A stretch of 64,000 bases of DNA from Paludibacter sp. (GTDB lineage: Bacteria; Bacteroidota; Bacteroidia; Bacteroidales; Paludibacteraceae): the NCBI GenBank assembly GCA_019163375.1, contig JAFLKK010000022.1, positions 1 to 64,000 on the forward strand, given 5' to 3'. Made by a program: the position numbers and the translations under genes. Under the pieces are notes generated by a model. It had not been told where the DNA came from. It was given only the letters and a program-made list of their open reading frames with translations, and searched no databases. Position 1 is the stretch's first letter, and each line of letters starts with the position of its first letter. Shown here piece after piece: positions 1 to 64,000 of this stretch.

Positions 1-159
1 ACATTATTTGTTGTTCATGTATTCTCAAAGATCGATGCTTAACTTGTTTACTATCGCAGTAAACGTTCTTGTCAAGACTTCTTGTGTTATTATAAAACAG
101 CTCCCTGTTTAATAATCTGTTTTGCGTCGTGTCCTGTATTTTCAGACCGGGACGGACTG

Positions 160-190
160 CAAAGGTAATTCAAATTTCCAAACTGACAAA
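160..190 (-). promoter_or_regulatory. Leftward Bacteroidetes-type promoter (proximal of three)
   Basis: On the minus strand TACCTTTG (160-167) matches the -7 consensus TAnnTTTG, and TTTG (187-190) lies 19 bp upstream as the -33 box. Transcription would run off the left edge of the window. The next 150 bases to the left contain no ORF and could be a leader. On the minus strand they include CTTTGAGAAT near position 30, loosely like a boxA antitermination site. An rRNA operon is therefore possible, but the target gene is not in view. Confidence 0.6.
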
Positions 191-307
191 ACTTTTCAAA
201 AAAAATAATGCTTTATTTTCAAGCTTCTCTTTTTACTTATTTGCTTTCTTCAAGGGCTGAACTTATTCAGGTTTGAATCGGCATTTATCAGTTTTGATTT
301 GTGGTTA

Positions 308-447
308 GCTTCTCTCTCAAAGCGGGTGCAAAAGTAGGGCTTTTTATTTTACCAACCAAATGTTTTTGAAAAAAAGTTTGATTGTTTTTTTGAAGCTTGT
401 TTTGCATGTTGTACTGTGCTTCTCTCTTAAAGCGGGTGCAAAAGTAG
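308..447. repeat. 30-bp direct repeat, two copies, each holding a -7 box
   Basis: Positions 308-337 and 418-447 are the same 30-bp sequence with one C/T difference, 110 bp apart. Each copy ends in GCAAAAGTAG, the reverse complement of a TAnnTTTG -7 box, so the duplication created two tandem leftward promoters. This looks like an internal promoter duplication rather than a mobile element, because nothing else is shared around the copies. Confidence 0.8.
329..360 (-). promoter_or_regulatory. Leftward Bacteroidetes-type promoter (middle)
   Basis: The minus strand carries TACTTTTG (329-336) with TTTG (357-360) 20 bp upstream, a full match to the Bacteroidetes housekeeping sigma consensus. It lies inside the first copy of the 30-bp repeat. 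Confidence 0.65.
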
Positions 448-470
448 TCGCTTTTACCATACGAACCAAA
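439..470 (-). promoter_or_regulatory. Leftward Bacteroidetes-type promoter (distal)
   Basis: The minus strand carries TACTTTTG (439-446) with TTTG (467-470) 20 bp upstream, the same spacing as the middle promoter. It lies inside the second copy of the 30-bp repeat. Together the three promoters suggest strong expression of whatever lies left of the window. Confidence 0.65.
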
Positions 471-1160
471 CTTATTCTGCTCTTTTTTCTGCTATAAAAC
501 ATAAAATCCGGCTAAAGGCCTGGAAAGGAAACCTTTTCGGGCAAAATTATTTTTCTTCTTTTTCTCACACTACGAAGTATCAACACCAAAATGCCCATTC
601 TTAAAGGGATTTTTAAGAGTTTTCAGTACTCCCGGGCGGAAAATGTATCCAAAAAAACTTGATTTGATAGGACTATTTTATCACAACCGGGAAAAAGAAA
701 CCGAAAAGTAAACACGAAAAGTACAATTGTGGACGATTAGAAATGAAAATTTAATATATCGAGGCATTAATTTATACTCGAACACCTAAAAATAAGAGAA
801 AATACCCTTCATATATATGCATCCCTACGAATAAAACAACTTAGCGTTCGCTTAGCGAATCAACCTAACATTTAAATTTGATCATTACAGTATATATAGT
901 ATGTTCCATTTATCACATGTGACTCCGGAAGATTATCTTGATTGAGAAATTATCTCTAATTGAAATTACATATAATAGGATACATATATAAAGTAAGGGT
1001 AAAAATTGCAGGGCAAAATTATTTACAGAAAAAAGGGAACTGCAATAAAACTTTATTAGGACTTGTAACGTTAAGTGAACAATAAGATAATGGAAGCAGT
1101 TATCTGGCTGGCTTATTATTTTAAGTAGACATATATAATAACGTATTAAACAAGTTTTAC
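471..1160. other. AT-rich intergenic region upstream of sucC
   Basis: No convincing gene lies here. The only open frames are short, AT-rich and lack a recognisable product. TAAATTTG at 873-880 fits a plus-strand -7 box, but there is no TTTG 19-20 bp upstream, so I do not call it as the sucC promoter. Confidence 0.5.
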
Positions 1161-2294
1161 ATGAAGATTCACGAATATCAAGCAAGGCAATTGTTCCGCA
1201 AGTACGGAATACCTGTTCCAGAAGACGTATTATGTTACACAGTTAGTGAAGTAGAAAAAGCTGCCCGCGATTTAAATAGAATGGTGGTGGTAAAAGCTCA
1301 AGTTTTAGTAGGCGGCCGGGGTAAAGCCGGAGGCGTAAAACTTGCTCGAAATGTAGATGAAGCAGTATCGGCCGGAAAGCAGATATTGGGAATGGACATT
1401 AAAGGATTTAAAGTAGAGAAAGTACTGGTTGCCGATGCCGTGGATATTGCCAAAGAGTATTACGTTGGGTTAATCAACGACAGAAACACTAAAACCGTAA
1501 CTTTGATGGCCAGCTCTGAAGGTGGCGTAGAGATTGAGGAAGTGGCTAAAGTGAGTCCCGAGAAAATTATCAAATTTCATATCAATCCACTTACCGGGTT
1601 ATTAGACTACCAGGCAAGAGATATAGCGTTGCAGCTTTTTGGCGATATAAAAATTGCTCAAAAGGCTGCTTCTATTTTCAAGAAGCTATATAAACTGTAT
1701 GTGGAAACAGATGCGACCATTGCAGAAATAAATCCATTGGTACTTACTCCCAACAATGATGTACTTGCTATTGATGGAAAAATGAACTTTGATGATAATG
1801 CACTTTTCCGTCAGCCGGAGATATTGGCTATGCGCGAACCAGATGAAGATGAATTGGTAGAAATTGATGCTCATAGCAAAGGTTTGTCTTATATACGTCT
1901 GGATGGAAACATTGGATGTATGGTAAATGGTGCAGGTTTAGCGATGGCAACTATGGATATGATTAAGTTATATGGTGGTGAACCGGCAAACTTCCTTGAT
2001 ATTGGTGGTAGTTCAAGTCCGCAAAAAGTGATTGACGCGATGAATATATTGCTGAACGACAAGCATGTGAAAGCTGTAATGATTAATATTTTTGGTGGAA
2101 TTACACGCTGCGATGATGTGGCTAAAGGATTGATAAAAGCGATGGAGGTTATTTCGACTGACATTCCAATTGTGGTACGACTTTCGGGTACGAATGCAGC
2201 GGAAGGTTTGGAAATATTGAAACAAACCAATCTTCCAACAGTAAGTTCGATGAGCGAAGCAGCTAAAAAAGCGATAGAACTTAGTCGAAAATAA
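1161..2294 (+). CDS. sucC: Succinate-CoA ligase (ADP-forming), beta subunit
   Basis: The beta subunit of succinyl-CoA synthetase, which interconverts succinyl-CoA and succinate with substrate-level phosphorylation in the cytoplasm. It is 377 residues, close to the usual 385-390. The N-terminal ATP-grasp fold opens with MKIHEYQARQLF, typical of the family. INPLV near residue 192 lies in the ATP-grasp part. The CoA-ligase domain shows NGAGLAMATMD near residue 255 and FGGITRCDDVA near 315. sucD follows 62 bp later, so the pair is an operon. In propionate- or succinate-producing anaerobes it can run in the succinate-to-succinyl-CoA direction. The start was chosen from the conserved N-terminus. 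Confidence 0.96.
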   Translation: MKIHEYQARQLFRKYGIPVPEDVLCYTVSEVEKAARDLNRMVVVKAQVLVGGRGKAGGVKLARNVDEAVSAGKQILGMDIKGFKVEKVLVADAVDIAKEYYVGLINDRNTKTVTLMASSEGGVEIEEVAKVSPEKIIKFHINPLTGLLDYQARDIALQLFGDIKIAQKAASIFKKLYKLYVETDATIAEINPLVLTPNNDVLAIDGKMNFDDNALFRQPEILAMREPDEDELVEIDAHSKGLSYIRLDGNIGCMVNGAGLAMATMDMIKLYGGEPANFLDIGGSSSPQKVIDAMNILLNDKHVKAVMINIFGGITRCDDVAKGLIKAMEVISTDIPIVVRLSGTNAAEGLEILKQTNLPTVSSMSEAAKKAIELSRK

Positions 2295-2356
2295 CAAGTC
2301 GACAGTTTCTGGTATAAAAATCGATACACATATCATCAAAAAATAAAATCATTATT

Positions 2357-3229
2357 ATGAGCATATTAGTCAATAAAAACACAAAATTAGTAATACAGGG
2401 AATAACCGGTCGTGATGGCAAGTTTCATACCGGAAAAATGAAAGAATACGGCACAAACGTTGTAGCAGGAGTTTCACCGGGTAAAGAAGGGCTTGTGCTT
2501 GATGGCATACCGGTTTTCAATTCGGTGGCGGTTGCAGTGAAAGCCACAGGAGCAAACACTTCAATCATATTTGTGCCGGCAGCATTTGCAGCAGATGCTA
2601 TTTTGGAAGCATCGGAAGCCGGCATTGAACTTGTCATTTGCATTAGCGAAGGATTGCCAATACAAGATATGATACGGGTTACCCCTATCCTGAAACAAAA
2701 TGGCACATTGCTTATCGGTCCTAACTGTCCGGGTATCATTACACCCGATGAGGCATTAATCGGAATTCTTCCTGCCAATATCTTCAAGAAAGGAAATATC
2801 GGATTTATCTCGCGAAGTGGTACATTGACCTACGAGGTGGTAAATCTGTTGACAGAAAATAACTTTGGTCAAACCACATGCGTGGGTATCGGTGGCGATC
2901 CGGTAGCGGGATTGTATTTTATCGATTTATTGGAACGATTTGAAAATGACCCCGAAACTATAGCTGTAGTGGTTATTGGTGAAATTGGTGGTGATGCTGA
3001 GGAGCAAGCTGCACAGTTTATTGCCGAAAAAATGACTAAACCGGTGGTTGCATTTATTGCCGGACAAACTGCACCTCCCGGAAAACGGATGGGACACGCG
3101 GGTGCAATTATTTCCAGCGGTTCGGGAACTGCGGAAGAAAAAATAGCTGCGTTCAACAAAGCGGGCGTACCCGTGGCAAAAGAACCGAATGAAATACCCG
3201 ATCTTTTGAGAGAAGTATTGAAAAAATAA
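2357..3229 (+). CDS. sucD: Succinate-CoA ligase (ADP-forming), alpha subunit
   Basis: The alpha subunit of succinyl-CoA synthetase binds CoA and carries the phosphohistidine. At 290 residues it is normal length. The N-terminal CoA-binding Rossmann domain contains [13 protein letters not shown], the middle has [12 protein letters not shown], and the active-site His lies in [17 protein letters not shown] near residue 247. It sits directly behind sucC and ahead of a rho-independent terminator, so the operon has two genes. No unusual feature is seen. Confidence 0.97.
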
Positions 3230-3245
3230 TTGTACAGAAATAACG

Positions 3246-3285
3246 AAAAAGGACTCTAGCTTTAATGCTATGAGTCCTTTTTTTT
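3246..3285 (+). terminator. Terminator of sucCD
   Basis: AAAGGACTC pairs with GAGTCCTTT around an inner TAGC/GCTA stem, followed by a run of eight T. It lies 17 bp after the sucD stop codon. Confidence 0.9.
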
Positions 3286-3318
3286 GTGTTCGAGAACAAT
3301 GAGTTGACATCATTACTT

Positions 3319-3334
3319 CCTACATTTAGGTAAG
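3319..3334 (+). promoter_or_regulatory. Candidate activator site upstream of the modE-like gene
   Basis: CCTACATTTAGGTAAG has the CCTAC-N6-GTAnG form seen twice upstream of nifH and nifE. It lies 96 bp upstream of a sigma-54-like element. Unlike the nif promoters I see only one copy here. NifA is the likely binder by inference. Confidence 0.5.
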
Positions 3335-3429
3335 TTATAGCTATTTTTCTCTCCCTTCAGGTAACTTTCGACAATCATTTAAATCAACAACAATACTATA
3401 TAGTAATATAAATCAGCAATTTACAAGCT

Positions 3430-3445
3430 TGGCACAAGAATTGAA
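3430..3445 (+). promoter_or_regulatory. Sigma-54-like promoter of the modE-porin-modABC block
   Basis: TGGCACAAGAATTGAA matches the -24 element TGGCAC and has GA exactly 10 bp after GG, where the classical sigma-54 -12 box has GC. The nifH and nifE promoters have the same GG-N10-GA form. The predicted transcription start is about 3456. Confidence 0.55.
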
Positions 3446-3456
3446 ATGCAGTTCTT

Positions 3457-3499
3457 CGAATTAAAGCCCCTTTAAGTGCACTAAAGAGGTTTTAGTTCG
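3457..3499 (+). promoter_or_regulatory. Hairpin at the predicted 5' end of the modE-like mRNA
   Basis: Left arm 3457-3474 pairs with right arm 3482-3499 in an 18-bp stem containing two G-U wobbles and one C-A mismatch, with a 7-base loop. Wobble pairs on the plus strand fit an RNA structure better than a DNA operator. There is no T-run after it, so it is not a terminator. It begins within a base or two of the predicted transcription start and ends 30 bp before the modE-like start codon, so it may protect the 5' end or affect translation. Confidence 0.6.
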
Positions 3500-3529
3500 G
3501 AGTAAAAATAAACTGAAACTGCAAACACA

Positions 3530-3883
3530 ATGAACCATCAAGCTTTCAACATGGCTGCCGACTTATCATTTTATCGTGAAGGTGAATTATTCCTCGGCAA
3601 TGCGCAAGTGCGACTGCTAAAACAAGTGGCGATTGATGGCTCAATACATGCAGCAGCTAAAAATTTGAAAATGTCGTACCAACATGCCTGGCATATTCTC
3701 GACAAAATGAATCTTCTCTCGCCGGTGCCAATTGTAATTCGGCAAAAAGGAGGGAAAGATGGTGGAGGATGTAGAATCAGTCCGTATGGAATGAAGCTTA
3801 TCCGCACTTACGAGAAAAAAGTGGAAGATATTGTTCAGTTTTTAGCGAAAAGCAGCAGCGAATTAGAAAGCTGTTTTTTTTAG
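3530..3883 (+). CDS. ModE-type winged-helix regulator (DNA-binding domain only)
   Basis: A LysR/ModE-like winged helix-turn-helix protein of 117 residues. The N-terminal ModE pattern is clear: GNAQVRLLKQVAIDGSIHAA (helix-turn-helix, residues ~24-43), YQHAWHILDKMN (~52-63), then GGKDGGGCRISPYG in the wing. E. coli ModE (262 aa) also has two molybdate-binding Mop domains. These are absent, so either another protein senses molybdate or the regulator responds indirectly. The stand-alone Mop protein at 9021 is a possible partner, by inference only. It heads the porin-modABC block and has its own sigma-54-like promoter and leader hairpin. Confidence 0.85.
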   Translation: MNHQAFNMAADLSFYREGELFLGNAQVRLLKQVAIDGSIHAAAKNLKMSYQHAWHILDKMNLLSPVPIVIRQKGGKDGGGCRISPYGMKLIRTYEKKVEDIVQFLAKSSSELESCFF

Positions 3884-4024
3884 AATAGCGATATACTTGC
3901 AAAGGAATACCGCTATCTGATTGGTAGTTATCAATTGACTGTTATCGGTCAGTTTCAGTTCAACATTTCTTTTTTTTACTCAGCGTTGTTCTTTTGAGTT
4001 TATAACGATAAAAAATTAAACAAA

Positions 4025-5338
4025 ATGAAATTAGTTCTTTTACACAAGTATATAATTGTTTTTGTGTTGAGTTTGGTCTCAGCAACTGCATTTTCTCAGA
4101 CAGTGGTCATCGACGGCGAAATCAGACCAAGAGTTGAATATCGCGATGGGTATTCAAAACCATTGCTTGATGCAAATGATCCCGGTGTTTTCACCATTCA
4201 GCGGACCCGATTGGGAATGACATTTACAAGTGCACTCCTAACTACTCAAATAACTCTGCAAGACGCCAGAACGTATGGTCAAAATGCAAATGCTTCGGCT
4301 GATGCAACCACTGGGATTTATGAAGCCTGGGCAGAAATGCTTTTGGCACCGGGTGGTTCCTTTAAAATTGGACGACAACCGTTGAATTACGATGATAAAC
4401 GCTTGTTTTCTTCTCCTGCATGGAGTAATACCGGCACAGCACATGATGTTGCTTTGTTTAAGTACAACATCAATGATTTTCAGGCAAATTTAGGGCTGGC
4501 GTATAACAACAACACCTTAATTTCGTCGGAAACGTACTATAATCCGCTGTCGAATTATCGGTATATGGGCTTTCTGTGGCTATCAAAAGAATTAGCAAAA
4601 GGACTCACCTTAACAGCCATAGGTGTTGATGAAGGAGTGCAGGACACGGTTTCTGTTGGTTTGACGTATCATAAAAAAGTGAGCATGAATCATGCCTACA
4701 CTTTTGGTGGAAACCTGAAATTCCAAAGCGAAGCAAGTCCGGTAAGTGCATTGGCTACGGCTTATTTTCAAGCGGGAAACAACTTCAAAGAAAATAAAAT
4801 GAACGGAAAAATGCTTGCTCTAAAGGTGGATTACAAAATTAGCAATGCCATCGCAGCAAATATTGGCACCGACTATTTCTCGGGAGATAGCAACGGTACG
4901 ACTGATAAAACGCAGAGTAATTACAAGAAACTTTACGGAGCCGACCACACTTTTAATGGAATAATGGATTACTGGAACACACCATTAACACAAGGTTTGC
5001 TTGACTATTATGGTGGTGTAACCGGTAAAATAGGAAAGAACCTTAGCCTGGAAGGAGCATTCCATGTGTTCAATACCGAATTTTCGGGAAAAAACAAGAA
5101 AAACATAGCGTTTGGAAAAGACTTAGGTTCTGAATTTGATTTCATTATGAACTACAAATTGAACACTTGGACAGTTCTTCAGGCCGGTTGGTGTAAATAT
5201 TTTTCGAATAACAACACGCTGGCAGCAAAAGACATTACCACTTCCGCCACTGTTGTTCCGACCATTAGAAATCCACAATGGGCGTATGTGATGCTAACTA
5301 TAAAACCGACATTTTTAAATACTGCTTCGGCAAAGTAA
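4025..5338 (+). CDS. Outer-membrane porin of the alginate-export-like family
   Basis: An outer-membrane beta-barrel protein of 437 residues. A signal peptide ends at about residue 24 (ATAFSQ). The mature part starts IDGEIRPRVEYRDGY and has the alternating aromatic and polar strands, plus IGRQPLNYDD, seen in Alginate_exp-like porins. Its place between the ModE-type regulator and modA suggests it lets molybdate or related oxyanions cross the outer membrane. That substrate is inferred from position alone. The 141-bp gap from the regulator shows no clear separate promoter. A 36-bp palindrome without a T-run lies between it and modA. Confidence 0.75.
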   Translation: MKLVLLHKYIIVFVLSLVSATAFSQTVVIDGEIRPRVEYRDGYSKPLLDANDPGVFTIQRTRLGMTFTSALLTTQITLQDARTYGQNANASADATTGIYEAWAEMLLAPGGSFKIGRQPLNYDDKRLFSSPAWSNTGTAHDVALFKYNINDFQANLGLAYNNNTLISSETYYNPLSNYRYMGFLWLSKELAKGLTLTAIGVDEGVQDTVSVGLTYHKKVSMNHAYTFGGNLKFQSEASPVSALATAYFQAGNNFKENKMNGKMLALKVDYKISNAIAANIGTDYFSGDSNGTTDKTQSNYKKLYGADHTFNGIMDYWNTPLTQGLLDYYGGVTGKIGKNLSLEGAFHVFNTEFSGKNKKNIAFGKDLGSEFDFIMNYKLNTWTVLQAGWCKYFSNNNTLAAKDITTSATVVPTIRNPQWAYVMLTIKPTFLNTASAK

Positions 5339-5345
5339 CTTAAGA

Positions 5346-5381
5346 AGCTCTTTAAATCCCCCATGGGGGACTTAAAGAGCT
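5346..5381. repeat. Perfect-centred palindrome between the porin gene and modA
   Basis: A stem of about 18 bp centred on CCATGG (arms 5346-5363 and 5364-5381) with one mismatch. There is no T-run, so a processing or stability hairpin is more likely than a terminator, and it would separate porin and modABC expression. Confidence 0.6.
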
Positions 5382-5426
5382 CAACTAACAAAAGATTTAG
5401 ATTTAGTAAATTCAAATATACAAATT

Positions 5427-6179
5427 ATGAAAAGAATAATAATTTCAGTAGCAATATTGCTCGTTACACTATCCGTATCGGCACAAAAAGTAAATGTAGC
5501 CGCAGCAGCCAACCTACGCTATGTGTTGGAAGAAATAAAAACCGCTTATATAAAACAAAATCCAAAAGCCAAAGTAAATCTGACATTCGGAGCGTCGGGG
5601 ATGCTGGTTCAACAAATTCAGAATGGTGCAAACTTCGATTTCTTTATGGCTGCCGACAATGAATTTCCGTCGAAATTGAAGAATAAAGGGCTTACAACCG
5701 GTTCGATGTCTACTTACGCGTTTGGCAAACTGGCCATTTACAGCATCTCTCTGAACGTAGACAAACTTGGATTAAATGCGCTGAACGATGGATCCGTAAA
5801 AAAAGTAGCCATTGCCAATCCGGAAACGGCACCTTACGGCGAACGAGCTATTGAACTGCTAAAAAGCAAAAAACTATACGACGGATTAAAATCAAAAATT
5901 GTATTGGGCGAGAATATTTCGCAGACAGCACAATTTGCATTTACCGGCAATGCCGAAATTGGTTTCATCGCCCTCTCGCTAGCATTGGCCCCCGACATGG
6001 CAGGAAAAGGGGATTATTATGTTGTTCCGCAATCGCTCTATAAACCGATAGAACAGGCATGTATATTAATCAAAACAACAGTATTAAACACAGAAGCGGC
6101 AAAATTTAAAAAATTTGTACTGTCGCCTGCCACCAAAGCTATTTGGGAAAAATGGGGATATAAAACAGTCAACAGTTAG
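5427..6179 (+). CDS. modA: Molybdate ABC transporter, periplasmic binding protein
   Basis: ModA captures molybdate (and usually tungstate) in the periplasm and delivers it to ModBC. At 250 residues it is normal length. The signal peptide ends near residue 19 (SVSAQ). VNVAAAANLRYVLEEI is the typical mature start with the oxyanion-contacting Ala/Asn stretch. FGASGMLVQQIQNGANFDFF and ANPETAPYGERAIELL are family signatures. It is followed by modB after a 63-bp spacer built of TAACTGA-type repeats. Confidence 0.95.
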   Translation: MKRIIISVAILLVTLSVSAQKVNVAAAANLRYVLEEIKTAYIKQNPKAKVNLTFGASGMLVQQIQNGANFDFFMAADNEFPSKLKNKGLTTGSMSTYAFGKLAIYSISLNVDKLGLNALNDGSVKKVAIANPETAPYGERAIELLKSKKLYDGLKSKIVLGENISQTAQFAFTGNAEIGFIALSLALAPDMAGKGDYYVVPQSLYKPIEQACILIKTTVLNTEAAKFKKFVLSPATKAIWEKWGYKTVNS

Positions 6180-6236
6180 TAGTCATCAGTCAACAAACCG
6201 AACACTGATAACTGATGACTGATAACTGATAACTGA
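6170..6236. repeat. Hairpin-forming spacer between modA and modB
   Basis: The spacer is built from CAGT/ACTG words. ACAGTTAGTAGTCATCAGT on the left can pair imperfectly with ACTGATAACTGATGACTG on the right. It is one of several such spacers in the mod and nif operons. Confidence 0.5.
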
Positions 6237-6242
6237 AAAATT

Positions 6243-6917
6243 ATGGATCAAGACTTTATAGATACACTTTTGCTAACCGGCAAATTGGCCGGTTGGACTA
6301 CTGCAATACTTTTTGTGATTGGATTTCCCATTGCCTATTTACTGGCTTACAGGCGCTTTCCTCTCAAATCGGTTGCAGAAGCTTTGATAAGTATGCCCAT
6401 GGTTTTGCCACCAACCGTATTGGGATTTTACATGCTGATGGCTTACAGTCCGCAAGGTGCATTGGGTAGTTTTTTGCAAAGTGTGTTCGATGTACGATTG
6501 GCATTTAGTTTTGGAGGAGTGTTGATAGCAAGCGTTATTTTTAGCATGCCATTTATGATTCAACCATTACAAAACGGATTGACGGCTATACCCAAGAGTT
6601 TACGTGAAGCGTCGTATACACTGGGCAAATCGGAGTTCACCACTTTTGTAAGGGTGCTCATTCCCAATATGATTCCAAGTATCATCACCGCGGTGGCCAT
6701 GACTTTTGCACATTGCATTGGTGAGTTTGGGGTAATAATAATGGTAGGTGGTAATATCCCCGGCGAAACAAGGGTAGCAAGCATTGCTATTTACGACGAG
6801 GTGCAAGCCATGAATTACCAAACAGCCAATCAATATTCATTGGTACTGTTTCTCATTTCGTTGGTGATATTAACTGTGATATTTAGTATCAATAAAAGAA
6901 AGATTACGACAATATAA
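6243..6917 (+). CDS. modB: Molybdate ABC transporter, permease
   Basis: The inner-membrane channel of the molybdate importer, 224 residues (usual 220-230). Several hydrophobic helices are visible. The cytoplasmic EAA loop that docks on ModC reads EASYTLGKSEFTTFVRVLIP near residues 121-140. GEFGVIIMVGGNIPGET near 160-176 is typical of ModB. It lies between modA and modC in the same direction. Confidence 0.95.
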   Translation: MDQDFIDTLLLTGKLAGWTTAILFVIGFPIAYLLAYRRFPLKSVAEALISMPMVLPPTVLGFYMLMAYSPQGALGSFLQSVFDVRLAFSFGGVLIASVIFSMPFMIQPLQNGLTAIPKSLREASYTLGKSEFTTFVRVLIPNMIPSIITAVAMTFAHCIGEFGVIIMVGGNIPGETRVASIAIYDEVQAMNYQTANQYSLVLFLISLVILTVIFSINKRKITTI

Positions 6918-6983
6918 CTGACCTCTTCACAGTGAAGGAATGAAATTAGTCCTGATGTCAATTACAGTTTAGAGAATAACACG

Positions 6984-7769
6984 ATGATACAAAAAGAAAA
7001 CATTGAAAGCAAAAGTAACTCAGTTCCCCTTGAGGACCTTGGGGTTCTTTCCATCTCCATCCAACATGCCATGCATACTTCCGAAGGTAAAAAAATGCTG
7101 GAAGTGAGTACCCAAATAATGCCGCACGAATTGCTGTGTCTTTTTGGACATTCGGGAGCAGGAAAAACAACGATACTGAGAATATTGGCCGGATTGACTA
7201 AACCCGACAAGGGACGAATAGTGTTTGGCAATACAGTGTGGTTCGATTCGGAGAAAAAGATAAACCTGCCACCGCAACAACGTAATGTGGGATTTATGTT
7301 TCAGGATTATGCACTTTTCCCGAACATGAGCATTGAAAAAAACATTCGGTTTGCTCAAAAAGAAAAAGATGAGGCAGAGGTTGAAAAATTGCTCAATCTC
7401 TTCGATCTGGCTGAATTGCGACATCGTAAGTCCGGGCAACTCTCAGGCGGACAAAAACAGCGGGTGGCTTTGGCACGGGCGTTGGCCGCCAAACCAAGCG
7501 TATTGATGCTGGACGAACCACTCTCGGCGCTGGACTGCGAGATGCGTGCAGCTTTACAACACGAGATCAGGAAGGCTCACCAGTTACTCAAAACCATTAC
7601 TTTGATGGTGAGTCATGATAAACATGAGATTATCAAATTATCTACCTCGGTAATGGTGCTACGAAATGGTACTGTGGAGAAATGTGGAAAAGCTGAAGAG
7701 ATATTCGGAAAATCTTCAAATCATAATGGTGAGCACAAAACAGCATGTATGAATTTATGTGTTCACTAG
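6984..7769 (+). CDS. modC: Molybdate ABC transporter, ATPase (no C-terminal Mop domain)
   Basis: The ATPase that powers ModB. Visible motifs are Walker A GHSGAGKTT (~55-63), signature LSGGQKQRVALARAL (~153), Walker B VLMLDEP (~173) and the switch His in MVSHDKHE. It is 261 residues, while E. coli ModC is about 350 because of a C-terminal TOBE/Mop domain. That domain is missing here, and a separate 68-aa Mop protein is encoded about 1.25 kb downstream. Confidence 0.93.
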   Translation: MIQKENIESKSNSVPLEDLGVLSISIQHAMHTSEGKKMLEVSTQIMPHELLCLFGHSGAGKTTILRILAGLTKPDKGRIVFGNTVWFDSEKKINLPPQQRNVGFMFQDYALFPNMSIEKNIRFAQKEKDEAEVEKLLNLFDLAELRHRKSGQLSGGQKQRVALARALAAKPSVLMLDEPLSALDCEMRAALQHEIRKAHQLLKTITLMVSHDKHEIIKLSTSVMVLRNGTVEKCGKAEEIFGKSSNHNGEHKTACMNLCVH

Positions 7770-7836
7770 TATCAGAAAAATTATTCAGAGAGAATTACTA
7801 CTTTATCAATATATCAACAACTAACAACTACAGATT

Positions 7837-8187
7837 ATGACTCAAAAAAAAGAAGTACAATTTTATGAATTAGACAAAGTCCGGTTTATAATTAAAGAAG
7901 CTACAGACCTTGATGTGGCATACGCTTACGAGGATTTGGTTTTTTCGGAACATGCCATTTTTATCATCCAATTCGACAAAAAGCCCAACTCACTTATTTG
8001 TTGGTTCAACGAAGAGTGCGTGGAAACGGAGCGTCATGCCATATTTAAATCGCTGACCAGCCATTCCACAGCCAACGGGATGAAAATTGCATACAAAGGG
8101 AAGTTTGAACTGACGCAGAAAGAAGGAGAAGAACAATTATCCATTAAGTTCAAAAAAGCGCTTAAATATCAACCGGTTGCAGAATGA
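7837..8187 (+). CDS. Conserved-looking unknown protein linked to modABC
   Basis: A soluble 116-residue protein I do not recognise. It starts MTQKKEVQFYELDKVRF, has no signal peptide or membrane segment, and shows two Cys (CWFNEEC near residues 63-69) between predicted beta strands. It lies 67 bp after modC in the same direction and ahead of a hairpin terminator at 8220-8258, so it is probably the last gene of the mod operon. A role in molybdate handling or its regulation is inferred from position only. Confidence 0.7.
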   Translation: MTQKKEVQFYELDKVRFIIKEATDLDVAYAYEDLVFSEHAIFIIQFDKKPNSLICWFNEECVETERHAIFKSLTSHSTANGMKIAYKGKFELTQKEGEEQLSIKFKKALKYQPVAE

Positions 8188-8219
8188 TTGGTGGTATATG
8201 CAAGTGATATACACAAACA

Positions 8220-8258
8220 AAACCGACTGAACATCTCCGGGAGATATTCAGTCGGTTT
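8220..8258. terminator. Hairpin between convergent genes
   Basis: A stem of about 19 bp with one mismatch (AAACCGACTGAA pairs with TTCAGTCGGTTT, with TCTCC/GGAGA inside). The T-runs are weak on both sides. It lies between the plus-strand mod block and a minus-strand gene, so it probably ends both. Confidence 0.7.
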
Positions 8259-8280
8259 GTATTCATTGAGCACAGTTGCT

Positions 8281-8637
8281 TTATTTTTTTTCGCGTTTAA
8301 GAACGAGTTCTGCGTCACCCATTGGAGAATCCACCATTTTGAGAATAATAGTATCATCATCTTTAAAGGTACATTGATTTTTCATTACCATTTCATTAAA
8401 TGATATTTCAAAAGTAAATGATTTTTCTTCAACTTTGGTATTTGTAATTACAATTTCACCTCCCGGTGACTTAACAGATCCGGTAAGTTTTTCACCATCC
8501 ATTTTAAATACATACGTTAATACCATCTCATTACCGTCCGGACTCTGTATATTTCCGACCCAGGTTCCGTCGATGTTAGCTGCAAAAGTAGCTGCTGAAA
8601 TCATTAAACATAAAAATACTGATAGAATTGTTTTCAT
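8281..8637 (-). CDS. Small secreted beta-rich protein
   Basis: A 118-residue protein with a clear signal peptide ending near residue 19 (AATFAAN). The rest (IDGTWVGNIQSPDGNEMVL, DGEKLTGSVKSPGGE) looks like a small lipocalin- or calycin-like beta barrel common among exported Bacteroidetes hypotheticals. The function is unknown. A good promoter lies at 8676-8707. It is convergent with the mod operon and seems an independent insertion between mod and mop. Confidence 0.75.
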   Translation of the reverse strand: MKTILSVFLCLMISAATFAANIDGTWVGNIQSPDGNEMVLTYVFKMDGEKLTGSVKSPGGEIVITNTKVEEKSFTFEISFNEMVMKNQCTFKDDDTIILKMVDSPMGDAELVLKREKK

Positions 8638-8675
8638 TGTTTGTTTTTTTATAATTAGTATTAGAATATCAAGGC

Positions 8676-8707
8676 CAAATGTATGAAATAAAATTTTTTA
8701 GGCCAAA
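8676..8707 (-). promoter_or_regulatory. Promoter of the small secreted protein gene
   Basis: The minus strand has TACATTTG (8676-8683), a TAnnTTTG -7 box, with TTTG (8704-8707) exactly 20 bp upstream. The leader is about 35 nt. Confidence 0.7.
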
Positions 8708-9020
8708 TCAAATAGATTATTAGCCTTATTCCATCGACAGAAGGCTTTACTTTATCGACGAATTTAGATTCACAAAAATAACAGGCTACTTAGCCTTTAA
8801 AACTTATGTCAACAAGGCTTGATACGCAGCTCCACAAATTAATTCGGATAAAAAAATTGAACAAAACATGCAAAGGAATACATACTACACTAAAAAGCTT
8901 ATTTGCCTCATAAACAACAAATTAAAAGCCAAATAAGGAATTCAAAGAATATTATATATTATTAACACATTCTAAACAAATAACACATTCTAAATATTCA
9001 TCATTTAAATAAAAAACAAT
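8708..9020. other. AT-rich region upstream of mop
   Basis: No gene is seen. The region has scattered AGGCT/AGCCT words and, close to mop, a 14-bp direct repeat listed separately. Confidence 0.5.
8963..8994 (+). repeat. 14-bp direct repeat upstream of mop
   Basis: TAACACATTCTAAA occurs at 8963-8976 and 8981-8994, an 18-bp period, ending 26 bp before the mop start. It could be a tandem regulator site or a slippage duplication. Confidence 0.7.
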
Positions 9021-9227
9021 ATGGAAATCAGTGCAAGAAACAAAATTAAGGGAACCATTGAGGAAATTACCCTGGGTAGCGTAATGGCTAAAGTGAAGAT
9101 CAACATTGGTAACGAAAATGTGATTAGCTCGGTAGTGACAATTGAAAGCGTTACAGACCTTGGACTCAGTGTAGGCGATGTAGTATATGCCATCGTAAAA
9201 TCGACTGAAGTAATGATTGGAAAATAA
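9021..9227 (+). CDS. mop: Molybdopterin/molybdate-binding protein (Mop, single TOBE domain)
   Basis: A 68-residue molbindin. Single Mop domains assemble into hexamers that bind and store molybdate in the cytoplasm. SARNKIKGTIEEITLGSVMA at residues 3-22 is the diagnostic motif (SARNxxxGxVxxI), followed by VITIESV-like and LGLSVGDVVYAIVKSTEVMI strands. It could supply the domain missing from ModC and from the ModE-type regulator. A strong terminator follows it, so it is probably a one-gene transcript. Confidence 0.93.
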   Translation: MEISARNKIKGTIEEITLGSVMAKVKINIGNENVISSVVTIESVTDLGLSVGDVVYAIVKSTEVMIGK

Positions 9228-9263
9228 TTAAACTACAATTTATCATTTTTCCAATACTGCCAT

Positions 9264-9309
9264 CTTTTGGATGTATAACAACAATTTGTTGTACATCCAA
9301 AAGTTTTTT
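9264..9309 (+). terminator. Terminator of mop
   Basis: An 18-bp stem (9264-9281 with 9286-9303) containing one G-U pair and a CAAT loop, followed by six T. Confidence 0.92.
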
Positions 9310-9335
9310 ATCAATAATTTATAACAACGCAACAG

Positions 9336-9821
9336 ATGGAAGATATTATTATTCATCCCATAGGAACGGTATATACGCCGCATACGGATGTAAAAAACAT
9401 GCCAATTCAGCCAATAGCTGCCGAAGGCATAAAAGGCTATATCAAACTCTTACCCGAATTTGTTGAAGGATTGAAAGATTTAGAAGGCTTCTCGCACATT
9501 ACACTTCTTTATCGTTTTCATAAAATTGAAGGATACGAACTGTTGGTGACGCCATTTATGGACACTGAAAAGCATGGTATTTTTGCAACTAAAGCACCCA
9601 AAAGACCAAATGCTATTGGCATGTCGACTGTAAAACTGATTGCCATCGATGGAAATATTCTACATATTGAGCAAGTGGATATGCTCGATGGGACACCGCT
9701 GATTGACATCAAACCTTTTTATCCAAGATACGATAACCGTGAAAATGTAAACATCGGGTGGCTGGAGAAAAACAGAGACTTACCCCTGGAGCAATTGCGT
9801 TCGGACGAACGATTCAAATAA
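9336..9821 (+). CDS. tRNA (t6A37)-methyltransferase-like protein, TrmO/TsaA family
   Basis: A TrmO-like (YaeB/VirR, UPF0066) beta-barrel SAM-dependent methyltransferase. E. coli TrmO N-methylates t6A at position 37 of tRNA-Thr. At 161 residues it matches the compact form that lacks the C-terminal domain of the 235-aa E. coli enzyme. Key signs are IHPIGTVYTPH at the start, FSHITLLYRFHK near residue 52 and KRPNAIGMSTVKL near residue 88. It sits between the mop terminator and the nifH control region. Compact TsaA-type proteins also occur beside molybdenum and nitrogenase genes elsewhere, so a metal-related role cannot be excluded. Confidence 0.85.
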   Translation: MEDIIIHPIGTVYTPHTDVKNMPIQPIAAEGIKGYIKLLPEFVEGLKDLEGFSHITLLYRFHKIEGYELLVTPFMDTEKHGIFATKAPKRPNAIGMSTVKLIAIDGNILHIEQVDMLDGTPLIDIKPFYPRYDNRENVNIGWLEKNRDLPLEQLRSDERFK

Positions 9822-9917
9822 CAAATAACTCACCTACCCACCTGATAGTAATCTAAAATTCACAACAACGTGCGCAACTTCAAGTGCACCTGCACTTCAT
9901 ACAGAAACCGACGTTTT

Positions 9918-9954
9918 CCGACAATTTAAGACATTTTCCCTACATTTTGGTAGG
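9918..9954 (+). promoter_or_regulatory. Paired activator sites upstream of nifH
   Basis: Two 16-bp sites start 21 bp apart: CCGACAATTTAAGACA (9918-9933) and CCTACATTTTGGTAGG (9939-9954). The second is a perfect CCTAC-N6-GTAGG inverted repeat. The nifE region has the same pair with the same spacing. They end 135 bp upstream of the sigma-54-like element, a normal enhancer distance. NifA is the likely binder by inference. Confidence 0.65.
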
Positions 9955-10088
9955 TTTTACATTCCAAAGCACCCGCTGAAATTTAACTATATATTTGATT
10001 TCTGAAGAAAAAACAAATATTTTATTTCGCACCATTTCAATGAGTTGACTATGGAAATAGAGAAATAAAAAACACTCAAAACTGTTAA

Positions 10089-10104
10089 TGGCACGGTAAA
10101 TGAA
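10089..10104 (+). promoter_or_regulatory. Sigma-54-like promoter of nifH
   Basis: TGGCACGGTAAATGAA has a perfect -24 TGGCACG and GA exactly 10 bp after GG, in place of the usual GC. The bases around it (GTTAATGGCACG, TAAATGAATAA) recur upstream of nifE. The predicted start is about 10115, giving a leader of about 63 nt. Confidence 0.65.
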
Positions 10105-10165
10105 TAAAGGGTTTCAAGTTCGAAAATATCGACACCGAAATTAAACACATTAGTTATTCATTTAA

Positions 10166-11002
<837 letters not shown>

Positions 11003-11111
11003 TACTCAGTAAACAAGGTGACGAGTAAACGAGTACACATTTCGATTACTTCGTCTCTTGTTTCCTTTTAAGAAATTGGAAATTAGCTATTACCCTAAAA
11101 AATTAAACATT

Positions 11112-11438
11112 ATGTATTTATTAAGAGCAATTGTTCGTCCAGAGAAATCGGCTGTAGTAATGAAAGCGTTGTTTGACGCAGGTTTTCCAGCCGTAACAAA
11201 ATTAGCAGTATTTGGTCGTGGTAAACAACGTGGTATCAAAGTAGGAAATGTAACCTACGATGAACTTCCAAAAGATTTGTTGATGATCACTATTCCACAG
11301 AAAGATAAAGATTTTGTAATTGAAACCATTGTGGAAGCAGCCCGTACAGGCGAAAAAGGTCAGTTTGGTGATGGTAAAATATTTGTTACCAAAGTAGAAG
11401 AAAGCTACACTATTTCGAGCGGACTAAAAGAAGTTTAA
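11112..11438 (+). CDS. nifI1: PII-family nitrogenase regulator NifI1
   Basis: A GlnB-like protein of 108 residues placed between nifH and nifD, the hallmark of NifI1. Together with NifI2 it reversibly inhibits nitrogenase in response to 2-oxoglutarate and ATP in methanogens and some anaerobic bacteria. The start at 11112 (MYLLRAIVRPEK) is chosen over an in-frame ATG at 11058, because homology begins there and the extra 18 residues are translated spacer. GRGKQRGIKVG lies in the T-loop region, and GDGKIFVTKVEE is the conserved PII C-terminal strand. Confidence 0.93.
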   Translation: MYLLRAIVRPEKSAVVMKALFDAGFPAVTKLAVFGRGKQRGIKVGNVTYDELPKDLLMITIPQKDKDFVIETIVEAARTGEKGQFGDGKIFVTKVEESYTISSGLKEV

Positions 11439-11594
11439 AACCGTTATTGATAGTTATTTACCTACAGGCGTTATTGGTAGTTATTCATAGTTATTTGCCC
11501 TTCGGGCGTAAAAAAAATAACACGTAGTGAATAACGCGAAGCAAATAACGCGAAGCAAATAGCACCATAGACTAACAACAAAAATTCAAGAAGT
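11439..11594. repeat. Hairpin-forming spacer between nifI1 and nifI2
   Basis: The spacer is built of GTTATT and AATAAC words on either side of GCCC-TTCG-GGC, a stable tetraloop hairpin at about 11498-11508. AATAACGCGAAGC occurs twice on the right. It can fold imperfectly on itself and contains no gene. Confidence 0.6.
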
Positions 11595-11960
11595 ATGAAA
11601 CTAATATTAGCAATACTACGCATTACCAAAATGACCGAGACCAAGTTGGCTCTTTCAGATGCAGGTCTTCCTTCTTTTACTGCTATGCCCGTGTTGGGAC
11701 GTGGAAAAGGACACGGAGATCTCGAAAAACCTGAATCTGCTGATCCTGAACTCAGAGAGCTAATTTCGGAAATGCCGCGTTTGAAATCAAAACGCATGAT
11801 TACGCTTGTAGTGACTGACGACAAAAAAGATCTGGCAGTAGAAACCATTATCAAAGCTAACCAATCAGGAAAAAGTGGTGATGGAAAAATCTTTGTTATC
11901 GAGGCTGAAGATTCGATAAGAGTAAGAACCGGAGAGACTGGCGATAGCACTTTAGATTAA
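11595..11960 (+). CDS. nifI2: PII-family nitrogenase regulator NifI2
   Basis: The second GlnB-like subunit, 121 residues, with the longer T-loop typical of NifI2 (GRGKGHGDLEKPESADPELR near residues 36-55) and the C-terminal GDGKIFVIEAEDSIRVRTGE. NifI1 and NifI2 form a hetero-oligomer that binds NifDK and blocks access of NifH. It lies directly before nifD. The MKLILAILR start fits the PII N-terminal strand. Confidence 0.93.
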   Translation: MKLILAILRITKMTETKLALSDAGLPSFTAMPVLGRGKGHGDLEKPESADPELRELISEMPRLKSKRMITLVVTDDKKDLAVETIIKANQSGKSGDGKIFVIEAEDSIRVRTGETGDSTLD

Positions 11961-11963
11961 TTC

Positions 11964-12046
11964 ACAATGCATAATGCATAATTCATAATTTCCCGCAGCC
12001 ACAACATTTCAATTGTGCATTATGAATTATGAGTTATGAATTAAAA
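11964..12046. repeat. Inverted-repeat spacer between nifI2 and nifD
   Basis: AATTCACAATGCATAATGC on the left faces ATTGTGCATTATGAATTATG on the right. They can form a long imperfect hairpin in the mRNA. Related AATTCATAATGCA words fill the nifD-nifK and nifE-nifN spacers. Confidence 0.65.
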
Positions 12047-12057
12047 AGACTTACAAC

Positions 12058-13689
12058 ATGGACAAAAATAAAAAAGAGACATTAGATCTCAGCAAATTCA
12101 AAGAGGAAGTTCTGGCTATATATCCTCCCAAAATAGCGAAGAAAAGGGGAAAATCGATCCTACTGAATGACCCCGACACTATTCCTGAAATTCAAGCCAA
12201 TGTGCGTACCATCCCGGGTATCATTACCCAACGCGGTTGTACATATGCAGGTTGTAAAGGTGTAGTTCTTGGACCAACCAGAGATATTATAAATATTACG
12301 CATGGTCCTATCGGATGTGGATTCTACTCGTGGTTAACTCGTAGGAATCAAACCCGCACAACAAGCGATGATCAAGAAAACTTCATCCCTTATACTTTCT
12401 CTACCGACATGCAAGATTCAAATATCGTGTTTGGTGGTGAGGAAAAATTAAAAGCTGCTATTCGCGAAGCAATAGAATTATTCAACCCAAAAGGTATTGC
12501 AATTTTCTCTACCTGCCCGGTAGGTTTGATTGGTGATGATGTTCACCGCGTATCGCGCCAAATGGTAGAAGAATATCCTGATGTAAACATTTTCGGTTTC
12601 TCGTGCGAAGGGTATCGTGGAGTATCTCAGTCGGCAGGTCACCATATTGCCAACAACGGATTGTTCAAACACCTTATCGGACGTAAAGATGATGTAACAC
12701 CAACTTCTAAGTTCAGAGTGAACGTATTGGGAGAATACAACATTGGTGGTGATGCTTTTGCAATCGATTCATTGTTCGAAAAATGTGGTATCGAAATCGT
12801 TTCGACCATGTCGGGTAACTCTACACTTGAAAACTTCGAAACTGCACATACTGCCGATTTAAGCCTTGTAATGTGTCACCGTTCTATCAACTACGTGGCC
12901 GAGATGTTGGAAACTTCATTTGGTATTCCCTGGACAAAAGGTAACTTTATTGGTGCTGATGCTACTGCCAAAACAATGCGCAAAGTGGGTGAATACTTTG
13001 GAGATGCTGAATTAAGCGCACAAATTGAAAAAGTGATTGCTGAGGAAATGATAGCTGTAAAAGCTGCTGCCGACAAAGCTACTGCCAAAACAACCGGTAA
13101 AACAACCATGATATTTGTAGGTGGATCCCGTGCTCACCATTATCAGGAATTGTTTAGCGAGCTGGGCATGACAACTATCACAGCTGGTTATGAGTTTGGT
13201 CACCGTGATGACTACGAAGGTCGCCGCGTAATTCCAACTATCAAAATTGATGCCGATAGCCGTAACATCGAGGAGATAACAGTAACACAAGATGCTACTC
13301 GTTTCAAGCCCCGCAAAACGGAAGAAGAGTTGGAAAAATTGAAGGCAGGTGGTCTTGAGTTCAACAACTACGACGGTTTGATGAAAGATATGGAGAAAGG
13401 GACATTGGTTATTGATGACCTTAGCCACCACGAAATGGAGAAACTTATTGAACTTTATAAACCGGATGTATTCTGTGCGGGTATCAAAGAAAAATATGTA
13501 GTTCAAAAAATGGGTATTCCATTGAAACAACTTCACAACTACGATTCGGGCGGTCCTTACGCTGCATTTGAAGGTGCAATCAATTTCTACAAAGACATCG
13601 AAATGATAGCTTGTAGCACCATCTTCAAACAAATGAAAGCACCATGGGAAAGCGAAGAATTTGTAACTGCGGAATACGTATTTAATTAA
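12058..13689 (+). CDS. nifD: Nitrogenase molybdenum-iron protein alpha chain
   Basis: The catalytic subunit that holds FeMo-co. It is 543 residues, about 50 longer than the Azotobacter protein, the size class of Clostridium pasteurianum NifD with its internal insertion. Key residues: P-cluster Cys in RGCTYAGCKG, GPIGCGFYSW and STCPVGLIGDD; His in SAGHHIANN; the cofactor Cys in LVMCHRSINY; and the cofactor His in QLHNYDSGGPY. The insertion seems to lie before the final third, around the DATRFKPRKTEEELEKLKAG stretch. This points to molybdenum nitrogenase of the anaerobe type. Confidence 0.98.
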   Translation: MDKNKKETLDLSKFKEEVLAIYPPKIAKKRGKSILLNDPDTIPEIQANVRTIPGIITQRGCTYAGCKGVVLGPTRDIINITHGPIGCGFYSWLTRRNQTRTTSDDQENFIPYTFSTDMQDSNIVFGGEEKLKAAIREAIELFNPKGIAIFSTCPVGLIGDDVHRVSRQMVEEYPDVNIFGFSCEGYRGVSQSAGHHIANNGLFKHLIGRKDDVTPTSKFRVNVLGEYNIGGDAFAIDSLFEKCGIEIVSTMSGNSTLENFETAHTADLSLVMCHRSINYVAEMLETSFGIPWTKGNFIGADATAKTMRKVGEYFGDAELSAQIEKVIAEEMIAVKAAADKATAKTTGKTTMIFVGGSRAHHYQELFSELGMTTITAGYEFGHRDDYEGRRVIPTIKIDADSRNIEEITVTQDATRFKPRKTEEELEKLKAGGLEFNNYDGLMKDMEKGTLVIDDLSHHEMEKLIELYKPDVFCAGIKEKYVVQKMGIPLKQLHNYDSGGPYAAFEGAINFYKDIEMIACSTIFKQMKAPWESEEFVTAEYVFN

Positions 13690-13812
13690 TTCATAATTGA
13701 GAATGCATAATTCATAATTAAAAACCCTGAATTTACATTCAACAATGAATTATGAGCCACCAATTATGCATCTACAATTATGCATTATGAATTATAAACT
13801 ATAAATTATAAA
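13690..13812. repeat. Inverted-repeat spacer between nifD and nifK
   Basis: The spacer is filled with TTCATAATT, GAATGCATAATTC and their reverse complements and can fold into a long imperfect hairpin. It has the same word family as the spacers at 11964 and 17196. No ORF lies in it. Confidence 0.65.
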
Positions 13813-13815
13813 ATT

Positions 13816-15195
13816 ATGTTACTCAGACATACCACTGCAAAAGAAATAGACAGAAAGGCGTTGACCATTAACCCGGCCAAAACCTGTCAACCAGTAGGCG
13901 CAATGTATGCAGCATTAGGTATCCACGGATGCTTGCCTCACAGTCACGGCTCGCAAGGCTGTTGCTCTTATCATCGTAGTGCTCTTTCTCGCCACTTCAA
14001 AGAACCGGTAATGGCTGCAACCAGCTCATTCTCCGAAGGTTCTTCTGTATTTGGTGGATCGGCCAACTTGGTACAAGCAATCGACACTATATTCAAAGTA
14101 TATTCTCCCGAAATTATTGCAGTACATACTACTTGTTTGTCGGAAACCATTGGTGATGACTTAACTCAAATTGTATCGAAAGCAGTAGAAGACGGTTGTG
14201 TACCCGAAGGAAAAATGGTGATCCATTGTAATACTCCAAGTTATGTGGGTACTCACGTTACCGGTTATTCTAACCAGGTAGCAGCGATGGTGAAGTTTTT
14301 CTCTACTGCCACACCAAAGAAAAAGAACGTAGTAAACCTTGTAGCCGGATGGATGGAACCATCGGACATGGGTGAAATCAAACGTTTGGCTTCGGTAATG
14401 GAAGCACGTACCATTATGTTCCCTGATATGACTGGTGTTTTGGATACTCCAATGAACGGACATTATAAAATGTACCCTGATGGTGGAACTACTTCGAAAG
14501 ATCTGATTGCTACCGGCGACAGTAAATTCACCTTAGGATTGGGTCAGTATTGTACCGAAGATGCTTGTATCAAATTGGAAAATAAGTGTAAAGTAAAATT
14601 TGAAATATTGGATATTCCAATTGGCTTCAAAGCTACCGACCGCTTCCTGATGTCACTTAGCCGTCATGCCAACTTACCAATTCCTGATAGCTTGAGCGAT
14701 GAACGTGGACGATTGATCGACCTTATTGCCGACAATGCCAAATATCTTTATGGCAAACGTGTAGCTCTATTCGGTGATCCAGACACATTGATTCCATTGA
14801 CAGAGTTTCTTGTAAGCTTAGACATGCGTCCGGTGTATATCGTAACCGGAACTCCGGGAAAACCATTCGACGAACGTATGACTGAATTATTGAAAGATAT
14901 TCCGGAAGCAAAATTCAAAAGTGGAGAAACTGCCGATATGTTCCGCATGCACCAATGGATTAAACAAGAAGGTGTGGATTTATTGATTGGTAATACCTAT
15001 GGAAAATACATAGCCCGTGATGAGGATACTCCTTTCGTACGCTTTGGTTTCCCTATTGCCGACCGTCCCGGACACAACTACTTTGCTAAAACCGGTTATA
15101 ACGGTGCAGCAAATCTTGTTACACAAATTCTTGATGCGTTCCTTGATCACGAAGACCGCACTTGTGCTGAAGAAAAATTAGAATTCCAACTTTAA
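13816..15195 (+). CDS. nifK: Nitrogenase molybdenum-iron protein beta chain
   Basis: The beta subunit, which shares the P-cluster with NifD. At 459 residues it lacks the roughly 50-60 N-terminal residues of Azotobacter NifK (523 aa) and matches the short C. pasteurianum form. P-cluster Cys lie in KTCQPVGAMYA, GSQGCCSYHR and TTCLSETIGDD. SSFSEGSSVFGG follows the second. The gene ends the nifHDK unit: a strong terminator lies 153 bp downstream. Confidence 0.98.
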   Translation: MLLRHTTAKEIDRKALTINPAKTCQPVGAMYAALGIHGCLPHSHGSQGCCSYHRSALSRHFKEPVMAATSSFSEGSSVFGGSANLVQAIDTIFKVYSPEIIAVHTTCLSETIGDDLTQIVSKAVEDGCVPEGKMVIHCNTPSYVGTHVTGYSNQVAAMVKFFSTATPKKKNVVNLVAGWMEPSDMGEIKRLASVMEARTIMFPDMTGVLDTPMNGHYKMYPDGGTTSKDLIATGDSKFTLGLGQYCTEDACIKLENKCKVKFEILDIPIGFKATDRFLMSLSRHANLPIPDSLSDERGRLIDLIADNAKYLYGKRVALFGDPDTLIPLTEFLVSLDMRPVYIVTGTPGKPFDERMTELLKDIPEAKFKSGETADMFRMHQWIKQEGVDLLIGNTYGKYIARDEDTPFVRFGFPIADRPGHNYFAKTGYNGAANLVTQILDAFLDHEDRTCAEEKLEFQL

Positions 15196-15348
15196 ACGGT
15201 TGATAGTGGACAGTTGATAGTTTAGTTCAAAAAAGTATCTAGTCGGAACGACGCATGACACCAGTCTATCTATATGACACATGACGCCAGTCGTACGACT
15301 TGTATAAGTTGATTTCAACTATAGATTGTGTACAAAACAAATAGTGCC

Positions 15349-15387
15349 ATTGACGGCTTCACTCGTGAGTGAAGCCGTCAATTTTTG
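15349..15387 (+). terminator. Terminator of the nifH-I1-I2-D-K operon
   Basis: A perfect 15-bp stem (15349-15363 with 15368-15382), loop CGTG, then TTTT. It separates nifHDK from nifEN transcription. The 150 bp before it contain GATAGT repeats and two copies of CATGACrCCAGTC but no gene. Confidence 0.92.
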
Positions 15388-15467
15388 GTTTAAGGTAAAC
15401 CAATTCTAAAAGTACAATACATTCCTGCTTTGACGCACCCTCATTCTATCAACAATATCCTTATTTT

Positions 15468-15504
15468 CCTACATTTTAAGTGTTTTTTCCTACCATAATG
15501 TATG
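15468..15504 (+). promoter_or_regulatory. Paired activator sites upstream of nifE
   Basis: CCTACATTTTAAGTGT (15468-15483) and CCTACCATAATGTATG (15489-15504) start 21 bp apart and end 135 bp before the sigma-54-like element. Both distances are identical to those upstream of nifH. Confidence 0.65.
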
Positions 15505-15638
15505 TTTTTGTAGTATTCAGCAACGCTCATAAAACACAAATTCCGCATTTTAATACTTAAAAAACAAAATTTTATTCCTATCAACATCAGCGCATTAGCC
15601 TCATTGATCATTGTCAAAAAATGCACAATAAATGTTAA

Positions 15639-15654
15639 TGGCACGATAAATGAA
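15639..15654 (+). promoter_or_regulatory. Sigma-54-like promoter of nifE
   Basis: TGGCACGATAAATGAA differs from the nifH element by one base and again has GG-N10-GA. The predicted start is about 15665, giving a leader of about 200 nt with a strong hairpin near its 5' end. Confidence 0.65.
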
Positions 15655-15678
15655 TAAGGGGTATCAGGTTAATGATTC

Positions 15679-15725
15679 AAATAGCAATTACCACTTGAAT
15701 GCCAAAGCAAGGGTAATTGCTATTT
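15679..15725 (+). promoter_or_regulatory. Leader hairpin of the nifE transcript
   Basis: AAATAGCAATTACC (15679-15692) pairs perfectly with 15712-15725. After a one-base bulge the stem continues with CTTG (15694-15697) and CAAG (15708-15711), 18 bp in all. No T-run follows, so it is not a terminator. It starts about 14 nt after the predicted transcription start. Confidence 0.7.
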
Positions 15726-15866
15726 ATAAAACTCAATTTAGTAAGAACAACTGATTATTGACAGTTCATTCTACTTGCTCTGCTAAATTACAACTATTCT
15801 TGCAAACAGGTTTTGCTCGAGTTTAAACTAACAACTGTCCATTACTAACTAACAACAATTTTAGTT

Positions 15867-17198
15867 ATGGCTCATATACTAGATGATAGACAAAAGCAGG
15901 TATCAATGGCTGGCGCAAATGAACGCACTATTGATTGCAACAAAGCCAGCTTGGCGGGAAGCGTGAGTCAACGAGCTTGTGTATTTTGCGGATCGCGCGT
16001 GGTACTTTATCCAATAGTGGATGCACTGCACATTATTCACGGTCCGATTGGTTGCGCGGCTTACACCTGGGATATTCGCGGTTCACTTTCTTCGGGACCA
16101 GAATTGCACCGGTTAAGCTATTGCACCGACTTACAAGAACGTGATGTAATTTTTGGTGGAGAACCAAAACTCTACAAATCGATCATTGAACTTATCGACT
16201 TGCACAAACCCAAAGCAGCATTTATTTATACTACTTGTATTGTAGGTGTTATTGGCGACGATGTGGAACAAATATGCCGCACCGTGGCAAAAGAAAAAGG
16301 GATTCCGATTATTCCTGTTCAGGCTCCCGGATTTCAAGGCTCGAAGAAAGATGGTTACAAAGTGGCTTGCGAAGCTATATTTACATTAGTAGGCACAAAA
16401 AGTAAACCATTCACTCCGGCAAAAAGTATAAACATTCTGGGCGATTTCAACTTAGCTGGCGAGCTTTGGATATTGCTGGAATACTACAAAAAAATGGGTG
16501 TACATGTAAATGCTACCATTACCGGTGATGGACGGGTGGACGATATTTGTAATGCGCACAACGCAGCACTCAATGTGGTTCAATGTTCGGGTTCGATGAA
16601 CTATCTGGCCAAAATGATGAAAGACGAATACAACATTCCATCCATGAGGGTTTCCTACTTTGGAATTGAAGATATGAGTGATGCGCTGTATGATGTGGCT
16701 CGATTTTTTAAAGATGATGATATGATGGCTAAAGCCCGGGAGTTGGTGAAAGAAGAGTTTGCCCGCCTAATGCCGGAGTTGACCTGGTACAAAGAAAGAC
16801 TAACCGGAAAAAAAGCAGCCATTTATGTAGGTGGAGCATTTAAAGCCATTTCGCTGGTAAAAGCATTGAGGTTGATAGGCGTTGAATCGGTCATTGTAGG
16901 TTCGCAAACAGGAACAACCGAAGACTATGAGTTGATCAAACAACTTTGCGACGAGGGAACTATTATCGTTGATGATTCAAATCCGGTGGAACTTTCGCAT
17001 TTCGTAAAAGAGAAAAAAGCCGACATATTTATCGGAGGCGTAAAAGAACGACCCATTGCACATAAAATCGGACTTGGATTCTGCGATCATAACCACGAAC
17101 GAAAAGAACCACTGGCAGGCTACGAAGGCATGATTAATTTCGCCAAAGAAATTTACGCCACAGCAATGAGTCCGGTTTGGAAATTTACAAAAGGTTAA
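15867..17198 (+). CDS. nifE: Nitrogenase cofactor scaffold NifE
   Basis: The alpha-like subunit of the NifEN scaffold on which the NifB product is converted to FeMo-co. It is 443 residues. Cluster-ligand motifs homologous to NifD are SQRACVFCGSRVVL near residue 33, GPIGCAAYTWDIRG near 61 and TTCIVGVIGDDVEQ near 123. NVVQCSGSMNYLAKMM corresponds to the cofactor-Cys region. The start follows a leader of about 200 nt. nifN follows after 83 bp. Confidence 0.97.
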   Translation: MAHILDDRQKQVSMAGANERTIDCNKASLAGSVSQRACVFCGSRVVLYPIVDALHIIHGPIGCAAYTWDIRGSLSSGPELHRLSYCTDLQERDVIFGGEPKLYKSIIELIDLHKPKAAFIYTTCIVGVIGDDVEQICRTVAKEKGIPIIPVQAPGFQGSKKDGYKVACEAIFTLVGTKSKPFTPAKSINILGDFNLAGELWILLEYYKKMGVHVNATITGDGRVDDICNAHNAALNVVQCSGSMNYLAKMMKDEYNIPSMRVSYFGIEDMSDALYDVARFFKDDDMMAKARELVKEEFARLMPELTWYKERLTGKKAAIYVGGAFKAISLVKALRLIGVESVIVGSQTGTTEDYELIKQLCDEGTIIVDDSNPVELSHFVKEKKADIFIGGVKERPIAHKIGLGFCDHNHERKEPLAGYEGMINFAKEIYATAMSPVWKFTKG

Positions 17199-17274
17199 TT
17201 CAAAATGCATAATGCATAATGCACAATCAATACATTTCATTATGAATTGTGAATTATGAATTATGAATTAAATT
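17196..17274. repeat. Inverted-repeat spacer between nifE and nifN
   Basis: TTCAAAATGCATAATGCATA on the left can pair with CATTATGAATTGTGAATTAT on the right. It has the same AATTCATAATGCA vocabulary as the nifI2-nifD and nifD-nifK spacers. Confidence 0.65.
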
Positions 17275-17281
17275 AGAAATT

Positions 17282-18589
17282 ATGCAAAGCAATAAAACAT
17301 ATACTTCCACACGCAACTCTTGCAAACTATGTGCTCCGCTTGGTGCGTCACTGGTTTTTAAAGGAATTGAAGGATGCGTTCCGCTTATCCATGGAAGTCA
17401 GGGTTGCGCCACCTATATCAGGCGATATATGATAAGTCATTACAAAGAGCCGGTAGATATTGCTTCGAGCAATTTCAGCGAAGAGTCGACTGTTTTTGGA
17501 GGCAGCAAGAATTTCATTACCGGAATCGAAAATATTATTAAACAGTATAAACCAAAAGTGATTGGTATCGCGTCAACTTGTTTGTCCGAAACTATTGGTG
17601 AAGATATCCCGGGACATATCCGCCATTATAAAGAATCGCACGAAACCGACGGTACGTTGATACCCACTTTTATAAATGCTTCCACACCCAGTTACTGTGG
17701 AAGTCATGCCGATGGATTTCACAACACAGTGCTAGCAACGGTAAAAACACTGGCAAAAAACAATACGGCAACGGATGCTATCACCATTCTGCCAGGCTTG
17801 GTTACTCCGGCCGACATACGCTATTTGAAAGAACTGATGGCTGACTTTGGATTGAAGCTTATTCTTTTCCCTGATTTTAGCGAAACGCTGGACAATGAAT
17901 ACACTTCGGAATATCAGTTGATTCCAACAGGCGGAACACCCATTTCGGAAATTGAACGCATGGGCGATACAAGAGCAGTAATTGAATTTGGGAGCATGTT
18001 CAATAAAGGTACACAACGGATGAAAGATGCCGGTAACACTCAAACAGCCGGCGAATGGTTGGAAACAACGCATTATGTGCCCAACAACCAAATGCCAATG
18101 CCTATCGGTATTGAGGCTTCCGACAGATTAATGGAAACATTGAAAAAACTAAGTGGAAACGAAATTCCCGAAAAGCACCGCAAAGAACGTGGACGATTGG
18201 TTGATTCGTACGTAGATGCTCATAAATATGTATTTGGCAAGAAAGCCCTTATTTATGGAGAAGAAGATTTTGCTAGTGCTTTGGCCGACTGGTTGCGCGA
18301 GATTGGTGTAGAACCACTTTGGATAAAAGGAGCCGATTTTGAAACCCTGAAGGAAAAGGCAGTAGATTTCAAACCCGACTTTGTAATGGGAAACAGCAAA
18401 GGTTATTACATTGCCCGCGAACGAAAAATCCCATTGATACGCATTGGCTTCCCCATTCACGACCGGTTCGGAGCTTCACGGATAAATCAAATAGGGTATC
18501 GCGGGACACAACAATTGTTTGATATGGTGGTGAATGCGTTGATAGAATACAAACAGGAAAATTCGCCAATTGGGTATAAGTATATTTAA
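17282..18589 (+). CDS. nifN: Nitrogenase cofactor scaffold NifN
   Basis: The beta-like partner of NifE, 435 residues and homologous to NifK. Cys-containing motifs are NSCKLCAPLGASLVF near residue 13, GSQGCATYIRRY near 39 and STCLSETIGEDI near 98. SNFSEESTVFGGSKN follows the second. It is separate from nifB, unlike the NifN-B fusion of C. pasteurianum. The gap to nifB is 57 bp, so they are cotranscribed. Confidence 0.97.
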   Translation: MQSNKTYTSTRNSCKLCAPLGASLVFKGIEGCVPLIHGSQGCATYIRRYMISHYKEPVDIASSNFSEESTVFGGSKNFITGIENIIKQYKPKVIGIASTCLSETIGEDIPGHIRHYKESHETDGTLIPTFINASTPSYCGSHADGFHNTVLATVKTLAKNNTATDAITILPGLVTPADIRYLKELMADFGLKLILFPDFSETLDNEYTSEYQLIPTGGTPISEIERMGDTRAVIEFGSMFNKGTQRMKDAGNTQTAGEWLETTHYVPNNQMPMPIGIEASDRLMETLKKLSGNEIPEKHRKERGRLVDSYVDAHKYVFGKKALIYGEEDFASALADWLREIGVEPLWIKGADFETLKEKAVDFKPDFVMGNSKGYYIARERKIPLIRIGFPIHDRFGASRINQIGYRGTQQLFDMVVNALIEYKQENSPIGYKYI

Positions 18590-18646
18590 AGCCCCTAGAG
18601 TAACAAGAAATAAGGTATTAAGGTAAACATATAAATAAGAGACAAG

Positions 18647-19921
18647 ATGGAAACGAACGAAGACAAAAAACTAGCACATCCATGCTTCAATGAAGATGCT
18701 AAACATACAAGTGCAAGAGTGCATTTACCGGTAGCTCCAAAATGTAATATTCAGTGCAATTATTGTAATCGCAAATACGACTGTGTGAATGAAAGTCGCC
18801 CGGGTGTTACTTCGTCCGTTTTAGCTCCGTTTCAAGCAGTGGAATATCTGAAAGATTTGGATAGCCGCATGAACAATCTGGCTGTTATCGGAATTGCCGG
18901 TCCCGGTGATCCGTTTGCCAACGCCGAAGAAACACTGGAAACAATGCGTAGGGTAAACAAAGAATTTCCCAATAAAATTTTCTGTCTTTCGTCCAATGGC
19001 TTGGAATTGGAACAACATATCGATGAGCTTGCAGAGTTGAACGTTACACACGTCACCATCACCATCAATGCTATTGACCCAACTATTACGGCTAAGATTT
19101 ACAAATGGGTTCGCTTCAACAAAAAAGTGTACCGTGGTGTGGAAGGAGCAAAAATTCTGTTGGATCGCCAGTTGGCATGTATCCCAAAACTGAAAGCAGC
19201 CGGTATTACTGTAAAAATAAATTCTATTATCATCCCGGGGATAAACGAAGATCACATCCCCGAAGTGGCAAAGAAATGCGCCGAATTGGGAGCTGATGTT
19301 ATCAATTGTATTCCATTAATTCCAACGGCCGAAACTCCTTTCGAGACAGTAGAGAAACCGGATACAAAAATGATTTTCAGAACGCGAACATTATGCTCTG
19401 AGCATTTAAAAATCATGAGCCACTGCGCTCGCTGTCGTGCCGACGCTGCCGGATTATTGGGACAAGACATGAAAGAGACACACGCATTATTGGCCGAATA
19501 TTCCAGTCGCGCCGAAGAGATGGATACTTCCAACCGTCCTTACGTAGCGGTAGGAACCAACGAAGGATTATTGGTTAACTTACACCTGGGTGAAGCTCGT
19601 GAATTCTACATTTTCGAACACACTAAAAATGGATTCAAAATGGTGGAAGTGCGCAAAAATGCTGAAAAAGGGAAAGGTGACGAACGTTGGTTGAATCTGG
19701 CACGCACACTGAAAGATTGTAGAGCCATCCTGATAAGTGGTGTGGGTGAAAATCCAAAAGCAATGCTTAAAGGTTGTGGGATTCATGTAGTAGAAATGAC
19801 AGGACTCATCGACGAAGGATTGGAAGGTATTTTCAACGGCAAAATAATTCGCTCCATTGCTAAACCCGATGCATTCAAATGCGGAAGCAGTTGCAAAGGT
19901 GAAGCAAAAGGATGTGGATGA
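18647..19921 (+). CDS. nifB: FeMo-co biosynthesis radical SAM protein NifB with C-terminal NifX-like domain
   Basis: NifB fuses two 4Fe-4S clusters and inserts carbide to make the 8Fe-9S-C precursor of FeMo-co. It is 424 residues. The radical-SAM motif CNIQCNYC lies near residue 33, followed by NRKYDCVNESRPGV. IAGPGDPFAN near residue 84 binds SAM. The CARCRADAAGLLGQD motif near 265 ends the SAM domain. From about residue 300 a NifX/NafY-like domain follows, which can bind the product. The C-terminal tail CGSSCKGEAKGCG is Cys-rich. Confidence 0.97.
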   Translation: METNEDKKLAHPCFNEDAKHTSARVHLPVAPKCNIQCNYCNRKYDCVNESRPGVTSSVLAPFQAVEYLKDLDSRMNNLAVIGIAGPGDPFANAEETLETMRRVNKEFPNKIFCLSSNGLELEQHIDELAELNVTHVTITINAIDPTITAKIYKWVRFNKKVYRGVEGAKILLDRQLACIPKLKAAGITVKINSIIIPGINEDHIPEVAKKCAELGADVINCIPLIPTAETPFETVEKPDTKMIFRTRTLCSEHLKIMSHCARCRADAAGLLGQDMKETHALLAEYSSRAEEMDTSNRPYVAVGTNEGLLVNLHLGEAREFYIFEHTKNGFKMVEVRKNAEKGKGDERWLNLARTLKDCRAILISGVGENPKAMLKGCGIHVVEMTGLIDEGLEGIFNGKIIRSIAKPDAFKCGSSCKGEAKGCG

Positions 19922-20036
19922 TCAGTTATCAGTCAACAATTATCAGTTATCAATTAATAATTCATGGTTTACTCGTTTACTTGTCAACTCGTTTTCAAAA
20001 CTTGTAACTCGTAACTTGTAACCCGTAACTAAAAAA
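19922..20036. repeat. Low-complexity spacer between nifB and the ferredoxin gene
   Basis: The spacer is made of TCAGTTATCA and AACTCGTAACTTGTAAC words, partly self-complementary. There is no ORF and no clear promoter. Similar TAACTTGTAACTCGTAACT text occurs before the gene at 21688. Confidence 0.5.
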
Positions 20037-20039
20037 AAT

Positions 20040-20348
20040 ATGAAAAAGCCAGATTATCACATTTTAGTATGCAACTCGTTCAGAATTGCTGGAGACGCGC
20101 AAGGCGTATGTAACAAAAAAGGAGCAACCGATTTGCTTCAGTATCTAACCGAAGAAGCTTCCGATCGTGGATTGGACGTAGCAGTAAGCTGTACAGCTTG
20201 TTTAAACGTTTGCTCACAAGGACCTATAATGGTGGTTCATCCGAACAATCATTGGTACGGTGGCGTAGAATCTGAAGCTATTATCGACGAAATCCTCGAT
20301 GCAATAGAAGAAGGTGAACTTTGCGAAAAATATTCAATCGCAGACTAA
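20040..20348 (+). CDS. Thioredoxin-like [2Fe-2S] ferredoxin
   Basis: A 102-residue ferredoxin of the C. pasteurianum/Shethna I type, often encoded with nif genes. The likely ligands are Cys11, Cys24, Cys54 and Cys58 (HILVCNS, GVCNKKG, CTACLNVCSQGP), with an extra Cys51. MVVHPNNHWYGGV matches the family after the last ligand. It may donate electrons during nitrogenase catalysis or cofactor synthesis; the in vivo partner is not shown by the sequence. Confidence 0.92.
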   Translation: MKKPDYHILVCNSFRIAGDAQGVCNKKGATDLLQYLTEEASDRGLDVAVSCTACLNVCSQGPIMVVHPNNHWYGGVESEAIIDEILDAIEEGELCEKYSIAD

Positions 20349-20359
20349 AGACATTTACC

Positions 20360-20414
20360 ATTTATCCATTTACGATTGACCATTATTTTATTGGGGAACA
20401 GTAAATGGATAAAT
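20360..20414. repeat. Inverted repeat between the ferredoxin gene and nifV
   Basis: ATTTATCCATTTAC (20360-20373) pairs perfectly with 20401-20414 over 14 bp with a 27-base loop. There is no T-run, so it is a non-terminating hairpin within the operon. Confidence 0.7.
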
Positions 20415-20467
20415 ATCAAAATCATGCAGGCATTTCCTGAATAGTAAATTGTAACTGAAAAAAGCAA

Positions 20468-21610
20468 ATGGCACCATACTTTATCGATACCACTCTACGC
20501 GACGGCGAGCAAGCGCCTGGGGTTGTTTTCTCGCTGCCTGAGAAAATAAGAATAGCTGCTTTGCTCGACGCTGCCGGGGTTCCCGAAATTGAAATCGGGA
20601 CACCCGCCATGGGTGATACAGAAGTTCATGACATTCGCACCATCATAGACATGGGCTTTGGATTCAAAACCTTGTCTTGGTGTCGGGCCACAAAGCAGGA
20701 TATTCGTTGCGCTAAGTTAGCCGGAACAAATGGTGTGCATATTTCATTTCCGGTTTCTACTATTTTGATGAAAGCCATGGGAAAAAATACAGCATGGGCA
20801 TTGCGTCAAATGAAAGAGCTGATTGAATTTTCGTTGCCCATGTTCGATTATGTGACTATTGGGGCTCAAGATGCTTCACGTGCCGAAATGGAGTTTCTGA
20901 AAGAATTTATTTGCACAGCCAGTGCCTTTGGAGCCTCACGGGTTCGATTGGCCGACACGGTGGGCATACTAAATCCTATCAGCACATTCGAATTGGTTGG
21001 ATCTATCCGGAGAGTTGAAAAAGATCTTTCGCTTGAAATACATGCACACAACGACCTCGGCATGGCTACTGCCAATACACTTGCTGCATTTATGGCGGGT
21101 GCCGATTGTTTAAGCACAACTATTAACGGGCTTGGCGAACGTGCCGGCAACGCACCCATGGAGGAAGTTGCAATGGCATTGGAACTTAGTACAGGGATTA
21201 AAAGTAGCTTACGAACCGAAGGATTTTCAGAACTTAGCGACTATGTCTCGTATGTTTCCAACCGTGTACTTAGTGACAGCAAACCGGTAACAGGCAGATT
21301 GGCTCTGAGCCACGAAAGTGGCATTCACACACGCTGCCTGATTAAAGACCGAAATACCTATCAACTTATTTCGGCTGAAAGTATTGGACGAAAAGAAGAA
21401 AAATTTCTTATTGGTAAACACAGTGGTAAATCTACCATTCTACATTATTTGACCGAGGCAAATCTTCCAATTTCGGACGAAGCCTGCATTTTATTGCTCA
21501 ACAAAGTAAAGGAATGTGCCGAAGCACTGAAACGTGCCATCACAAAAGAAGAACTGCTGGATCTCTACACGGCACTTTGTTTAGGCAAAAATCAATTCCA
21601 ATTTATTTAA
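20468..21610 (+). CDS. nifV: Homocitrate synthase
   Basis: Condenses acetyl-CoA and 2-oxoglutarate to homocitrate, the organic ligand of FeMo-co. It is 380 residues, the usual NifV length. The HMGL-like TIM barrel begins IDTTLRDGEQAPGVVF (residues 5-20), with EIHAHNDLGMATANTL near 193 providing metal-binding His and NGLGERAGNAPMEE near 218. SHESGIHTRCL lies in the C-terminal part. Isopropylmalate synthase is the alternative, but length and nif context favour NifV. Confidence 0.95.
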   Translation: MAPYFIDTTLRDGEQAPGVVFSLPEKIRIAALLDAAGVPEIEIGTPAMGDTEVHDIRTIIDMGFGFKTLSWCRATKQDIRCAKLAGTNGVHISFPVSTILMKAMGKNTAWALRQMKELIEFSLPMFDYVTIGAQDASRAEMEFLKEFICTASAFGASRVRLADTVGILNPISTFELVGSIRRVEKDLSLEIHAHNDLGMATANTLAAFMAGADCLSTTINGLGERAGNAPMEEVAMALELSTGIKSSLRTEGFSELSDYVSYVSNRVLSDSKPVTGRLALSHESGIHTRCLIKDRNTYQLISAESIGRKEEKFLIGKHSGKSTILHYLTEANLPISDEACILLLNKVKECAEALKRAITKEELLDLYTALCLGKNQFQFI

Positions 21611-21687
21611 AAGTCACAGAAGGAGCGTCTGATTATTTCAGTTAGACACTCCACGTAACTTGTAACTCGTAACTAAAAAATAACATT

Positions 21688-22140
21688 ATGGCAACAGAAA
21701 CATTTATCCCCGACGAAGACATGCGCAAACAAGCTTTAAGTTGCTTGCATTATGCCAATGGATTTTATTCAACCCTACGCAGTAGTTTGGATAATAAAAA
21801 CTCACGCTTCGACAACGATTTACGATATAATTTTGCCGTAATCTGTATCGAAAAATACTTCGTGGCACTACTAGCCCGCTACGATTGGAACGCATCGCAC
21901 CACATGCCTATAGCATTGTTTAAAGAGGCGTTGACCTTTGACCCTGAGTTGACCGACTCGATGAAACAAACGGCTATTCTTGCCGGAAAATTTGAAGCCA
22001 TCTGTTCACTCGAAGGTTTTGGATACCGAACGCCATCAACCGAAGACCTGGAGGCAATGGCCACCGGAATTGCGGAAATAAAAACGTGGGTAGAGAAACG
22101 AATTGCGGAAATTTCTGTGCTGAACGAAAATCTGAATTAG
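21688..22140 (+). CDS. HEPN-like small protein at the end of the nif operon
   Basis: A 150-residue, mostly helical soluble protein. Helices around YANGFYSTLRSSLD and LRYNFAVICIEKYFVALLAR are followed by RYDWNASHH, an R-x6-H arrangement like that of HEPN domains. There is no signal peptide or metal motif. It lies 77 bp behind nifV and directly before a terminator, so it seems the last gene of the nifENB-fd-nifV unit. HEPN proteins can be RNases or nucleotide-binding partners. A nif role is inferred from position, and I know no named nif gene of this kind. Confidence 0.75.
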   Translation: MATETFIPDEDMRKQALSCLHYANGFYSTLRSSLDNKNSRFDNDLRYNFAVICIEKYFVALLARYDWNASHHMPIALFKEALTFDPELTDSMKQTAILAGKFEAICSLEGFGYRTPSTEDLEAMATGIAEIKTWVEKRIAEISVLNENLN

Positions 22141-22144
22141 TGTG

Positions 22145-22180
22145 TAACGGTTTCATCTTGATGAGGCCGTTATTTTTTTT
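22145..22180 (+). terminator. Terminator of the nifE-to-HEPN operon
   Basis: TAACGGTTTCATC pairs with GATGAGGCCGTTA (two G-U pairs) around a TT turn, followed by eight T. It starts 5 bp after the stop codon. Confidence 0.92.
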
Positions 22181-22215
22181 ATATAAACCAAATAACAAAA
22201 TACGATTCCACGATT

Positions 22216-22677
22216 ATGGAAAAAACGCTTATCATTATCAAGCCAAGTGCTATCAGAAGAGATTTAATTGGAGAGCTTATTCACCGTTTTGAACGGAAAG
22301 GGCTTCAACTGTGCGGTATAAAAATGATGCAACTTGATGATAAAATCCTGGACGAACATTATTCGCACCTTGCAGATAGACCTTATTTTCAACGAATAAA
22401 GAACTCAATGATGAAAACACCGGTTATTATCTGTGTTTGGAAAGGCATTGATAGTGTACATATTGCACGCGTAATGGCAGGGCCTACCAACGGTAGAGAA
22501 GCCCCGCAAGGTACTATTCGGGGCGATTACAGTGTGAGTATGCAAGAAAATATCATTCATACATCGGATACTATTGAGAATGCAATGATAGAAATTGCAC
22601 GGTTCTTTCAACCGGAAGAGATTTTTGAATTTGCCCAACTAAGTTCAAGCGTGCTGTACGCTTGCGACGAATGCTAA
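22216..22677 (+). CDS. ndk: Nucleoside-diphosphate kinase
   Basis: Transfers gamma-phosphate between nucleoside triphosphates and diphosphates through a phosphohistidine. It is 153 residues. TLIIIKPSAIRRDLIGELI opens the fold; GPTNGREAPQGTIRGDY and the active-site His in ENIIHTSDT (usually HGSD, here HTSD) are near the end. It is an independent housekeeping gene between the nif terminator and its own hairpin terminator at 22750. Confidence 0.96.
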   Translation: MEKTLIIIKPSAIRRDLIGELIHRFERKGLQLCGIKMMQLDDKILDEHYSHLADRPYFQRIKNSMMKTPVIICVWKGIDSVHIARVMAGPTNGREAPQGTIRGDYSVSMQENIIHTSDTIENAMIEIARFFQPEEIFEFAQLSSSVLYACDEC

Positions 22678-22749
22678 AAAGAAAAGAGTAAGTAAATTAT
22701 TTTATATGTTGCATCTAATGCTTTGAAAAACCACACCTTTTGAAAACGG

Positions 22750-22786
22750 AAAACCCCCAACATAAAAAATATGTTGGGGGTTTTTA
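22750..22786. terminator. Bidirectional terminator between ndk and the nif11 gene
   Basis: AACCCCCAACAT pairs with ATGTTGGGGGTT around AAAAAAT. TTTTT follows on the plus strand and an A-rich flank on the other side serves the minus strand. Confidence 0.9.
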
Positions 22787-22814
22787 TTTGGCCTAAAGCA
22801 ATATCAAAAGTAAG

Positions 22815-23054
22815 TTACCTAAACAACGAAAACCATGCCTTCAATTCGTGTACACGTCCGGCTTGATCGTAAGTCTGACATTGTAATTCCAACACATTAA
22901 ACGCATCGGCAATTTCGACAGGCGTAAACTTCAGCTCTTTTTCGGCCAAAGCGCTCAGTAACTCATCAAGTGATTTGCTGGCGTAGCACGATTTTCGGAA
23001 ATCATTGTCCGTATCCACTTTCGAGATAAAATCTATAGCATTTTGTAAGCTCAT
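22815..23054 (-). CDS. Nif11-domain protein
   Basis: A 79-residue protein that fits the Nif11 family (nitrogen-fixation protein of unknown function): MSLQNAIDFISKVDTDNDFR, then LDELLSALAEKELKFTPVEI. Nif11 domains also serve as leader peptides of some ribosomal peptides, but there is no GG or GA cleavage site and no core-like tail, and no modification enzyme is nearby. It starts 5 bp after the NifX-like gene, so the two are translated together. Confidence 0.8.
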   Translation of the reverse strand: MSLQNAIDFISKVDTDNDFRKSCYASKSLDELLSALAEKELKFTPVEIADAFNVLELQCQTYDQAGRVHELKAWFSLFR

Positions 23055-23059
23055 ACTTT

Positions 23060-23467
23060 TTAATTTGGAGTCGTTTCACAGTCTGTTTTACAATCATCAC
23101 ATTCCCCACCGCAAATAGTTGCAAACTGCATGGCAGCTTCCATATCAAAATGCGCTAACTCATTCAAATTGTAGAGTTGGATATTATCTTCCAATCGGTT
23201 ACCATCAGCTTTAAATACTTCGAAGCCTTTATTTACCAATACTTTAAGCGCCATCGGCTGCAATTGCCGGGTGATTATGGTCGAAACGCATTCTTTCTCG
23301 AGAGCAGGAAGCAACTCACCCATATTTGGAGCAAGATCCATGGTTTTCATCCATCGACCTTCATTTTTTATCGTATCGTAGATACATAAACTTCCCAAAA
23401 CGCTCAAACTGGCGGCAATGCTCGTTTTTTGAATGTCCGTATTTATAACTGGTATGGCTATTTTCAT
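23060..23467 (-). CDS. NifX/NifB-C-terminal-like FeMo-co binding family protein
   Basis: A 135-residue member of the dinitrogenase FeMo-cofactor family (NifX, NafY core, VnfX). MKIAIPVINTDIQKTSIAA begins the ribonuclease-H-like fold. The C-terminal tail CGGECDDCKTDC has four Cys and could hold a metal or cluster. It probably carries cofactor intermediates. It sits between a GNAT gene and the Nif11 gene in the nifA transcript direction. Stand-alone family members also occur outside nif loci, but here the context is nif. Confidence 0.85.
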   Translation of the reverse strand: MKIAIPVINTDIQKTSIAASLSVLGSLCIYDTIKNEGRWMKTMDLAPNMGELLPALEKECVSTIITRQLQPMALKVLVNKGFEVFKADGNRLEDNIQLYNLNELAHFDMEAAMQFATICGGECDDCKTDCETTPN

Positions 23468-23532
23468 TTTTTAGAGTATTTATATCAAAAGTCAAGTTAG
23501 ATAAGTCGAGACCAATGATCATTCATCTATGA

Positions 23533-24000
23533 TTATAATTTCTTTGTCCAAAAAAGCATATTGGGCGTACATTCCTCAAAACCAAGACTTCTGTAAAGCC
23601 CCTGAGCAATGTGATTATCTTCGCGCACTTCCAGGGTCATTTTACAATATCCCCTACTTTGAGAGATGGAAATAAGTTCCTGCATCATACTATTTGCCAA
23701 TCCTTTACCTCTGAACTCCGGTTTTACAAAAAAATCATGAACATAAAGATAAGACTTTACATTGAAAGTCGAAAAATTTATAAAACAGGTACTTAAACCA
23801 GCAATTTCACCATCCGTCAATGCAAAAAGCACAAGTGAATTGGGGTGACTGGCAAGTCCATCAACCAATCGCAACTGTTGTAACTTGGTCAATGGCATAG
23901 TATCTCCCATTGGATCAGCCATGTACTCATTTGTCAAATCGGCCAATGCTGCCAAATGTTCCGGATTCTCAAAATCACAAAATTCAAAAGTCGGATTCAT
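23533..24000 (-). CDS. GNAT-family N-acetyltransferase
   Basis: A 155-residue acetyltransferase. The acetyl-CoA binding loop is KPEFRGKGLANSMMQELI (R/Q-x-x-G-x-G/A pattern) near residues 92-109, followed by CKMTLEVREDNHIAQGLYRSLGF. The substrate is unknown. It lies 57 bp after nifA and 65 bp before the NifX-like gene, so it is probably cotranscribed with them. A link to nitrogen fixation is inferred only from that position. Confidence 0.85.
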   Translation of the reverse strand: MNPTFEFCDFENPEHLAALADLTNEYMADPMGDTMPLTKLQQLRLVDGLASHPNSLVLFALTDGEIAGLSTCFINFSTFNVKSYLYVHDFFVKPEFRGKGLANSMMQELISISQSRGYCKMTLEVREDNHIAQGLYRSLGFEECTPNMLFWTKKL

Positions 24001-24057
24001 GTTCGTGTTGGTTTCTTACTCGGTGTTTATAATTGAGACTCAATACACTGGTTATAT

Positions 24058-25608
24058 TTAAACTTTAAACCGCTTAGCATCAATATCATACTTACGAATA
24101 CGAATACCCATCATTCGTTCAGTAATGCCCAGTTGATCAGCTGCTTTAGCACTATTTCCCTTGGTGGCAATGAGCGCATCCATAATAATTTGTTTCTCCA
24201 TTTTATCCAGTATAAAATCCAACGATCCTGACTGCATAGTTTCGGATGTAGCCGCAGTTTGTAGTGAGGCCGGCAAATTATAAGTTCTAATCACCTGGTC
24301 GGTACTCAAAATACACGCCCGCTCAATACAATTTTCTAATTCACGAATATTGCCCGGCCAATGGTAAACCATCAAAGTATCAATTGCCGAAGCCGTTATT
24401 CTCTTAATATCTTTACCATGACGTTTATTGAACTTATCGATAAAAAAGTCGGCCAATACCGGAATATCATTTATTCGCTCACGCAATGCCGGAATGTAAA
24501 CCGGAAAAACATTGATACGATAATATAAATCCTCACGAAATTGATCCTTTACAATCAAATCTTCCAAGTTTCTGTTGGTGGCGCATAAAATACGTACATC
24601 CACTTTTATGGGCTTAGTGCCCCCTACCCTTTCTATTTCACGCTCTTGCAACACGCGCAACAGTTTTACTTGTGTAGATGCAGGAATATCGCCAAACTCA
24701 TCCAAAAATATCGTTCCACCATTGGCAGCTTCAAATCGCCCTATGCGTTGCATGCTCGCTCCTGTAAATGATCCTTTTTCATGTCCAAATAGCTCACTTT
24801 CAATCAAACTTTCTGGCAACGCAGCACAGTTTACTTTTATAAACGGTTTATTTTTTCGCAAACTATTGTAATGAATGGCATCAGCCACCAACTCCTTTCC
24901 GACCCCACTCTCACCACGAATCAACACGGTGGCATCAGTAGTAGCTACACTTTCGATAAGCGAGAAAACCTCGTTCATCTTACTCGAGTTTCCCTTAATC
25001 TTATCCGGTAAAATTCGGTTCCGAAGCGCGCCTCTTAAATCTCTGTTCTCGTTTTGCAATTGCTCTAATTCCTCTGCATATTCTTGTCTGCGACGCATAG
25101 TTCTACCTACCATCGAGCCCACAATTTTGAGCAAACGCACGTCGTACTGGAACGACACTTCTCCTTTGTACACCTTATGAAAACTTAAGGTGCCAATAAT
25201 CTGATCTTTGTAACGAATGGGCGTACAAATAAACGATACATCTTTTCCATCAATGGCTGTGGGCGCATGCGTGAGATTCAGAAACTCACGCGACTGGCCA
25301 ATCTTTGAAATTTGAATTGTTTCACCGGATTGTATCACATTCCCAATGATGCCTTGTCCAACGTGATAGACCGCCTGTTTCTTTTCCCTTTCCGTAATTC
25401 CAAAAGTACCTTCAATCACAATGTTTGAATTTTCGCGATTCAAAATCGTCAAGATAATTCTTTCGGCACTCAAATGATTGGCCAAAAGACCCATTACATC
25501 ATCTAAATTAATGTCTTTATTACTCAACAACGAACTTAACTCGAGTAAAAACTCAAGTTCTTTAGCCCCGTAACAATCTGGTTTATTATATTTACAAATC
25601 GATTCCAT
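24058..25608 (-). CDS. nifA: NifA, sigma-54-dependent activator of nif genes
   Basis: An enhancer-binding activator of 516 residues. A GAF sensor domain covers about 25-165. An AAA+ sigma-54-contact domain covers about 205-435, with Walker A GESGVGKE near 232 and GSFTGA (a variant of GAFTGA) near 280. A C-terminal Fis-type helix-turn-helix lies near 480-512 ([20 protein letters not shown]). There is no Cys-rich linker of the oxygen-sensing NifA class. It probably binds the CCTAC-N6-GTAGG sites upstream of nifH, nifE and the modE-like gene. Its own promoter is the housekeeping type. Confidence 0.93.
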
Positions 25609-25666
25609 AAACCTTATTTTTTATTCCCAATAACACATTATATGTTTTTAAACATACATTCGTCTA

Positions 25667-25674
25667 CAAAAGTA
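25667..25674 (-). promoter_or_regulatory. -7 box of the nifA promoter
   Basis: TACTTTTG on the minus strand, about 60 bp before the nifA start, matches TAnnTTTG. The -33 box is poor (TCTG-like near 25696). No sigma-54-like element is seen, so nifA would be transcribed by the housekeeping sigma factor. Confidence 0.5.
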
Positions 25675-25761
25675 CATATTTTTCAATCATTATGACAGAA
25701 AACTTGGTATTTTCTTTTCAATAAAATGCTAATTTATTCAGATTGATATTAATATGACAAC

Positions 25762-25796
25762 AAAAAAGTCATTTTTGAATGAAAAATGACTTTTTT
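25762..25796 (-). terminator. Terminator of the lipocalin gene
   Basis: AAAAAAGTCATTTTT and AAAAATGACTTTTTT form a perfect 15-bp stem with loop GAATG and its own T/A tracts. It lies 25 bp downstream of the lipocalin stop on the minus strand. Confidence 0.85.
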
Positions 25797-25820
25797 GGGG
25801 TAAAAATTTACAGTCTGTTA

Positions 25821-26333
25821 TTATTGTTCCATTTTAATAATTTTATTTTTATCAAACCCCTTTACAACCAATTTTTCCAGTAATGATTCATACAGTGCTG
25901 CATCCATTGTTTTATTTCGACACAGAATCCACAATGTTTTAAGCTTCGGATCCGAAACTATTGCCCACGAATAGTCGGGTGCCAGATCGATAATCCAATA
26001 ATTACCTTTAAATGGCCAAAAAAACTGAACTTTAAGTTTTGAATTGCCGGTATTTGGAACAACAAATGCTTTACCCTTTATATTATTGGGCTTACCATCC
26101 TTCAAAGATTCATTGTAGACTTCAATATATTCCTCTTTTAAAGTATAAGTAGCCTTTACATTGGTGCATCCCCGCTCAAAAAACTGTGGATAAGAGGCCA
26201 GTTCATACCAAGTACCCAAATAACGGTTTAAATCAACCGATGGAACAGTCGTTAGCACAGGTTTTACATTGCAGGCAACACTTCCGACAGCAATACCCAA
26301 GGTTAGAAAAATAGATTTGAGCTTGTTTTTCAT
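25821..26333 (-). CDS. Outer-membrane lipocalin (Blc-type lipoprotein)
   Basis: A bacterial lipocalin of 170 residues that probably binds lipids or membrane-stress products at the outer membrane. The lipobox is GSVAC with Cys near residue 21. The lipocalin signature is VDLNRYLGTWYELASYPQFF, and FFWPFKGNYWIIDLAPDYSW is typical of Blc. It is a single-gene unit, divergent from the SpmA/B fusion gene. Confidence 0.9.
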   Translation of the reverse strand: MKNKLKSIFLTLGIAVGSVACNVKPVLTTVPSVDLNRYLGTWYELASYPQFFERGCTNVKATYTLKEEYIEVYNESLKDGKPNNIKGKAFVVPNTGNSKLKVQFFWPFKGNYWIIDLAPDYSWAIVSDPKLKTLWILCRNKTMDAALYESLLEKLVVKGFDKNKIIKMEQ

Positions 26334-26396
26334 AAAATCATTTTAAAAATTAAATTGATGTAGTTCTCAGTGTTAAACCATTTACTCACAGTTAAT

Positions 26397-26428
26397 GTTG
26401 AGCAAAAGGAAAAAAAAATGTACTTTTG
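26397..26428 (+). promoter_or_regulatory. Promoter of the SpmA/SpmB fusion gene
   Basis: GTTG (26397-26400), a 20-bp spacer and TACTTTTG (26421-26428) form a good Bacteroidetes promoter. It lies inside an N-terminal extension of the reading frame, which rules out the upstream ATG and supports the start at 26488. Confidence 0.65.
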
Positions 26429-26487
26429 CAGTCATTCCGAAAAAAACAGGCTCATTTGGAAGGAACTCAACTGAAATTTACAAATTT

Positions 26488-27720
26488 ATGATATTAAACT
26501 ACATTTGGATTGGCTTTATTCTCATTGCATTCGTGGTGTCTTGCATCCAGTTTTTTGTAACCGGAAACACCAATATTTTTATGGAAGTAATGCAGTCTGC
26601 GTTTGGATCTGCAAAAACAGGTTTTGAAATCTCAATAGGCTTAACCGGAATGCTTTCATTATGGTTGGGAATTCTTAAAATTGGAGAAAGAGGAGGTGCT
26701 ATCAACATTATATCGCGCATGGTAGCACCATTTTTCTCTAAAATATTCCCCGATATCCCCAAAGGTCATCCAGCAATGGGCAGCATTTTCATGAATCTGT
26801 CGGCCAATATGCTCGGACTTGATAATGCAGCCACTCCGCTCGGACTGAAAGCGATGAAAGAATTGCAGGAGATTAATCCCGACAAAGAAAAGGCATCCAA
26901 CCCAATGATTATGTTTTTAGTGCTGAATACCGCTGGGTTAATGTTAGTTCCGGTCAGCATCCTTACCTTTCGCCAACAGTTGGGGGCAGCCAATCCCGCC
27001 GATGTATTTCTACCAATTCTGATTGCCACCTTCTGCGCTGCACTTACCGGACTTATCACCGTATCCATTATCCAAAAAATAAGCCTCTTCAACCGAATCG
27101 TTCTGACCACTTTGGGAGGTATGGTTTCGCTTATCGGAGGACTCATTTATCTCTTGAGCCGCTTACCAAAGCAAGACATCGCCAAATATTCAAATTTCGC
27201 GGCTTACCTTATTCTCTTTAGCATTATTGTTATCTTTATCGGCATTGCACTACGAAGCAGAACAAACGTCTACGAATCGTTTATCGATGGAGCAAAGGAA
27301 GGCTTTCAGGTAGCGATAGGTATTGTACCCTATCTTATTGGTATTTTGGTGGCCATTGCCATGTTCCGCACATCGGGGGCTATGGATTATTTGATTTTGG
27401 GGGTAAAAAACCTTGTGGCGATGACCGGCATAAATACCGACTTTGTAGAAGCCTTGCCAACAGCTATGATGAAACCATTGAGTGGCAGTGGTGCTCGTGG
27501 CATGATGGTGGATGCTATGAAAATTCACGGAGCCGATTCATTTGTTGGCCGACTGTCCTGTATTATTCAGGGATCAGCCGACACTACTTTCTTTATTCTG
27601 GCGGTATATTTTGGGTCGGTGAACATCAAAAATACACGTTATGCACTGGCTTGCGGACTTTTAGCCGATCTTGCAGGAATTACTGCCGCTATCTTATTAG
27701 GCTATTTATTTTTTCATTAA
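26488..27720 (+). CDS. SpmA-SpmB fusion, nucleoside-recognition (Gate) membrane protein
   Basis: A polytopic inner-membrane protein of 410 residues that joins the two spore-maturation proteins SpmA and SpmB in one chain, as is usual in non-sporulating Bacteroidetes. The first half has NLSANMLGLDNAATPLGLKA. The second has FQVAIGIVPYLIGILVAIAMF and SGSGARGMMVDA. Both halves carry the Gate domain. The molecular function outside spores is unknown. The start at 26488 (MILNYIWIG) is set by the promoter at 26397-26428. ybeY follows after 5 bp. Confidence 0.88.
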   Translation: MILNYIWIGFILIAFVVSCIQFFVTGNTNIFMEVMQSAFGSAKTGFEISIGLTGMLSLWLGILKIGERGGAINIISRMVAPFFSKIFPDIPKGHPAMGSIFMNLSANMLGLDNAATPLGLKAMKELQEINPDKEKASNPMIMFLVLNTAGLMLVPVSILTFRQQLGAANPADVFLPILIATFCAALTGLITVSIIQKISLFNRIVLTTLGGMVSLIGGLIYLLSRLPKQDIAKYSNFAAYLILFSIIVIFIGIALRSRTNVYESFIDGAKEGFQVAIGIVPYLIGILVAIAMFRTSGAMDYLILGVKNLVAMTGINTDFVEALPTAMMKPLSGSGARGMMVDAMKIHGADSFVGRLSCIIQGSADTTFFILAVYFGSVNIKNTRYALACGLLADLAGITAAILLGYLFFH

Positions 27721-27725
27721 AACTC

Positions 27726-28136
27726 ATGATACAATATATTTCGGAAGGAGTAAACCCACCGGCTTTACAAAAACAAAAAACAAATCGCTGGATTAAAGAA
27801 ACGGCAGCCGAATACGGAAAAAAAGCAGGCGATATCGCCTATATTTTTTGTTCGGATGAACGCATCCTGGAGGTAAACAAACAGTACCTGCAACACGATT
27901 ATTATACAGACATCATCACTTTCGATTACAGCGAGGGTCAAATTATATCGGGTGATATTTTTATCAGTGTGGATACGGTAAAAACAAATGCCCAGGAATT
28001 TGGCGTTAGCTTCGAACAAGAGCTGAATAGAATCTTAATTCATGGCATATTACACCTTTGTGGTCAGGATGACAAAACTCCGGAGCTGAGATTGGAAATG
28101 ACGCGTAAAGAAAATTTAGCAATTGAGCGGTTCTGA
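27726..28136 (+). CDS. ybeY: Endoribonuclease YbeY (16S rRNA maturation)
   Basis: A zinc-dependent single-strand RNase needed for 16S rRNA 3' processing and ribosome quality control. It is 136 residues. The metal site HGILHLCGQDD near residue 105 matches H-G-x-L-H-L-x-G-x-D, and DIITFDYSEGQIISGDIFIS precedes it. The start at 27726 (MIQYISEG) is chosen over an ATG 75 bp upstream that lies within the preceding gene. It is cotranscribed with the SpmA/B fusion gene. Confidence 0.93.
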   Translation: MIQYISEGVNPPALQKQKTNRWIKETAAEYGKKAGDIAYIFCSDERILEVNKQYLQHDYYTDIITFDYSEGQIISGDIFISVDTVKTNAQEFGVSFEQELNRILIHGILHLCGQDDKTPELRLEMTRKENLAIERF

Positions 28137-28262
28137 GCCTCTTGTATTAACCTTAATTATCATTCAGTAAACCCGAAATACCAACAACTCAGTATTTTTC
28201 CAATAAAACGTTAAATAACCCTACAGTTTTGGCGCATTTTATCTACATTAAAAGATTATCAC

Positions 28263-28270
28263 TACTTTTG
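28263..28270 (+). promoter_or_regulatory. -7 box upstream of the DUF6089-like/uppS/bamA unit
   Basis: TACTTTTG fits TAnnTTTG and lies about 80 bp before the gene at 28353. No TTTG or GTTG lies 19-20 bp upstream, so the call rests on the -7 box and position. Confidence 0.4.
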
Positions 28271-28352
28271 TTGCAAGATTTTCATCTGAATGACAAAATT
28301 AAACAATAGATAATACGTTAGATGTCTAATTAATTAAACTCATGGCAATTTT

Positions 28353-29009
28353 ATGAATTTAACTGCAATTAGATTTTTTAGCATCTGCTTTTTGATTACA
28401 TTTTGTCTGAATATCTCAGCACAAGATGATTATCGGGCAGAAATTGGTATCACAGGCGGTGGTGCTTATTACTTAGGAGATGCAAATTCTCAACTATTCA
28501 AGAATACAACGCTCACGTATGGAGCTTTATTGCGTTACAGGCTAAATCCCCGAATTGCATTTAGAGCCGAATGGAACAAAGCAAAAGTGCTGTGGACCGG
28601 AAATTCAGTTGGAAACAATGTAAACGCTCTGGACATTTGTGGCGAGTTTAACTTTTTCGATTTAGAGAAAAACGAATTCAAGCGCGAAAGCCGAACTTTT
28701 TCACCCTATATTTTTGCAGGTATAGGCGTTGCAAATTATTCGTACATAAACAATAGCACCTATACGCCAACAATACCATTTGGTGTCGGTATGAAAGTGA
28801 GGTTGAACGCTAAGTGGAATTTAAATGCACAATGGTCTAACCGCCTATTAATGTCGGATAAATTAGAAGGAATTGCATTATTGAACAATCCCAATAATTT
28901 AAACGGGACTAATTTTTTGAATAACGACTTATTGTCCACAGCAACAATTGGCATTACATATAACTTTTGGAAAAAAGGATGCGATTGTCTGGGAACAGCA
29001 AATAAGTAA
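28353..29009 (+). CDS. DUF6089-like outer-membrane barrel protein
   Basis: A 218-residue protein with a signal peptide ending near residue 23 (NISAQ). The mature part is a small beta barrel: AEIGITGGGAYYLGDANSQL, then YGALLRYRLNPRIAFRAEW and a C-terminal strand ATIGITYNFWKKGCDC. In Bacteroidetes this family commonly sits immediately upstream of uppS and bamA, as it does here. The role is unknown, and a part in envelope assembly is inferred from that link. Confidence 0.82.
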   Translation: MNLTAIRFFSICFLITFCLNISAQDDYRAEIGITGGGAYYLGDANSQLFKNTTLTYGALLRYRLNPRIAFRAEWNKAKVLWTGNSVGNNVNALDICGEFNFFDLEKNEFKRESRTFSPYIFAGIGVANYSYINNSTYTPTIPFGVGMKVRLNAKWNLNAQWSNRLLMSDKLEGIALLNNPNNLNGTNFLNNDLLSTATIGITYNFWKKGCDCLGTANK

Positions 29010-29039
29010 CATTAAATACTCGAAAACTACATATTAAAC

Positions 29040-29765
29040 ATGTCATCCTTTAAAGAAAAAATAGACACAACCCGCCTACCTAAGCACATTGCTATCATTA
29101 TGGATGGAAATGGACGCTGGGCTAAAGAACGTGGTTACGATCGTATTTTCGGGCATCAAAACGGGGTCACTTCAGTCCGCGAAACAACAGAAACAGCAGC
29201 TGAACTGGGTATAGAATACCTTACACTCTATGCTTTTTCTACCGAAAACTGGAGTAGACCACAGGCAGAAGTTGATGCTTTGATGGAACTCTTGATTGAT
29301 ACCATTGAAAAAGAAACACCCACATTAACAAAAAACAATGTCCGCTTAATGGCTATAGGCGATTTAAGCAGATTGCCCAATAATGCCGGAGAAAAATTAC
29401 AACGCTGCATAGCTCAAACAAGTCAGAATACCGGTTTGGCACTAGTGCTGGCACTAAGCTATTCGTCCCGTTGGGAAATTACAAATGCCATAAAAAACAT
29501 ATGCAAAGAGGTGATTGATGGCAAGTGCAACATAGAAGACATAAATGACGATTTAATCAGTAGTCATCTCACAACCAAATCAATTCCCGATCCGGACTTA
29601 TTGATCAGAACAAGTGGCGAGATACGCATCAGCAATTTCCTGTTATGGCAAATAGCTTACACGGAGTTGTACTTTACAGAAACACATTGGCCCGCTTTTA
29701 GAAAAGAAAACTTATATCAGGCAATATCCGAATTCCAACAACGTGACCGTCGTTTTGGTAAATAA
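29040..29765 (+). CDS. uppS: Undecaprenyl diphosphate synthase
   Basis: A cis-prenyltransferase making the C55 lipid carrier for peptidoglycan and glycan synthesis. It is 241 residues. [17 protein letters not shown] near residue 20 holds the catalytic Asp, [15 protein letters not shown] near 60 binds substrate, and [19 protein letters not shown] near 182 is the C-terminal signature. It lies 30 bp after the barrel gene and 47 bp before bamA. Confidence 0.96.
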
Positions 29766-29812
29766 AAAAATTAAATTTTCAATAACGAAATAGTGTATCT
29801 CAACAATACAGT

Positions 29813-32500
29813 ATGAATTTACGAAGACCTAGACACAAAAAAATTCTTATGCAATACAAAACGCTTTTTTCTTTTTCATTGCTTTTCTTTTTCAGTCAAT
29901 TAATTGGTGCTCAAAACATCTACGAAAAAGATTCTACCAACCTTCCCACTATCGAATACTCGACTACTTCTCTTAAATACGAGATTGCAGAAATCAAGGT
30001 TACCGGAGCAAGCAACTATGAAGACTTTGCTCTTGTTGGATTTTCCGGGCTAGCGGTAGGCGATATTGTAAGTATTCCTGGCGATGCAATAACCAAATCG
30101 GTAAAACGGTTCTGGAAACAAGGGCTGTTTTCGGATGTAAAGATTTTGGCTACAAAATTGCAAGATGGTAAAGTATGGCTCACCATCGCACTGAAAGAAC
30201 GTCCACGTATTTCGGAAATTAATTATGTAGGCCTCAAAAAATCGGAAATTGACGACATCAGTCTGAAAGTGGGGCTTACCAAAGAAAATCAAATAACTCC
30301 AAACATCTCGGATAGAGCGAAAAAAATCATCGAGAAACATATGGAGGAAAAAGGATTCTTGAATGTGGAGGTAAGCGTATTGCAAAAAAATGATCCGGCA
30401 AAACCGGGCCATGTAATTGTTGACGTTATTGTTGACAAAAAACTTAAAACAAAAATCCACCAATTATTTTACACCGGAAATACTGCCTTGACACATGTTC
30501 AGATCAACAAGGCTATGAAAAAAACCAACGACAATAACTGGCGTAACTTCTTCCGTACTAAGAAATTTGTAAAGGAAGAATATGAAAAAGACAAAAATGC
30601 ATTAATCGAAAAATACAATGAAATTGGCTACAGAGATGCCTTTATCGTATCAGATAGCGTAGCTAAATTCGACGACAAAACTGTAGATGTACATATCAAA
30701 GTCAACGAAGGTAAAAAATATTACTTCCGTAATATCAAGTGGATTGGCAACACCATTTATCCATACGATTACCTGAATGCAATACTTGGAATAAAAAAGG
30801 GAGATATTTACAATCACAAGCATTTGATGGCCAGACTTGAAACTGACGAAAACGATGCGGTGAGTAAACTATACAAAGACAAAGGCTATTTATTCTTCAT
30901 GGTTGATCCTGTTGAAGTAAAAATCGACAATGATTCAATCGATTTTGAAATGCGCATGTCGGAAGGCAAACCGGCTACTATTAACGAAATAACCATCAAA
31001 GGAAATACCCGCGTATACGAACACGTGGTTCGTCGCGAGTTACGAACCAAACCAGGACAATTATATAGTCAGGCTGACATCATGCGTTCATTGCGCGAGT
31101 TAGCCCAAATGGGACATTTTGATCAGGAAAAAATGACGCCGGACATTCAGCCTAATCAGGAAAACGGCACGGTAGATATCGCTTATCAACTGGAAACGAA
31201 AGGTAGTGATCAGGTGGAATTTTCGGCCGGTTGGGGTTCTACAGGTATTGTAGGTAGTATTGGTTTAAAATTCAGCAACTTTGCTATTCAAAACCTCTTC
31301 AGACCGGACACATACAGAATCGTACCTCAGGGCGAAGGCCAAACCTTTAGTTTAAATGCCCGTACCAATGGTGGTTCGTACTCGTCGTTCAGCGTATCCT
31401 TTTTAGATCCATGGTTGGGAGGTAAACGTCCAAACTCATTATCGGCATCCATCTATTACTCTACTCAATCGGACGTAAGTGCACGTTACAGAAACAGTAG
31501 CAGCTACGCAAATAACTATTACAACAATAATTATGGCGGATACGGCAGTAGTTATGGTAACAGCTATGGTAACAGCTATGGTAGTGGCTCAAGCAGCCAG
31601 TATCAAAGCGAAATGGATCCGGGCACCTACATGCGTACTATCGGAGCATCACTCGGATATGGCAAACGGTTAAGCTGGCCTGATGATTACTTTGTTTTCC
31701 AAGGAGAATTATCGTATCAATTATTTATGCTCAAAAACTGGTCTTATTTATACCCATTAACCAATGGTAATTTCAATAACATAAGCCTTGGACTAACACT
31801 TAGCAGAAGTTCAACCGACAGCCCGATATTTACACGTTACGGATCTGCGTTCTCCATCGGGTTAAAAGTAACACCTCCCTATTCGACATTAAATGGTGGC
31901 AAAGTTAACGGCAAATCGTATTCCGATGCAACAATGCCTGCTCTGGACAGATACAAATTTATTGAGTACCACAAATGGAATTTTAGTGGAAAAACATTTA
32001 CGCCTATCTCAGGAAATGATAAATTAGTATTGATGGGAAGAGCCATGTTCTCTTATCTGGGATATTACAACAAAGACGCCCGCTCTCCATTCGAGAGTTT
32101 CAATATGGGAGGTGACGGTATGTCGAGCTACACGAGCTACGGTACGGAATACATAGCCATGCGTGGATACTCGAGCGGTTCGCTTACACCAATCGATCCT
32201 ATCGTAGGACAAAAAGGCTATTTATACAATAAATTCACCATGGAGGTACGTTATCCTTTATCATTGGAGCAATCGGCCACCATCTATGCCTTAGCATTTG
32301 CTGAAGCGGGGAACTGTTTTACCAAATTAAAGAACTACAATCCTTTTGATTTGAAACGAAGTGCCGGTTTAGGGGTTCGTATCTTCCTGCCTATGTTTGG
32401 TATGATGGGTATCGACTGGGGCTACGGATTTGACAAGGATATTACTACAGGAAAAGTCAGCGGAAGTCAGTTCCACTTTGTACTTGGTCAGGAGTTGTAA
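29813..32500 (+). CDS. bamA: Outer-membrane protein assembly factor BamA
   Basis: BamA inserts beta-barrel proteins into the outer membrane. It is 895 residues. Up to five POTRA domains fill roughly 50-460, and the C-terminal half is the barrel, ending FVLGQEL. GSDQVEFSAGWGSTGIVGSI near 465 starts the barrel. An odd Asn/Tyr/Gly/Ser-rich insertion lies at about 560-605 (repeated YGNSYGNS). The start may instead be 29849 (MQYKTLFSFSLL), which would give a shorter signal peptide ending at LIGAQ. Confidence 0.93.
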   Translation: MNLRRPRHKKILMQYKTLFSFSLLFFFSQLIGAQNIYEKDSTNLPTIEYSTTSLKYEIAEIKVTGASNYEDFALVGFSGLAVGDIVSIPGDAITKSVKRFWKQGLFSDVKILATKLQDGKVWLTIALKERPRISEINYVGLKKSEIDDISLKVGLTKENQITPNISDRAKKIIEKHMEEKGFLNVEVSVLQKNDPAKPGHVIVDVIVDKKLKTKIHQLFYTGNTALTHVQINKAMKKTNDNNWRNFFRTKKFVKEEYEKDKNALIEKYNEIGYRDAFIVSDSVAKFDDKTVDVHIKVNEGKKYYFRNIKWIGNTIYPYDYLNAILGIKKGDIYNHKHLMARLETDENDAVSKLYKDKGYLFFMVDPVEVKIDNDSIDFEMRMSEGKPATINEITIKGNTRVYEHVVRRELRTKPGQLYSQADIMRSLRELAQMGHFDQEKMTPDIQPNQENGTVDIAYQLETKGSDQVEFSAGWGSTGIVGSIGLKFSNFAIQNLFRPDTYRIVPQGEGQTFSLNARTNGGSYSSFSVSFLDPWLGGKRPNSLSASIYYSTQSDVSARYRNSSSYANNYYNNNYGGYGSSYGNSYGNSYGSGSSSQYQSEMDPGTYMRTIGASLGYGKRLSWPDDYFVFQGELSYQLFMLKNWSYLYPLTNGNFNNISLGLTLSRSSTDSPIFTRYGSAFSIGLKVTPPYSTLNGGKVNGKSYSDATMPALDRYKFIEYHKWNFSGKTFTPISGNDKLVLMGRAMFSYLGYYNKDARSPFESFNMGGDGMSSYTSYGTEYIAMRGYSSGSLTPIDPIVGQKGYLYNKFTMEVRYPLSLEQSATIYALAFAEAGNCFTKLKNYNPFDLKRSAGLGVRIFLPMFGMMGIDWGYGFDKDITTGKVSGSQFHFVLGQEL
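31494..31620 (+). repeat. Low-complexity repeat inside bamA
   Basis: The codons repeat the theme TATGGTAACAGC and encode Tyr-Gly-Asn-Ser units within an Asn/Tyr/Gly/Ser-rich stretch. The frame is kept. It probably forms a long surface loop of the barrel and could vary in copy number by slippage. Confidence 0.7.
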
Positions 32501-32613
32501 GAGAATTGAGATGCCTGATAAACCAACAACTCAGGCAGCAAAAAACTTTGGCAAAGAATTTGTATACAAACCATGGATAAGAGTTTAGAAGTCTAACCAT
32601 AAAAGAAAAAAAT

Positions 32614-33129
32614 ATGAGAAAACTAATTTTGTCGCTCTGTTTATTAGCCGGAATTACTTTTGCCGGAAATGCCCAAAAATTTGCAATGGTGGATATGGAA
32701 TACATTATGAAAAACATTCCTGCATTCGAAACTGCAAATGACCAATTGACCCAAATCTCAAAGAAATGGCAATCGGAAGTGGAAGCTCAGGCTCAGGAAG
32801 TTCAAAAATTGTATAAAAACTATCAAACTGAACTTGTTTTTCTTTCGGAGGATATGAAAGCCAAACGTGAAGAAGAAATAGTTACCAAAGAAAAAGCATC
32901 GCAAGATTTAAAGAAGAAGTACTTTGGAGCTGACGGAGAACTGTTCAAAAAACGTCAAAGTTTAATGAAACCCATTCAGGATGAAGTCTACACTGCTATT
33001 CAGGAAATCAGCAAATCAAAGGATTTAGAAATGGTTTTCGACAAGAGTTCTTCAATGAATATTATTTTTACTTCTCCTAAATTAGATATTAGTGACTTAG
33101 TGCTCCAAAAATTGGGGTATTCGAAATAA
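32614..33129 (+). CDS. Skp/OmpH-family periplasmic chaperone (first copy)
   Basis: A 171-residue OmpH/Skp family protein. The signal peptide ends near residue 21 (AGNAQ). The mature N-terminus KFAMVDMEYIMKNIPAF is the family signature, followed by a long charged coiled coil and a C-terminal beta segment. Skp trimers carry unfolded outer-membrane proteins to BamA. It lies between bamA and a second skp-like gene, the common Bacteroidetes order. Confidence 0.92.
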   Translation: MRKLILSLCLLAGITFAGNAQKFAMVDMEYIMKNIPAFETANDQLTQISKKWQSEVEAQAQEVQKLYKNYQTELVFLSEDMKAKREEEIVTKEKASQDLKKKYFGADGELFKKRQSLMKPIQDEVYTAIQEISKSKDLEMVFDKSSSMNIIFTSPKLDISDLVLQKLGYSK

Positions 33130-33185
33130 TTTTATATTTTTGCATTCCATTTCAAAATCAAATACAAACAACTAAAAAAAATAAC

Positions 33186-33692
33186 ATGTTAAAGAAAATT
33201 GCCCTCGTATTGCTTTGCGCTTTACCTATCAGTTTAATGGCTCAAGAAGCAAAGCTTGGCCACGTAAATTCACAAGAGATTCTGTCATTAATGCCGGAAA
33301 GAGCAACTATTGAAAAAACAATTGCAGATTTGCAAACTCAATGGGAAAGCGAATTAGTAAAAATGCGTGAGGAGTACACCTCTAAAATCAAAGAATATCA
33401 AGCAAAACAAGCTACGATGCCCGAAAGCATCAAAACTGCCCGTCAAGCTGAGATAGGTGAAATTGAGCAACGCATCACTACTTTCAACCAAACTGCCAGT
33501 ACAGATTTAGACAAAAAAAACAGGGAATTATTTAATCCTGTAGTGGAAAAAGTAAAAAAAGCGATTAACGAAGTAGCTCTTGAAAACAAATACACTTATA
33601 TTTTTGATTTAAGTGCTCAAAGCATTATTTACCAATCGCCAACATCAAACGACATTACTGGTTTGGTAAAGAAAAAATTGGCTCTAAAATAA
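33186..33692 (+). CDS. Skp/OmpH-family periplasmic chaperone (second copy)
   Basis: A 168-residue paralogue of the preceding gene with a signal peptide ending near residue 20 (SLMAQ). KLGHVNSQEILSLMPERA starts the mature domain, then a Glu/Lys/Gln-rich coiled coil and YIFDLSAQSIIYQSP near the end. The two copies differ widely, so the duplication is old. A strong terminator ends the uppS-bamA-skp unit. Confidence 0.92.
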   Translation: MLKKIALVLLCALPISLMAQEAKLGHVNSQEILSLMPERATIEKTIADLQTQWESELVKMREEYTSKIKEYQAKQATMPESIKTARQAEIGEIEQRITTFNQTASTDLDKKNRELFNPVVEKVKKAINEVALENKYTYIFDLSAQSIIYQSPTSNDITGLVKKKLALK

Positions 33693-33710
33693 GAACCAAT
33701 TCAACCGAAT

Positions 33711-33754
33711 AAAAAAGAGACCTTGAAATTAATTTTTCAAGGTCTCTTTTTTTT
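33711..33754. terminator. Terminator of the bamA-skp unit (bidirectional)
   Basis: AAAGAGACCTTGAAA pairs with TTTCAAGGTCTCTTT, with T-runs on the plus strand and an A-run at the left for the minus strand. It overlaps the 3' end of the convergent YgbA-like gene. Confidence 0.9.
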
Positions 33755-34036
33755 GAAGTGCAAGAAAGCATCTTTCGGATAGTAGAAAAACATACGAGGT
33801 CCGGAGAAGCGCATTACCTGACGTATCCTGTCACGCATGTCATTTTTATAGCAATGCACCTTACAATCCTTACAAGCTGTCTTATCGGCTCCAAAGGGGC
33901 ATTTGGCCAATCGTTCCAGCGCGTATTGCTTTAGCTGCTCACAGTCCACACACAAACCTTCGCCTTTGTGCTTCTTACGACAGTACAAATAAATCATGTG
34001 ACCGACGATTATCTTTTCGTATGCAATTTTATCCAT
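33737..34036 (-). CDS. YgbA-like 'nitrous oxide-stimulated promoter' family protein
   Basis: A 99-residue cytoplasmic protein with several Cys: YCRKKHKGEGLCVDCEQL, CPFGADKTACKDCKVHCYKN. The conserved block KVHCYKNDMRDRIRQVMRFS followed by GPRM identifies the YgbA family. E. coli YgbA belongs to the nitric oxide stress regulon. The Cys pattern may bind a metal or cluster. It is convergent with skp, and its last codons lie in the shared terminator. Confidence 0.85.
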   Translation of the reverse strand: MDKIAYEKIIVGHMIYLYCRKKHKGEGLCVDCEQLKQYALERLAKCPFGADKTACKDCKVHCYKNDMRDRIRQVMRFSGPRMFFYYPKDAFLHFKKKRP

Positions 34037-34110
34037 GGAACAGTTACAAGAGTTTAGTTACTAGTTACGAATCTTAGTCTCCTAAAAAGGGATAGGCAAA
34101 GGCATAGGCA

Positions 34111-34140
34111 AAGAAGAAGAAGAAGAAGAAGAAGAAGAAG
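34111..34140. repeat. (AAG)10 trinucleotide repeat
   Basis: Ten perfect AAG triplets follow two copies of ATAGGCAAAG at about 34092-34112. It is noncoding, about 75 bp upstream of the YgbA-like start on the minus strand, where a length change could alter the 5' region. Confidence 0.85.
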
Positions 34141-34206
34141 AAACAACAGATTGCGAAAAAATGGTGCACTCACTCCTACTTTACTAGAATTTCTTTTTTC
34201 ATTAGC

Positions 34207-34236
34207 TAAAAAAAGAGACTCTAGCGTAGTCTCTTT
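34207..34236 (-). terminator. Terminator of the alkaline phosphatase gene
   Basis: AAAGAGACT pairs with AGTCTCTTT around a 7-base loop. Read on the minus strand a run of seven T follows. It lies about 30 bp after the phosphatase stop codon. Confidence 0.8.
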
Positions 34237-34264
34237 ACTGTGATATCAAGAAATTCGTTATTGC

Positions 34265-35335
34265 TTATTTCTTCAATTTCAAGAGTTTTTCAAGCTTTGC
34301 TTTGAAACTGGTATTCTCCATAAATCCTGTAAAGTTTTCGGCACCGGGGCCAAAAGCAAATACCGGAACCGGAATACCGGAATGACTTTTTGTACTGAAA
34401 CCGGTTTTCATTTTAGGGTCTCCGAATTTTCCGTCAAGAATACTCAATCCACCTGTTTCGTGGTCGGCAGTAACTATCACCAGCGTATTTCCTGTTTTTT
34501 TTGCATAATCCAATGCATGCCCAACCGTTTGATCAAAATCAAGCATTTCCAGTATCTCCTGCTCTGCATTATTATCATGACACGCCCAATCAATTTGCGA
34601 ACCTTCAACCATCAAAAAGAAACCTTTACCATTGTGCTCCAGAATATCAATAGCTGCCACAGTGGCAACGGGAAGCATGGCTCCACGCTCCGGCATCGAC
34701 GGATTCTGATCATCGTAAAGTAACCCGGCTAACTTACCTGTTTTAATCGCTTTTACTTCATCCAACGTATAGGCCATCTGATAATTCTTGGTTTTCAATT
34801 CTTCCGTCAAATTTCGGGCATCAACTCTTTTTTCGAAATACTTGCGTCCGCCACCAATGAAAACGTCAATATCGGTTTTCAGGTAATCAGCCGCTATCTC
34901 GTCATTCATATCCCGATTAACCTGATGAGCCACAAATGAAGCAGGAGTAGCATGCGTCAATGCACACGCTACAACAACACCTGTAGATAAACCATGACGA
35001 CTAGATGCTTGCAGTATCGATTCAACGGCTACTGAATCCGGGCTCATACCAATCATACCGTTTTTAGTTTTCACACCACAGGCCAAAGCTGTGCCACCTG
35101 CACCCGAATCGGTTGTAAAATTGGAAGAGGAATATGTTTTTGAAAAACCCGTGTAAGTACATCTCTCCAAAGCCAGGCTATTTCCATTGGCCACCATGCC
35201 GGCATAAACCTGAGCAAGGCCCATTCCATCCCCTATCAAGAAAATGACATTCTTTGGTGTTTTTTGAGCGGAAAGAATTGGAGATATAAAAAGTAACGAT
35301 ACAAGAAAGAGCGAAAAGAAGAGTGTCTTTTTCAT
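34265..35335 (-). CDS. Secreted alkaline phosphatase
   Basis: A PhoA-superfamily enzyme of 356 residues that releases phosphate from esters in the periplasm. The signal peptide ends near residue 23 (ILSAQ). KNVIFLIGDGMGLAQV holds the first metal-binding Asp. TTDSGAGGTALACGVKTKNG has the nucleophile Ser (DSG). VEGSQIDWACHDNN and VTADHETGG bind metals. It is shorter than E. coli PhoA (about 470), the compact bacterial form. It is the last gene behind merR. Confidence 0.93.
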   Translation of the reverse strand: MKKTLFFSLFLVSLLFISPILSAQKTPKNVIFLIGDGMGLAQVYAGMVANGNSLALERCTYTGFSKTYSSSNFTTDSGAGGTALACGVKTKNGMIGMSPDSVAVESILQASSRHGLSTGVVVACALTHATPASFVAHQVNRDMNDEIAADYLKTDIDVFIGGGRKYFEKRVDARNLTEELKTKNYQMAYTLDEVKAIKTGKLAGLLYDDQNPSMPERGAMLPVATVAAIDILEHNGKGFFLMVEGSQIDWACHDNNAEQEILEMLDFDQTVGHALDYAKKTGNTLVIVTADHETGGLSILDGKFGDPKMKTGFSTKSHSGIPVPVFAFGPGAENFTGFMENTSFKAKLEKLLKLKK

Positions 35336-35368
35336 AAAAAGCAGAAGTATTATTGGATGTTGTTACAC

Positions 35369-35689
35369 TTATTCCGACAAAGCTTTAGAAATTCCCAAAA
35401 GCTCAGTTCTGATGAGTTTTAAACGCTCCACCACTTCTTGTTGTTTGGCAACAGTATCTTTTTTTTGATTGAGCTTGCGTTTTGCACCTTCGAGCGTCAA
35501 CTTTTGCTCATTGACAAGATACATTATTTGCTTAATAAGAGCTATATCTCCGGGGGAATAAAATCGGGTACCTTTGGGATTGCGCTTGGGTTTGAGCTGT
35601 TTAAATTCACTCTCCCAAAAACGCAAATTTGACTGATTAACACCGAGTAAATCGGCCACTTCTGAAATGGAATAAAATAGTTTTTCCAT
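35369..35689 (-). CDS. MerR-family transcriptional regulator
   Basis: A 106-residue protein with an N-terminal winged helix: YSISEVADLLGVNQSNLRFW, then ESEFKQLKPKRNPKGTRFYS and a C-terminal coiled coil. It lacks effector-domain Cys, so it is not a metal sensor of the MerR/CueR type. It lies between the transglycosylase gene and the phosphatase gene in the same direction. Confidence 0.9.
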   Translation of the reverse strand: MEKLFYSISEVADLLGVNQSNLRFWESEFKQLKPKRNPKGTRFYSPGDIALIKQIMYLVNEQKLTLEGAKRKLNQKKDTVAKQQEVVERLKLIRTELLGISKALSE

Positions 35690-35750
35690 AATATTATTTC
35701 ATTTTTTACCCAATGAAGTCATTGCTGAATGAATACAGCTATCAACTGTA

Positions 35751-37031
35751 CTATTTGAGAATTTTCAATCGCTGACCAACCTGAATAGTTGACTTCCGCA
35801 GATGATTCCATTTCTTTAATTTGGAAGTAGAAATGCCATATTTAGCTGCCACTTCACTCAAAGTCTGGCCACGTTTTACTTTATGAAAAATAACACGTCC
35901 CGAGCCACCCGGAGTAACCATTGCCGGGGCTTGAACAATTTCTATTTCGCTACGACGGGTATTTACCAACTCATCGGCTCTATAGGCCAATACCTGATCT
36001 AACTTACTAATAAACTGATTAGCATGATTGAGCGGTAAACACAGGGCATACGGTTTTATATTGCCGGGGATTATATCCTTAACGTATTGAGCATTTAGCA
36101 ACCGAACCTGCTCTATTGGCAAGTTCAACACCTCTGCAACCTGCTCAAGGTGAATGCGGTGATGAACCATAATGGTATCCGTCAGTGCAGGCATATTCAC
36201 AGTTGCCGCACAGATATTATGTTCCGCACCAAAATTAAGTGCATAATTAGCAGCAATAAAAATGGGCACATACCCTCTGGTTTCACGGGGCAGATAAGGA
36301 TAAATAGCCCAGTAGTCGCGTTTTCCACCAGCACGGCGAATAGCCTTATTCACATTGCCCGGACCACAATTATAGGATGCAATGACCAGGTTCCAGTCAC
36401 CATAAATTGAATATAAATCTTTCAGAAAATGAGCAGCAGCATTGGTCGCTTTATCCGGCGACAGACGTTCATCCACCAGGCTATTGATTTCCAAACCGTA
36501 CATACGACCGGTAGCAATCATCAATTGCCATAATCCGGCAGCACCCATTCTCGACACAATGGTGGTATTTAATGCCGATTCGATAATGGAGAGATATTTA
36601 AGCTCAAGGGGCAGATTATTAGCCCCTAACACCTGTTCGAAAAGGGGAAAGTAATAATGACTCATTCCCATCATATACTCCACCTGACGACGTTTCTTCA
36701 CCGTATATAACTCGATATACGAACGAATGGTGTTATTATAGGGCATTTCCATCAGACATGGCATTTTGGCTAGTCTTAGTTTATAGATGGAATCGGAAAA
36801 TTCTATTATTTCATCACTCGGGTTACAATTGGGCGTACTGGCTCGTCGCACAATCCAGGAGTGAAGCATATTATCAAGTGAATTATCGAAATCAGTAGGT
36901 ATAACTAAAGTAGTGTCCAGCCCCTGTTCGGAGACACTCTTCTTCGAAGCAGCCGTATTATTTTGCGAGAAGCAAAATACGCTGCCAAAAATTAAAAGGG
37001 AACTTAGTGAAAATATAATTTTAAAATTCAT
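35751..37031 (-). CDS. Membrane-bound lytic murein transglycosylase with LysM domain (MltD-like)
   Basis: A 426-residue periplasmic enzyme that cleaves peptidoglycan. The signal peptide ends near FCFSQ. The goose-lysozyme-like SLT domain at about 145-270 has the catalytic Glu in LSIIESALNTTIVSRMGAAG, then LWQLMIATGRMYGLEI and ASYNCGPGNVNKAI. One LysM domain near 380-425 (VKRGQTLSEVAAKYGISTSK) anchors it to the wall. It belongs to the conserved parA-parB-DUF5683-transglycosylase block. Confidence 0.93.
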   Translation of the reverse strand: MNFKIIFSLSSLLIFGSVFCFSQNNTAASKKSVSEQGLDTTLVIPTDFDNSLDNMLHSWIVRRASTPNCNPSDEIIEFSDSIYKLRLAKMPCLMEMPYNNTIRSYIELYTVKKRRQVEYMMGMSHYYFPLFEQVLGANNLPLELKYLSIIESALNTTIVSRMGAAGLWQLMIATGRMYGLEINSLVDERLSPDKATNAAAHFLKDLYSIYGDWNLVIASYNCGPGNVNKAIRRAGGKRDYWAIYPYLPRETRGYVPIFIAANYALNFGAEHNICAATVNMPALTDTIMVHHRIHLEQVAEVLNLPIEQVRLLNAQYVKDIIPGNIKPYALCLPLNHANQFISKLDQVLAYRADELVNTRRSEIEIVQAPAMVTPGGSGRVIFHKVKRGQTLSEVAAKYGISTSKLKKWNHLRKSTIQVGQRLKILK

Positions 37032-37060
37032 TCTTCTAAATTGTTTTGTAATTTGAAACT

Positions 37061-37768
37061 TTATCTTAACGATAAATTACACTGCAACCCGAGGGTACTG
37101 GGTACTCCGTATGCATTTCTCAGCAAAGTAGGTTGCACACGCATCGACAAGTCGGGTGAAATGTCAAAATCGTACAATTGAGCATCCACATATGCTTCGA
37201 TAATGGTAATGGCGTAAAAGCCCACCGTAGCAAAAATACTCAAATCGCGGTACCTACGAAAACTATCCTGCTTATTCTTAAGCGTTTTAGTAAAACCCGA
37301 CACTCCTCCAAATCTTGTAAAATCAGTATATCCCGGAGGTAAAATCTGGTAGAAACTGACCTTACTATGATCTTTATCAACAATCGCCTGATAATCGGCA
37401 TCCGAACTATACCTGAGAATATCCCGATAAGCCGTTTTATAGGTTTGGTATTTACCCGAATTAAAAGCTATTGCATAAGCACAACCCATAAAGCCGGCAT
37501 ACACAATGGGTAACTTCCAGTATCTTCTGTTCAATATTTGCCCGTAACCCGGAATAATTGCCCCCATCCAAACCACTTTCATAGGGTTCGGTTTAAATAC
37601 TTTAGGTTTCAACGAATCGGCAATTTGTTGCGCAACAGCTTTCACCTCAGTGTTTGAAATCCTGAGTGTATCCGGCAGCGAATCGACCTTCATCAAAGGC
37701 ATTTGAGCCTGAACATCAAAGGATATCAAGAAAACAAAAAGAACAATTATGTTTAGGTATTTACACAC
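37061..37768 (-). CDS. DUF5683-family membrane protein
   Basis: A 235-residue protein with an N-terminal signal (SFDVQAQ). VVWMGAIIPGYGQILNRRYW is the family signature, followed by hydrophobic segments (LPIVYAGFMGCAYAIAF; IFATVGFYAITIIEAYVDA). In Bacteroidetes it regularly lies between parB and the LysM transglycosylase, and its function is unknown. The gap to parB is 12 bp. Confidence 0.88.
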   Translation of the reverse strand: MCKYLNIIVLFVFLISFDVQAQMPLMKVDSLPDTLRISNTEVKAVAQQIADSLKPKVFKPNPMKVVWMGAIIPGYGQILNRRYWKLPIVYAGFMGCAYAIAFNSGKYQTYKTAYRDILRYSSDADYQAIVDKDHSKVSFYQILPPGYTDFTRFGGVSGFTKTLKNKQDSFRRYRDLSIFATVGFYAITIIEAYVDAQLYDFDISPDLSMRVQPTLLRNAYGVPSTLGLQCNLSLR

Positions 37769-37780
37769 AGAAAAAATGAA

Positions 37781-38659
37781 TTAAATTTTATCGAACAAAT
37801 CCATGATACGCGCCAAATCCTCGTCGTTGGTAAACGGTATTGATATCTTACCTTTACCTTCGGGGGTACACGTGAATTGAACTTTTGTTCCAAAAACCTG
37901 ACTCAATTGAGACTTCAGTTCATCAAACTCTTTCAAATTTTTCACCGGATTAGCCGTCTTGGTAGTATGGTCATCAAAATGTCCGGTTTCTAAAAACAAT
38001 CGAACCAGCTCTTCTACCTTTCTAACCGTATATTCATTTTTTACAATCAGATCGTACAATTTTAATTGCACAGCAGGATCATTTAAACCAAGTATCGCAC
38101 GGGCATGTCCCATATCGATTTTTTTGTTTTTTATTCCCATCTGAATCTCAGCAGGCAAGCGCAACAACCGAAGATAATTAGCTATGGTGGTTCGTTTTTT
38201 TCCAACACGTTCGCTCAAACGCTCTTGTGTAAGCTTGTACTCCTCCATCAAACGATAAAAAGTCAATGCTATCTCGATGGCATTCAAATCTTCACGTTGA
38301 ATGTTTTCGATCAGCGCCATTTCCATCACTTGCTCATCAGCAGCCGTCTTAACATAAGCCGGAATAGACTTTAATCCAACCAGTTTCGACGCTCTGAATC
38401 TTCGCTCGCCGGCAATGATAAGATAAGTTCCATCATCATTTTTACGCAGTGTGATAGGCGAAATAACCCCTAACTCGCGAATGGAAGTTGCCAGTTCGGT
38501 CAATGCTTCTTCGTCAAAATGGGTACGCGGCTGATTGGGATTTGCAAAAATCACATCCATTGCCACTTCACTTATCGACGACGATCCACCTGTTGATACG
38601 TGCTCTGTATCTATTAAAGCACCTAAACCTCTTCCTAATCCTGTAATATTCTTTGCCAT
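37781..38659 (-). CDS. parB: Chromosome partitioning protein ParB
   Basis: A centromere-binding CTPase of 292 residues. The N-terminal region has GLGRGLGALI. The CTP-binding ParB/Srx domain has IAGERRFRASKLVGLKSIPA with GERRFRAS. ENIQREDLNAIEIA and the helix-turn-helix LSERVGKKRTTIANYLRLLR follow, then a C-terminal dimer domain. It lies 67 bp behind parA. No obvious parS site was found in this window. Confidence 0.95.
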   Translation of the reverse strand: MAKNITGLGRGLGALIDTEHVSTGGSSSISEVAMDVIFANPNQPRTHFDEEALTELATSIRELGVISPITLRKNDDGTYLIIAGERRFRASKLVGLKSIPAYVKTAADEQVMEMALIENIQREDLNAIEIALTFYRLMEEYKLTQERLSERVGKKRTTIANYLRLLRLPAEIQMGIKNKKIDMGHARAILGLNDPAVQLKLYDLIVKNEYTVRKVEELVRLFLETGHFDDHTTKTANPVKNLKEFDELKSQLSQVFGTKVQFTCTPEGKGKISIPFTNDEDLARIMDLFDKI

Positions 38660-38726
38660 ATTTATGTAGAGCGATAACGCAAATGTTGTCTATTTGTTGT
38701 ATTTCTAAAAAACCAAAAAGGATTTT

Positions 38727-39488
38727 TTAATTTTTAGCAATCAGTTCCTTTGCCAGATCCATGTAGTTAGTCGAACCTTTCGATTCCGAGTCGTACAGCA
38801 GCACGGGTTTACCATGACTTGGAGCTTCACTTAAACGTACATTTCGGGTAATAACCGCCTCGAAAACCATCCCTTCGAAATGCTTTTTAACTTCGGCATA
38901 TACCTGATTTGCCAAACGTAACCGGTTATCGTACATAGTGAGTAAAAAACCTTCTATTTCAAGTTCCGGATTCAGCTTACTTTTAATTATCTTGATAGTA
39001 TTCAACAATTTGCTAATCCCTTCGAGAGCAAAATACTCGCATTGAACAGGAATAATTACCGAATCGGAAGCCGTAAGGGCATTTACTGTTATCAGTCCTA
39101 AAGATGGTGAACAATCAATAAGGATATAATCGTAAAGAGGTTTTAACGGAAGAAGTAAATTTTCCATCACCCGCTCACGCGTTTCCATGTTCAACATTTC
39201 AATTTCCGCACCAACCAAATCGATATGTGATGGTAGCACAAACAGGTTTTCAACTTCTGTTGGATGAATTGCTTTAATAGATGGCACACCATCAATCAGG
39301 CATTCGTAAATAGTAAATTCGAGCGAACGAATATCTATTCCAAGTCCGGAGGACGCGTTTGCCTGTGGATCAGCATCCACTAACAGTACTTTTTTACCAA
39401 GCGAAGCCAACGATGCAGCCAGATTAATAGCTGTAGTTGTTTTTCCTACACCACCTTTTTGGTTTGCTAATGAAATTATTTTACCCAT
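38727..39488 (-). CDS. parA: Chromosome partitioning ATPase ParA/Soj
   Basis: A Walker-type ATPase of 253 residues that moves or separates ParB-bound origin regions. The deviant Walker A is ANQKGGVGKTTTAINLAASL (residues 8-27). VLLVDADPQANASSGLG and LIDCSPSLGLITVNAL complete the site. Absence of an N-terminal helix-turn-helix marks the chromosomal type. It heads the minus-strand unit parA-parB-DUF5683-transglycosylase-merR-phosphatase. Confidence 0.95.
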   Translation of the reverse strand: MGKIISLANQKGGVGKTTTAINLAASLASLGKKVLLVDADPQANASSGLGIDIRSLEFTIYECLIDGVPSIKAIHPTEVENLFVLPSHIDLVGAEIEMLNMETRERVMENLLLPLKPLYDYILIDCSPSLGLITVNALTASDSVIIPVQCEYFALEGISKLLNTIKIIKSKLNPELEIEGFLLTMYDNRLRLANQVYAEVKKHFEGMVFEAVITRNVRLSEAPSHGKPVLLYDSESKGSTNYMDLAKELIAKN

Positions 39489-39648
39489 AAAGAAAGGATT
39501 TGTTTTATAAAAATAAAGCTTAGTTGCAATTAAAAACCAGTTAATAATCTTTTATTCAAATAATAAACTGAACATTTTTTCTCGTAAATAGTCAAAGCTC
39601 TGAATGTCAAAATCATTTGATAACGAAATTAATTTCGTATCGGACTGG

Positions 39649-39680
39649 CAAAGATAATAAAATAAATCCACCCACTCAAC
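39649..39680 (-). promoter_or_regulatory. Promoter of the parA unit
   Basis: The minus strand has TATCTTTG (39649-39656) with GTTG (39677-39680) 20 bp upstream. The leader would be about 155 nt and contains the 16-bp palindrome ACGAAATTAATTTCGT (39623-39638). Confidence 0.55.
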
Positions 39681-40131
39681 AAGCAAAATATGCTGCCAAA
39701 TAGAAATAAGATTTTTTAAGGTACACCTACATGATTACTACAATGTGAAAACAAAATGTACTATTTGAAACATCTGATAAATTATTTTCGGATAATCCGA
39801 AACTCATTCATGCATGAAAAACTACTTGCTAGTACATGATTTAGCTTCACGAAATGACTATCTTTGCATTTCAGTTATTTATCAAATTTAAGGTCGTTAC
39901 TCAACAACTGTTAGTACAACTGTTCCCAAATTGGCCACAACGAATATCTTTTTCATAGGCTTACTACAAAAAAAATAAAAAAATGCATAATCTAATCTGA
40001 GGGGTCAACTGAATTTGCATTAAATAGATTAATTTTGCACAGAACATTTCTAACAGCAGAGACTTATTTTTCGTAGTATTTTTCATAGTATTTTTCATAC
40101 TACTTTTCATCAAAGCCAAACAATACCGATT
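39681..40131. other. Intergenic region between divergent parA and the GH18-GT2 gene
   Basis: No gene is supported. Two plus-strand -7-like boxes (TATCTTTG at 39859-39866, TAATTTTG at 40030-40037) could serve the 40132 gene, but neither has a -33 box at the right distance. At 40073-40108 the word AGTATTTTTCAT is repeated, and GTAGTAT/ATACTAC forms a small inverted repeat. Confidence 0.45.
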
Positions 40132-43100
40132 ATGGGAAAACAAGTTTTTCAAACAAATAGTGCTACACGTTGGAAAAGTTTTATTTGGTTCACTCGTATT
40201 TTGGGCGTTTTTCTATTGGTAATTATGGCTTCCGTTGTAATCTCATTGCTCAACAAGCAGAATTACGACTTAAAAGTATTGACATACAATGCAAAAAAAT
40301 TGCCGGACATTAATACCGACAAGTCAAAAAAAATCATTTCCAAATCAGAACAGCTCGATTTTGCGAAACAGTTAGAGCAATACCGGGCAAACCACAACAG
40401 ACTTATATACAAAGGTGCAAGTAAGCCATCTCAGCTATCCTACCAAACAAAAAAATACTTGCCGGTGAGAGCCGCATTCTATGTGAACTGGGATCTGAAC
40501 TCGAACAACTCCCTAAAAAAAAATATCGCCCATTTAAATATGGTATTGCCCGAGTGGGGCTTTCTGCCAAATGCAAGTGGGAAAATAGAACTCAGAACGG
40601 AGGATGAAACGCTAGACTTTATTCACAAAAATAAAGTTTCGGTTTTACCTATTTTGAATAACTATTACAAAGATAGGTGGAATGGTGATAGCATTTATGC
40701 GATGCTTAAAAACAAAAAAACACGAAAAACACTGATTACAAATATCAAAAACGTTCTCGACACTAATGACTTTCAGGGAATAAATATTGACTTTGAGAAC
40801 CTTCCCAAAGGAACACACCCCTATCTGGTGCAATTCTCGAAAGAACTATATGAAACCATCCATCCAGACGGATACCTGGCTACTATAGACATTAACCCTA
40901 CCGATGAGGACGTAACGTACAAAGATTTAGCACCCTATTACGATTTCATTTTCCTGATGGCGTATAACGAGCATTCGCCGGATGATGAGCCGGGAAGTAT
41001 TTCATCGTTAAATTTTGTTGAAAAGGCGCTCGACGAAGAGATGAAAGTAGTGCCATCGGAAAAGGTGGTGCTATGCGTGGCAGGATATGGTTTTGACTGG
41101 CAAAAAGGCAAGCCGGGCAAAAAAATTTCGTACCAGGGACTTATTTCCCTTGCCAAGGAGTACGACGAAACGGTTACTTTCAATCAAAGTCAATCTGACA
41201 TATCGTTATTTTATACCGACGACAGTGGAGCAGATCACGAAGCCCATTGCAATGATGTAGCCGGGACATTCAATATCCTCAGAACTGCCAATGACTTTGG
41301 TGCAGGAGGTGTAGCACTGTGGTATCTTGGTTCGGAAGATGAGCGTATATGGAACTTTTATTCCAAAAACCTCAACGAAACATACCTGAAGAAACACCCA
41401 TTTAATATAAAACAGTTAGAATACATCAGTTCTATCTCCTCGGTAAATTACGAGGGTAAAGGTGAAATTCTGGAACTCATCAATGAGCCGGGACATGGAC
41501 ATTCAAATTTCAAATTTGATGCCAATGATCAATTAATTACCGGGGAAAACTATACATCATTGCCTAGCTCGTATATGCTAAAACGCTATGGAGCTGCTAA
41601 CCCCAAGAAAATTGCAATCACGTTTGACGATGGTCCAAATGAAGAATTCACTCCAAAGATTCTTGATATTCTAAAAGCAAAACATGTACCGGCTACTTTC
41701 TTTGTAACAGGAATGAATATCGAGAACAATATTCCGTTGGTGAAACGTATTTACAAAGAAGGTCATGAAATTGGGAATCACACTTTTACTCATCCAAATT
41801 TAGAGATAACATCCGAAAACAGAGAAAGAGTTGAGCTCCGTTCTACCCGATTGCTTCTGGAGAGTATTCTAGGTCATAGCACTGTACTTTTCCGTCCGCC
41901 GTACAACACCGATGCTGAACCTACTAACTTATTCCAAATAAAATCGTTAGCGGTTGCCAACGACGAGGACTTTATTTCGGTAACTTCCTATATCGACCCC
42001 AATGACTGGGAAGAAGATGTGACAGCCGATACGATTGTGGCGAGAGCTATTGCGAATATAAAGAAAGGAAATATCATTTTAATGCATGATGCCGGTGGCG
42101 AACGCTCTCAAACCATTTTGGCTTTACCACGTATTATTGAGTATTTTCAAAAACAGGGGTATGAATTCGTTACTGTATCCAGTTTAATGAACAAAACCAG
42201 GGACCAGGTAATGCCGGCGGTAAACAAACAGTATAAGTTTACCGAAACACTGGACCTGATTTTCTTCACCATTACCTATTTCTGGCAGCATTTCCTGCAT
42301 GGATTTTTCATTGTAGCCATCTTCTTGATTATTGGGCGTCTTTTGCTTATGGGATTGTTTGCGGTATTGCAACGGCTCAAAGAGAAGAAAGACAACAAGT
42401 TGGTTTCTAAAAACTTTCTCCCTAAAGTAAGCATCATTGTTCCTGCTTACAACGAAGAACTGAATGCCGAAAGAACCGTTAACTATTTATTAAAGTCCGA
42501 TTATCCTGAGTTTGAAGTTGTTTTTGTGGACGATGGATCGAAAGATGATACTTACAACAAAATAAAAACAATTTTTGGCAACAATCCAAAAGTTCAGGTA
42601 CTCACAAAACCCAATGGTGGTAAAGCTTCGGCACTTAATGTGGGTATTGAACATGCCACTGGTGAAATTCTGGTTTGCATCGATGCAGATACAATGCTGA
42701 AATCGGATGCAATATCTAAACTAACTCCTTTCTTCTCCGACCCGAAAGTTGGAGCAGTGGCAGGTAATGTTAGAGTTGGAAATACCCTGAATGCGCTTAC
42801 CAACTGGCAATCTATAGAATACACTACCAGTCAGAACTTCGACCGTAGAGCCTACGACTATATCAACTCGATATTGGTTGTGCCCGGTGCGATTGGAGCA
42901 TTCCGCAAAACGGCTATGGTGGCTGTGGATGGATTCACCACCGATACACTGGCCGAAGATTGTGACTTGACGTTGCGACTATTGCGTGCCAACTATGTGA
43001 TTCGCACCAGCAATGATGCAGTGGCACTTACAGAAGCACCTGAGAGTTTGAATATGTTTGTAAAACAACGCACCCGCTGGACATTTGGTATGATGCAAAG

Positions 43101-43491
43101 TTTCTGGAAACACCGCGATTTGCTATTCAACGCTAAGAAAAAGAACATCGGACTAGTGGTATTACCAAATTTGCTTATTTTCAATTTCCTGATCCCTGTA
43201 TTTTCGCCGGTAGTGGACATCCTCTTTATTGCAGGTTTATTTACCTACAACGCGGGTGAGTATACATTCTTCTATCTCTTATATTACTTTATTGATTGTA
43301 TAATTTCATCATATGCGTTCCATCTCGACCACAAGAAATTCTCCATCAAAACGGCTTTGCTCTTGTTTATTCAACGATTTGTGTACAGACAAATACTATT
43401 TGTTGTGTTGGTAAAAGCATACAAAAAAGTAATTAAAGGAGAGTTGGTCAGCTGGGGAATTCTCAAACGAACCGGTAATGTAACCGAATAA
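40132..43491 (+). CDS. Trifunctional GH18 / polysaccharide deacetylase / GT2 membrane protein
   Basis: An 1119-residue envelope protein with three enzyme-like parts. After a membrane helix (~17-40), a GH18-like domain (~95-425) has FQGINIDFENL, with the terminal acid but Asn at an inner Asp position. A CE4 deacetylase domain (~495-700) has TFDDGP near 500, HTFTHP near 550 and RPPYN. A second membrane helix follows near 715-740. The GT2 domain (~765-1000) has VPAYNEE, DADTML near 851, AEDCDL and QRTRW near 979, then C-terminal membrane helices. It resembles a PgaB- and PgaC-like pair in one chain, for synthesis, deacetylation and trimming of a beta-linked GlcNAc polymer; the product is inferred. 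Confidence 0.9.
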   Translation: MGKQVFQTNSATRWKSFIWFTRILGVFLLVIMASVVISLLNKQNYDLKVLTYNAKKLPDINTDKSKKIISKSEQLDFAKQLEQYRANHNRLIYKGASKPSQLSYQTKKYLPVRAAFYVNWDLNSNNSLKKNIAHLNMVLPEWGFLPNASGKIELRTEDETLDFIHKNKVSVLPILNNYYKDRWNGDSIYAMLKNKKTRKTLITNIKNVLDTNDFQGINIDFENLPKGTHPYLVQFSKELYETIHPDGYLATIDINPTDEDVTYKDLAPYYDFIFLMAYNEHSPDDEPGSISSLNFVEKALDEEMKVVPSEKVVLCVAGYGFDWQKGKPGKKISYQGLISLAKEYDETVTFNQSQSDISLFYTDDSGADHEAHCNDVAGTFNILRTANDFGAGGVALWYLGSEDERIWNFYSKNLNETYLKKHPFNIKQLEYISSISSVNYEGKGEILELINEPGHGHSNFKFDANDQLITGENYTSLPSSYMLKRYGAANPKKIAITFDDGPNEEFTPKILDILKAKHVPATFFVTGMNIENNIPLVKRIYKEGHEIGNHTFTHPNLEITSENRERVELRSTRLLLESILGHSTVLFRPPYNTDAEPTNLFQIKSLAVANDEDFISVTSYIDPNDWEEDVTADTIVARAIANIKKGNIILMHDAGGERSQTILALPRIIEYFQKQGYEFVTVSSLMNKTRDQVMPAVNKQYKFTETLDLIFFTITYFWQHFLHGFFIVAIFLIIGRLLLMGLFAVLQRLKEKKDNKLVSKNFLPKVSIIVPAYNEELNAERTVNYLLKSDYPEFEVVFVDDGSKDDTYNKIKTIFGNNPKVQVLTKPNGGKASALNVGIEHATGEILVCIDADTMLKSDAISKLTPFFSDPKVGAVAGNVRVGNTLNALTNWQSIEYTTSQNFDRRAYDYINSILVVPGAIGAFRKTAMVAVDGFTTDTLAEDCDLTLRLLRANYVIRTSNDAVALTEAPESLNMFVKQRTRWTFGMMQSFWKHRDLLFNAKKKNIGLVVLPNLLIFNFLIPVFSPVVDILFIAGLFTYNAGEYTFFYLLYYFIDCIISSYAFHLDHKKFSIKTALLLFIQRFVYRQILFVVLVKAYKKVIKGELVSWGILKRTGNVTE

Positions 43492-43593
43492 ATAAGCACT
43501 TTCGATTCGAAGTAAGTTTTACTATCGCCTTGAACCGAGAATTGTTTTTAGTTAAAAATTGTTTATAAGAAGTAAATAGAAGATTACAAAAAA

Positions 43594-45279
43594 ATGAAAA
43601 TCAGAAAACATAAAAATACACTTTTAGCACTAGGTTTAGTTGCAGTTATTATCATCTCATTCTTTTATTTTTTCCGAATTGATTTGACCTCCGACAAACG
43701 ATTTAGCATAGCAGAACCTTCTAAAAAATTAATGGCAAAGGTGGATGCCCCTCTCGAAGTAACCGTTTACCTCGATGGCGAATTGAACCCGGGCTTTCAA
43801 CGACTGAAACGATCTACCGCCGAACTCCTTGAGGAACTATCCGTTTACTCCAACAAAACCATCCGCATTGAATACGTAAACCCGTCCCTGTCCGACACTC
43901 AGGAAGAGCGCGAAAGAAAATACGTCGAACTGCAACAACGCGGTTTAAGTGCAACAGCAGTTTACGAAAGAGACAAAGAAGGTAAATCAATACAGAAAGT
44001 AATTTTCCCCTGGTTGGAGATAAGCTACAAGGGTAAAAAGCTACCCATCTGCTTGCTTAAAAATATCAGAGGCAACTCGGGAGAGGAAAACCTTAACATC
44101 TCTATTGAGAATCTGGAGTTTGAAATCACCGACGGCATCCGCCAGTTAATCAACACCGAGGTTTCTAAGATTGCATTTATCGAAGGGCATGGTGAATTGA
44201 ATGACGCCGAGACCTACGATATCAGCAAAGCATTAAGTCATTACTTTCAGGTGGATCGAGGCGTGTTGGCTACCGATGCGTCTATTCTGAACAACTATAA
44301 AGCCATCATTATCGCTAAACCCACAACTCCTTTTAGCGAATCCGACAAATACATTATCGACCAATACATTATGAACGGCGGACGGGTGCTCTGGATATTG
44401 GATGCCGTTCGGGTATCGAAAGAAAACTTATCAGCAACAGGCTTGTCGCCGGCCATTGAGTTGGATGTGAACCTGGGCGATCAACTGTTCCGCTATGGGG
44501 TGCGCATCAACCCCGTACTTCTTCAGGATGTGCAATGTGCTTCTATTCCAATCAATATTGCTCCGAAAAATGCAACACCACAGTTTGAACCATCACCGTG
44601 GTTTTATGCACCGCTGTTGCTTGCATCGGGTGCTCACCCGGTGACCAGAAACATCTCTGAAGTGCGTGCTGAATTTTGCTCGGGCTTAGACCTGGTGGGC
44701 GACAATAAAGGGGTGGACGCACAACTGCTTTTGGCCAGTTCCGACAATACTCACATTATGGGTACACCTACTACCATCGACCTGAGTCAGGTACCAAAGC
44801 CTAACGATAAAGCTTATTTCAACCTGAGCTACGTGCCTGTGGCGGTGGCACTCGAAGGGATTTTTGAATCGAACTTTGCCAACCGCATGGTACCAAAAGG
44901 GCTTACAAACACTCAGCCATTGAAGCAAACAAGTACAAGAACACGTCAGATAGTGGTGGCCGATGGCGATATTATTCGCAACGAAACGAATGGCGTAGCA
45001 AGCGACAGCACCACTATCCCGCTCGGTTTCGACCGGTATATGAATCAACAGTTCGGGAACAAGGAATTTGTGCTTAACTCGGTGCTTTACCTAACCGACA
45101 ACGAAGGCTGGATGCAACTCAGAAATCGCACCTTAAAGCTTCGGTTACTGAACAAGCAACTCTCCAGTGACGAAAAAACACTATGGCAGGCTGTAAACGT
45201 ATTGATACCTATCGGCTTGTTACTCCTCTTCGGGATAGGCTACCAACTGGCACGGAAGCGGAAATATACGAGGAGATAG
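43594..45279 (+). CDS. GldG-type ABC auxiliary protein (gliding-associated family)
   Basis: A 561-residue protein with an N-terminal membrane helix (LLALGLVAVIIISFFYFF), a large periplasmic ABC_transp_aux domain (FRIDLTSDKRFSIAEPSKKL, EYVNPSLSDTQEERERKY, KIAFIEGHGELNDAETYDIS) and a C-terminal helix (LIPIGLLLLFGIGYQLA). GldG normally works with GldF and GldA in gliding Bacteroidetes. Neither partner lies beside it, so this is an orphan copy in the window and proves no motility. It follows the GH18-CE4-GT2 gene by 102 bp. Confidence 0.87.
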   Translation: MKIRKHKNTLLALGLVAVIIISFFYFFRIDLTSDKRFSIAEPSKKLMAKVDAPLEVTVYLDGELNPGFQRLKRSTAELLEELSVYSNKTIRIEYVNPSLSDTQEERERKYVELQQRGLSATAVYERDKEGKSIQKVIFPWLEISYKGKKLPICLLKNIRGNSGEENLNISIENLEFEITDGIRQLINTEVSKIAFIEGHGELNDAETYDISKALSHYFQVDRGVLATDASILNNYKAIIIAKPTTPFSESDKYIIDQYIMNGGRVLWILDAVRVSKENLSATGLSPAIELDVNLGDQLFRYGVRINPVLLQDVQCASIPINIAPKNATPQFEPSPWFYAPLLLASGAHPVTRNISEVRAEFCSGLDLVGDNKGVDAQLLLASSDNTHIMGTPTTIDLSQVPKPNDKAYFNLSYVPVAVALEGIFESNFANRMVPKGLTNTQPLKQTSTRTRQIVVADGDIIRNETNGVASDSTTIPLGFDRYMNQQFGNKEFVLNSVLYLTDNEGWMQLRNRTLKLRLLNKQLSSDEKTLWQAVNVLIPIGLLLLFGIGYQLARKRKYTRR

Positions 45280-45303
45280 TTTGTGGGAAAATGAATAAAA
45301 GGC

Positions 45304-45343
45304 GGAGGTTGAGGCAAAGGCGTTCAACCTTTGCCTTCGCCTC
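45304..45343. repeat. GGCAAAGG inverted repeat after gldG
   Basis: AGGCAAAGG pairs with CCTTTGCCT around CGTTCAA, extended imperfectly by GAGG/CCTC, followed by a T-rich stretch. It could end gldG transcription, but it is built from the same GGCAAAG word seen near 34092. Confidence 0.5.
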
Positions 45344-45360
45344 TGTCTTTGCCTTTATCT

Positions 45361-46098
45361 TTATCTTACTGAATCAACCGGTATATTTGCTACACCGTCC
45401 ACAACACTTTCATCCGAAGAAGATAATTTTTCTTTTTCGGCTCTGGTCTTGCATGTTTCGCAAAGTTCACCATTATCGATATGACGGTTTTCCCAAGCTT
45501 GTTTTACCGTACCCTCACCAATTTCTCTGTTTTTAATGTGATGGCAGTCTTTGTAAATATGATATTTACTACCAGCTTTTACGGTCCAGTAAACGTGATC
45601 AATACCGTTAGTAAGTTGCTTTAAAGAATCGGTTTGAGCATTAATCTCTTTCGTGTATCTTTCCACCGATGCAGGATTAAAATCTACACCCGTGATACCG
45701 GCTGCAAGGAGGGCAACAATAGCAACTGCACCCGCAATTCCTTTTGTTTTACCATCCACATTTTTATTTGTGAAAATTAAAATAACAAGCGGTAAAAATG
45801 CCAGAACCGACATAATTGCGCCTAACTGACTTTTGAAGAAAAAGGATACTTTGTTGGATTCCGAAGGAGGATAAAGATGATTAGCCTTTTTCCACAGAAG
45901 ATTTCCGATTATCGTCAAAATAAGAATCACAACGATGGCTACAATTAACCATGTAAGCGTTTCGTTGTGGATGAGTTTGAGGATGGCAACTACCTCACCT
46001 GCTATGGCTATTAGCCAAGCTAAGATAGCAAAAAGACGAAACTGTGAAGCTTTAGCTTTAGCTTCAGGAGTTGCTTGAAAAATGTTTGAATCAGCCAT
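45361..46098 (-). CDS. Membrane protein with C-terminal Cys/His motif
   Basis: A 245-residue protein of unknown function. Four hydrophobic helices (~22-40, 48-68, 92-108, 120-140) are followed by a cytoplasmic or periplasmic tail with YHIYKDCHHIKNREIG and GELCETCKTRAE. This Cys-His-Cys-x2-Cys arrangement resembles small zinc-binding tails attached to varied proteins. It is convergent with gldG, so it is not part of that unit. A good promoter lies at 46146-46176. Confidence 0.75.
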   Translation of the reverse strand: MADSNIFQATPEAKAKASQFRLFAILAWLIAIAGEVVAILKLIHNETLTWLIVAIVVILILTIIGNLLWKKANHLYPPSESNKVSFFFKSQLGAIMSVLAFLPLVILIFTNKNVDGKTKGIAGAVAIVALLAAGITGVDFNPASVERYTKEINAQTDSLKQLTNGIDHVYWTVKAGSKYHIYKDCHHIKNREIGEGTVKQAWENRHIDNGELCETCKTRAEKEKLSSSDESVVDGVANIPVDSVR

Positions 46099-46145
46099 AA
46101 TTAAATGAATTTATTAGTTTCTATCCGATTTAAATATACACATCA

Positions 46146-46176
46146 CAAATATACATACTTTTTGAAAATATGCAAC
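46146..46176 (-). promoter_or_regulatory. Promoter of the Cys/His-tailed membrane protein gene
   Basis: The minus strand has TATATTTG (46146-46153) with GTTG (46173-46176) 19 bp upstream, about 50 bp before the start codon. Confidence 0.6.
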
Positions 46177-46339
46177 TTTTTTGAAAATAAACGAAGAATT
46201 GAACAGCTGATAGTTTGACCATCAGGTTGGTTTGTTGAAATAAGGAGAGGGTTTTAAATATAGTTACAGAAGAGAGAATATCCGAAATGCCCTTATTACT
46301 TTATCTGTAAGATTTGGAAATACTACTATTGCATTTTAT

Positions 46340-46722
46340 CTCCCGCAAGTTGCGGGGCTTCTCCATCCGTTGCAGGACATCACCCGCAGGTTGCGGGGCT
46401 TCTCCATCCATTGCAGGACATCTCCAGCAGGTTGCGGGGCTTCTCCATCCATTGCAGGACATCTCCAGCAGGTTGCGGAGCTTCTCCATCCGTTGCAGGA
46501 CATCTCCCGCAGGTTGCGGGGCTTCTCCATCCATTGCAGGACATCTCCCGCAGGTTGCGGGGCTTCTCCATCCATTGCAGGACATTTCCCGCAGGTTGCG
46601 GGGCTTCTCCATCCGTTGCAGGACATCTCCCGCAAGTTGCGGGGCTTCTCCATCCGTTGCAGGACATCTCCCGCAGGTTGCGGGGCTTCTCCATCCATTG
46701 CAGGACATCTCCAGCAGGCTGA
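46340..46722. repeat. 41-bp minisatellite, nine full copies plus a partial one
   Basis: Nine adjacent 41-bp units start at 46340, 46381, 46422, 46463, 46504, 46545, 46586, 46627 and 46668; a partial tenth runs to about 46722. Units differ at only a few positions (CCCGC/CCAGC, CAGG/CAAG, CCATT/CCGTT). Most contain CCCGCA-GGT-TGCGGG, a 6-bp hairpin. GC content is much higher than the surroundings. Because 41 is not a multiple of 3, three units make a 41-codon super-repeat and reading frames stay open on both strands. It is bounded by two minus-strand genes and has no spacers, so it is not CRISPR. Confidence 0.95.
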
Positions 46723-46866
46723 AGGAATTAGGTTTCGCGCCAGCTAGGTGATTATAAATAAAAATCTCACCGACTAGCCCTCAGCTTTGTGCCAATAATT
46801 AATTTTATATATCAGCGAGGCCAGGGGAACAGACAAGTCATAGCTATTTTTTTACCTTTGAATGCA

Positions 46867-48135
46867 CTAAAAATAGATCCCGGTCTGTACTGAAAACTGG
46901 TTGTTCGATAATATCAACGTTCTATCTACTTTTGCTCTGAAATCTGATAAATATTCATAGCCCATATTTACAAAAACTTTATGTTTTCCAATCCAGTTTC
47001 CTTCAAAACCGGCAGTCAAAATACAACCGGTAAGCAATGAATTAATAGATTTCCCATAAACTGCATAATATTCAGAAACTTCAAAGTTCTTATTTTGCGA
47101 CAAAATAAGTTTATTAGAGATACCGATGCCACAGGTAAAAGTTGTTTTCTTTGAAATGTCAAAGTCGCAATTTAAACTAACTGGGATTTTAAAATCTATT
47201 ACGTTTAAATCTGCGTATAAAGACGGCAAATATTTCATTGAATTAACTCCATAGTCTGTTTTATTTAGAGTATATGAAACATTGTTGTAAATCATGTTAC
47301 AATATTTATAATTATCTTGGAGAGTAAATGTATAAGACTTCGAATCTTTCTCCAAAATAAAATTGATCTTGAAATTTAGATGCTCGTTAAACATGAAAAT
47401 ATTCGAAATTTTTAATGCAGCCCCGATTTGGTAACTACGTCCAAAATTAGTTGCCATCATTCCTCCAAAATTATACCTATTTTCAGAGAAACCCATCAGT
47501 AAACCAAATTTCACTTTTGCAGCTGTATTTCCTTTTTCATAAATGATACAACTCTCCGAAGTACAAACCTTATCATGATAGTCTTTCGTTAACTTTATCA
47601 GCGATTTATGAGTAAGCTTTGTTTTTTGTATCTCACTATTTATACCCGGGCAATCCTTCATCAAATAGGTTAATTTACCTTTAGCTTTGGATGGGATAAT
47701 ATAGTGAGTTCCGTCATATATTTTTTCTTTTTCGGTCAATTCTATCAAACCATCTGGAGACTTTTCGATATAATAATGTTCCTCATCGTCGACATAATAG
47801 TACACACTAGTCATCCCTTTAATCAGAAATTCTAAGAAAACAACTTTTTTAGTTATCGAGTCAGTGCTAATCTCTTTTGAAACATAATATTTGCCATCTA
47901 AATACCTGTATCCTACTATTTCACCGGGTTGATAGGTTTTTGATTCACTATCAACATTCGATTTAAAAATACATTTTTCTGATGCATTTCTACTAATCTG
48001 GGACAAAAAAAAACCTTTTAGGGTATCTCCTTTTAATGATATTATATAACCCTCACGTAAAATGTTGTTTGAACTTGCGCATAAATTAATACTACTAAAC
48101 ACAAAAAACAACAATAGGCTACAAATAAGTTTCAT
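46867..48135 (-). CDS. Exported protein of unknown function, probable outer-membrane barrel domain
   Basis: A 422-residue protein. The signal peptide ends near residue 20 (NLCAS). The N-terminal half has REGYIISLKGDTLKGFFLSQ and VGYRYLDGKYYVSKEI, a beta-rich module common at the start of Bacteroidetes hypotheticals. The C-terminal half (from ~205, VKFGLLMGFSENRYNFGGMM) alternates like a small outer-membrane barrel and ends with an aromatic residue (QTGIYF). Lys/Ile/Asn-rich, AT-rich codon use suggests it may be recently acquired. The role is unknown. Confidence 0.75.
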   Translation of the reverse strand: MKLICSLLLFFVFSSINLCASSNNILREGYIISLKGDTLKGFFLSQISRNASEKCIFKSNVDSESKTYQPGEIVGYRYLDGKYYVSKEISTDSITKKVVFLEFLIKGMTSVYYYVDDEEHYYIEKSPDGLIELTEKEKIYDGTHYIIPSKAKGKLTYLMKDCPGINSEIQKTKLTHKSLIKLTKDYHDKVCTSESCIIYEKGNTAAKVKFGLLMGFSENRYNFGGMMATNFGRSYQIGAALKISNIFMFNEHLNFKINFILEKDSKSYTFTLQDNYKYCNMIYNNVSYTLNKTDYGVNSMKYLPSLYADLNVIDFKIPVSLNCDFDISKKTTFTCGIGISNKLILSQNKNFEVSEYYAVYGKSINSLLTGCILTAGFEGNWIGKHKVFVNMGYEYLSDFRAKVDRTLILSNNQFSVQTGIYF

Positions 48136-48532
48136 AAATAAATTATTAAAGTTTACAATTCAATACCGCTACAAGAGAACTCATTTCAATTCACTTATTA
48201 ACGCAACAAATATACTCGTTTTGTTTGAATTGTAAATATACTAAGACATAAAAGGAGCTATTTCTTGTTTCTTTTTTGTCGTAGCACATCTACAAATTTA
48301 TTCTATACAAGAGTTTGAAGGCTCAACTTCAACAACAGTCATTTAAACCAGAAACAAATACTCATACCGACCTATTCAAACAAATCAATTCCATCTTAGT
48401 AATTCCACACTCATCACATCCATTCCCTGATTTCAAATATTCATGTTCTAGTAATACCTCTATCATGAAAACGTAACGAGTTCGAAACCTAAAACATGTT
48501 ACTTTGCAGGCAAATAAATATAATAAAAGTTT
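48136..48532. other. Intergenic region between divergent genes, upstream of the SusC gene
   Basis: No gene is seen. TATATTTG on the minus strand (48207-48214) is a likely -7 box for the 46867-48135 gene, with a weak -33. TTACTTTG at 48499-48506 is a near-match -7 box about 27 bp before the SusC start. No sigma/anti-sigma regulator gene is present. Confidence 0.45.
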
Positions 48533-51500
48533 ATGAGCCATTTAAAGAAATCAGTCAAAGCAAAAAAGTATTTTTTATTGTTTTCGTTAGCCGTACTGCC
48601 TATCGTTGGTTATGCGCAATCGTTAATAAACGGGAAGGTAACCGATAAGAAAGGTAGCCCGCTAATAGGAGCCACCGTAATAGTAAAAGGGTCATCGGAA
48701 GGAAGTACGACCAATAGTGAGGGAGAGTTTTCGTTTCGCACGGTAAAGAAACTCAATCCGGGTACCATTATAGTTTCCAGTTATGTGGGTTACAACAGCC
48801 GCGAGCTGAAATACACCAACACATATTTGAATATAGAGTTGACTGAGACTTCTACCGAACTGAGCAATGTGGTAGTAACCGCTCTGGGCATTAAACGTGA
48901 AGAAAAAGGACTGGGCTATGCCACCCGCAGCGTAGATGGGGACGAAATTGGTAATACAAACCAAAGTAACTGGTCATCGGCACTTAACGGCAAGGTAGCC
49001 GGACTATCGGTTATGTCGCCGGGAGGACCTCTCTCCTCCACACGCATTTCGTTACGAGGCGACGTATCGTTGAACGTGGGTGGTAATAATGCACTGATTG
49101 TAGTAGACGGTGTGCCAATGAGCAGCCCGCAGAGTAATCCGGGAGTGGCTTATGGTGCAGGAGGATCGGCAGAACTATCGGTAGATTACGGAAATGGTTT
49201 TTCGGACATCAACCCTAATGACATTGAGAATATTCAGGTATTGAAAGGTGCCAGCGCAACCGCTTTATATGGAACACGTGCTGCCAATGGAGTCATTATG
49301 GTGACTACCAAATCGGGCACTACTGCTAAAAAAGGAATAGGAGTTACATTTACATCTAATTTCAGCACCGAAGATGCTATGCGTTTCCCCGACTATCAAT
49401 ACGAATTCGGACAAGGATTGCCAACCAATATTGGTAAAACAGGTACCGACTATGCCGGAAATCTTTATTACTCATACGCCACAGCCCCCGACGGCAATAG
49501 TTCTACCAGCGGTACCAGTAGTGCTTATGGTGCACCATTTAATGCAAGCCAATCCTATTTTCAGTACGATCCGGTTACGCAGGCAAGAGCTACTGCGGCT
49601 ACTCCATGGGTACCGTACACAAATAATCACAGCTCACTGTTTCAGACAGGATACACCACCACCAACTCTGTGGCTATTACGGGTAAAGGCGACAAAGGAT
49701 CGATGCGAGTATCGCTGACTCATACAAAAAACGAGTGGATTTTACCAAACACCGGGTATCAACGTTTTGTAGCAAGTGTTTCGGCACAGCAACAGGTTTC
49801 GCGGAGATTAAAAGTAGCACTTAAAACATCTCAGACTTTCCGTACTACCGACAATGTTCCGGCACTGGGCTATAATAGTAATTCGATTGCCTACTTCATG
49901 ATTTTCCAAAACCCAAATGTAAACTTAGACTGGTTACGTCCTATGTGGAGAACAGGTCAGGAAAAGTCGAAACAGCTACAACCTTATAGCAGTTTTATCG
50001 GAAATCCGTACGTTACATTGTACGAAAACGAGAATCCATCAGACAAATATAGCAATGCTACAGCACTAACGGCCAATCTGGAATTGTCCAATAAATTTGA
50101 TTTTCAAGTACGCTCAGCCCTTCAACTCACCAACGATATAAGGGAACAACACCGCACAGTGAGCGATGTGGTATACGGTACCGGCTATTTCAAAAAGCAA
50201 AACGTTTTTGATTACGAGCTAAACACCGATGCATTATTAACCTATCACGACTCATACAGCAATGGAATTACAGTAAATGCTTCAGTAGGAGGCAATGTCA
50301 TGTACAAGTACTATGATGCTCTTTCGGCGGCAGTGAACGGTTTGATAACTCCGGGAATATATATGTTGGCAAACGGGGCTTCGAGTCCGGTTGTTGATAC
50401 CGATATCAGAAAGAAATCCATCAACAGTTTGTATTTCACTACCAACTTTGCATATCGGAACATGTTGTTTTTAGACATTACCGGTCGTAACGATTGGTCA
50501 TCGACCTTACCGGCCAAGAACCGATCGTTCTTCTACCCATCGGTAACAACCAGTGTGTTGGTGAGCGAACTTGCTCAATTGCCGTCGGCAATCAGTCTGC
50601 TAAAGGTAAGAGCCTCGTGGGCGCAGGTAGGTAATGACACCGATCCGTACAAAACATCAGGTTATTATAATACCGGTAGTTTCCCCGGATCTGTGACTGT
50701 AGCTTCTACCCTGTTCAATCGCGACTTCAAACCGGAAATATCAACTAACTATGAAGCCGGACTGGACTTCCGCATGTTCAAAAATCGAATTGCACTCGAT
50801 CTGGCATTTTATTACAATAAAACTAAGAATCAGATATTGGATGCACCCATGGATCCAACCACGGGTTATGCGCGAGCCACTATCAACTCGGGTACTGTGC
50901 GTAATCAAGGAATAGAAATCGAACTAACGGCAATACCTGTTCAAACAAACCATTTTAAATGGAAAACAAGTCTCAACTGGTCTAAAAACAGTAATAAAAT
51001 TCTTTCGCTGGCTGAAGGGTCTGACGAGAACCAATTAATTGCATCCATCGGAAGTGCTTCGCTGATTGGAACGGTAGGAGGAACTAGTGCAGACCTGTGG
51101 GGATATAAATTAGTTCGTAGTACAGCCGGAGAGGTAGTTATCGGAGCCGATGGTTTGCCATTACGCGGAAGCGAGATTCAGTATGTTGGTTCGGCATATC
51201 CTAGTTTCAAAGCCGGTATGTTCAACGAGTTTACATACAAAGGATTCAAACTCAGCTTCCAGATTGACGGACAGCTGGGCGGACTGGTGTACTCACAATC
51301 TTTTCATAAAATGACCGAGCAAGGTAAACTCACTTATACATTAAATGGACGTGTTCCCGGATCGGAATATTACATAGCAGCCAACGACCCACGCATTACA
51401 TCCAATACAGCACTGACTCAACTGGGTGGCATCTACATGGTAGCTCCCGGAGTGGTTCAAAATACAGATGGTAGCTACAGTCCAAACACAAAACTTATCA

Positions 51501-51808
51501 CCGTGGAATCGTATTACAAGGAATATAACCGTATTGCAAATGTGGAAACAAACTCCTTCGATGCCAGTTACGTGAAACTCCGTGAGGTTAGATTTGATTA
51601 TGCTCTACCTAAAAAACTCATAGACAAGACTCCGCTTACCGGTGCCTCCATTGGTATTTACGGACGTAATTTGGTGTGTATAACCGACTATCCTTTATTC
51701 GACCCGGAAACGGTAGCATTAAACGGAAGTTCTATTGTACCCGGCATTGAAACAGGTTCTTTACCTTCAACGCGCACATTGGGAATCAACCTGAATGTAA
51801 GTTTTTAA
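48533..51808 (+). CDS. SusC/RagA-family TonB-dependent transporter
   Basis: An outer-membrane active transporter of 1091 residues. After the signal peptide (VGYAQS) comes a carboxypeptidase-regulatory-like domain (~28-105: [20 protein letters not shown]), then the plug with [20 protein letters not shown] and [20 protein letters not shown] near 245, then a 22-strand-type barrel. It acts with the SusD-like lipoprotein that follows. The substrate is unknown; no glycoside hydrolase lies alongside, and the operon contains a phosphoesterase. Confidence 0.95.
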
Positions 51809-51911
51809 TCCATTTTTCAGAGAATAATAAACAACAAACATAAACTATTTGTGAGTGATTCTACCGTCCTTTTTTCGACTACTTTCACTCAATCTAAATA
51901 AATATTTTCTT

Positions 51912-53363
51912 ATGAAGTATCTTAGCAGACTAATCGCGCTATTCGCTATCACAACAGTTGTATTCAGCTCCTGCAGCAATTTCGACGAAATGAATACCGA
52001 CCCCACCCGTTTGACCAAGTCAAATCCGGGAACTTTACTGAATCCTATCCTTTACGAGATGACTGTATATAACTGGAACAGATATAACAGCTACACTTTC
52101 CCACTTATGCAGGGTACTGTATCTACATCCAGTATCAGCGGAGTGGGTTGGTACAACATTCAGGATGCTGCCGGCGACGGTACCTGGAGTAACTATTACA
52201 AATGGCTCACCAATATCCGGGAAATGGAACAACAAGCCATTACCCTCAACGAACCGAACTATCGTGCCGTTGCCATGACGCTTCGAAGCTGGATATACCA
52301 ACTAACAACGGATGCTTTTGGTGATGTGCCCATGAGCGAAGCTTGCCGTGGCAGCGAAGGAATACTGACACCCAAATTTGACACTCAATTGAACATATAC
52401 AAACAAATCATTGCCGATTTGGACACCGCCAACACACTGTTTAATACAGCTTCGGGGCTAAAGTACAATACCGATGGTGAATTACTGTACGGCACCAATG
52501 CCACAGTTACCTCAGGCGTTTCAACAGGGATAGTGAAGTGGAAAAAGTTTTGTAACTCCCTCAGGATGCGCGTTCTCTTACGTGCGCTAAGTGTGGCTGA
52601 TCTCGACTCTAAAAACAAACTGGCCGAAATGTTTGCCAACCCAACAAAGTATCCTGTTTTTGATTCGAATGCCGATGCTGCATTACTTTCAATATCCGGC
52701 GTTTATCCGCAACAAGCTCCATTGACACGTCCGCAGGATTTTACGGCTTACATTTATCTGTCTGAGTTTTTCATCAACAACCTAAAAACATGGAATGATC
52801 CGCGCTTAGCAATATACACCTCGCAAGTGACCAATGGGACAGTAAAAGCATACGTTGGCTTGCCCAGTGGATATGCAATAGCTCCCTCTATCACTGCTTC
52901 GCAACCTAAACAAGCCTTAGCCATCGCTCCTATGAAACTTGCGCTGATGTCGTACGCAGAACTTGAGTTAATAAAAGCAGAATACGATCAACGTTTTGGC
53001 ACTGCTGTCAATGCAGGTTTACACTACAAAAATGGCGTTACAGCAGCCATCGAACAGTGGGGAGGCGTGGTTCCGGCAACTTATTTCACCAATGTAGCAG
53101 TAACCTACAACGGCACTTTAGAGCAATTGATGACACAAAAATACTACGCCCTCTTCTTTTGCGATTATCAGGCTTGGTACGAATACAACCGCACCGGTTA
53201 CCCCAAAGTGCCACGAGGGCCTGGCGTATCGGAAGGAAAATCTATGCCCAACAGGTTCAAATACCCATTGGTGTTGCAACGCACAAACCTAAAAAACTAT
53301 CAGGCAGCCAAAGCCAGTATGGGCGGTGATGAGTTCAATAAAAAACTGATCTGGCAACAATAA
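51912..53363 (+). CDS. SusD/RagB-like outer-membrane lipoprotein
   Basis: The substrate-capturing lid of the SusC transporter. It is 483 residues and looks like the SusD-like_2 subgroup. The lipobox is VFSSC with Cys near residue 20. SNFDEMNTDPTRLTKSNPG is the usual start of the mature chain, and the tetratricopeptide-like helices include YRAVAMTLRSWIYQLTTDAF followed by GDVPMSEA. The start at 51912 (MKYLSRLIA) is preferred over an ATG 57 bp upstream because it gives a proper lipoprotein signal. A strong hairpin follows the stop. Confidence 0.93.
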   Translation: MKYLSRLIALFAITTVVFSSCSNFDEMNTDPTRLTKSNPGTLLNPILYEMTVYNWNRYNSYTFPLMQGTVSTSSISGVGWYNIQDAAGDGTWSNYYKWLTNIREMEQQAITLNEPNYRAVAMTLRSWIYQLTTDAFGDVPMSEACRGSEGILTPKFDTQLNIYKQIIADLDTANTLFNTASGLKYNTDGELLYGTNATVTSGVSTGIVKWKKFCNSLRMRVLLRALSVADLDSKNKLAEMFANPTKYPVFDSNADAALLSISGVYPQQAPLTRPQDFTAYIYLSEFFINNLKTWNDPRLAIYTSQVTNGTVKAYVGLPSGYAIAPSITASQPKQALAIAPMKLALMSYAELELIKAEYDQRFGTAVNAGLHYKNGVTAAIEQWGGVVPATYFTNVAVTYNGTLEQLMTQKYYALFFCDYQAWYEYNRTGYPKVPRGPGVSEGKSMPNRFKYPLVLQRTNLKNYQAAKASMGGDEFNKKLIWQQ

Positions 53364-53370
53364 GCTTATC

Positions 53371-53420
53371 AAAGCTCAGAATATTCATTTTCAACAAAAT
53401 GAGTATTCTGAGCTTTGTTT
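53371..53420 (+). terminator. Strong hairpin after the SusD gene
   Basis: A 21-bp stem (53371-53391 with 53396-53416, one G-U pair) with loop CAAC, then GTTTG. The T-tract is short, so it may only partly terminate and act to reduce expression of the two downstream genes. Confidence 0.65.
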
Positions 53421-53462
53421 GCCATTATATCACAAAAACAAAACGTAAAAACAACATCTATC

Positions 53463-54020
53463 ATGATAAAAAAGATTCTTTCTGTTGCACTCCTTATTTG
53501 TGCATTCGCTGAGTTTGCATCGGCTCAGCAAACAAACGACATTGCGATGCTGACAAATGAATCAACAAATAGTACAGCTTCCGAAGTAAACACAGCCACT
53601 TCGGAAACTGCAGAGGCCAGATACACATTAGACTCTTACGGAAGCACTACTAAACTAAAAACGGCCTTCGAAGACGAACATTTTTTAGGAGGCGAAACAA
53701 CGATAAAATGGAACTTATTTCAGCAGAATTATAAGCGCGTTTACGAACAAACGGTCGGTCTTTCGGGAAGTTCGGTGGAGATTATCAAACCAACGGTATT
53801 CAACGCTGTAAACAAGGTAAACAACTACTATAAGAAACTGCTAAACAGCAATTCAGCAAATAAAGAGGAAGTTGCAGGCATATTAAATCACATACTCGAC
53901 TGTGCCAATTTACTTTGCTACGAAGAAGACACAAAAAGAATAGAAGCTGAAATAAAAAATGCAAAAAACAATCAGGAAATAGTTCAGGTATTTGCAGCTA
54001 TCCGCATTGCTTACCACTAA
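53463..54020 (+). CDS. Small exported helical protein of unknown function
   Basis: A 185-residue protein with a signal peptide ending near residue 21 (EFASAQQ). A Thr/Ser/Asn-rich linker precedes a mainly helical part (AVNKVNNYYKKLLNSNSANK, HILDCANLLCYEEDTKRIEA). No known domain is recognised. The start at 53463 (MIKKILSVALL) avoids an upstream ATG that overlaps the SusD hairpin. The next gene starts 27 bp later, so it is probably the third gene of the SusCD operon and may assist the phosphoesterase. Confidence 0.75.
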   Translation: MIKKILSVALLICAFAEFASAQQTNDIAMLTNESTNSTASEVNTATSETAEARYTLDSYGSTTKLKTAFEDEHFLGGETTIKWNLFQQNYKRVYEQTVGLSGSSVEIIKPTVFNAVNKVNNYYKKLLNSNSANKEEVAGILNHILDCANLLCYEEDTKRIEAEIKNAKNNQEIVQVFAAIRIAYH

Positions 54021-54047
54021 TTTCTAAAACACTAAATACATACTAAA

Positions 54048-55529
54048 ATGAATAAACGAACCATATCCTTTTTTTACGGATTGATCATCCTGTTCAATCT
54101 ATCATTGTTGAACTGTCAGGCCAACACCAACCAGTCCGACAACATTATTACCACAACTAAGATTTCCGACAAAACCGGGATGACCGTTAAGGGGCAGATT
54201 GTCGACAATAACAATCAACCGGTAGTAGGTGTAGTACTCAACGATGGAAAGAATTTCACCGTAAGCGATAAGAACGGAGTTTACTATCTGCCTTCGGATC
54301 TTGCCCGCAGCAAATATGTAAGCATCTCCATACCGAGCGGTTTTGAGATAGAGAAAGACGTAGTCAGCAGTTTCTACGCCAAATTATCGAACAAAGAACA
54401 AGTGAACCGTAAAGATTTCAAGCTCAACAGGCGAACATCTCCAACGGATGAATTTGTATACATTGCCATCTCCGATCCGCAAGTAAAAACCGACGGCGAT
54501 GTCAGCCGTCTCGACAAGGAAAGCGTCACGGATATAAAAGCAACCATTCAGCAAAATTCCGGAAAAGATGTGTATGCAATGACACTTGGCGATAACGTGT
54601 TTGACAAGATGAATTTATTTCCAATTTATAAAAGCATGTTGTCATCATTTCATGTTCCGGTATTTTCAACCATAGGCAATCATGATTTTGACTTGCAATA
54701 CAGCGATTTGCACAACACGAAAGATCCTCTCAGTAATTATGCCGAAGAAACATACGAATCGTTTTTCGGTCCTACCGATTATTCGTTCAACGTAGGAAAG
54801 ATTCATATCATTAGCATGAAAAACATTGACTATCTGGGAGCGAAAAAATACACCGAGCGTTTTACTCCCGAGCAACTTGAATGGTTGAAGAAAGACCTAA
54901 GTTATGTAACGCCCAACAGCACCGTTTTCCTTAACCTCCATGCTCCTACTTCCAACAAATCGTCGAACGGATCGGGCAATACCAAAAACACTGCCGAATT
55001 ACTAGAGATACTTAAAGGCTATCAGGCACATATCTTTGCAGGACATACCCATTTCTACGAAAACGAAGAACCTACACCGGGTATCTACGAGCATAACATC
55101 GGTGCTGCCTGCGGTGCATGGTGGGCAGGAAGCGTCAATCGTTGTGGAGCACCCAACGGATATTTGATTGTAAACGTAAAGGGGAAAGATGTAACGTGGC
55201 ATTATAAATCAACAGGAAAAGACCTCAATTATCAGTTTAGGGTGTATAAGCCCGGCGAGTTTGGCACGCAGGCAAAATACATTGTAGCCAATGTATGGGA
55301 TTGGGACACTAGCTATCAGGTAAAATACTACGAAGATGGCGTTGAAAAAGGTTCGATGGAGCAATTTGATGACGAAGATCAGGATTTTATTAGCATGAAA
55401 AATGGCAAAGCAACAGGCTACCACACCCTGCATCTTTTTCGCACTATTCCCACTGCAGGCAGCAAGAACATAAAGATTGAAATAACAAATCGTTTCGGCG
55501 AGGTTTATTCCGAAACTGTCTCCATGTAA
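54048..55529 (+). CDS. Calcineurin-like phosphoesterase lipoprotein
   Basis: A 493-residue exported metallophosphoesterase. A lipobox-like LLNC lies near residue 23. An N-terminal MetallophosN domain (~45-125, VKGQIVDNNNQPVVGVVLND) is followed by the catalytic domain (~130-350) with AISDPQV, LGDNV, IGNHD, LNLHAP and AGHTH, which bind two metals, and a C-terminal MetallophosC domain. It probably removes phosphate from the substrate imported by the SusCD pair. The substrate is not identifiable from sequence. Confidence 0.9.
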   Translation: MNKRTISFFYGLIILFNLSLLNCQANTNQSDNIITTTKISDKTGMTVKGQIVDNNNQPVVGVVLNDGKNFTVSDKNGVYYLPSDLARSKYVSISIPSGFEIEKDVVSSFYAKLSNKEQVNRKDFKLNRRTSPTDEFVYIAISDPQVKTDGDVSRLDKESVTDIKATIQQNSGKDVYAMTLGDNVFDKMNLFPIYKSMLSSFHVPVFSTIGNHDFDLQYSDLHNTKDPLSNYAEETYESFFGPTDYSFNVGKIHIISMKNIDYLGAKKYTERFTPEQLEWLKKDLSYVTPNSTVFLNLHAPTSNKSSNGSGNTKNTAELLEILKGYQAHIFAGHTHFYENEEPTPGIYEHNIGAACGAWWAGSVNRCGAPNGYLIVNVKGKDVTWHYKSTGKDLNYQFRVYKPGEFGTQAKYIVANVWDWDTSYQVKYYEDGVEKGSMEQFDDEDQDFISMKNGKATGYHTLHLFRTIPTAGSKNIKIEITNRFGEVYSETVSM

Positions 55530-55593
55530 CTTCTGCTGCGGTAAGAGCAAAATTAAACCTGCAACTAGACTACATCACTAGTCTGCATTCAAA

Positions 55594-55637
55594 AAATACG
55601 GTTGAATTCAAATTGAATTCAGCCGTATTTCTTTTAT
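55594..55637. terminator. Bidirectional terminator
   Basis: AAATACGGTTGAATTC (55594-55609) pairs with 55615-55630 with one G-U pair and a 5-base loop. T-rich sequence follows on the plus strand and A-rich sequence on the left serves the minus strand. It overlaps the stop region of the Cys-rich FeoB-associated gene. Confidence 0.85.
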
Positions 55638-55834
55638 TTCGGTCCACAACCACAGCTTGCGGGATCCTTAGTTCGTGTTCCCGCTTTGTTTTTGGTGATT
55701 TCCTTTTTTATGTCGCAGCCATTACAGTCGCCACATGGAGAGCTGTCTTTCTTGCGAATATTCTTTACTACTGCATAAACAGAGTAGCCAATAGCACCTA
55801 CTATAATTATCAGAACGATTATATTTTGAAGCAT
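55634..55834 (-). CDS. FeoB-associated Cys-rich membrane protein
   Basis: A 66-residue protein with one N-terminal membrane helix (IIVLIIIVGAIGYSVYAVV) and a cytoplasmic tail with CGDCNGCDIKK and a C-terminal SCGCG. This fits the FeoB_associated family, thought to help ferrous iron transport in the role of FeoC. It lies 264 bp downstream of feoAB in the same direction. Confidence 0.9.
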   Translation of the reverse strand: MLQNIIVLIIIVGAIGYSVYAVVKNIRKKDSSPCGDCNGCDIKKEITKNKAGTRTKDPASCGCGPK

Positions 55835-55917
55835 TGAGTCATTTTTTATTTTAGTAAATTATCTCTCATATTAGTATTCCCTATAGCTATCGGGATTGGC
55901 ACAATATTGAAAAATTT

Positions 55918-56068
55918 GAACGCTAATTACACAAATGAACGCAAATTTAGTTTTGTTTATTGAATCATTTTTTTTACTGCACGACAATCTGTTTCGAAAA
56001 AAAACAGACTCACTTATTCTTGAAATTTCTTTTCTTATTTGTGTAAATTTGCGTAATTTGCGTTCTAC
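55918..56068. repeat. Imperfect inverted repeat of GCGTAATT-type words
   Basis: GAACGCTAATTACACAAATG (from 55918) can pair partly with TTGTGTAAATTTGCGTAATT and GCGTTC (about 56035-56065). It lies in the spacer between feoB and the Cys-rich gene. Such AT-rich self-complementary spacers recur in this genome. Confidence 0.5.
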
Positions 56069-56098
56069 CTCTTTGGTTGTGGCTTATCCACGTTAGGT

Positions 56099-58582
56099 TT
56101 AGAAAAACAAACTTCCTATTTGATAAGAGGCAAATGCCACCACCCAGGCAATGGCAGTAGTGTACACCATTGTAAACACAGCCCATCCCCAGCTCGATTC
56201 TTTTTTGATAGCCGCAATCACCGCCACGCAGGGGAAGTAAATAAGGATAAAAAGCATAAATCCAAAGCTAACGAGTGGCGTAAAGACAGCTTGCCCTTTA
56301 AACTCTCCTTTGTTGTGAATTTGCTCTTTGATTTTATCGCCCAGCGAACCCGCACCTGCCTCAGCTTCCGGGTCGGCCTGATAAAGAATGCCCATAGTAC
56401 TCACCACTATTTCTTTGGCTGCCAAGCCGGTGATGATGCTCACACCCATTTTCCAGTCGAAGCCCAACGGACGAATAACCGGTTCGATGGCGTGACCAAG
56501 TTGGCCGATATACGATTTCTCCTGACGTTCCGACTCTTTACTCATCTCCAACTGCATCAGCTTCTCGTCTTTATCGGGAGTTTGCAGTTGTTTGTTCATT
56601 TTCACACTGGTTATCTGAGCATCATAGTTGGTACTGTAGTCGATATGACGAGGGAAATACCCCAATGCCCATATCAATATAGAAGCCAACAGAATGACAT
56701 TCCCCATTTTCTTGAGGTACTGTTGCCCTTTGTGCCACATGTGCAGACTGGTATTCTTTAATGTAGGAATACGGTAAGGTGGCAATTCCATAACAAAAGG
56801 AACTTCTTTTTTGGCAAATACCACCCGTTTCATAATCAATGCAGTGGTTACTGCCAACAGTATACCAATGAGATAAATTGTAAACAGCACCAGTCCCTGG
56901 TTCTGCGGGAAAATGGCTGAAATCAGCAGCACATACACCGGCAAGCGTGCACTACACGACATAAACGGGGTGATAATCATGGTCAGGATTCTGTCCTTTT
57001 TATTATCCAGTGTGCGGGTAGCCATGATAGCCGGCACATTACATCCAAAGCCCATCACCAACGGAATAAACGACTTGCCGTGTAGCCCGATTTTATGCAT
57101 CAGTTTATCCATGATAAAAGATGCCCGCGCCATATACCCGGTATCTTCCATCAACGAGATAAAGAAGAACAGTATCATGATGTTTGGCAAAAATATTATC
57201 ACCCCTCCTACTCCACCAATAATACCATCCACCAGCAAATCGCGCAAAGCACCCGGCGACATTACGTTCTGCAACCATTGTCCGAGAGCCTGAACGCCTG
57301 TATCTATCCATTCCATAGGGAAACTGCCAAGCGTAAAGGTAGCCTGAAACATCAACCACATCAGAAACAGAAAAATAGGGAAACCCCATACTCTATGGGT
57401 CAATAAATCATCTAACTCCCGTTTCAGTTTGTACTTATCTTTCTTCGGCTCGCGATAGGTTTCTTTCATCGCCCCATCAATAAACCCGTATTTGGCATCG
57501 GTAATAATGGTTTCGGAACGTTCGCCGTATTCTTTTTCCAGCTCCGCAATAGTGCTCTTGGTAAGGCTTTTAATTTGTTCGAAGTTGCCGTACTCCTTTA
57601 GTTGTACGAGCGTTGTTTTATCTGTTTCCAACAGTTTTATTGCCACGTATCTCGACGACTGTTTGTCGGTTATCTTAGGATTTTTCCAGATTTCATCCTG
57701 TATCTTTCTGATAGCCTTTTCGATAAACGACCCGTAGTTGATATGAATATGGCGTACACTGGGGTCACGATCCTCGTAGACTTCAATCAGCTTTTTGAAA
57801 AGTTCATCCACACCGATACCTTTGGAAGCCACGGTAGGAATAATGGGTATCCCAAGCATTTCGCCCAATGCATCATACTCGAACTTCACTCCCCGTTTTT
57901 CCAGCTCATCATACATATTCAAGGCGATAACCACCTTTATATTCATATCAATAAGCTGTGTAGTAAGGAAAAGATTCCGTTTCAGGTTGGATGAATCGAC
58001 AACATTAATAACAATGTCGGGCATTTTTTCCATGATGTGCGTCCTCACATACAATTCCTCCGGCGAATATTCGGTAATGGAGTACGTGCCCGGCAAATCC
58101 ACAATTCTGAACGTATAACCATCCTTTTTGAGCATGGCTTCTTTCGCATCCACCGTTACACCGCTATAATTCCCAACGCGCTCGTGCGATCCGGAAGCAT
58201 AATTAAACAAGGTGGTTTTTCCGCAATTAGGATTTCCAACCAAAGCCACGTTTATCACTTTTCCTTTTTCGAGCGCGGAGACCTTCAGGGTATTTTCATC
58301 GATAGTACCTTCAAATTTCACTTCCGATAAATGCTTTGCATCCTCTATAGAAACCACCTCTACCAACTCGGCTTCACTTCTTCGCAGCGAAACTTTATAT
58401 CCCATAATTTCATATTCAACAGGATCTTGCAAAGGTGCATTCTTAATTACAATCACCTTCTCACCCTTCACAAAACCCATTTCGGTAATGCGTTTGCGAA
58501 AAGCTCCATGGCCAAGCACCTTTGTGATAATGGCCTCATCTCCAGTTTTAATATCCGAAAGATATGTATTATTTGTTGTCAT
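56099..58582 (-). CDS. feoB: FeoA-FeoB fusion, ferrous iron transporter
   Basis: An inner-membrane Fe2+ importer of 827 residues with FeoA fused in front, as is common in Bacteroidetes. An SH3-like FeoA domain covers about 6-77 (FRKRITEMGFVKGEKVIVIK). The G domain starts at about 113 with GNPNCGKTTLFN (G1), DLPGTYS (G3) and ALNMYDE (G4). The C-terminal half holds two Gate domains and about ten membrane helices (SCSARLPVYVLLISAIFP; GLAAKEIVVSTMGILYQ). It lies 50 bp behind a porin gene. Confidence 0.96.
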   Translation of the reverse strand: MTTNNTYLSDIKTGDEAIITKVLGHGAFRKRITEMGFVKGEKVIVIKNAPLQDPVEYEIMGYKVSLRRSEAELVEVVSIEDAKHLSEVKFEGTIDENTLKVSALEKGKVINVALVGNPNCGKTTLFNYASGSHERVGNYSGVTVDAKEAMLKKDGYTFRIVDLPGTYSITEYSPEELYVRTHIMEKMPDIVINVVDSSNLKRNLFLTTQLIDMNIKVVIALNMYDELEKRGVKFEYDALGEMLGIPIIPTVASKGIGVDELFKKLIEVYEDRDPSVRHIHINYGSFIEKAIRKIQDEIWKNPKITDKQSSRYVAIKLLETDKTTLVQLKEYGNFEQIKSLTKSTIAELEKEYGERSETIITDAKYGFIDGAMKETYREPKKDKYKLKRELDDLLTHRVWGFPIFLFLMWLMFQATFTLGSFPMEWIDTGVQALGQWLQNVMSPGALRDLLVDGIIGGVGGVIIFLPNIMILFFFISLMEDTGYMARASFIMDKLMHKIGLHGKSFIPLVMGFGCNVPAIMATRTLDNKKDRILTMIITPFMSCSARLPVYVLLISAIFPQNQGLVLFTIYLIGILLAVTTALIMKRVVFAKKEVPFVMELPPYRIPTLKNTSLHMWHKGQQYLKKMGNVILLASILIWALGYFPRHIDYSTNYDAQITSVKMNKQLQTPDKDEKLMQLEMSKESERQEKSYIGQLGHAIEPVIRPLGFDWKMGVSIITGLAAKEIVVSTMGILYQADPEAEAGAGSLGDKIKEQIHNKGEFKGQAVFTPLVSFGFMLFILIYFPCVAVIAAIKKESSWGWAVFTMVYTTAIAWVVAFASYQIGSLFF

Positions 58583-58632
58583 CTTGTATAATAATTTGAC
58601 GAATTAAAGCATTCCTAAATTGCTAAGTAGCA

Positions 58633-59751
58633 TTAAAAATTCACACCCAACCGTAGAAATCCTACCAGGGCATTCTTCAGTTTTGTTTCCGTTCCTGCCG
58701 GATTGATAACATACTGAATATCGGGACGTAAGTATACATGTTTATTTAGTTCTAACTGATAGGTAAGCTCCACCGCTGTTTCACTTCCCACAAGGCTATG
58801 ATCTACTCCTGCATACGCAATCGCAATCCCGAATTGATCGTCCGGCCGGGCAGAAATCAGTCCTTTGGCATTCAACCCCAGACTATAATAGTGATTGTGA
58901 TTATTCAAACTTTTCGGGCTCAATCCTATCTGCGAAAAAACAGCCCATTTATCGCTCAACTGCTGGTCACCAACAAAGTAAAAGCCTCTGTTTTTCTGCT
59001 CAGCATCAATTGTATCATCGTGTTCGTGAAAGTAAGCTCCAAACTTATAATGCCCTTGTTTTCCTGAAATTAAGCTTCTGTGTATTTGAAACTCAGTAAC
59101 TGCCAGAAAGCCTTGATTCATATTCAATTTCCAATGGATATTGTACGGATTCACCTCAAAGTCGTCGGGTGTACCATCAAAAATTGCACTTTCCCACAAA
59201 AAAGTATCCGAAATTCGCCATGAAATATTCACCCCCAAAGCCGTTAGTGGGAAAATGGGCGACGAAACATTATCGGCAATGCTCGAGTGAATACCAAACG
59301 AACTATTTGTGAATAACCCACCGTATTCACTTGTGGCAAAGTCGGCGTTCAAATCCTGTAAACCCAGTGTAACATCCACCTTGCCAATAGTTTGTTTGTA
59401 CCAAAGCTCGTAGAGGAAAGTCAGATTCCCCGCTTCAATATTCGAAACTCCCTGAAAATCGCCCACTAAATGAGCCGAAGGTTGCCCTCCGTGCGTGTTG
59501 CCCACATTGGCAAACAGCTGTCCGCCTTTCCACCACTTGGCTGCTTCGGTATCGAACCCCGCCCTTACATTCAGCAACCCAAGATAGGTTGTGCCTTTTT
59601 TTATTCCACCGCTAAAATTGCTAACCACATCGCCAACATACGAAAAGCCTACTGTAAATGGCGGTACATTTTTGGAACTATCTACCTGTGCCTGCAGCAA
59701 GTTAAAACTAAGCAACGCACCTAAAAACAGAAATCTATACCTCTTTTTCAT
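58633..59751 (-). CDS. OprB-family carbohydrate porin
   Basis: A 372-residue outer-membrane barrel. The signal peptide ends near residue 22 (LLQAQ). AKWWKGGQLFANVGNTHGGQ and LNADFATSEYGGLFTNSSFG are typical of OprB-like porins, and the last strand ends in Phe (LGVNF). The start at 59751 (MKKRYRFLF) lies just after a -7 box at 59782-59789, so the upstream in-frame ATG at 59808 is excluded; 59760 is an alternative. It is followed by feoAB after 50 bp. A role in iron entry is possible, though the family classically passes sugars. Confidence 0.82.
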   Translation of the reverse strand: MKKRYRFLFLGALLSFNLLQAQVDSSKNVPPFTVGFSYVGDVVSNFSGGIKKGTTYLGLLNVRAGFDTEAAKWWKGGQLFANVGNTHGGQPSAHLVGDFQGVSNIEAGNLTFLYELWYKQTIGKVDVTLGLQDLNADFATSEYGGLFTNSSFGIHSSIADNVSSPIFPLTALGVNISWRISDTFLWESAIFDGTPDDFEVNPYNIHWKLNMNQGFLAVTEFQIHRSLISGKQGHYKFGAYFHEHDDTIDAEQKNRGFYFVGDQQLSDKWAVFSQIGLSPKSLNNHNHYYSLGLNAKGLISARPDDQFGIAIAYAGVDHSLVGSETAVELTYQLELNKHVYLRPDIQYVINPAGTETKLKNALVGFLRLGVNF

Positions 59752-59781
59752 TAGAAACATTTTTATTGTTTGATAACGGTA

Positions 59782-59789
59782 CAAAAGTA
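59782..59789 (-). promoter_or_regulatory. -7 box upstream of the OprB-like porin and feoAB
   Basis: TACTTTTG on the minus strand matches TAnnTTTG, about 30 bp before the porin start. The -33 region lacks TTTG, so an activator may be needed. I see no convincing Fur box. Confidence 0.45.
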
Positions 59790-59901
59790 CTATACTAAAA
59801 TCAACCAATATATCCCCATTAATGCTGATAATGCCCGTTGCAGCTAACTACTAATAGGTATTTAAGCATTTTCAATACAAATTATGAAACCATCAACCAA
59901 T

Positions 59902-60516
59902 TTACAAAAGCATATTCTTTTTAATCTCTTCGAGCTCAATCAACTTATTTACAATGGCATATATCGTAAGCCCTGCCGTACTATGGATTTCCAGTTTACG
60001 AGCTATATTCCGTCTGTGCGAAATAACCGTATGGGTGGACAGAAAAAGCTCCTGAGCTATTTCCTTATTCGTAAGCCCTTTCACCACACAAACAACGATC
60101 TCTTTCTCCCTAATACTCAGCGAGTTATTCTCCTCTGTTGTATCATTGCTAGTAGATTCAACTAATTTTTCCAACTTGGCTTGCAATTGCTCCACACTAT
60201 CGTAAATGCTTATACTATCATCATAGTTGCGCAACAAAGCCGCATCAACGCTCGAATGCAGCAATGCCAAACAACTCAATTTAGGATTTGCAGTTTCTTC
60301 TTTTAGTTTGGCAACATCAAAATGCCCCCAAAAAGTAGGATTAATAATCAGGATGTCGGGTTTATTAATGCGCAGGTAATTGACAAGCAAATCGATGGAA
60401 ACGATTTCGAAGGGCTGAATACGAAATTCGGGAATACGCTTCAATGCCACGGTGAGTCCGCTTCGGATAATGACCGAAGGCTCTGCAATAGCTATTTTAA
60501 GCAGTTCCTTGTTCAT
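59902..60516 (-). CDS. NarL/LuxR-type regulator with degenerate receiver domain
   Basis: A 204-residue protein. The N-terminal domain (1-120) has the receiver fold (IAIAEPSVIIRSGLTVALKR), but the expected phosphoacceptor Asp is Asn59 (DILIINP), so it may not be phosphorylated. The C-terminal LuxR helix-turn-helix (~130-195) reads SIREKEIVVCVVKGLTNKEI then AQELFLSTHTVISHRRNIAR. Its start codon overlaps the stop of the hemerythrin-like gene, so both are translated together. It may respond to signals relayed by that protein. Confidence 0.88.
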   Translation of the reverse strand: MNKELLKIAIAEPSVIIRSGLTVALKRIPEFRIQPFEIVSIDLLVNYLRINKPDILIINPTFWGHFDVAKLKEETANPKLSCLALLHSSVDAALLRNYDDSISIYDSVEQLQAKLEKLVESTSNDTTEENNSLSIREKEIVVCVVKGLTNKEIAQELFLSTHTVISHRRNIARKLEIHSTAGLTIYAIVNKLIELEEIKKNMLL

Positions 60517-61217
60517 CGTGTTGCTAGCTTTTTCTCTATGGCCTCTATAGCCGGTGCGAACAGATAATCTTCCACCTTATTGTGCGAAGCAATATCAATT
60601 TCGCACGACAAAATATCGAACAAAACATCCGTAAGTAAATGGTTGCTACCATTATCCGGATAATATTTTATAATTATATTTTTCAGTTCTTCCAATTTCG
60701 AATCAATCTCATTGTGACGGTGCTGAAAAATGGAAATGCTATATTTGGCATCCCTCTTTCCTTCAACCAGTTTCAAAGCATATTTAAACACAATATCATT
60801 TTCATATTGCATGTGCTTCTGAACTTCCAATACATATTCATCAAAAAATTTAGTGAAGATAAGTCCGTAAGGCAAGTTCTGATTAGGCTGATTCACAGCT
60901 TCGAGCAATTTAACACGAATGGAGGGTAATTTAAAATTGAGGAAGTAGTTGTGAGCACTTTTCAGGTAATCAATAACGGTTTCAATGGAGATGTCATCGC
61001 TATCATTCTCTATATCAAAATTATCTTCCGAGATAAAATTGACCACCGCCAGAAATGTATTACAGTGAATTCCTGCAGATTGACAAACTTCGCTTATTGT
61101 TTTATCACCGAAACCCAGTGGTATTCCAAACCTACTTATCACAAGCAGCAGCGAGTGATCACTGATAATCAAATCACTCATTTTTACATTTGCCGAGAAT
61201 TTATGTTTCCTTTGCAT
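60513..61217 (-). CDS. Hemerythrin-domain protein (RIC/ScdA-like)
   Basis: A 234-residue protein. The N-terminal ScdA-like part (GFGDKTISEVCQSAGI) lacks the CCGG motif of true ScdA. The hemerythrin region has candidate di-iron ligands SAHNYFL, QKHMQYEND, HRHNEID and SHNKVED. Such proteins sense or respond to oxygen or nitric oxide or repair iron-sulfur clusters. It overlaps the downstream LuxR-type gene by 4 bp (ATGA). Together with feoAB nearby it marks an iron or redox stress area. Confidence 0.85.
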   Translation of the reverse strand: MQRKHKFSANVKMSDLIISDHSLLLVISRFGIPLGFGDKTISEVCQSAGIHCNTFLAVVNFISEDNFDIENDSDDISIETVIDYLKSAHNYFLNFKLPSIRVKLLEAVNQPNQNLPYGLIFTKFFDEYVLEVQKHMQYENDIVFKYALKLVEGKRDAKYSISIFQHRHNEIDSKLEELKNIIIKYYPDNGSNHLLTDVLFDILSCEIDIASHNKVEDYLFAPAIEAIEKKLATR

Positions 61218-61428
61218 ACACTTTTTGTTTGTCGATAAATAATGTTCGATAACGTTGCTTTTGCGGTAAAAAGAATGGATATTAGCTACTAATTCGCCGT
61301 TTTTTCAATTTTGCCACAAAGATACTTATTTATAATGATTCTAAAGATTGAAAGTTCATAAATAGTTGAATAATGTTGTCCAAAAATCAAAAAGAATGAC
61401 ATTAAACGGGCATTTAAAAAAGAATGGC

Positions 61429-61436
61429 TAACTTTG
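61429..61436 (+). promoter_or_regulatory. -7 box of the amidase gene
   Basis: TAACTTTG fits TAnnTTTG and lies inside the longest open frame, which favours the later start at 61469. The -33 match is poor. Confidence 0.4.
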
Positions 61437-61468
61437 TAGCTGAAAATAAGAATAAAATTTCTCAGATA

Positions 61469-62023
61469 ATGAATCGCCTTAACCGAAAAAAGACTGCCTT
61501 CATTTTGCTTACTTTTATGTTGTGTGCCACTTTTGCACATGCTCAAAAAGAACTCAAGTTTATTGAAAAACCGGTGAGTTCAGGCAAAAGGACAGTTCTA
61601 AATAGAAATATCACTGCCATTATTGTGCACTCCACATACAACAGTTTTGGTGATGAGAAATATGATATTGACCTTATCATCAAACAGTTTTCGCGCTACA
61701 GGGTCAGTTCACATTATGTGATTGGACGCGATGGCCTCATCTATCGCTTGGTAAAAGAAAAAGATGTGGCTTTTCATGCCGGCAAAAGCCAATTGCCGAA
61801 TGGACAAACAGGTCTAAACTCGCGATCGATAGGCATCGAGCTAATGACCTCTAAAGAGGAAGCACCAACCGAACAGCAAATTAAGTCGTTAACCATGCTT
61901 GTAAATGACATCAAAAAGCGATACAAAATTGAATATATCCTCCGCCACAGCGATATAGCCCCCAACCGAAAAACAGACCCCTGGAATATGGATTGGGAAG
62001 GATTTTTGCAGGGGATTAAGTAG
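61469..62023 (+). CDS. PGRP/amidase_2-type N-acetylmuramoyl-L-alanine amidase
   Basis: A 184-residue exported zinc amidase that cuts the stem peptide from muramic acid. The signal peptide ends near residue 26 (FAHAQ). Zinc ligands lie in IIVHSTYNSF and LRHSDIAPNRKTDPW (His and Asp). SSHYVIGRDGLIYRLVKEKD and HAGKSQL are typical of the T7-lysozyme-like family. The start at 61469 is preferred because a -7 box lies in the frame upstream. It could act in wall recycling or against other cells. Confidence 0.9.
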   Translation: MNRLNRKKTAFILLTFMLCATFAHAQKELKFIEKPVSSGKRTVLNRNITAIIVHSTYNSFGDEKYDIDLIIKQFSRYRVSSHYVIGRDGLIYRLVKEKDVAFHAGKSQLPNGQTGLNSRSIGIELMTSKEEAPTEQQIKSLTMLVNDIKKRYKIEYILRHSDIAPNRKTDPWNMDWEGFLQGIK

Positions 62024-62093
62024 TTAGATAGTTACGAGTTACAAGTTGTGCTACAGTACTTATTTGAACAATGTATTGAATTAAAGAAAAAAG

Positions 62094-62138
62094 AAAAAGA
62101 CTATCAATGATTATTGCAATCAGAGATAGTCTTTTTTT
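62094..62138. terminator. Bidirectional terminator between the amidase gene and pheS
   Basis: AAAAAGACTATC pairs with GATAGTCTTTTT around a 19-base loop, with T-runs on both strands. It serves the convergent amidase and pheS genes. Confidence 0.85.
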
Positions 62139-62160
62139 ATTTTAAGCAATTGTAAACTTT

Positions 62161-63180
62161 CTAGTTCGCAGACTCAAACTGCTCCAGGAACCTGACATCG
62201 TTTTCAGAGAACAAACGTAAATCCTTTACCTGATATTTCAGGTTAGTGATACGCTCCACTCCCATTCCAAATGCATAACCCGAATAGACTTTTGAATCAA
62301 TGCCGCAGTTTTCCAATACATTAGGATCAACCATACCGCAACCAAGGATTTCAACCCAACCGGTATGCTTACAGAATGGACAACCTTTACCACCACACAA
62401 GTTACACGAAATATCCATCTCGGCACTTGGCTCGGTAAATGGGAAATACGATGGACGCAAGCGAATTTCAGTTTCGGCACCAAACATTTCTTTCGCAAAA
62501 TACATCAAGGCTTGTTTCAGATCGGCAAATGATACATCCTTGTCGATATACAACCCTTCCACCTGGTGGAAAAAGCAGTGCGCACGATATGAAATAGCTT
62601 CGTTGCGATATACACGACCCGGGAATAATTTGCGAATAGGTGGTTTTTGTTGCGTCATAATGTGCGACTGCACCGACGAAGTGTGCGTGCGCAACAACAC
62701 ATCAGGGTTTTGCTCGATAAAGAAGGTATCCTGCATATCGCGCGCCGGATGTTCAGGTGCAAAGTTCAAAGCACCAAACACATGCCAGTCGTCCTCAATT
62801 TCCGGTCCTTCGGCAATGGTAAAACCAATACGCGAAAAAATTTCAATAATTTCGTGTTTTACCAACGAAAGCGGATGACGTGTTCCCAATTTAACAGGAT
62901 CGGCAGTACGTGTTAAGTCTGATTTTTGATCAGAAGTTGAAGAACCTGCGAAAGACTCTTTTAATTCATTAAATTTGTCCTGAGCGGCATTTTTAAGTTC
63001 ATTCAGCATTTGACCAACTTCGCGTTTGTCCTCGTTGGCAACATTTCTAAAATCGTTGAAAAGTGCCGACACTTCGCCTTTTTTACTCAAATACTTAATA
63101 CGAAGTGCTTCTAATTCATCCTGATTAGATGCAATTAGTTGGTTCACTTCTTCCAACAACTGATTTATTCTATTTTTCAT
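62161..63180 (-). CDS. pheS: Phenylalanine-tRNA ligase, alpha subunit
   Basis: The catalytic subunit of class II PheRS, 339 residues. An N-terminal coiled coil (1-90) binds tRNA. Class II motifs include RTHTSSVQSHIM, FPGRVYRNEAISYRAHCFFH with QVEG (motif 2) and SGYAFGMGVERITNL (motif 3). CNLCGGKGCPFCKHTGWVEI near residue 261 has a rubredoxin-like Cys cluster found in many Bacteroidetes PheS. pheT is not in view. Confidence 0.96.
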   Translation of the reverse strand: MKNRINQLLEEVNQLIASNQDELEALRIKYLSKKGEVSALFNDFRNVANEDKREVGQMLNELKNAAQDKFNELKESFAGSSTSDQKSDLTRTADPVKLGTRHPLSLVKHEIIEIFSRIGFTIAEGPEIEDDWHVFGALNFAPEHPARDMQDTFFIEQNPDVLLRTHTSSVQSHIMTQQKPPIRKLFPGRVYRNEAISYRAHCFFHQVEGLYIDKDVSFADLKQALMYFAKEMFGAETEIRLRPSYFPFTEPSAEMDISCNLCGGKGCPFCKHTGWVEILGCGMVDPNVLENCGIDSKVYSGYAFGMGVERITNLKYQVKDLRLFSENDVRFLEQFESAN

Positions 63181-63388
63181 TTCTATATCTTGAGAAAGGG
63201 CGTATTCAGTACAATATTTCTGTTATACAGCCATTTAAATATTGGTTTCCAGACTGGCTTATCAGCCTATTTGACTACAAAAGTAATCAATTTTCCACAA
63301 AGTTGAGTCCTGTTTAAAAAAATATGAGTTCAATTCCTTTTTTGTCTGATTTTTAGCTTATATTTGTCAAACGCAAAAAGAAATTGGT

Positions 63389-64000
63389 ATGCAGATTAAA
63401 AATATACTTCAATTTTTAAACGAATTGAAAATCAATAACAACAGAGAATGGTTTGCCGAAAACAAAGGCTGGTATGATAAAGTACGATTAGAATTTGAGC
63501 AAATAAGCAAAGACCTAATTGTAGAAATTTCAAAATTTGATGACGAAATAAAACACGTAGAAGTAAAGGATTGCGTTTTCAGAATATACCGCGACACCCG
63601 CTTTTCGCACGATAAAACTCCATACAAAACTCATTTCGGAGTGTATATAGCCACTCAGGGCGGGCGTAAAAGCCAACGTGCCGGTTATTACCTCCATCTC
63701 GACCCTGCAGGATGTTTTGTAGGCGCAGGAGTTTGGTGTCCGGAATCCAACTTGCTGAAAGCACTTCGCCAAAGCGTTTATGACAATATCGAAGAGCTGA
63801 ACGCCATTCGATCGGAGAGTAACTTTGCTAATTATTTTACCAAATTTTTTGAAGAAGACAAGCTTAAAACTGTCCCGAAAGGTTTTCCGAAAGATTTTCC
63901 GGAAGCCGAACTGCTAAAGTTGAAGCATTACCTTGTTGAATATAAACTGGATGATTTACTTGAAGAAGATCAATTTGTTCAGAAAGTAGCAGAGGTTCTG
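63389..64000 (+). CDS. DUF2461-family protein (3' end beyond the window)
   Basis: A partial gene of 204 codons that runs off the right edge. MQIKNILQFLNELKINNNRE then WFAENKGWYDKVRLEFEQIS is the family start. FRIYRDTRFSHDKTPYKTHF is the DUF2461 signature, with YYLHLDPAGCFVGAGVW after it. The fold and function are unknown; members are about 220-230 residues, so only the last 15-30 residues should be missing. It is divergent from pheS. Confidence 0.9.
   Translation, partial: MQIKNILQFLNELKINNNREWFAENKGWYDKVRLEFEQISKDLIVEISKFDDEIKHVEVKDCVFRIYRDTRFSHDKTPYKTHFGVYIATQGGRKSQRAGYYLHLDPAGCFVGAGVWCPESNLLKALRQSVYDNIEELNAIRSESNFANYFTKFFEEDKLKTVPKGFPKDFPEAELLKLKHYLVEYKLDDLLEEDQFVQKVAEVL

Follow-up and report, generated by a model that had tools for sequence, protein, structure and literature searches.

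The window, that is, the whole stretch of 64,000 nucleotides analysed here, carries a Paludibacter nif cluster in which succinate-CoA ligase genes are followed by modE, modA, modB, a modC-like gene, trmO and nifH, and nifH in turn by two PII-like genes, nifD, nifK, nifE, nifN, a nifB with a NifX-like tail, a ferredoxin gene and nifV. Both nifH (10178–11002, forward strand; NCBIfam TIGR01287) and nifE (15867–17198, forward strand; NCBIfam TIGR01283) scored above the curated cut-offs of their families; the scores of nifD, nifK, nifN, nifV, modE, modC and nifA lay below theirs. The gene for the modE-like regulator (3530–3883, forward strand), upstream of modA, modB and the modC-like gene, reached 82.6 bits with NCBIfam TIGR00637, for which the cut-off is 98.5. 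NifA, which probably reads the sites described below, is encoded at 24058–25608 on the reverse strand and has all the parts of its family, namely a GAF domain, a sigma54-activation AAA+ domain with a GxFTGA loop (GSFTGA, at residue 279) and a Fis-type helix-turn-helix (HTH) (PF01590, PF00158 and PF02954). Its score with the NCBIfam nifA family, by far the best, was 514.3 bits, just under the cut-off of 528.85, and the 37 matches of a search among solved structures included a Nif-specific regulatory protein (9qq6_C). The host genome contains a single NifH match and nine matches to sigma54 activators, four of them strong and five weak. What is known of nif control by NifA comes mainly from Proteobacteria. 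Among the literature matches listed, judged by title and the start of the abstract, none described a nif operator for Bacteroidota or Chlorobi, which does not establish its absence from print.

Upstream of nifH, a degenerate distal candidate activator site (S1, CCGACAATTTAAGACA, 9918–9933) and a proximal one containing TAC-N6-GTA (S2, CCTACATTTTGGTAGG, 9939–9954) precede a sigma54-type −24/−12 element of the form GG-N10-GA (TGGCACGGTAAATGAA, 10089–10104). The arrangement recurs upstream of nifE, with a distal candidate site (CCTACATTTTAAGTGT, 15468–15483), a proximal one (CCTACCATAATGTATG, 15489–15504) and a GG-N10-GA element (TGGCACGATAAATGAA, 15639–15654), all these features being on the forward strand. 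The coordinates, the 21-bp start-to-start pairing and the 135 bp from the end of the proximal site to the start of the element, as given in the original prediction, are exact at both genes. Its description of both members of each pair as CCTAC-N6-GTAGG sites is accurate for the proximal ones (10 and 9 of 10 letters) but not for the distal ones, which are degenerate (5 and 6 of 10 letters at nifH and nifE, by eye); a scan allowing up to two mismatches recovers only the proximal two of the four. The equal geometry at the two genes had been taken as the sign of a real enhancer. The sites do look real, but a promoter core of about 38 bp on the forward strand (10084–10121 at nifH) is nearly identical at nifH and nifE, so that the shared geometry is weaker as independent evidence, and duplication is possible as the origin of the likeness between the two promoters. 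The conserved core was seen to extend beyond the −12 element (TGTTAATGGCACGRTAAATGAATAARGGGTWTCARGTT; 10084–10121 and 15634–15671 of the window), and a stretch resembling it also precedes anfH in the relative G001 (L142).

A third module, absent from the original prediction, lies before modE, some 6 kb ahead of nifH. It consists of a single candidate activator site (CCTACATTTAGGTAAG, 3319–3334, forward strand) and a sigma54-type GG-N10-GA element (TGGCACAAGAATTGAA, 3430–3445, forward strand), 111 bp apart start to start. With it, all three promoters of the window (nifH, nifE and modE) carry a TAC-N6-GTA dyad. Relatives carry TGGCACAGGAATTGAA-like elements at modE, and in five of the ten relatives with a modE match (L010, L012, L022, L086 and L089) a site stands 110–111 bp before the −24 element. 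L014 has the element and no site at 110–111 bp; in L028, where two sites form a pair 20 bp apart, and in L031 a site precedes the element by 81–82 bp, and in the modE regions of L023 and L118 neither arrangement was found. The modE matches of L023, L028, L031 and L118 have at most 63% identity and may not be orthologues. No such site was found in the upstream region of nifA itself. In all three window promoters (nifH, nifE and modE) the −12 letters are GA, which is unusual for sigma54 and may reflect a tuned promoter strength or an altered RpoN.

Taken as letters alone, the motif is no commoner than chance. With up to two mismatches, CCTAC-N6-GTAGG occurs 13 times in the window (10.2 expected; 20 of 100 shuffles gave as high a count), and its count is not enriched in the genome (217/218, against 333/347 for the reversed control); conservation must therefore decide. 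The above-chance status of the sites indeed comes from conservation together with geometry. In MAFFT alignments with close relatives, mean pairwise identity at nifH (10 sequences) was 0.69 for S1, 0.77 for S2 and 0.86 for the 38-bp core, as compared with 0.49 for the remainder of the alignment; at nifE (8 sequences) it was 0.90 for S1, 0.83 for S2 and 0.74 for the core, as compared with 0.26. A composite pattern, CTAC-N6-GTA-N118..146-TGGCA-N7-TG, matched three times in the whole 4.66-Mb genome (once for the reversed-pattern control), namely at nifH, at nifE and within a coding frame, the match at C5:77227 being rejected as lying inside an open frame. Two candidate −24 elements (C2:81158 and C7:68053) and a candidate site (C3:353379) were discarded on the same ground.

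Across 22 genomes of the family, the composite pattern gave 12 matches in 11 nif-positive and 4 in 11 nif-negative genomes, the reversed control giving 10 and 8. Since this total is hardly above the control, the evidence lies in placement rather than number: by position, 11 of the 12 matches of the nif-positive set sit before nifH or nifE, and only that of G144 lies elsewhere. Three nif-positive genomes have no composite match, G105 and G024 because their proximal nifH site carries CATAC/GATAC, which the pattern excludes, and G023 because no −24 element was recognised. The seven nif-negative genomes of the same genus together hold two matches, both in one genome.

Conservation in related nif loci, proposed with the original prediction as its check, was assessed on a wider sample, in which a NifD search gave 80 loci and 14 stretches of family genomes were added, with 4 duplicates dropped. 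Assignment to Bacteroidales by record title and NifD identity left 34 usable nifH regions and 30 nifE regions. When 33 non-redundant nifH regions were scanned without bias for every 3+3 dyad with a gap of 2–16, TAC-N6-GTA was present in 31 (2.6 expected) and GGC-N8-TGA, the −24/−12 element, in 25 (1.3 expected). The classical TGT-N10-ACA occurred in 3 of the 33, against 3.3 expected, that is, at the level of chance, and was rejected as the operator; nor is it present in the 420 bp upstream of the window nifH. The claim that the sites differ from TGT-N10-ACA is thereby borne out. A CCTAC-N6-GTAGG site of at least 8 of 10 letters was found in 30 of 32 Bacteroidales nifH regions (4.4% of shuffled regions), and one of at least 9 letters in 21 of the 32 (0.4% of shuffled regions), the smaller denominator reflecting a stricter redundancy filter. 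TAC-N6-GTA also stands before nifH in L146 and L147, two further Bacteroidales loci. Where both site and −24 element could be recognised at nifH, their distance was 148–151 bp in 18 of 27 regions and ranged from 102 to 161 bp in the other nine; −12 is GA in most of the Bacteroidales nifH promoters.

Among the same 27 regions, the best partner match lay at 21 bp in 11, at 40 bp in 4 and at 20 bp in 1, the remaining partners being mostly weak matches at other spacings. The 21-bp distal match in those 11 regions is partial (CCTACATTTTAA, 9–12 of 12 letters), and two sites of at least 8 of 10 letters are found in 9 of the 27. At nifE, TAC-N6-GTA was present in 12 of 30 Bacteroidales regions (2.1 expected) and a site of at least 9 of 10 letters in 11 of 29 non-redundant ones. 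The distance from site to element was 146–150 bp in every one of the 10 regions that have the two; relaxing the element pattern brings in L023, at 134 bp. Of the 30 nifE regions, 19 lacked a recognisable −24 element. The 11 regions with an element have nifK–nifE gaps of 280–1905 bp; of the 19 without it, 17 have gaps of at most 254 bp and the others gaps of 307 and 973 bp, and all six regions of the 30 in which the gap is shorter than 60 bp belong to the latter group.

The sites are kept on the Chlorobia side of the phylum as well. A phylum-wide NifH search of 395 genomes matched 83, of which 80 lie outside the class of the window; the best 27 of these 80 were examined, and 25 of the 27 belong to one family (f19), taken as Chlorobiaceae, 'Chlorobia' being our own label. 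Among these best 27 of 80, a site of at least 8 of 10 letters precedes nifH in 25 (6.0% of shuffles), and in 17 a pair of such sites has a spacing of exactly 28 bp. The site-to-element distance is 168–172 bp in 17 of the 24 regions of this set that have both; six others have 197–203 bp, mostly with the distal site scoring best, and one has 136 bp. The −12 consensus of the same best 27 of 80 is the canonical TTGC, and the consensus of other phyla likewise has GC. The expectation that relatives would share the motif pair and its spacing thus stands in part: the 21-bp pairing recurs but is not universal, being replaced by 28 bp on the Chlorobia side and by 40 bp in some Bacteroidales. Since the sites are found in Bacteroidales as well as on the Chlorobia side, the predicted operator is common to the phylum, with pairing, distance and −12 letters specific to each class.

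The original prediction regarded this control architecture as new. In kind, it is not, because experiments have established a tandem pair of TAC-N6-GTA sites as the operator of Rhodobacter capsulatus AnfA, described in PMC7294313 as two 17-bp direct repeats with that consensus, each of which contributes and both of which are needed for maximal expression. The candidate sites share with this operator, reported there for R. capsulatus and other alphaproteobacteria, the TAC-N6-GTA core, in part of the regions a second tandem copy, and a predicted sigma54 promoter downstream. They differ from it in the CCTAC/GTAGG extension, the 21- or 28-bp pairing, the near-fixed distance of 150 or 170 bp and the genes served, the Fe-only anfHDGK there and the Mo-nitrogenase nif genes here. 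The VnfA class is also near: the Azotobacter vinelandii operator is given as GTAC-N6-GTAC (PMC7294313), and the ChIP-seq motif of VnfA1 as GT(T/A)C-N6-GTAC, with two in most promoters (PMC9542535). TAC-N6-GTA is contained in GTAC-N6-GTAC and the pairing has a similar spacing; the flanking letters differ, and VnfA1, according to PMC9542535, has transport genes as well as the vnf structural genes among its targets. As for NifA sites, which according to PMC7294313 are well characterised in Proteobacteria, with TGT-N10-ACA as the classical form, the likeness consists in a 16-bp dyad upstream of a nifH sigma54 promoter and in a NifA-family activator, predicted here; the recognition helix, T[P/Q]RQ there and [T/S][E/D]R[M/I/V] here, is different. 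In comparison with the sigma54 promoter TGGCAC-N5-TTGC, the TGGCAC half and the GG-N10-G spacing are kept, and −12 is GA at most nifH promoters of Bacteroidales and at all three promoters of the window. Bacteroidetes nif clusters with nifA and glnB-like genes have been described in an article whose main text does not contain the word 'promoter' (PMC4356463), and a sigma54 survey reports nif-related enrichment in Chlorobiia, with no nif operator in the accessible part of its text (PMC12316311). What seems to be new is the use of an AnfA/VnfA-class operator for Mo-nitrogenase across the Bacteroidota at a fixed spacing, together with the GA at −12 of Bacteroidales.

Full-length NifA was found in all 12 nif-positive genomes searched (of 15 in the family sample) and in none of 14 nif-negative genomes searched (of 134). 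Its recognition helix falls into two classes, mostly LG[I/L][T/S][E/D]R[M/I/V] in Bacteroidota and LG[I/L/M][T/S][P/Q/T]RQ in the deltaproteobacterial, Nitrospirota and proteobacterial proteins. Counted over loci with both a NifA and a nifH region (L082 and L118, which yielded no parsed HTH, were dropped), TGT-N10-ACA accompanies 16 of 21 NifA proteins of the R-Q type and 1 of the 19 others, which include spirochaetes and one planctomycete; TAC-N6-GTA accompanies 10 of the 21 and 16 of the 19. The correlation of helix class with operator is thus strong for TGT-N10-ACA and loose for TAC-N6-GTA, and the presence of the latter in 10 R-Q loci, for example as CCTACCTTTTTGTAAA in a Nitrospira MAG, indicates that the operator is not set by helix class alone.

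In a tree of 63 hand-chosen proteins, rooted by midpoint only, a branch with 100/99 support separates the deltaproteobacterial, Nitrospirota and proteobacterial NifA (17 rows) from all others (46 rows), the latter comprising 19 Bacteroidales NifA, 11 from the Chlorobia side, 4 from spirochaetes, 2 others and 10 anf-type activators. These 10 form one clade (100/100); outside it, on its side of the tree, the Bacteroidales NifA make up a clade of their own (100/99). Three of the anf-type rows come from Rhodopseudomonas, Methylospira and Geobacter, where 'anf-type' refers to the position in the tree, neighbouring genes aside, and seven from Bacteroidota. Of the anf-type rows, that of L143/L247 adjoins anfH, that of G001, a genome with an anf cluster, lies about 8 kb from anfD, and in G154 and G259 the activator and a second NifH-like match (65–67%) are some 8 kb apart; for the other rows no linkage was seen. 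The AnfA and VnfA of A. vinelandii and R. capsulatus themselves are outside the sample, so that the anf-type rows, rather than R. capsulatus AnfA, mark this side of the tree. The 17-row clade was recovered with the same support (100/99) in an earlier tree, which included three other EBPs as outgroup and in which the deepest forks were left open. In L142 and L143, relatives that also have nif, neither TAC-N6-GTA nor CCTAC-N6-GTAGG was found in the anfH promoters; the nif and anf activators may therefore have separate operators in one cell. Stretches containing GTAC were seen in these anfH promoters.

Taken together, the sites, their geometry and conservation, the co-occurrence of NifA with nif, the HTH class and the position in the tree, all read from sequence, make it highly probable that the sites are upstream activator sequences of NifA at sigma54-type promoters. 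They likewise favour the suggestion that Bacteroidetes NifA reads an operator other than the proteobacterial one, NifA being the likely reader by co-occurrence, HTH class and tree position. In the mechanism that we infer, NifA dimers would bind side by side to tandem TAC-N6-GTA dyads, extended to CCTAC-N6-GTAGG, about 150 bp upstream of the element, the paired sites being two helical turns apart in Paludibacter. A DNA loop of about 14 turns would bring them to the sigma54 RNA polymerase poised at the TGGCAC-N6-TGA element, where the AAA+ domain of NifA would drive open-complex formation at the conserved core. The nifH, nifE and modE units, whose downstream genes are assigned from gene order only, would be switched on together. 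NifA would read an AnfA/VnfA-type operator despite serving a Mo-nitrogenase because it belongs to the AnfA/VnfA side of the family. Counting against this reading are the TAC-N6-GTA dyads in R-Q loci, the poor palindrome S1 at nifH, the uncommon −12 letters GA, the absence of a site before nifA, a composite count hardly above its control with 4 matches in nif-negative genomes, and a perfect CCTACATTTTGGTAGG ahead of an amtB-like gene (L120), downstream of which no −24 element was found.

The sites might instead be read by another sigma54 activator. Three further strong EBPs are encoded in the genome (on C2, C6 and C11), and a wider nitrogen regulator is hinted at by a perfect CCTACATTTTGGTAGG (L120, G000:C7:231119–231134) just upstream of an amtB-like gene, itself identified by eye; the genome holds three perfect sites, with about four expected by chance on our own estimate. 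Against this, other sigma54 activators are present in all 26 family genomes searched, nif-positive and nif-negative, whereas full-length NifA is confined to the nif-positive ones; the nif-negative genomes of the same genus hold just the two composite matches mentioned above; and the readers of TAC-N6-GTA-type sites described in PMC7294313 and PMC9542535 are NifA-family proteins. We consider another activator unlikely.

A somewhat poorer account is that the sites are bound by a repressor or by a sensor of metal or nitrogen, such as ModE or a repressor linked to PII, with nif transcribed from the core by a housekeeping-type sigma factor. It would suit the proximity of modE to nifH, the motif before modE and −12 letters that are GA rather than GC. 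At the amtB-like gene, moreover, the palindrome is followed by TACTTTTG, which we read by eye as a possible sigmaA −7 box. However, in two classes the sites keep a near-fixed distance (about 150 and about 170 bp) from a downstream TGGCAC element, which is activator-like rather than repressor-like, the elements of the Chlorobia side (best 27 of 80) have the canonical TTGC, and the window NifA has the GSFTGA sigma54 loop; a repressor at these sites is accordingly improbable. Least credible of all is that nifH and nifE owe their equal geometry merely to a past promoter duplication, with sites now out of use at one of the two genes, which the near-identical core and the 19 of 30 nifE regions lacking a recognised element (all six with gaps below 60 bp among them) would allow, since all 11 nifE regions with the element have gaps of at least 280 bp, as expected for a working separate promoter, and the identity of the nifE sites in close relatives (0.90 and 0.83 against 0.26 in the surroundings) is unexpected for a remnant.

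With NifA as the predicted reader, a broader proposal is fairly probable, namely that an activator of the AnfA/VnfA branch, acting on tandem CCTAC-N6-GTAGG sites, runs Mo-nitrogenase in the Bacteroidota, in Bacteroidales as in green sulfur bacteria, and probably in spirochaetes too, with a change from GC to GA at −12 in Bacteroidales. If this is true, the textbook code of NifA and TGT-N10-ACA would belong to one branch of the family and would not be the general rule, and searches for TGT-N10-ACA would miss the nif promoters of Bacteroidota. A phylum-wide operator with near-fixed geometry would allow direct prediction of the nif regulons of green sulfur bacteria and of Bacteroidales from guts, termites and sediments. 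Being tied to a distinct HTH class, the operator would also mark where DNA recognition by NifA diverged, and the altered −12 element would raise a question about sigma54 in Bacteroidales.

Several minor observations may be added. All Bacteroidales NifA rows compared have an N-terminal C-x6-C pair (window residues 5 and 12); a C-x4-C pair after the AAA+ domain (window residues 427 and 432) is present in the Paludibacter-side branch and absent on the g33/Prevotellaceae side, a pattern that possibly reflects differences in redox sensing. Five deltaproteobacterial nifH regions (L044, L046, L057, L064 and L078) contain ACA-N4-TGT and TGT-N10-ACA dyads together, as if identical half-sites were used in both arrangements. 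Elsewhere in the host genome (L121, G000:C1:421446–421601), CATACCATTTTGTATG lies 139 bp ahead of TGGCACGGTTAATGAG, and the two precede a second trmO-like gene and a FecCD-type ABC transporter; this module is possibly a further member of the regulon. The TrmO/TsaA-like gene of the window (9336–9821) lies directly before nifH, and the second TrmO-like gene before the FecCD-type transporter, so that each is found beside a candidate activator module.
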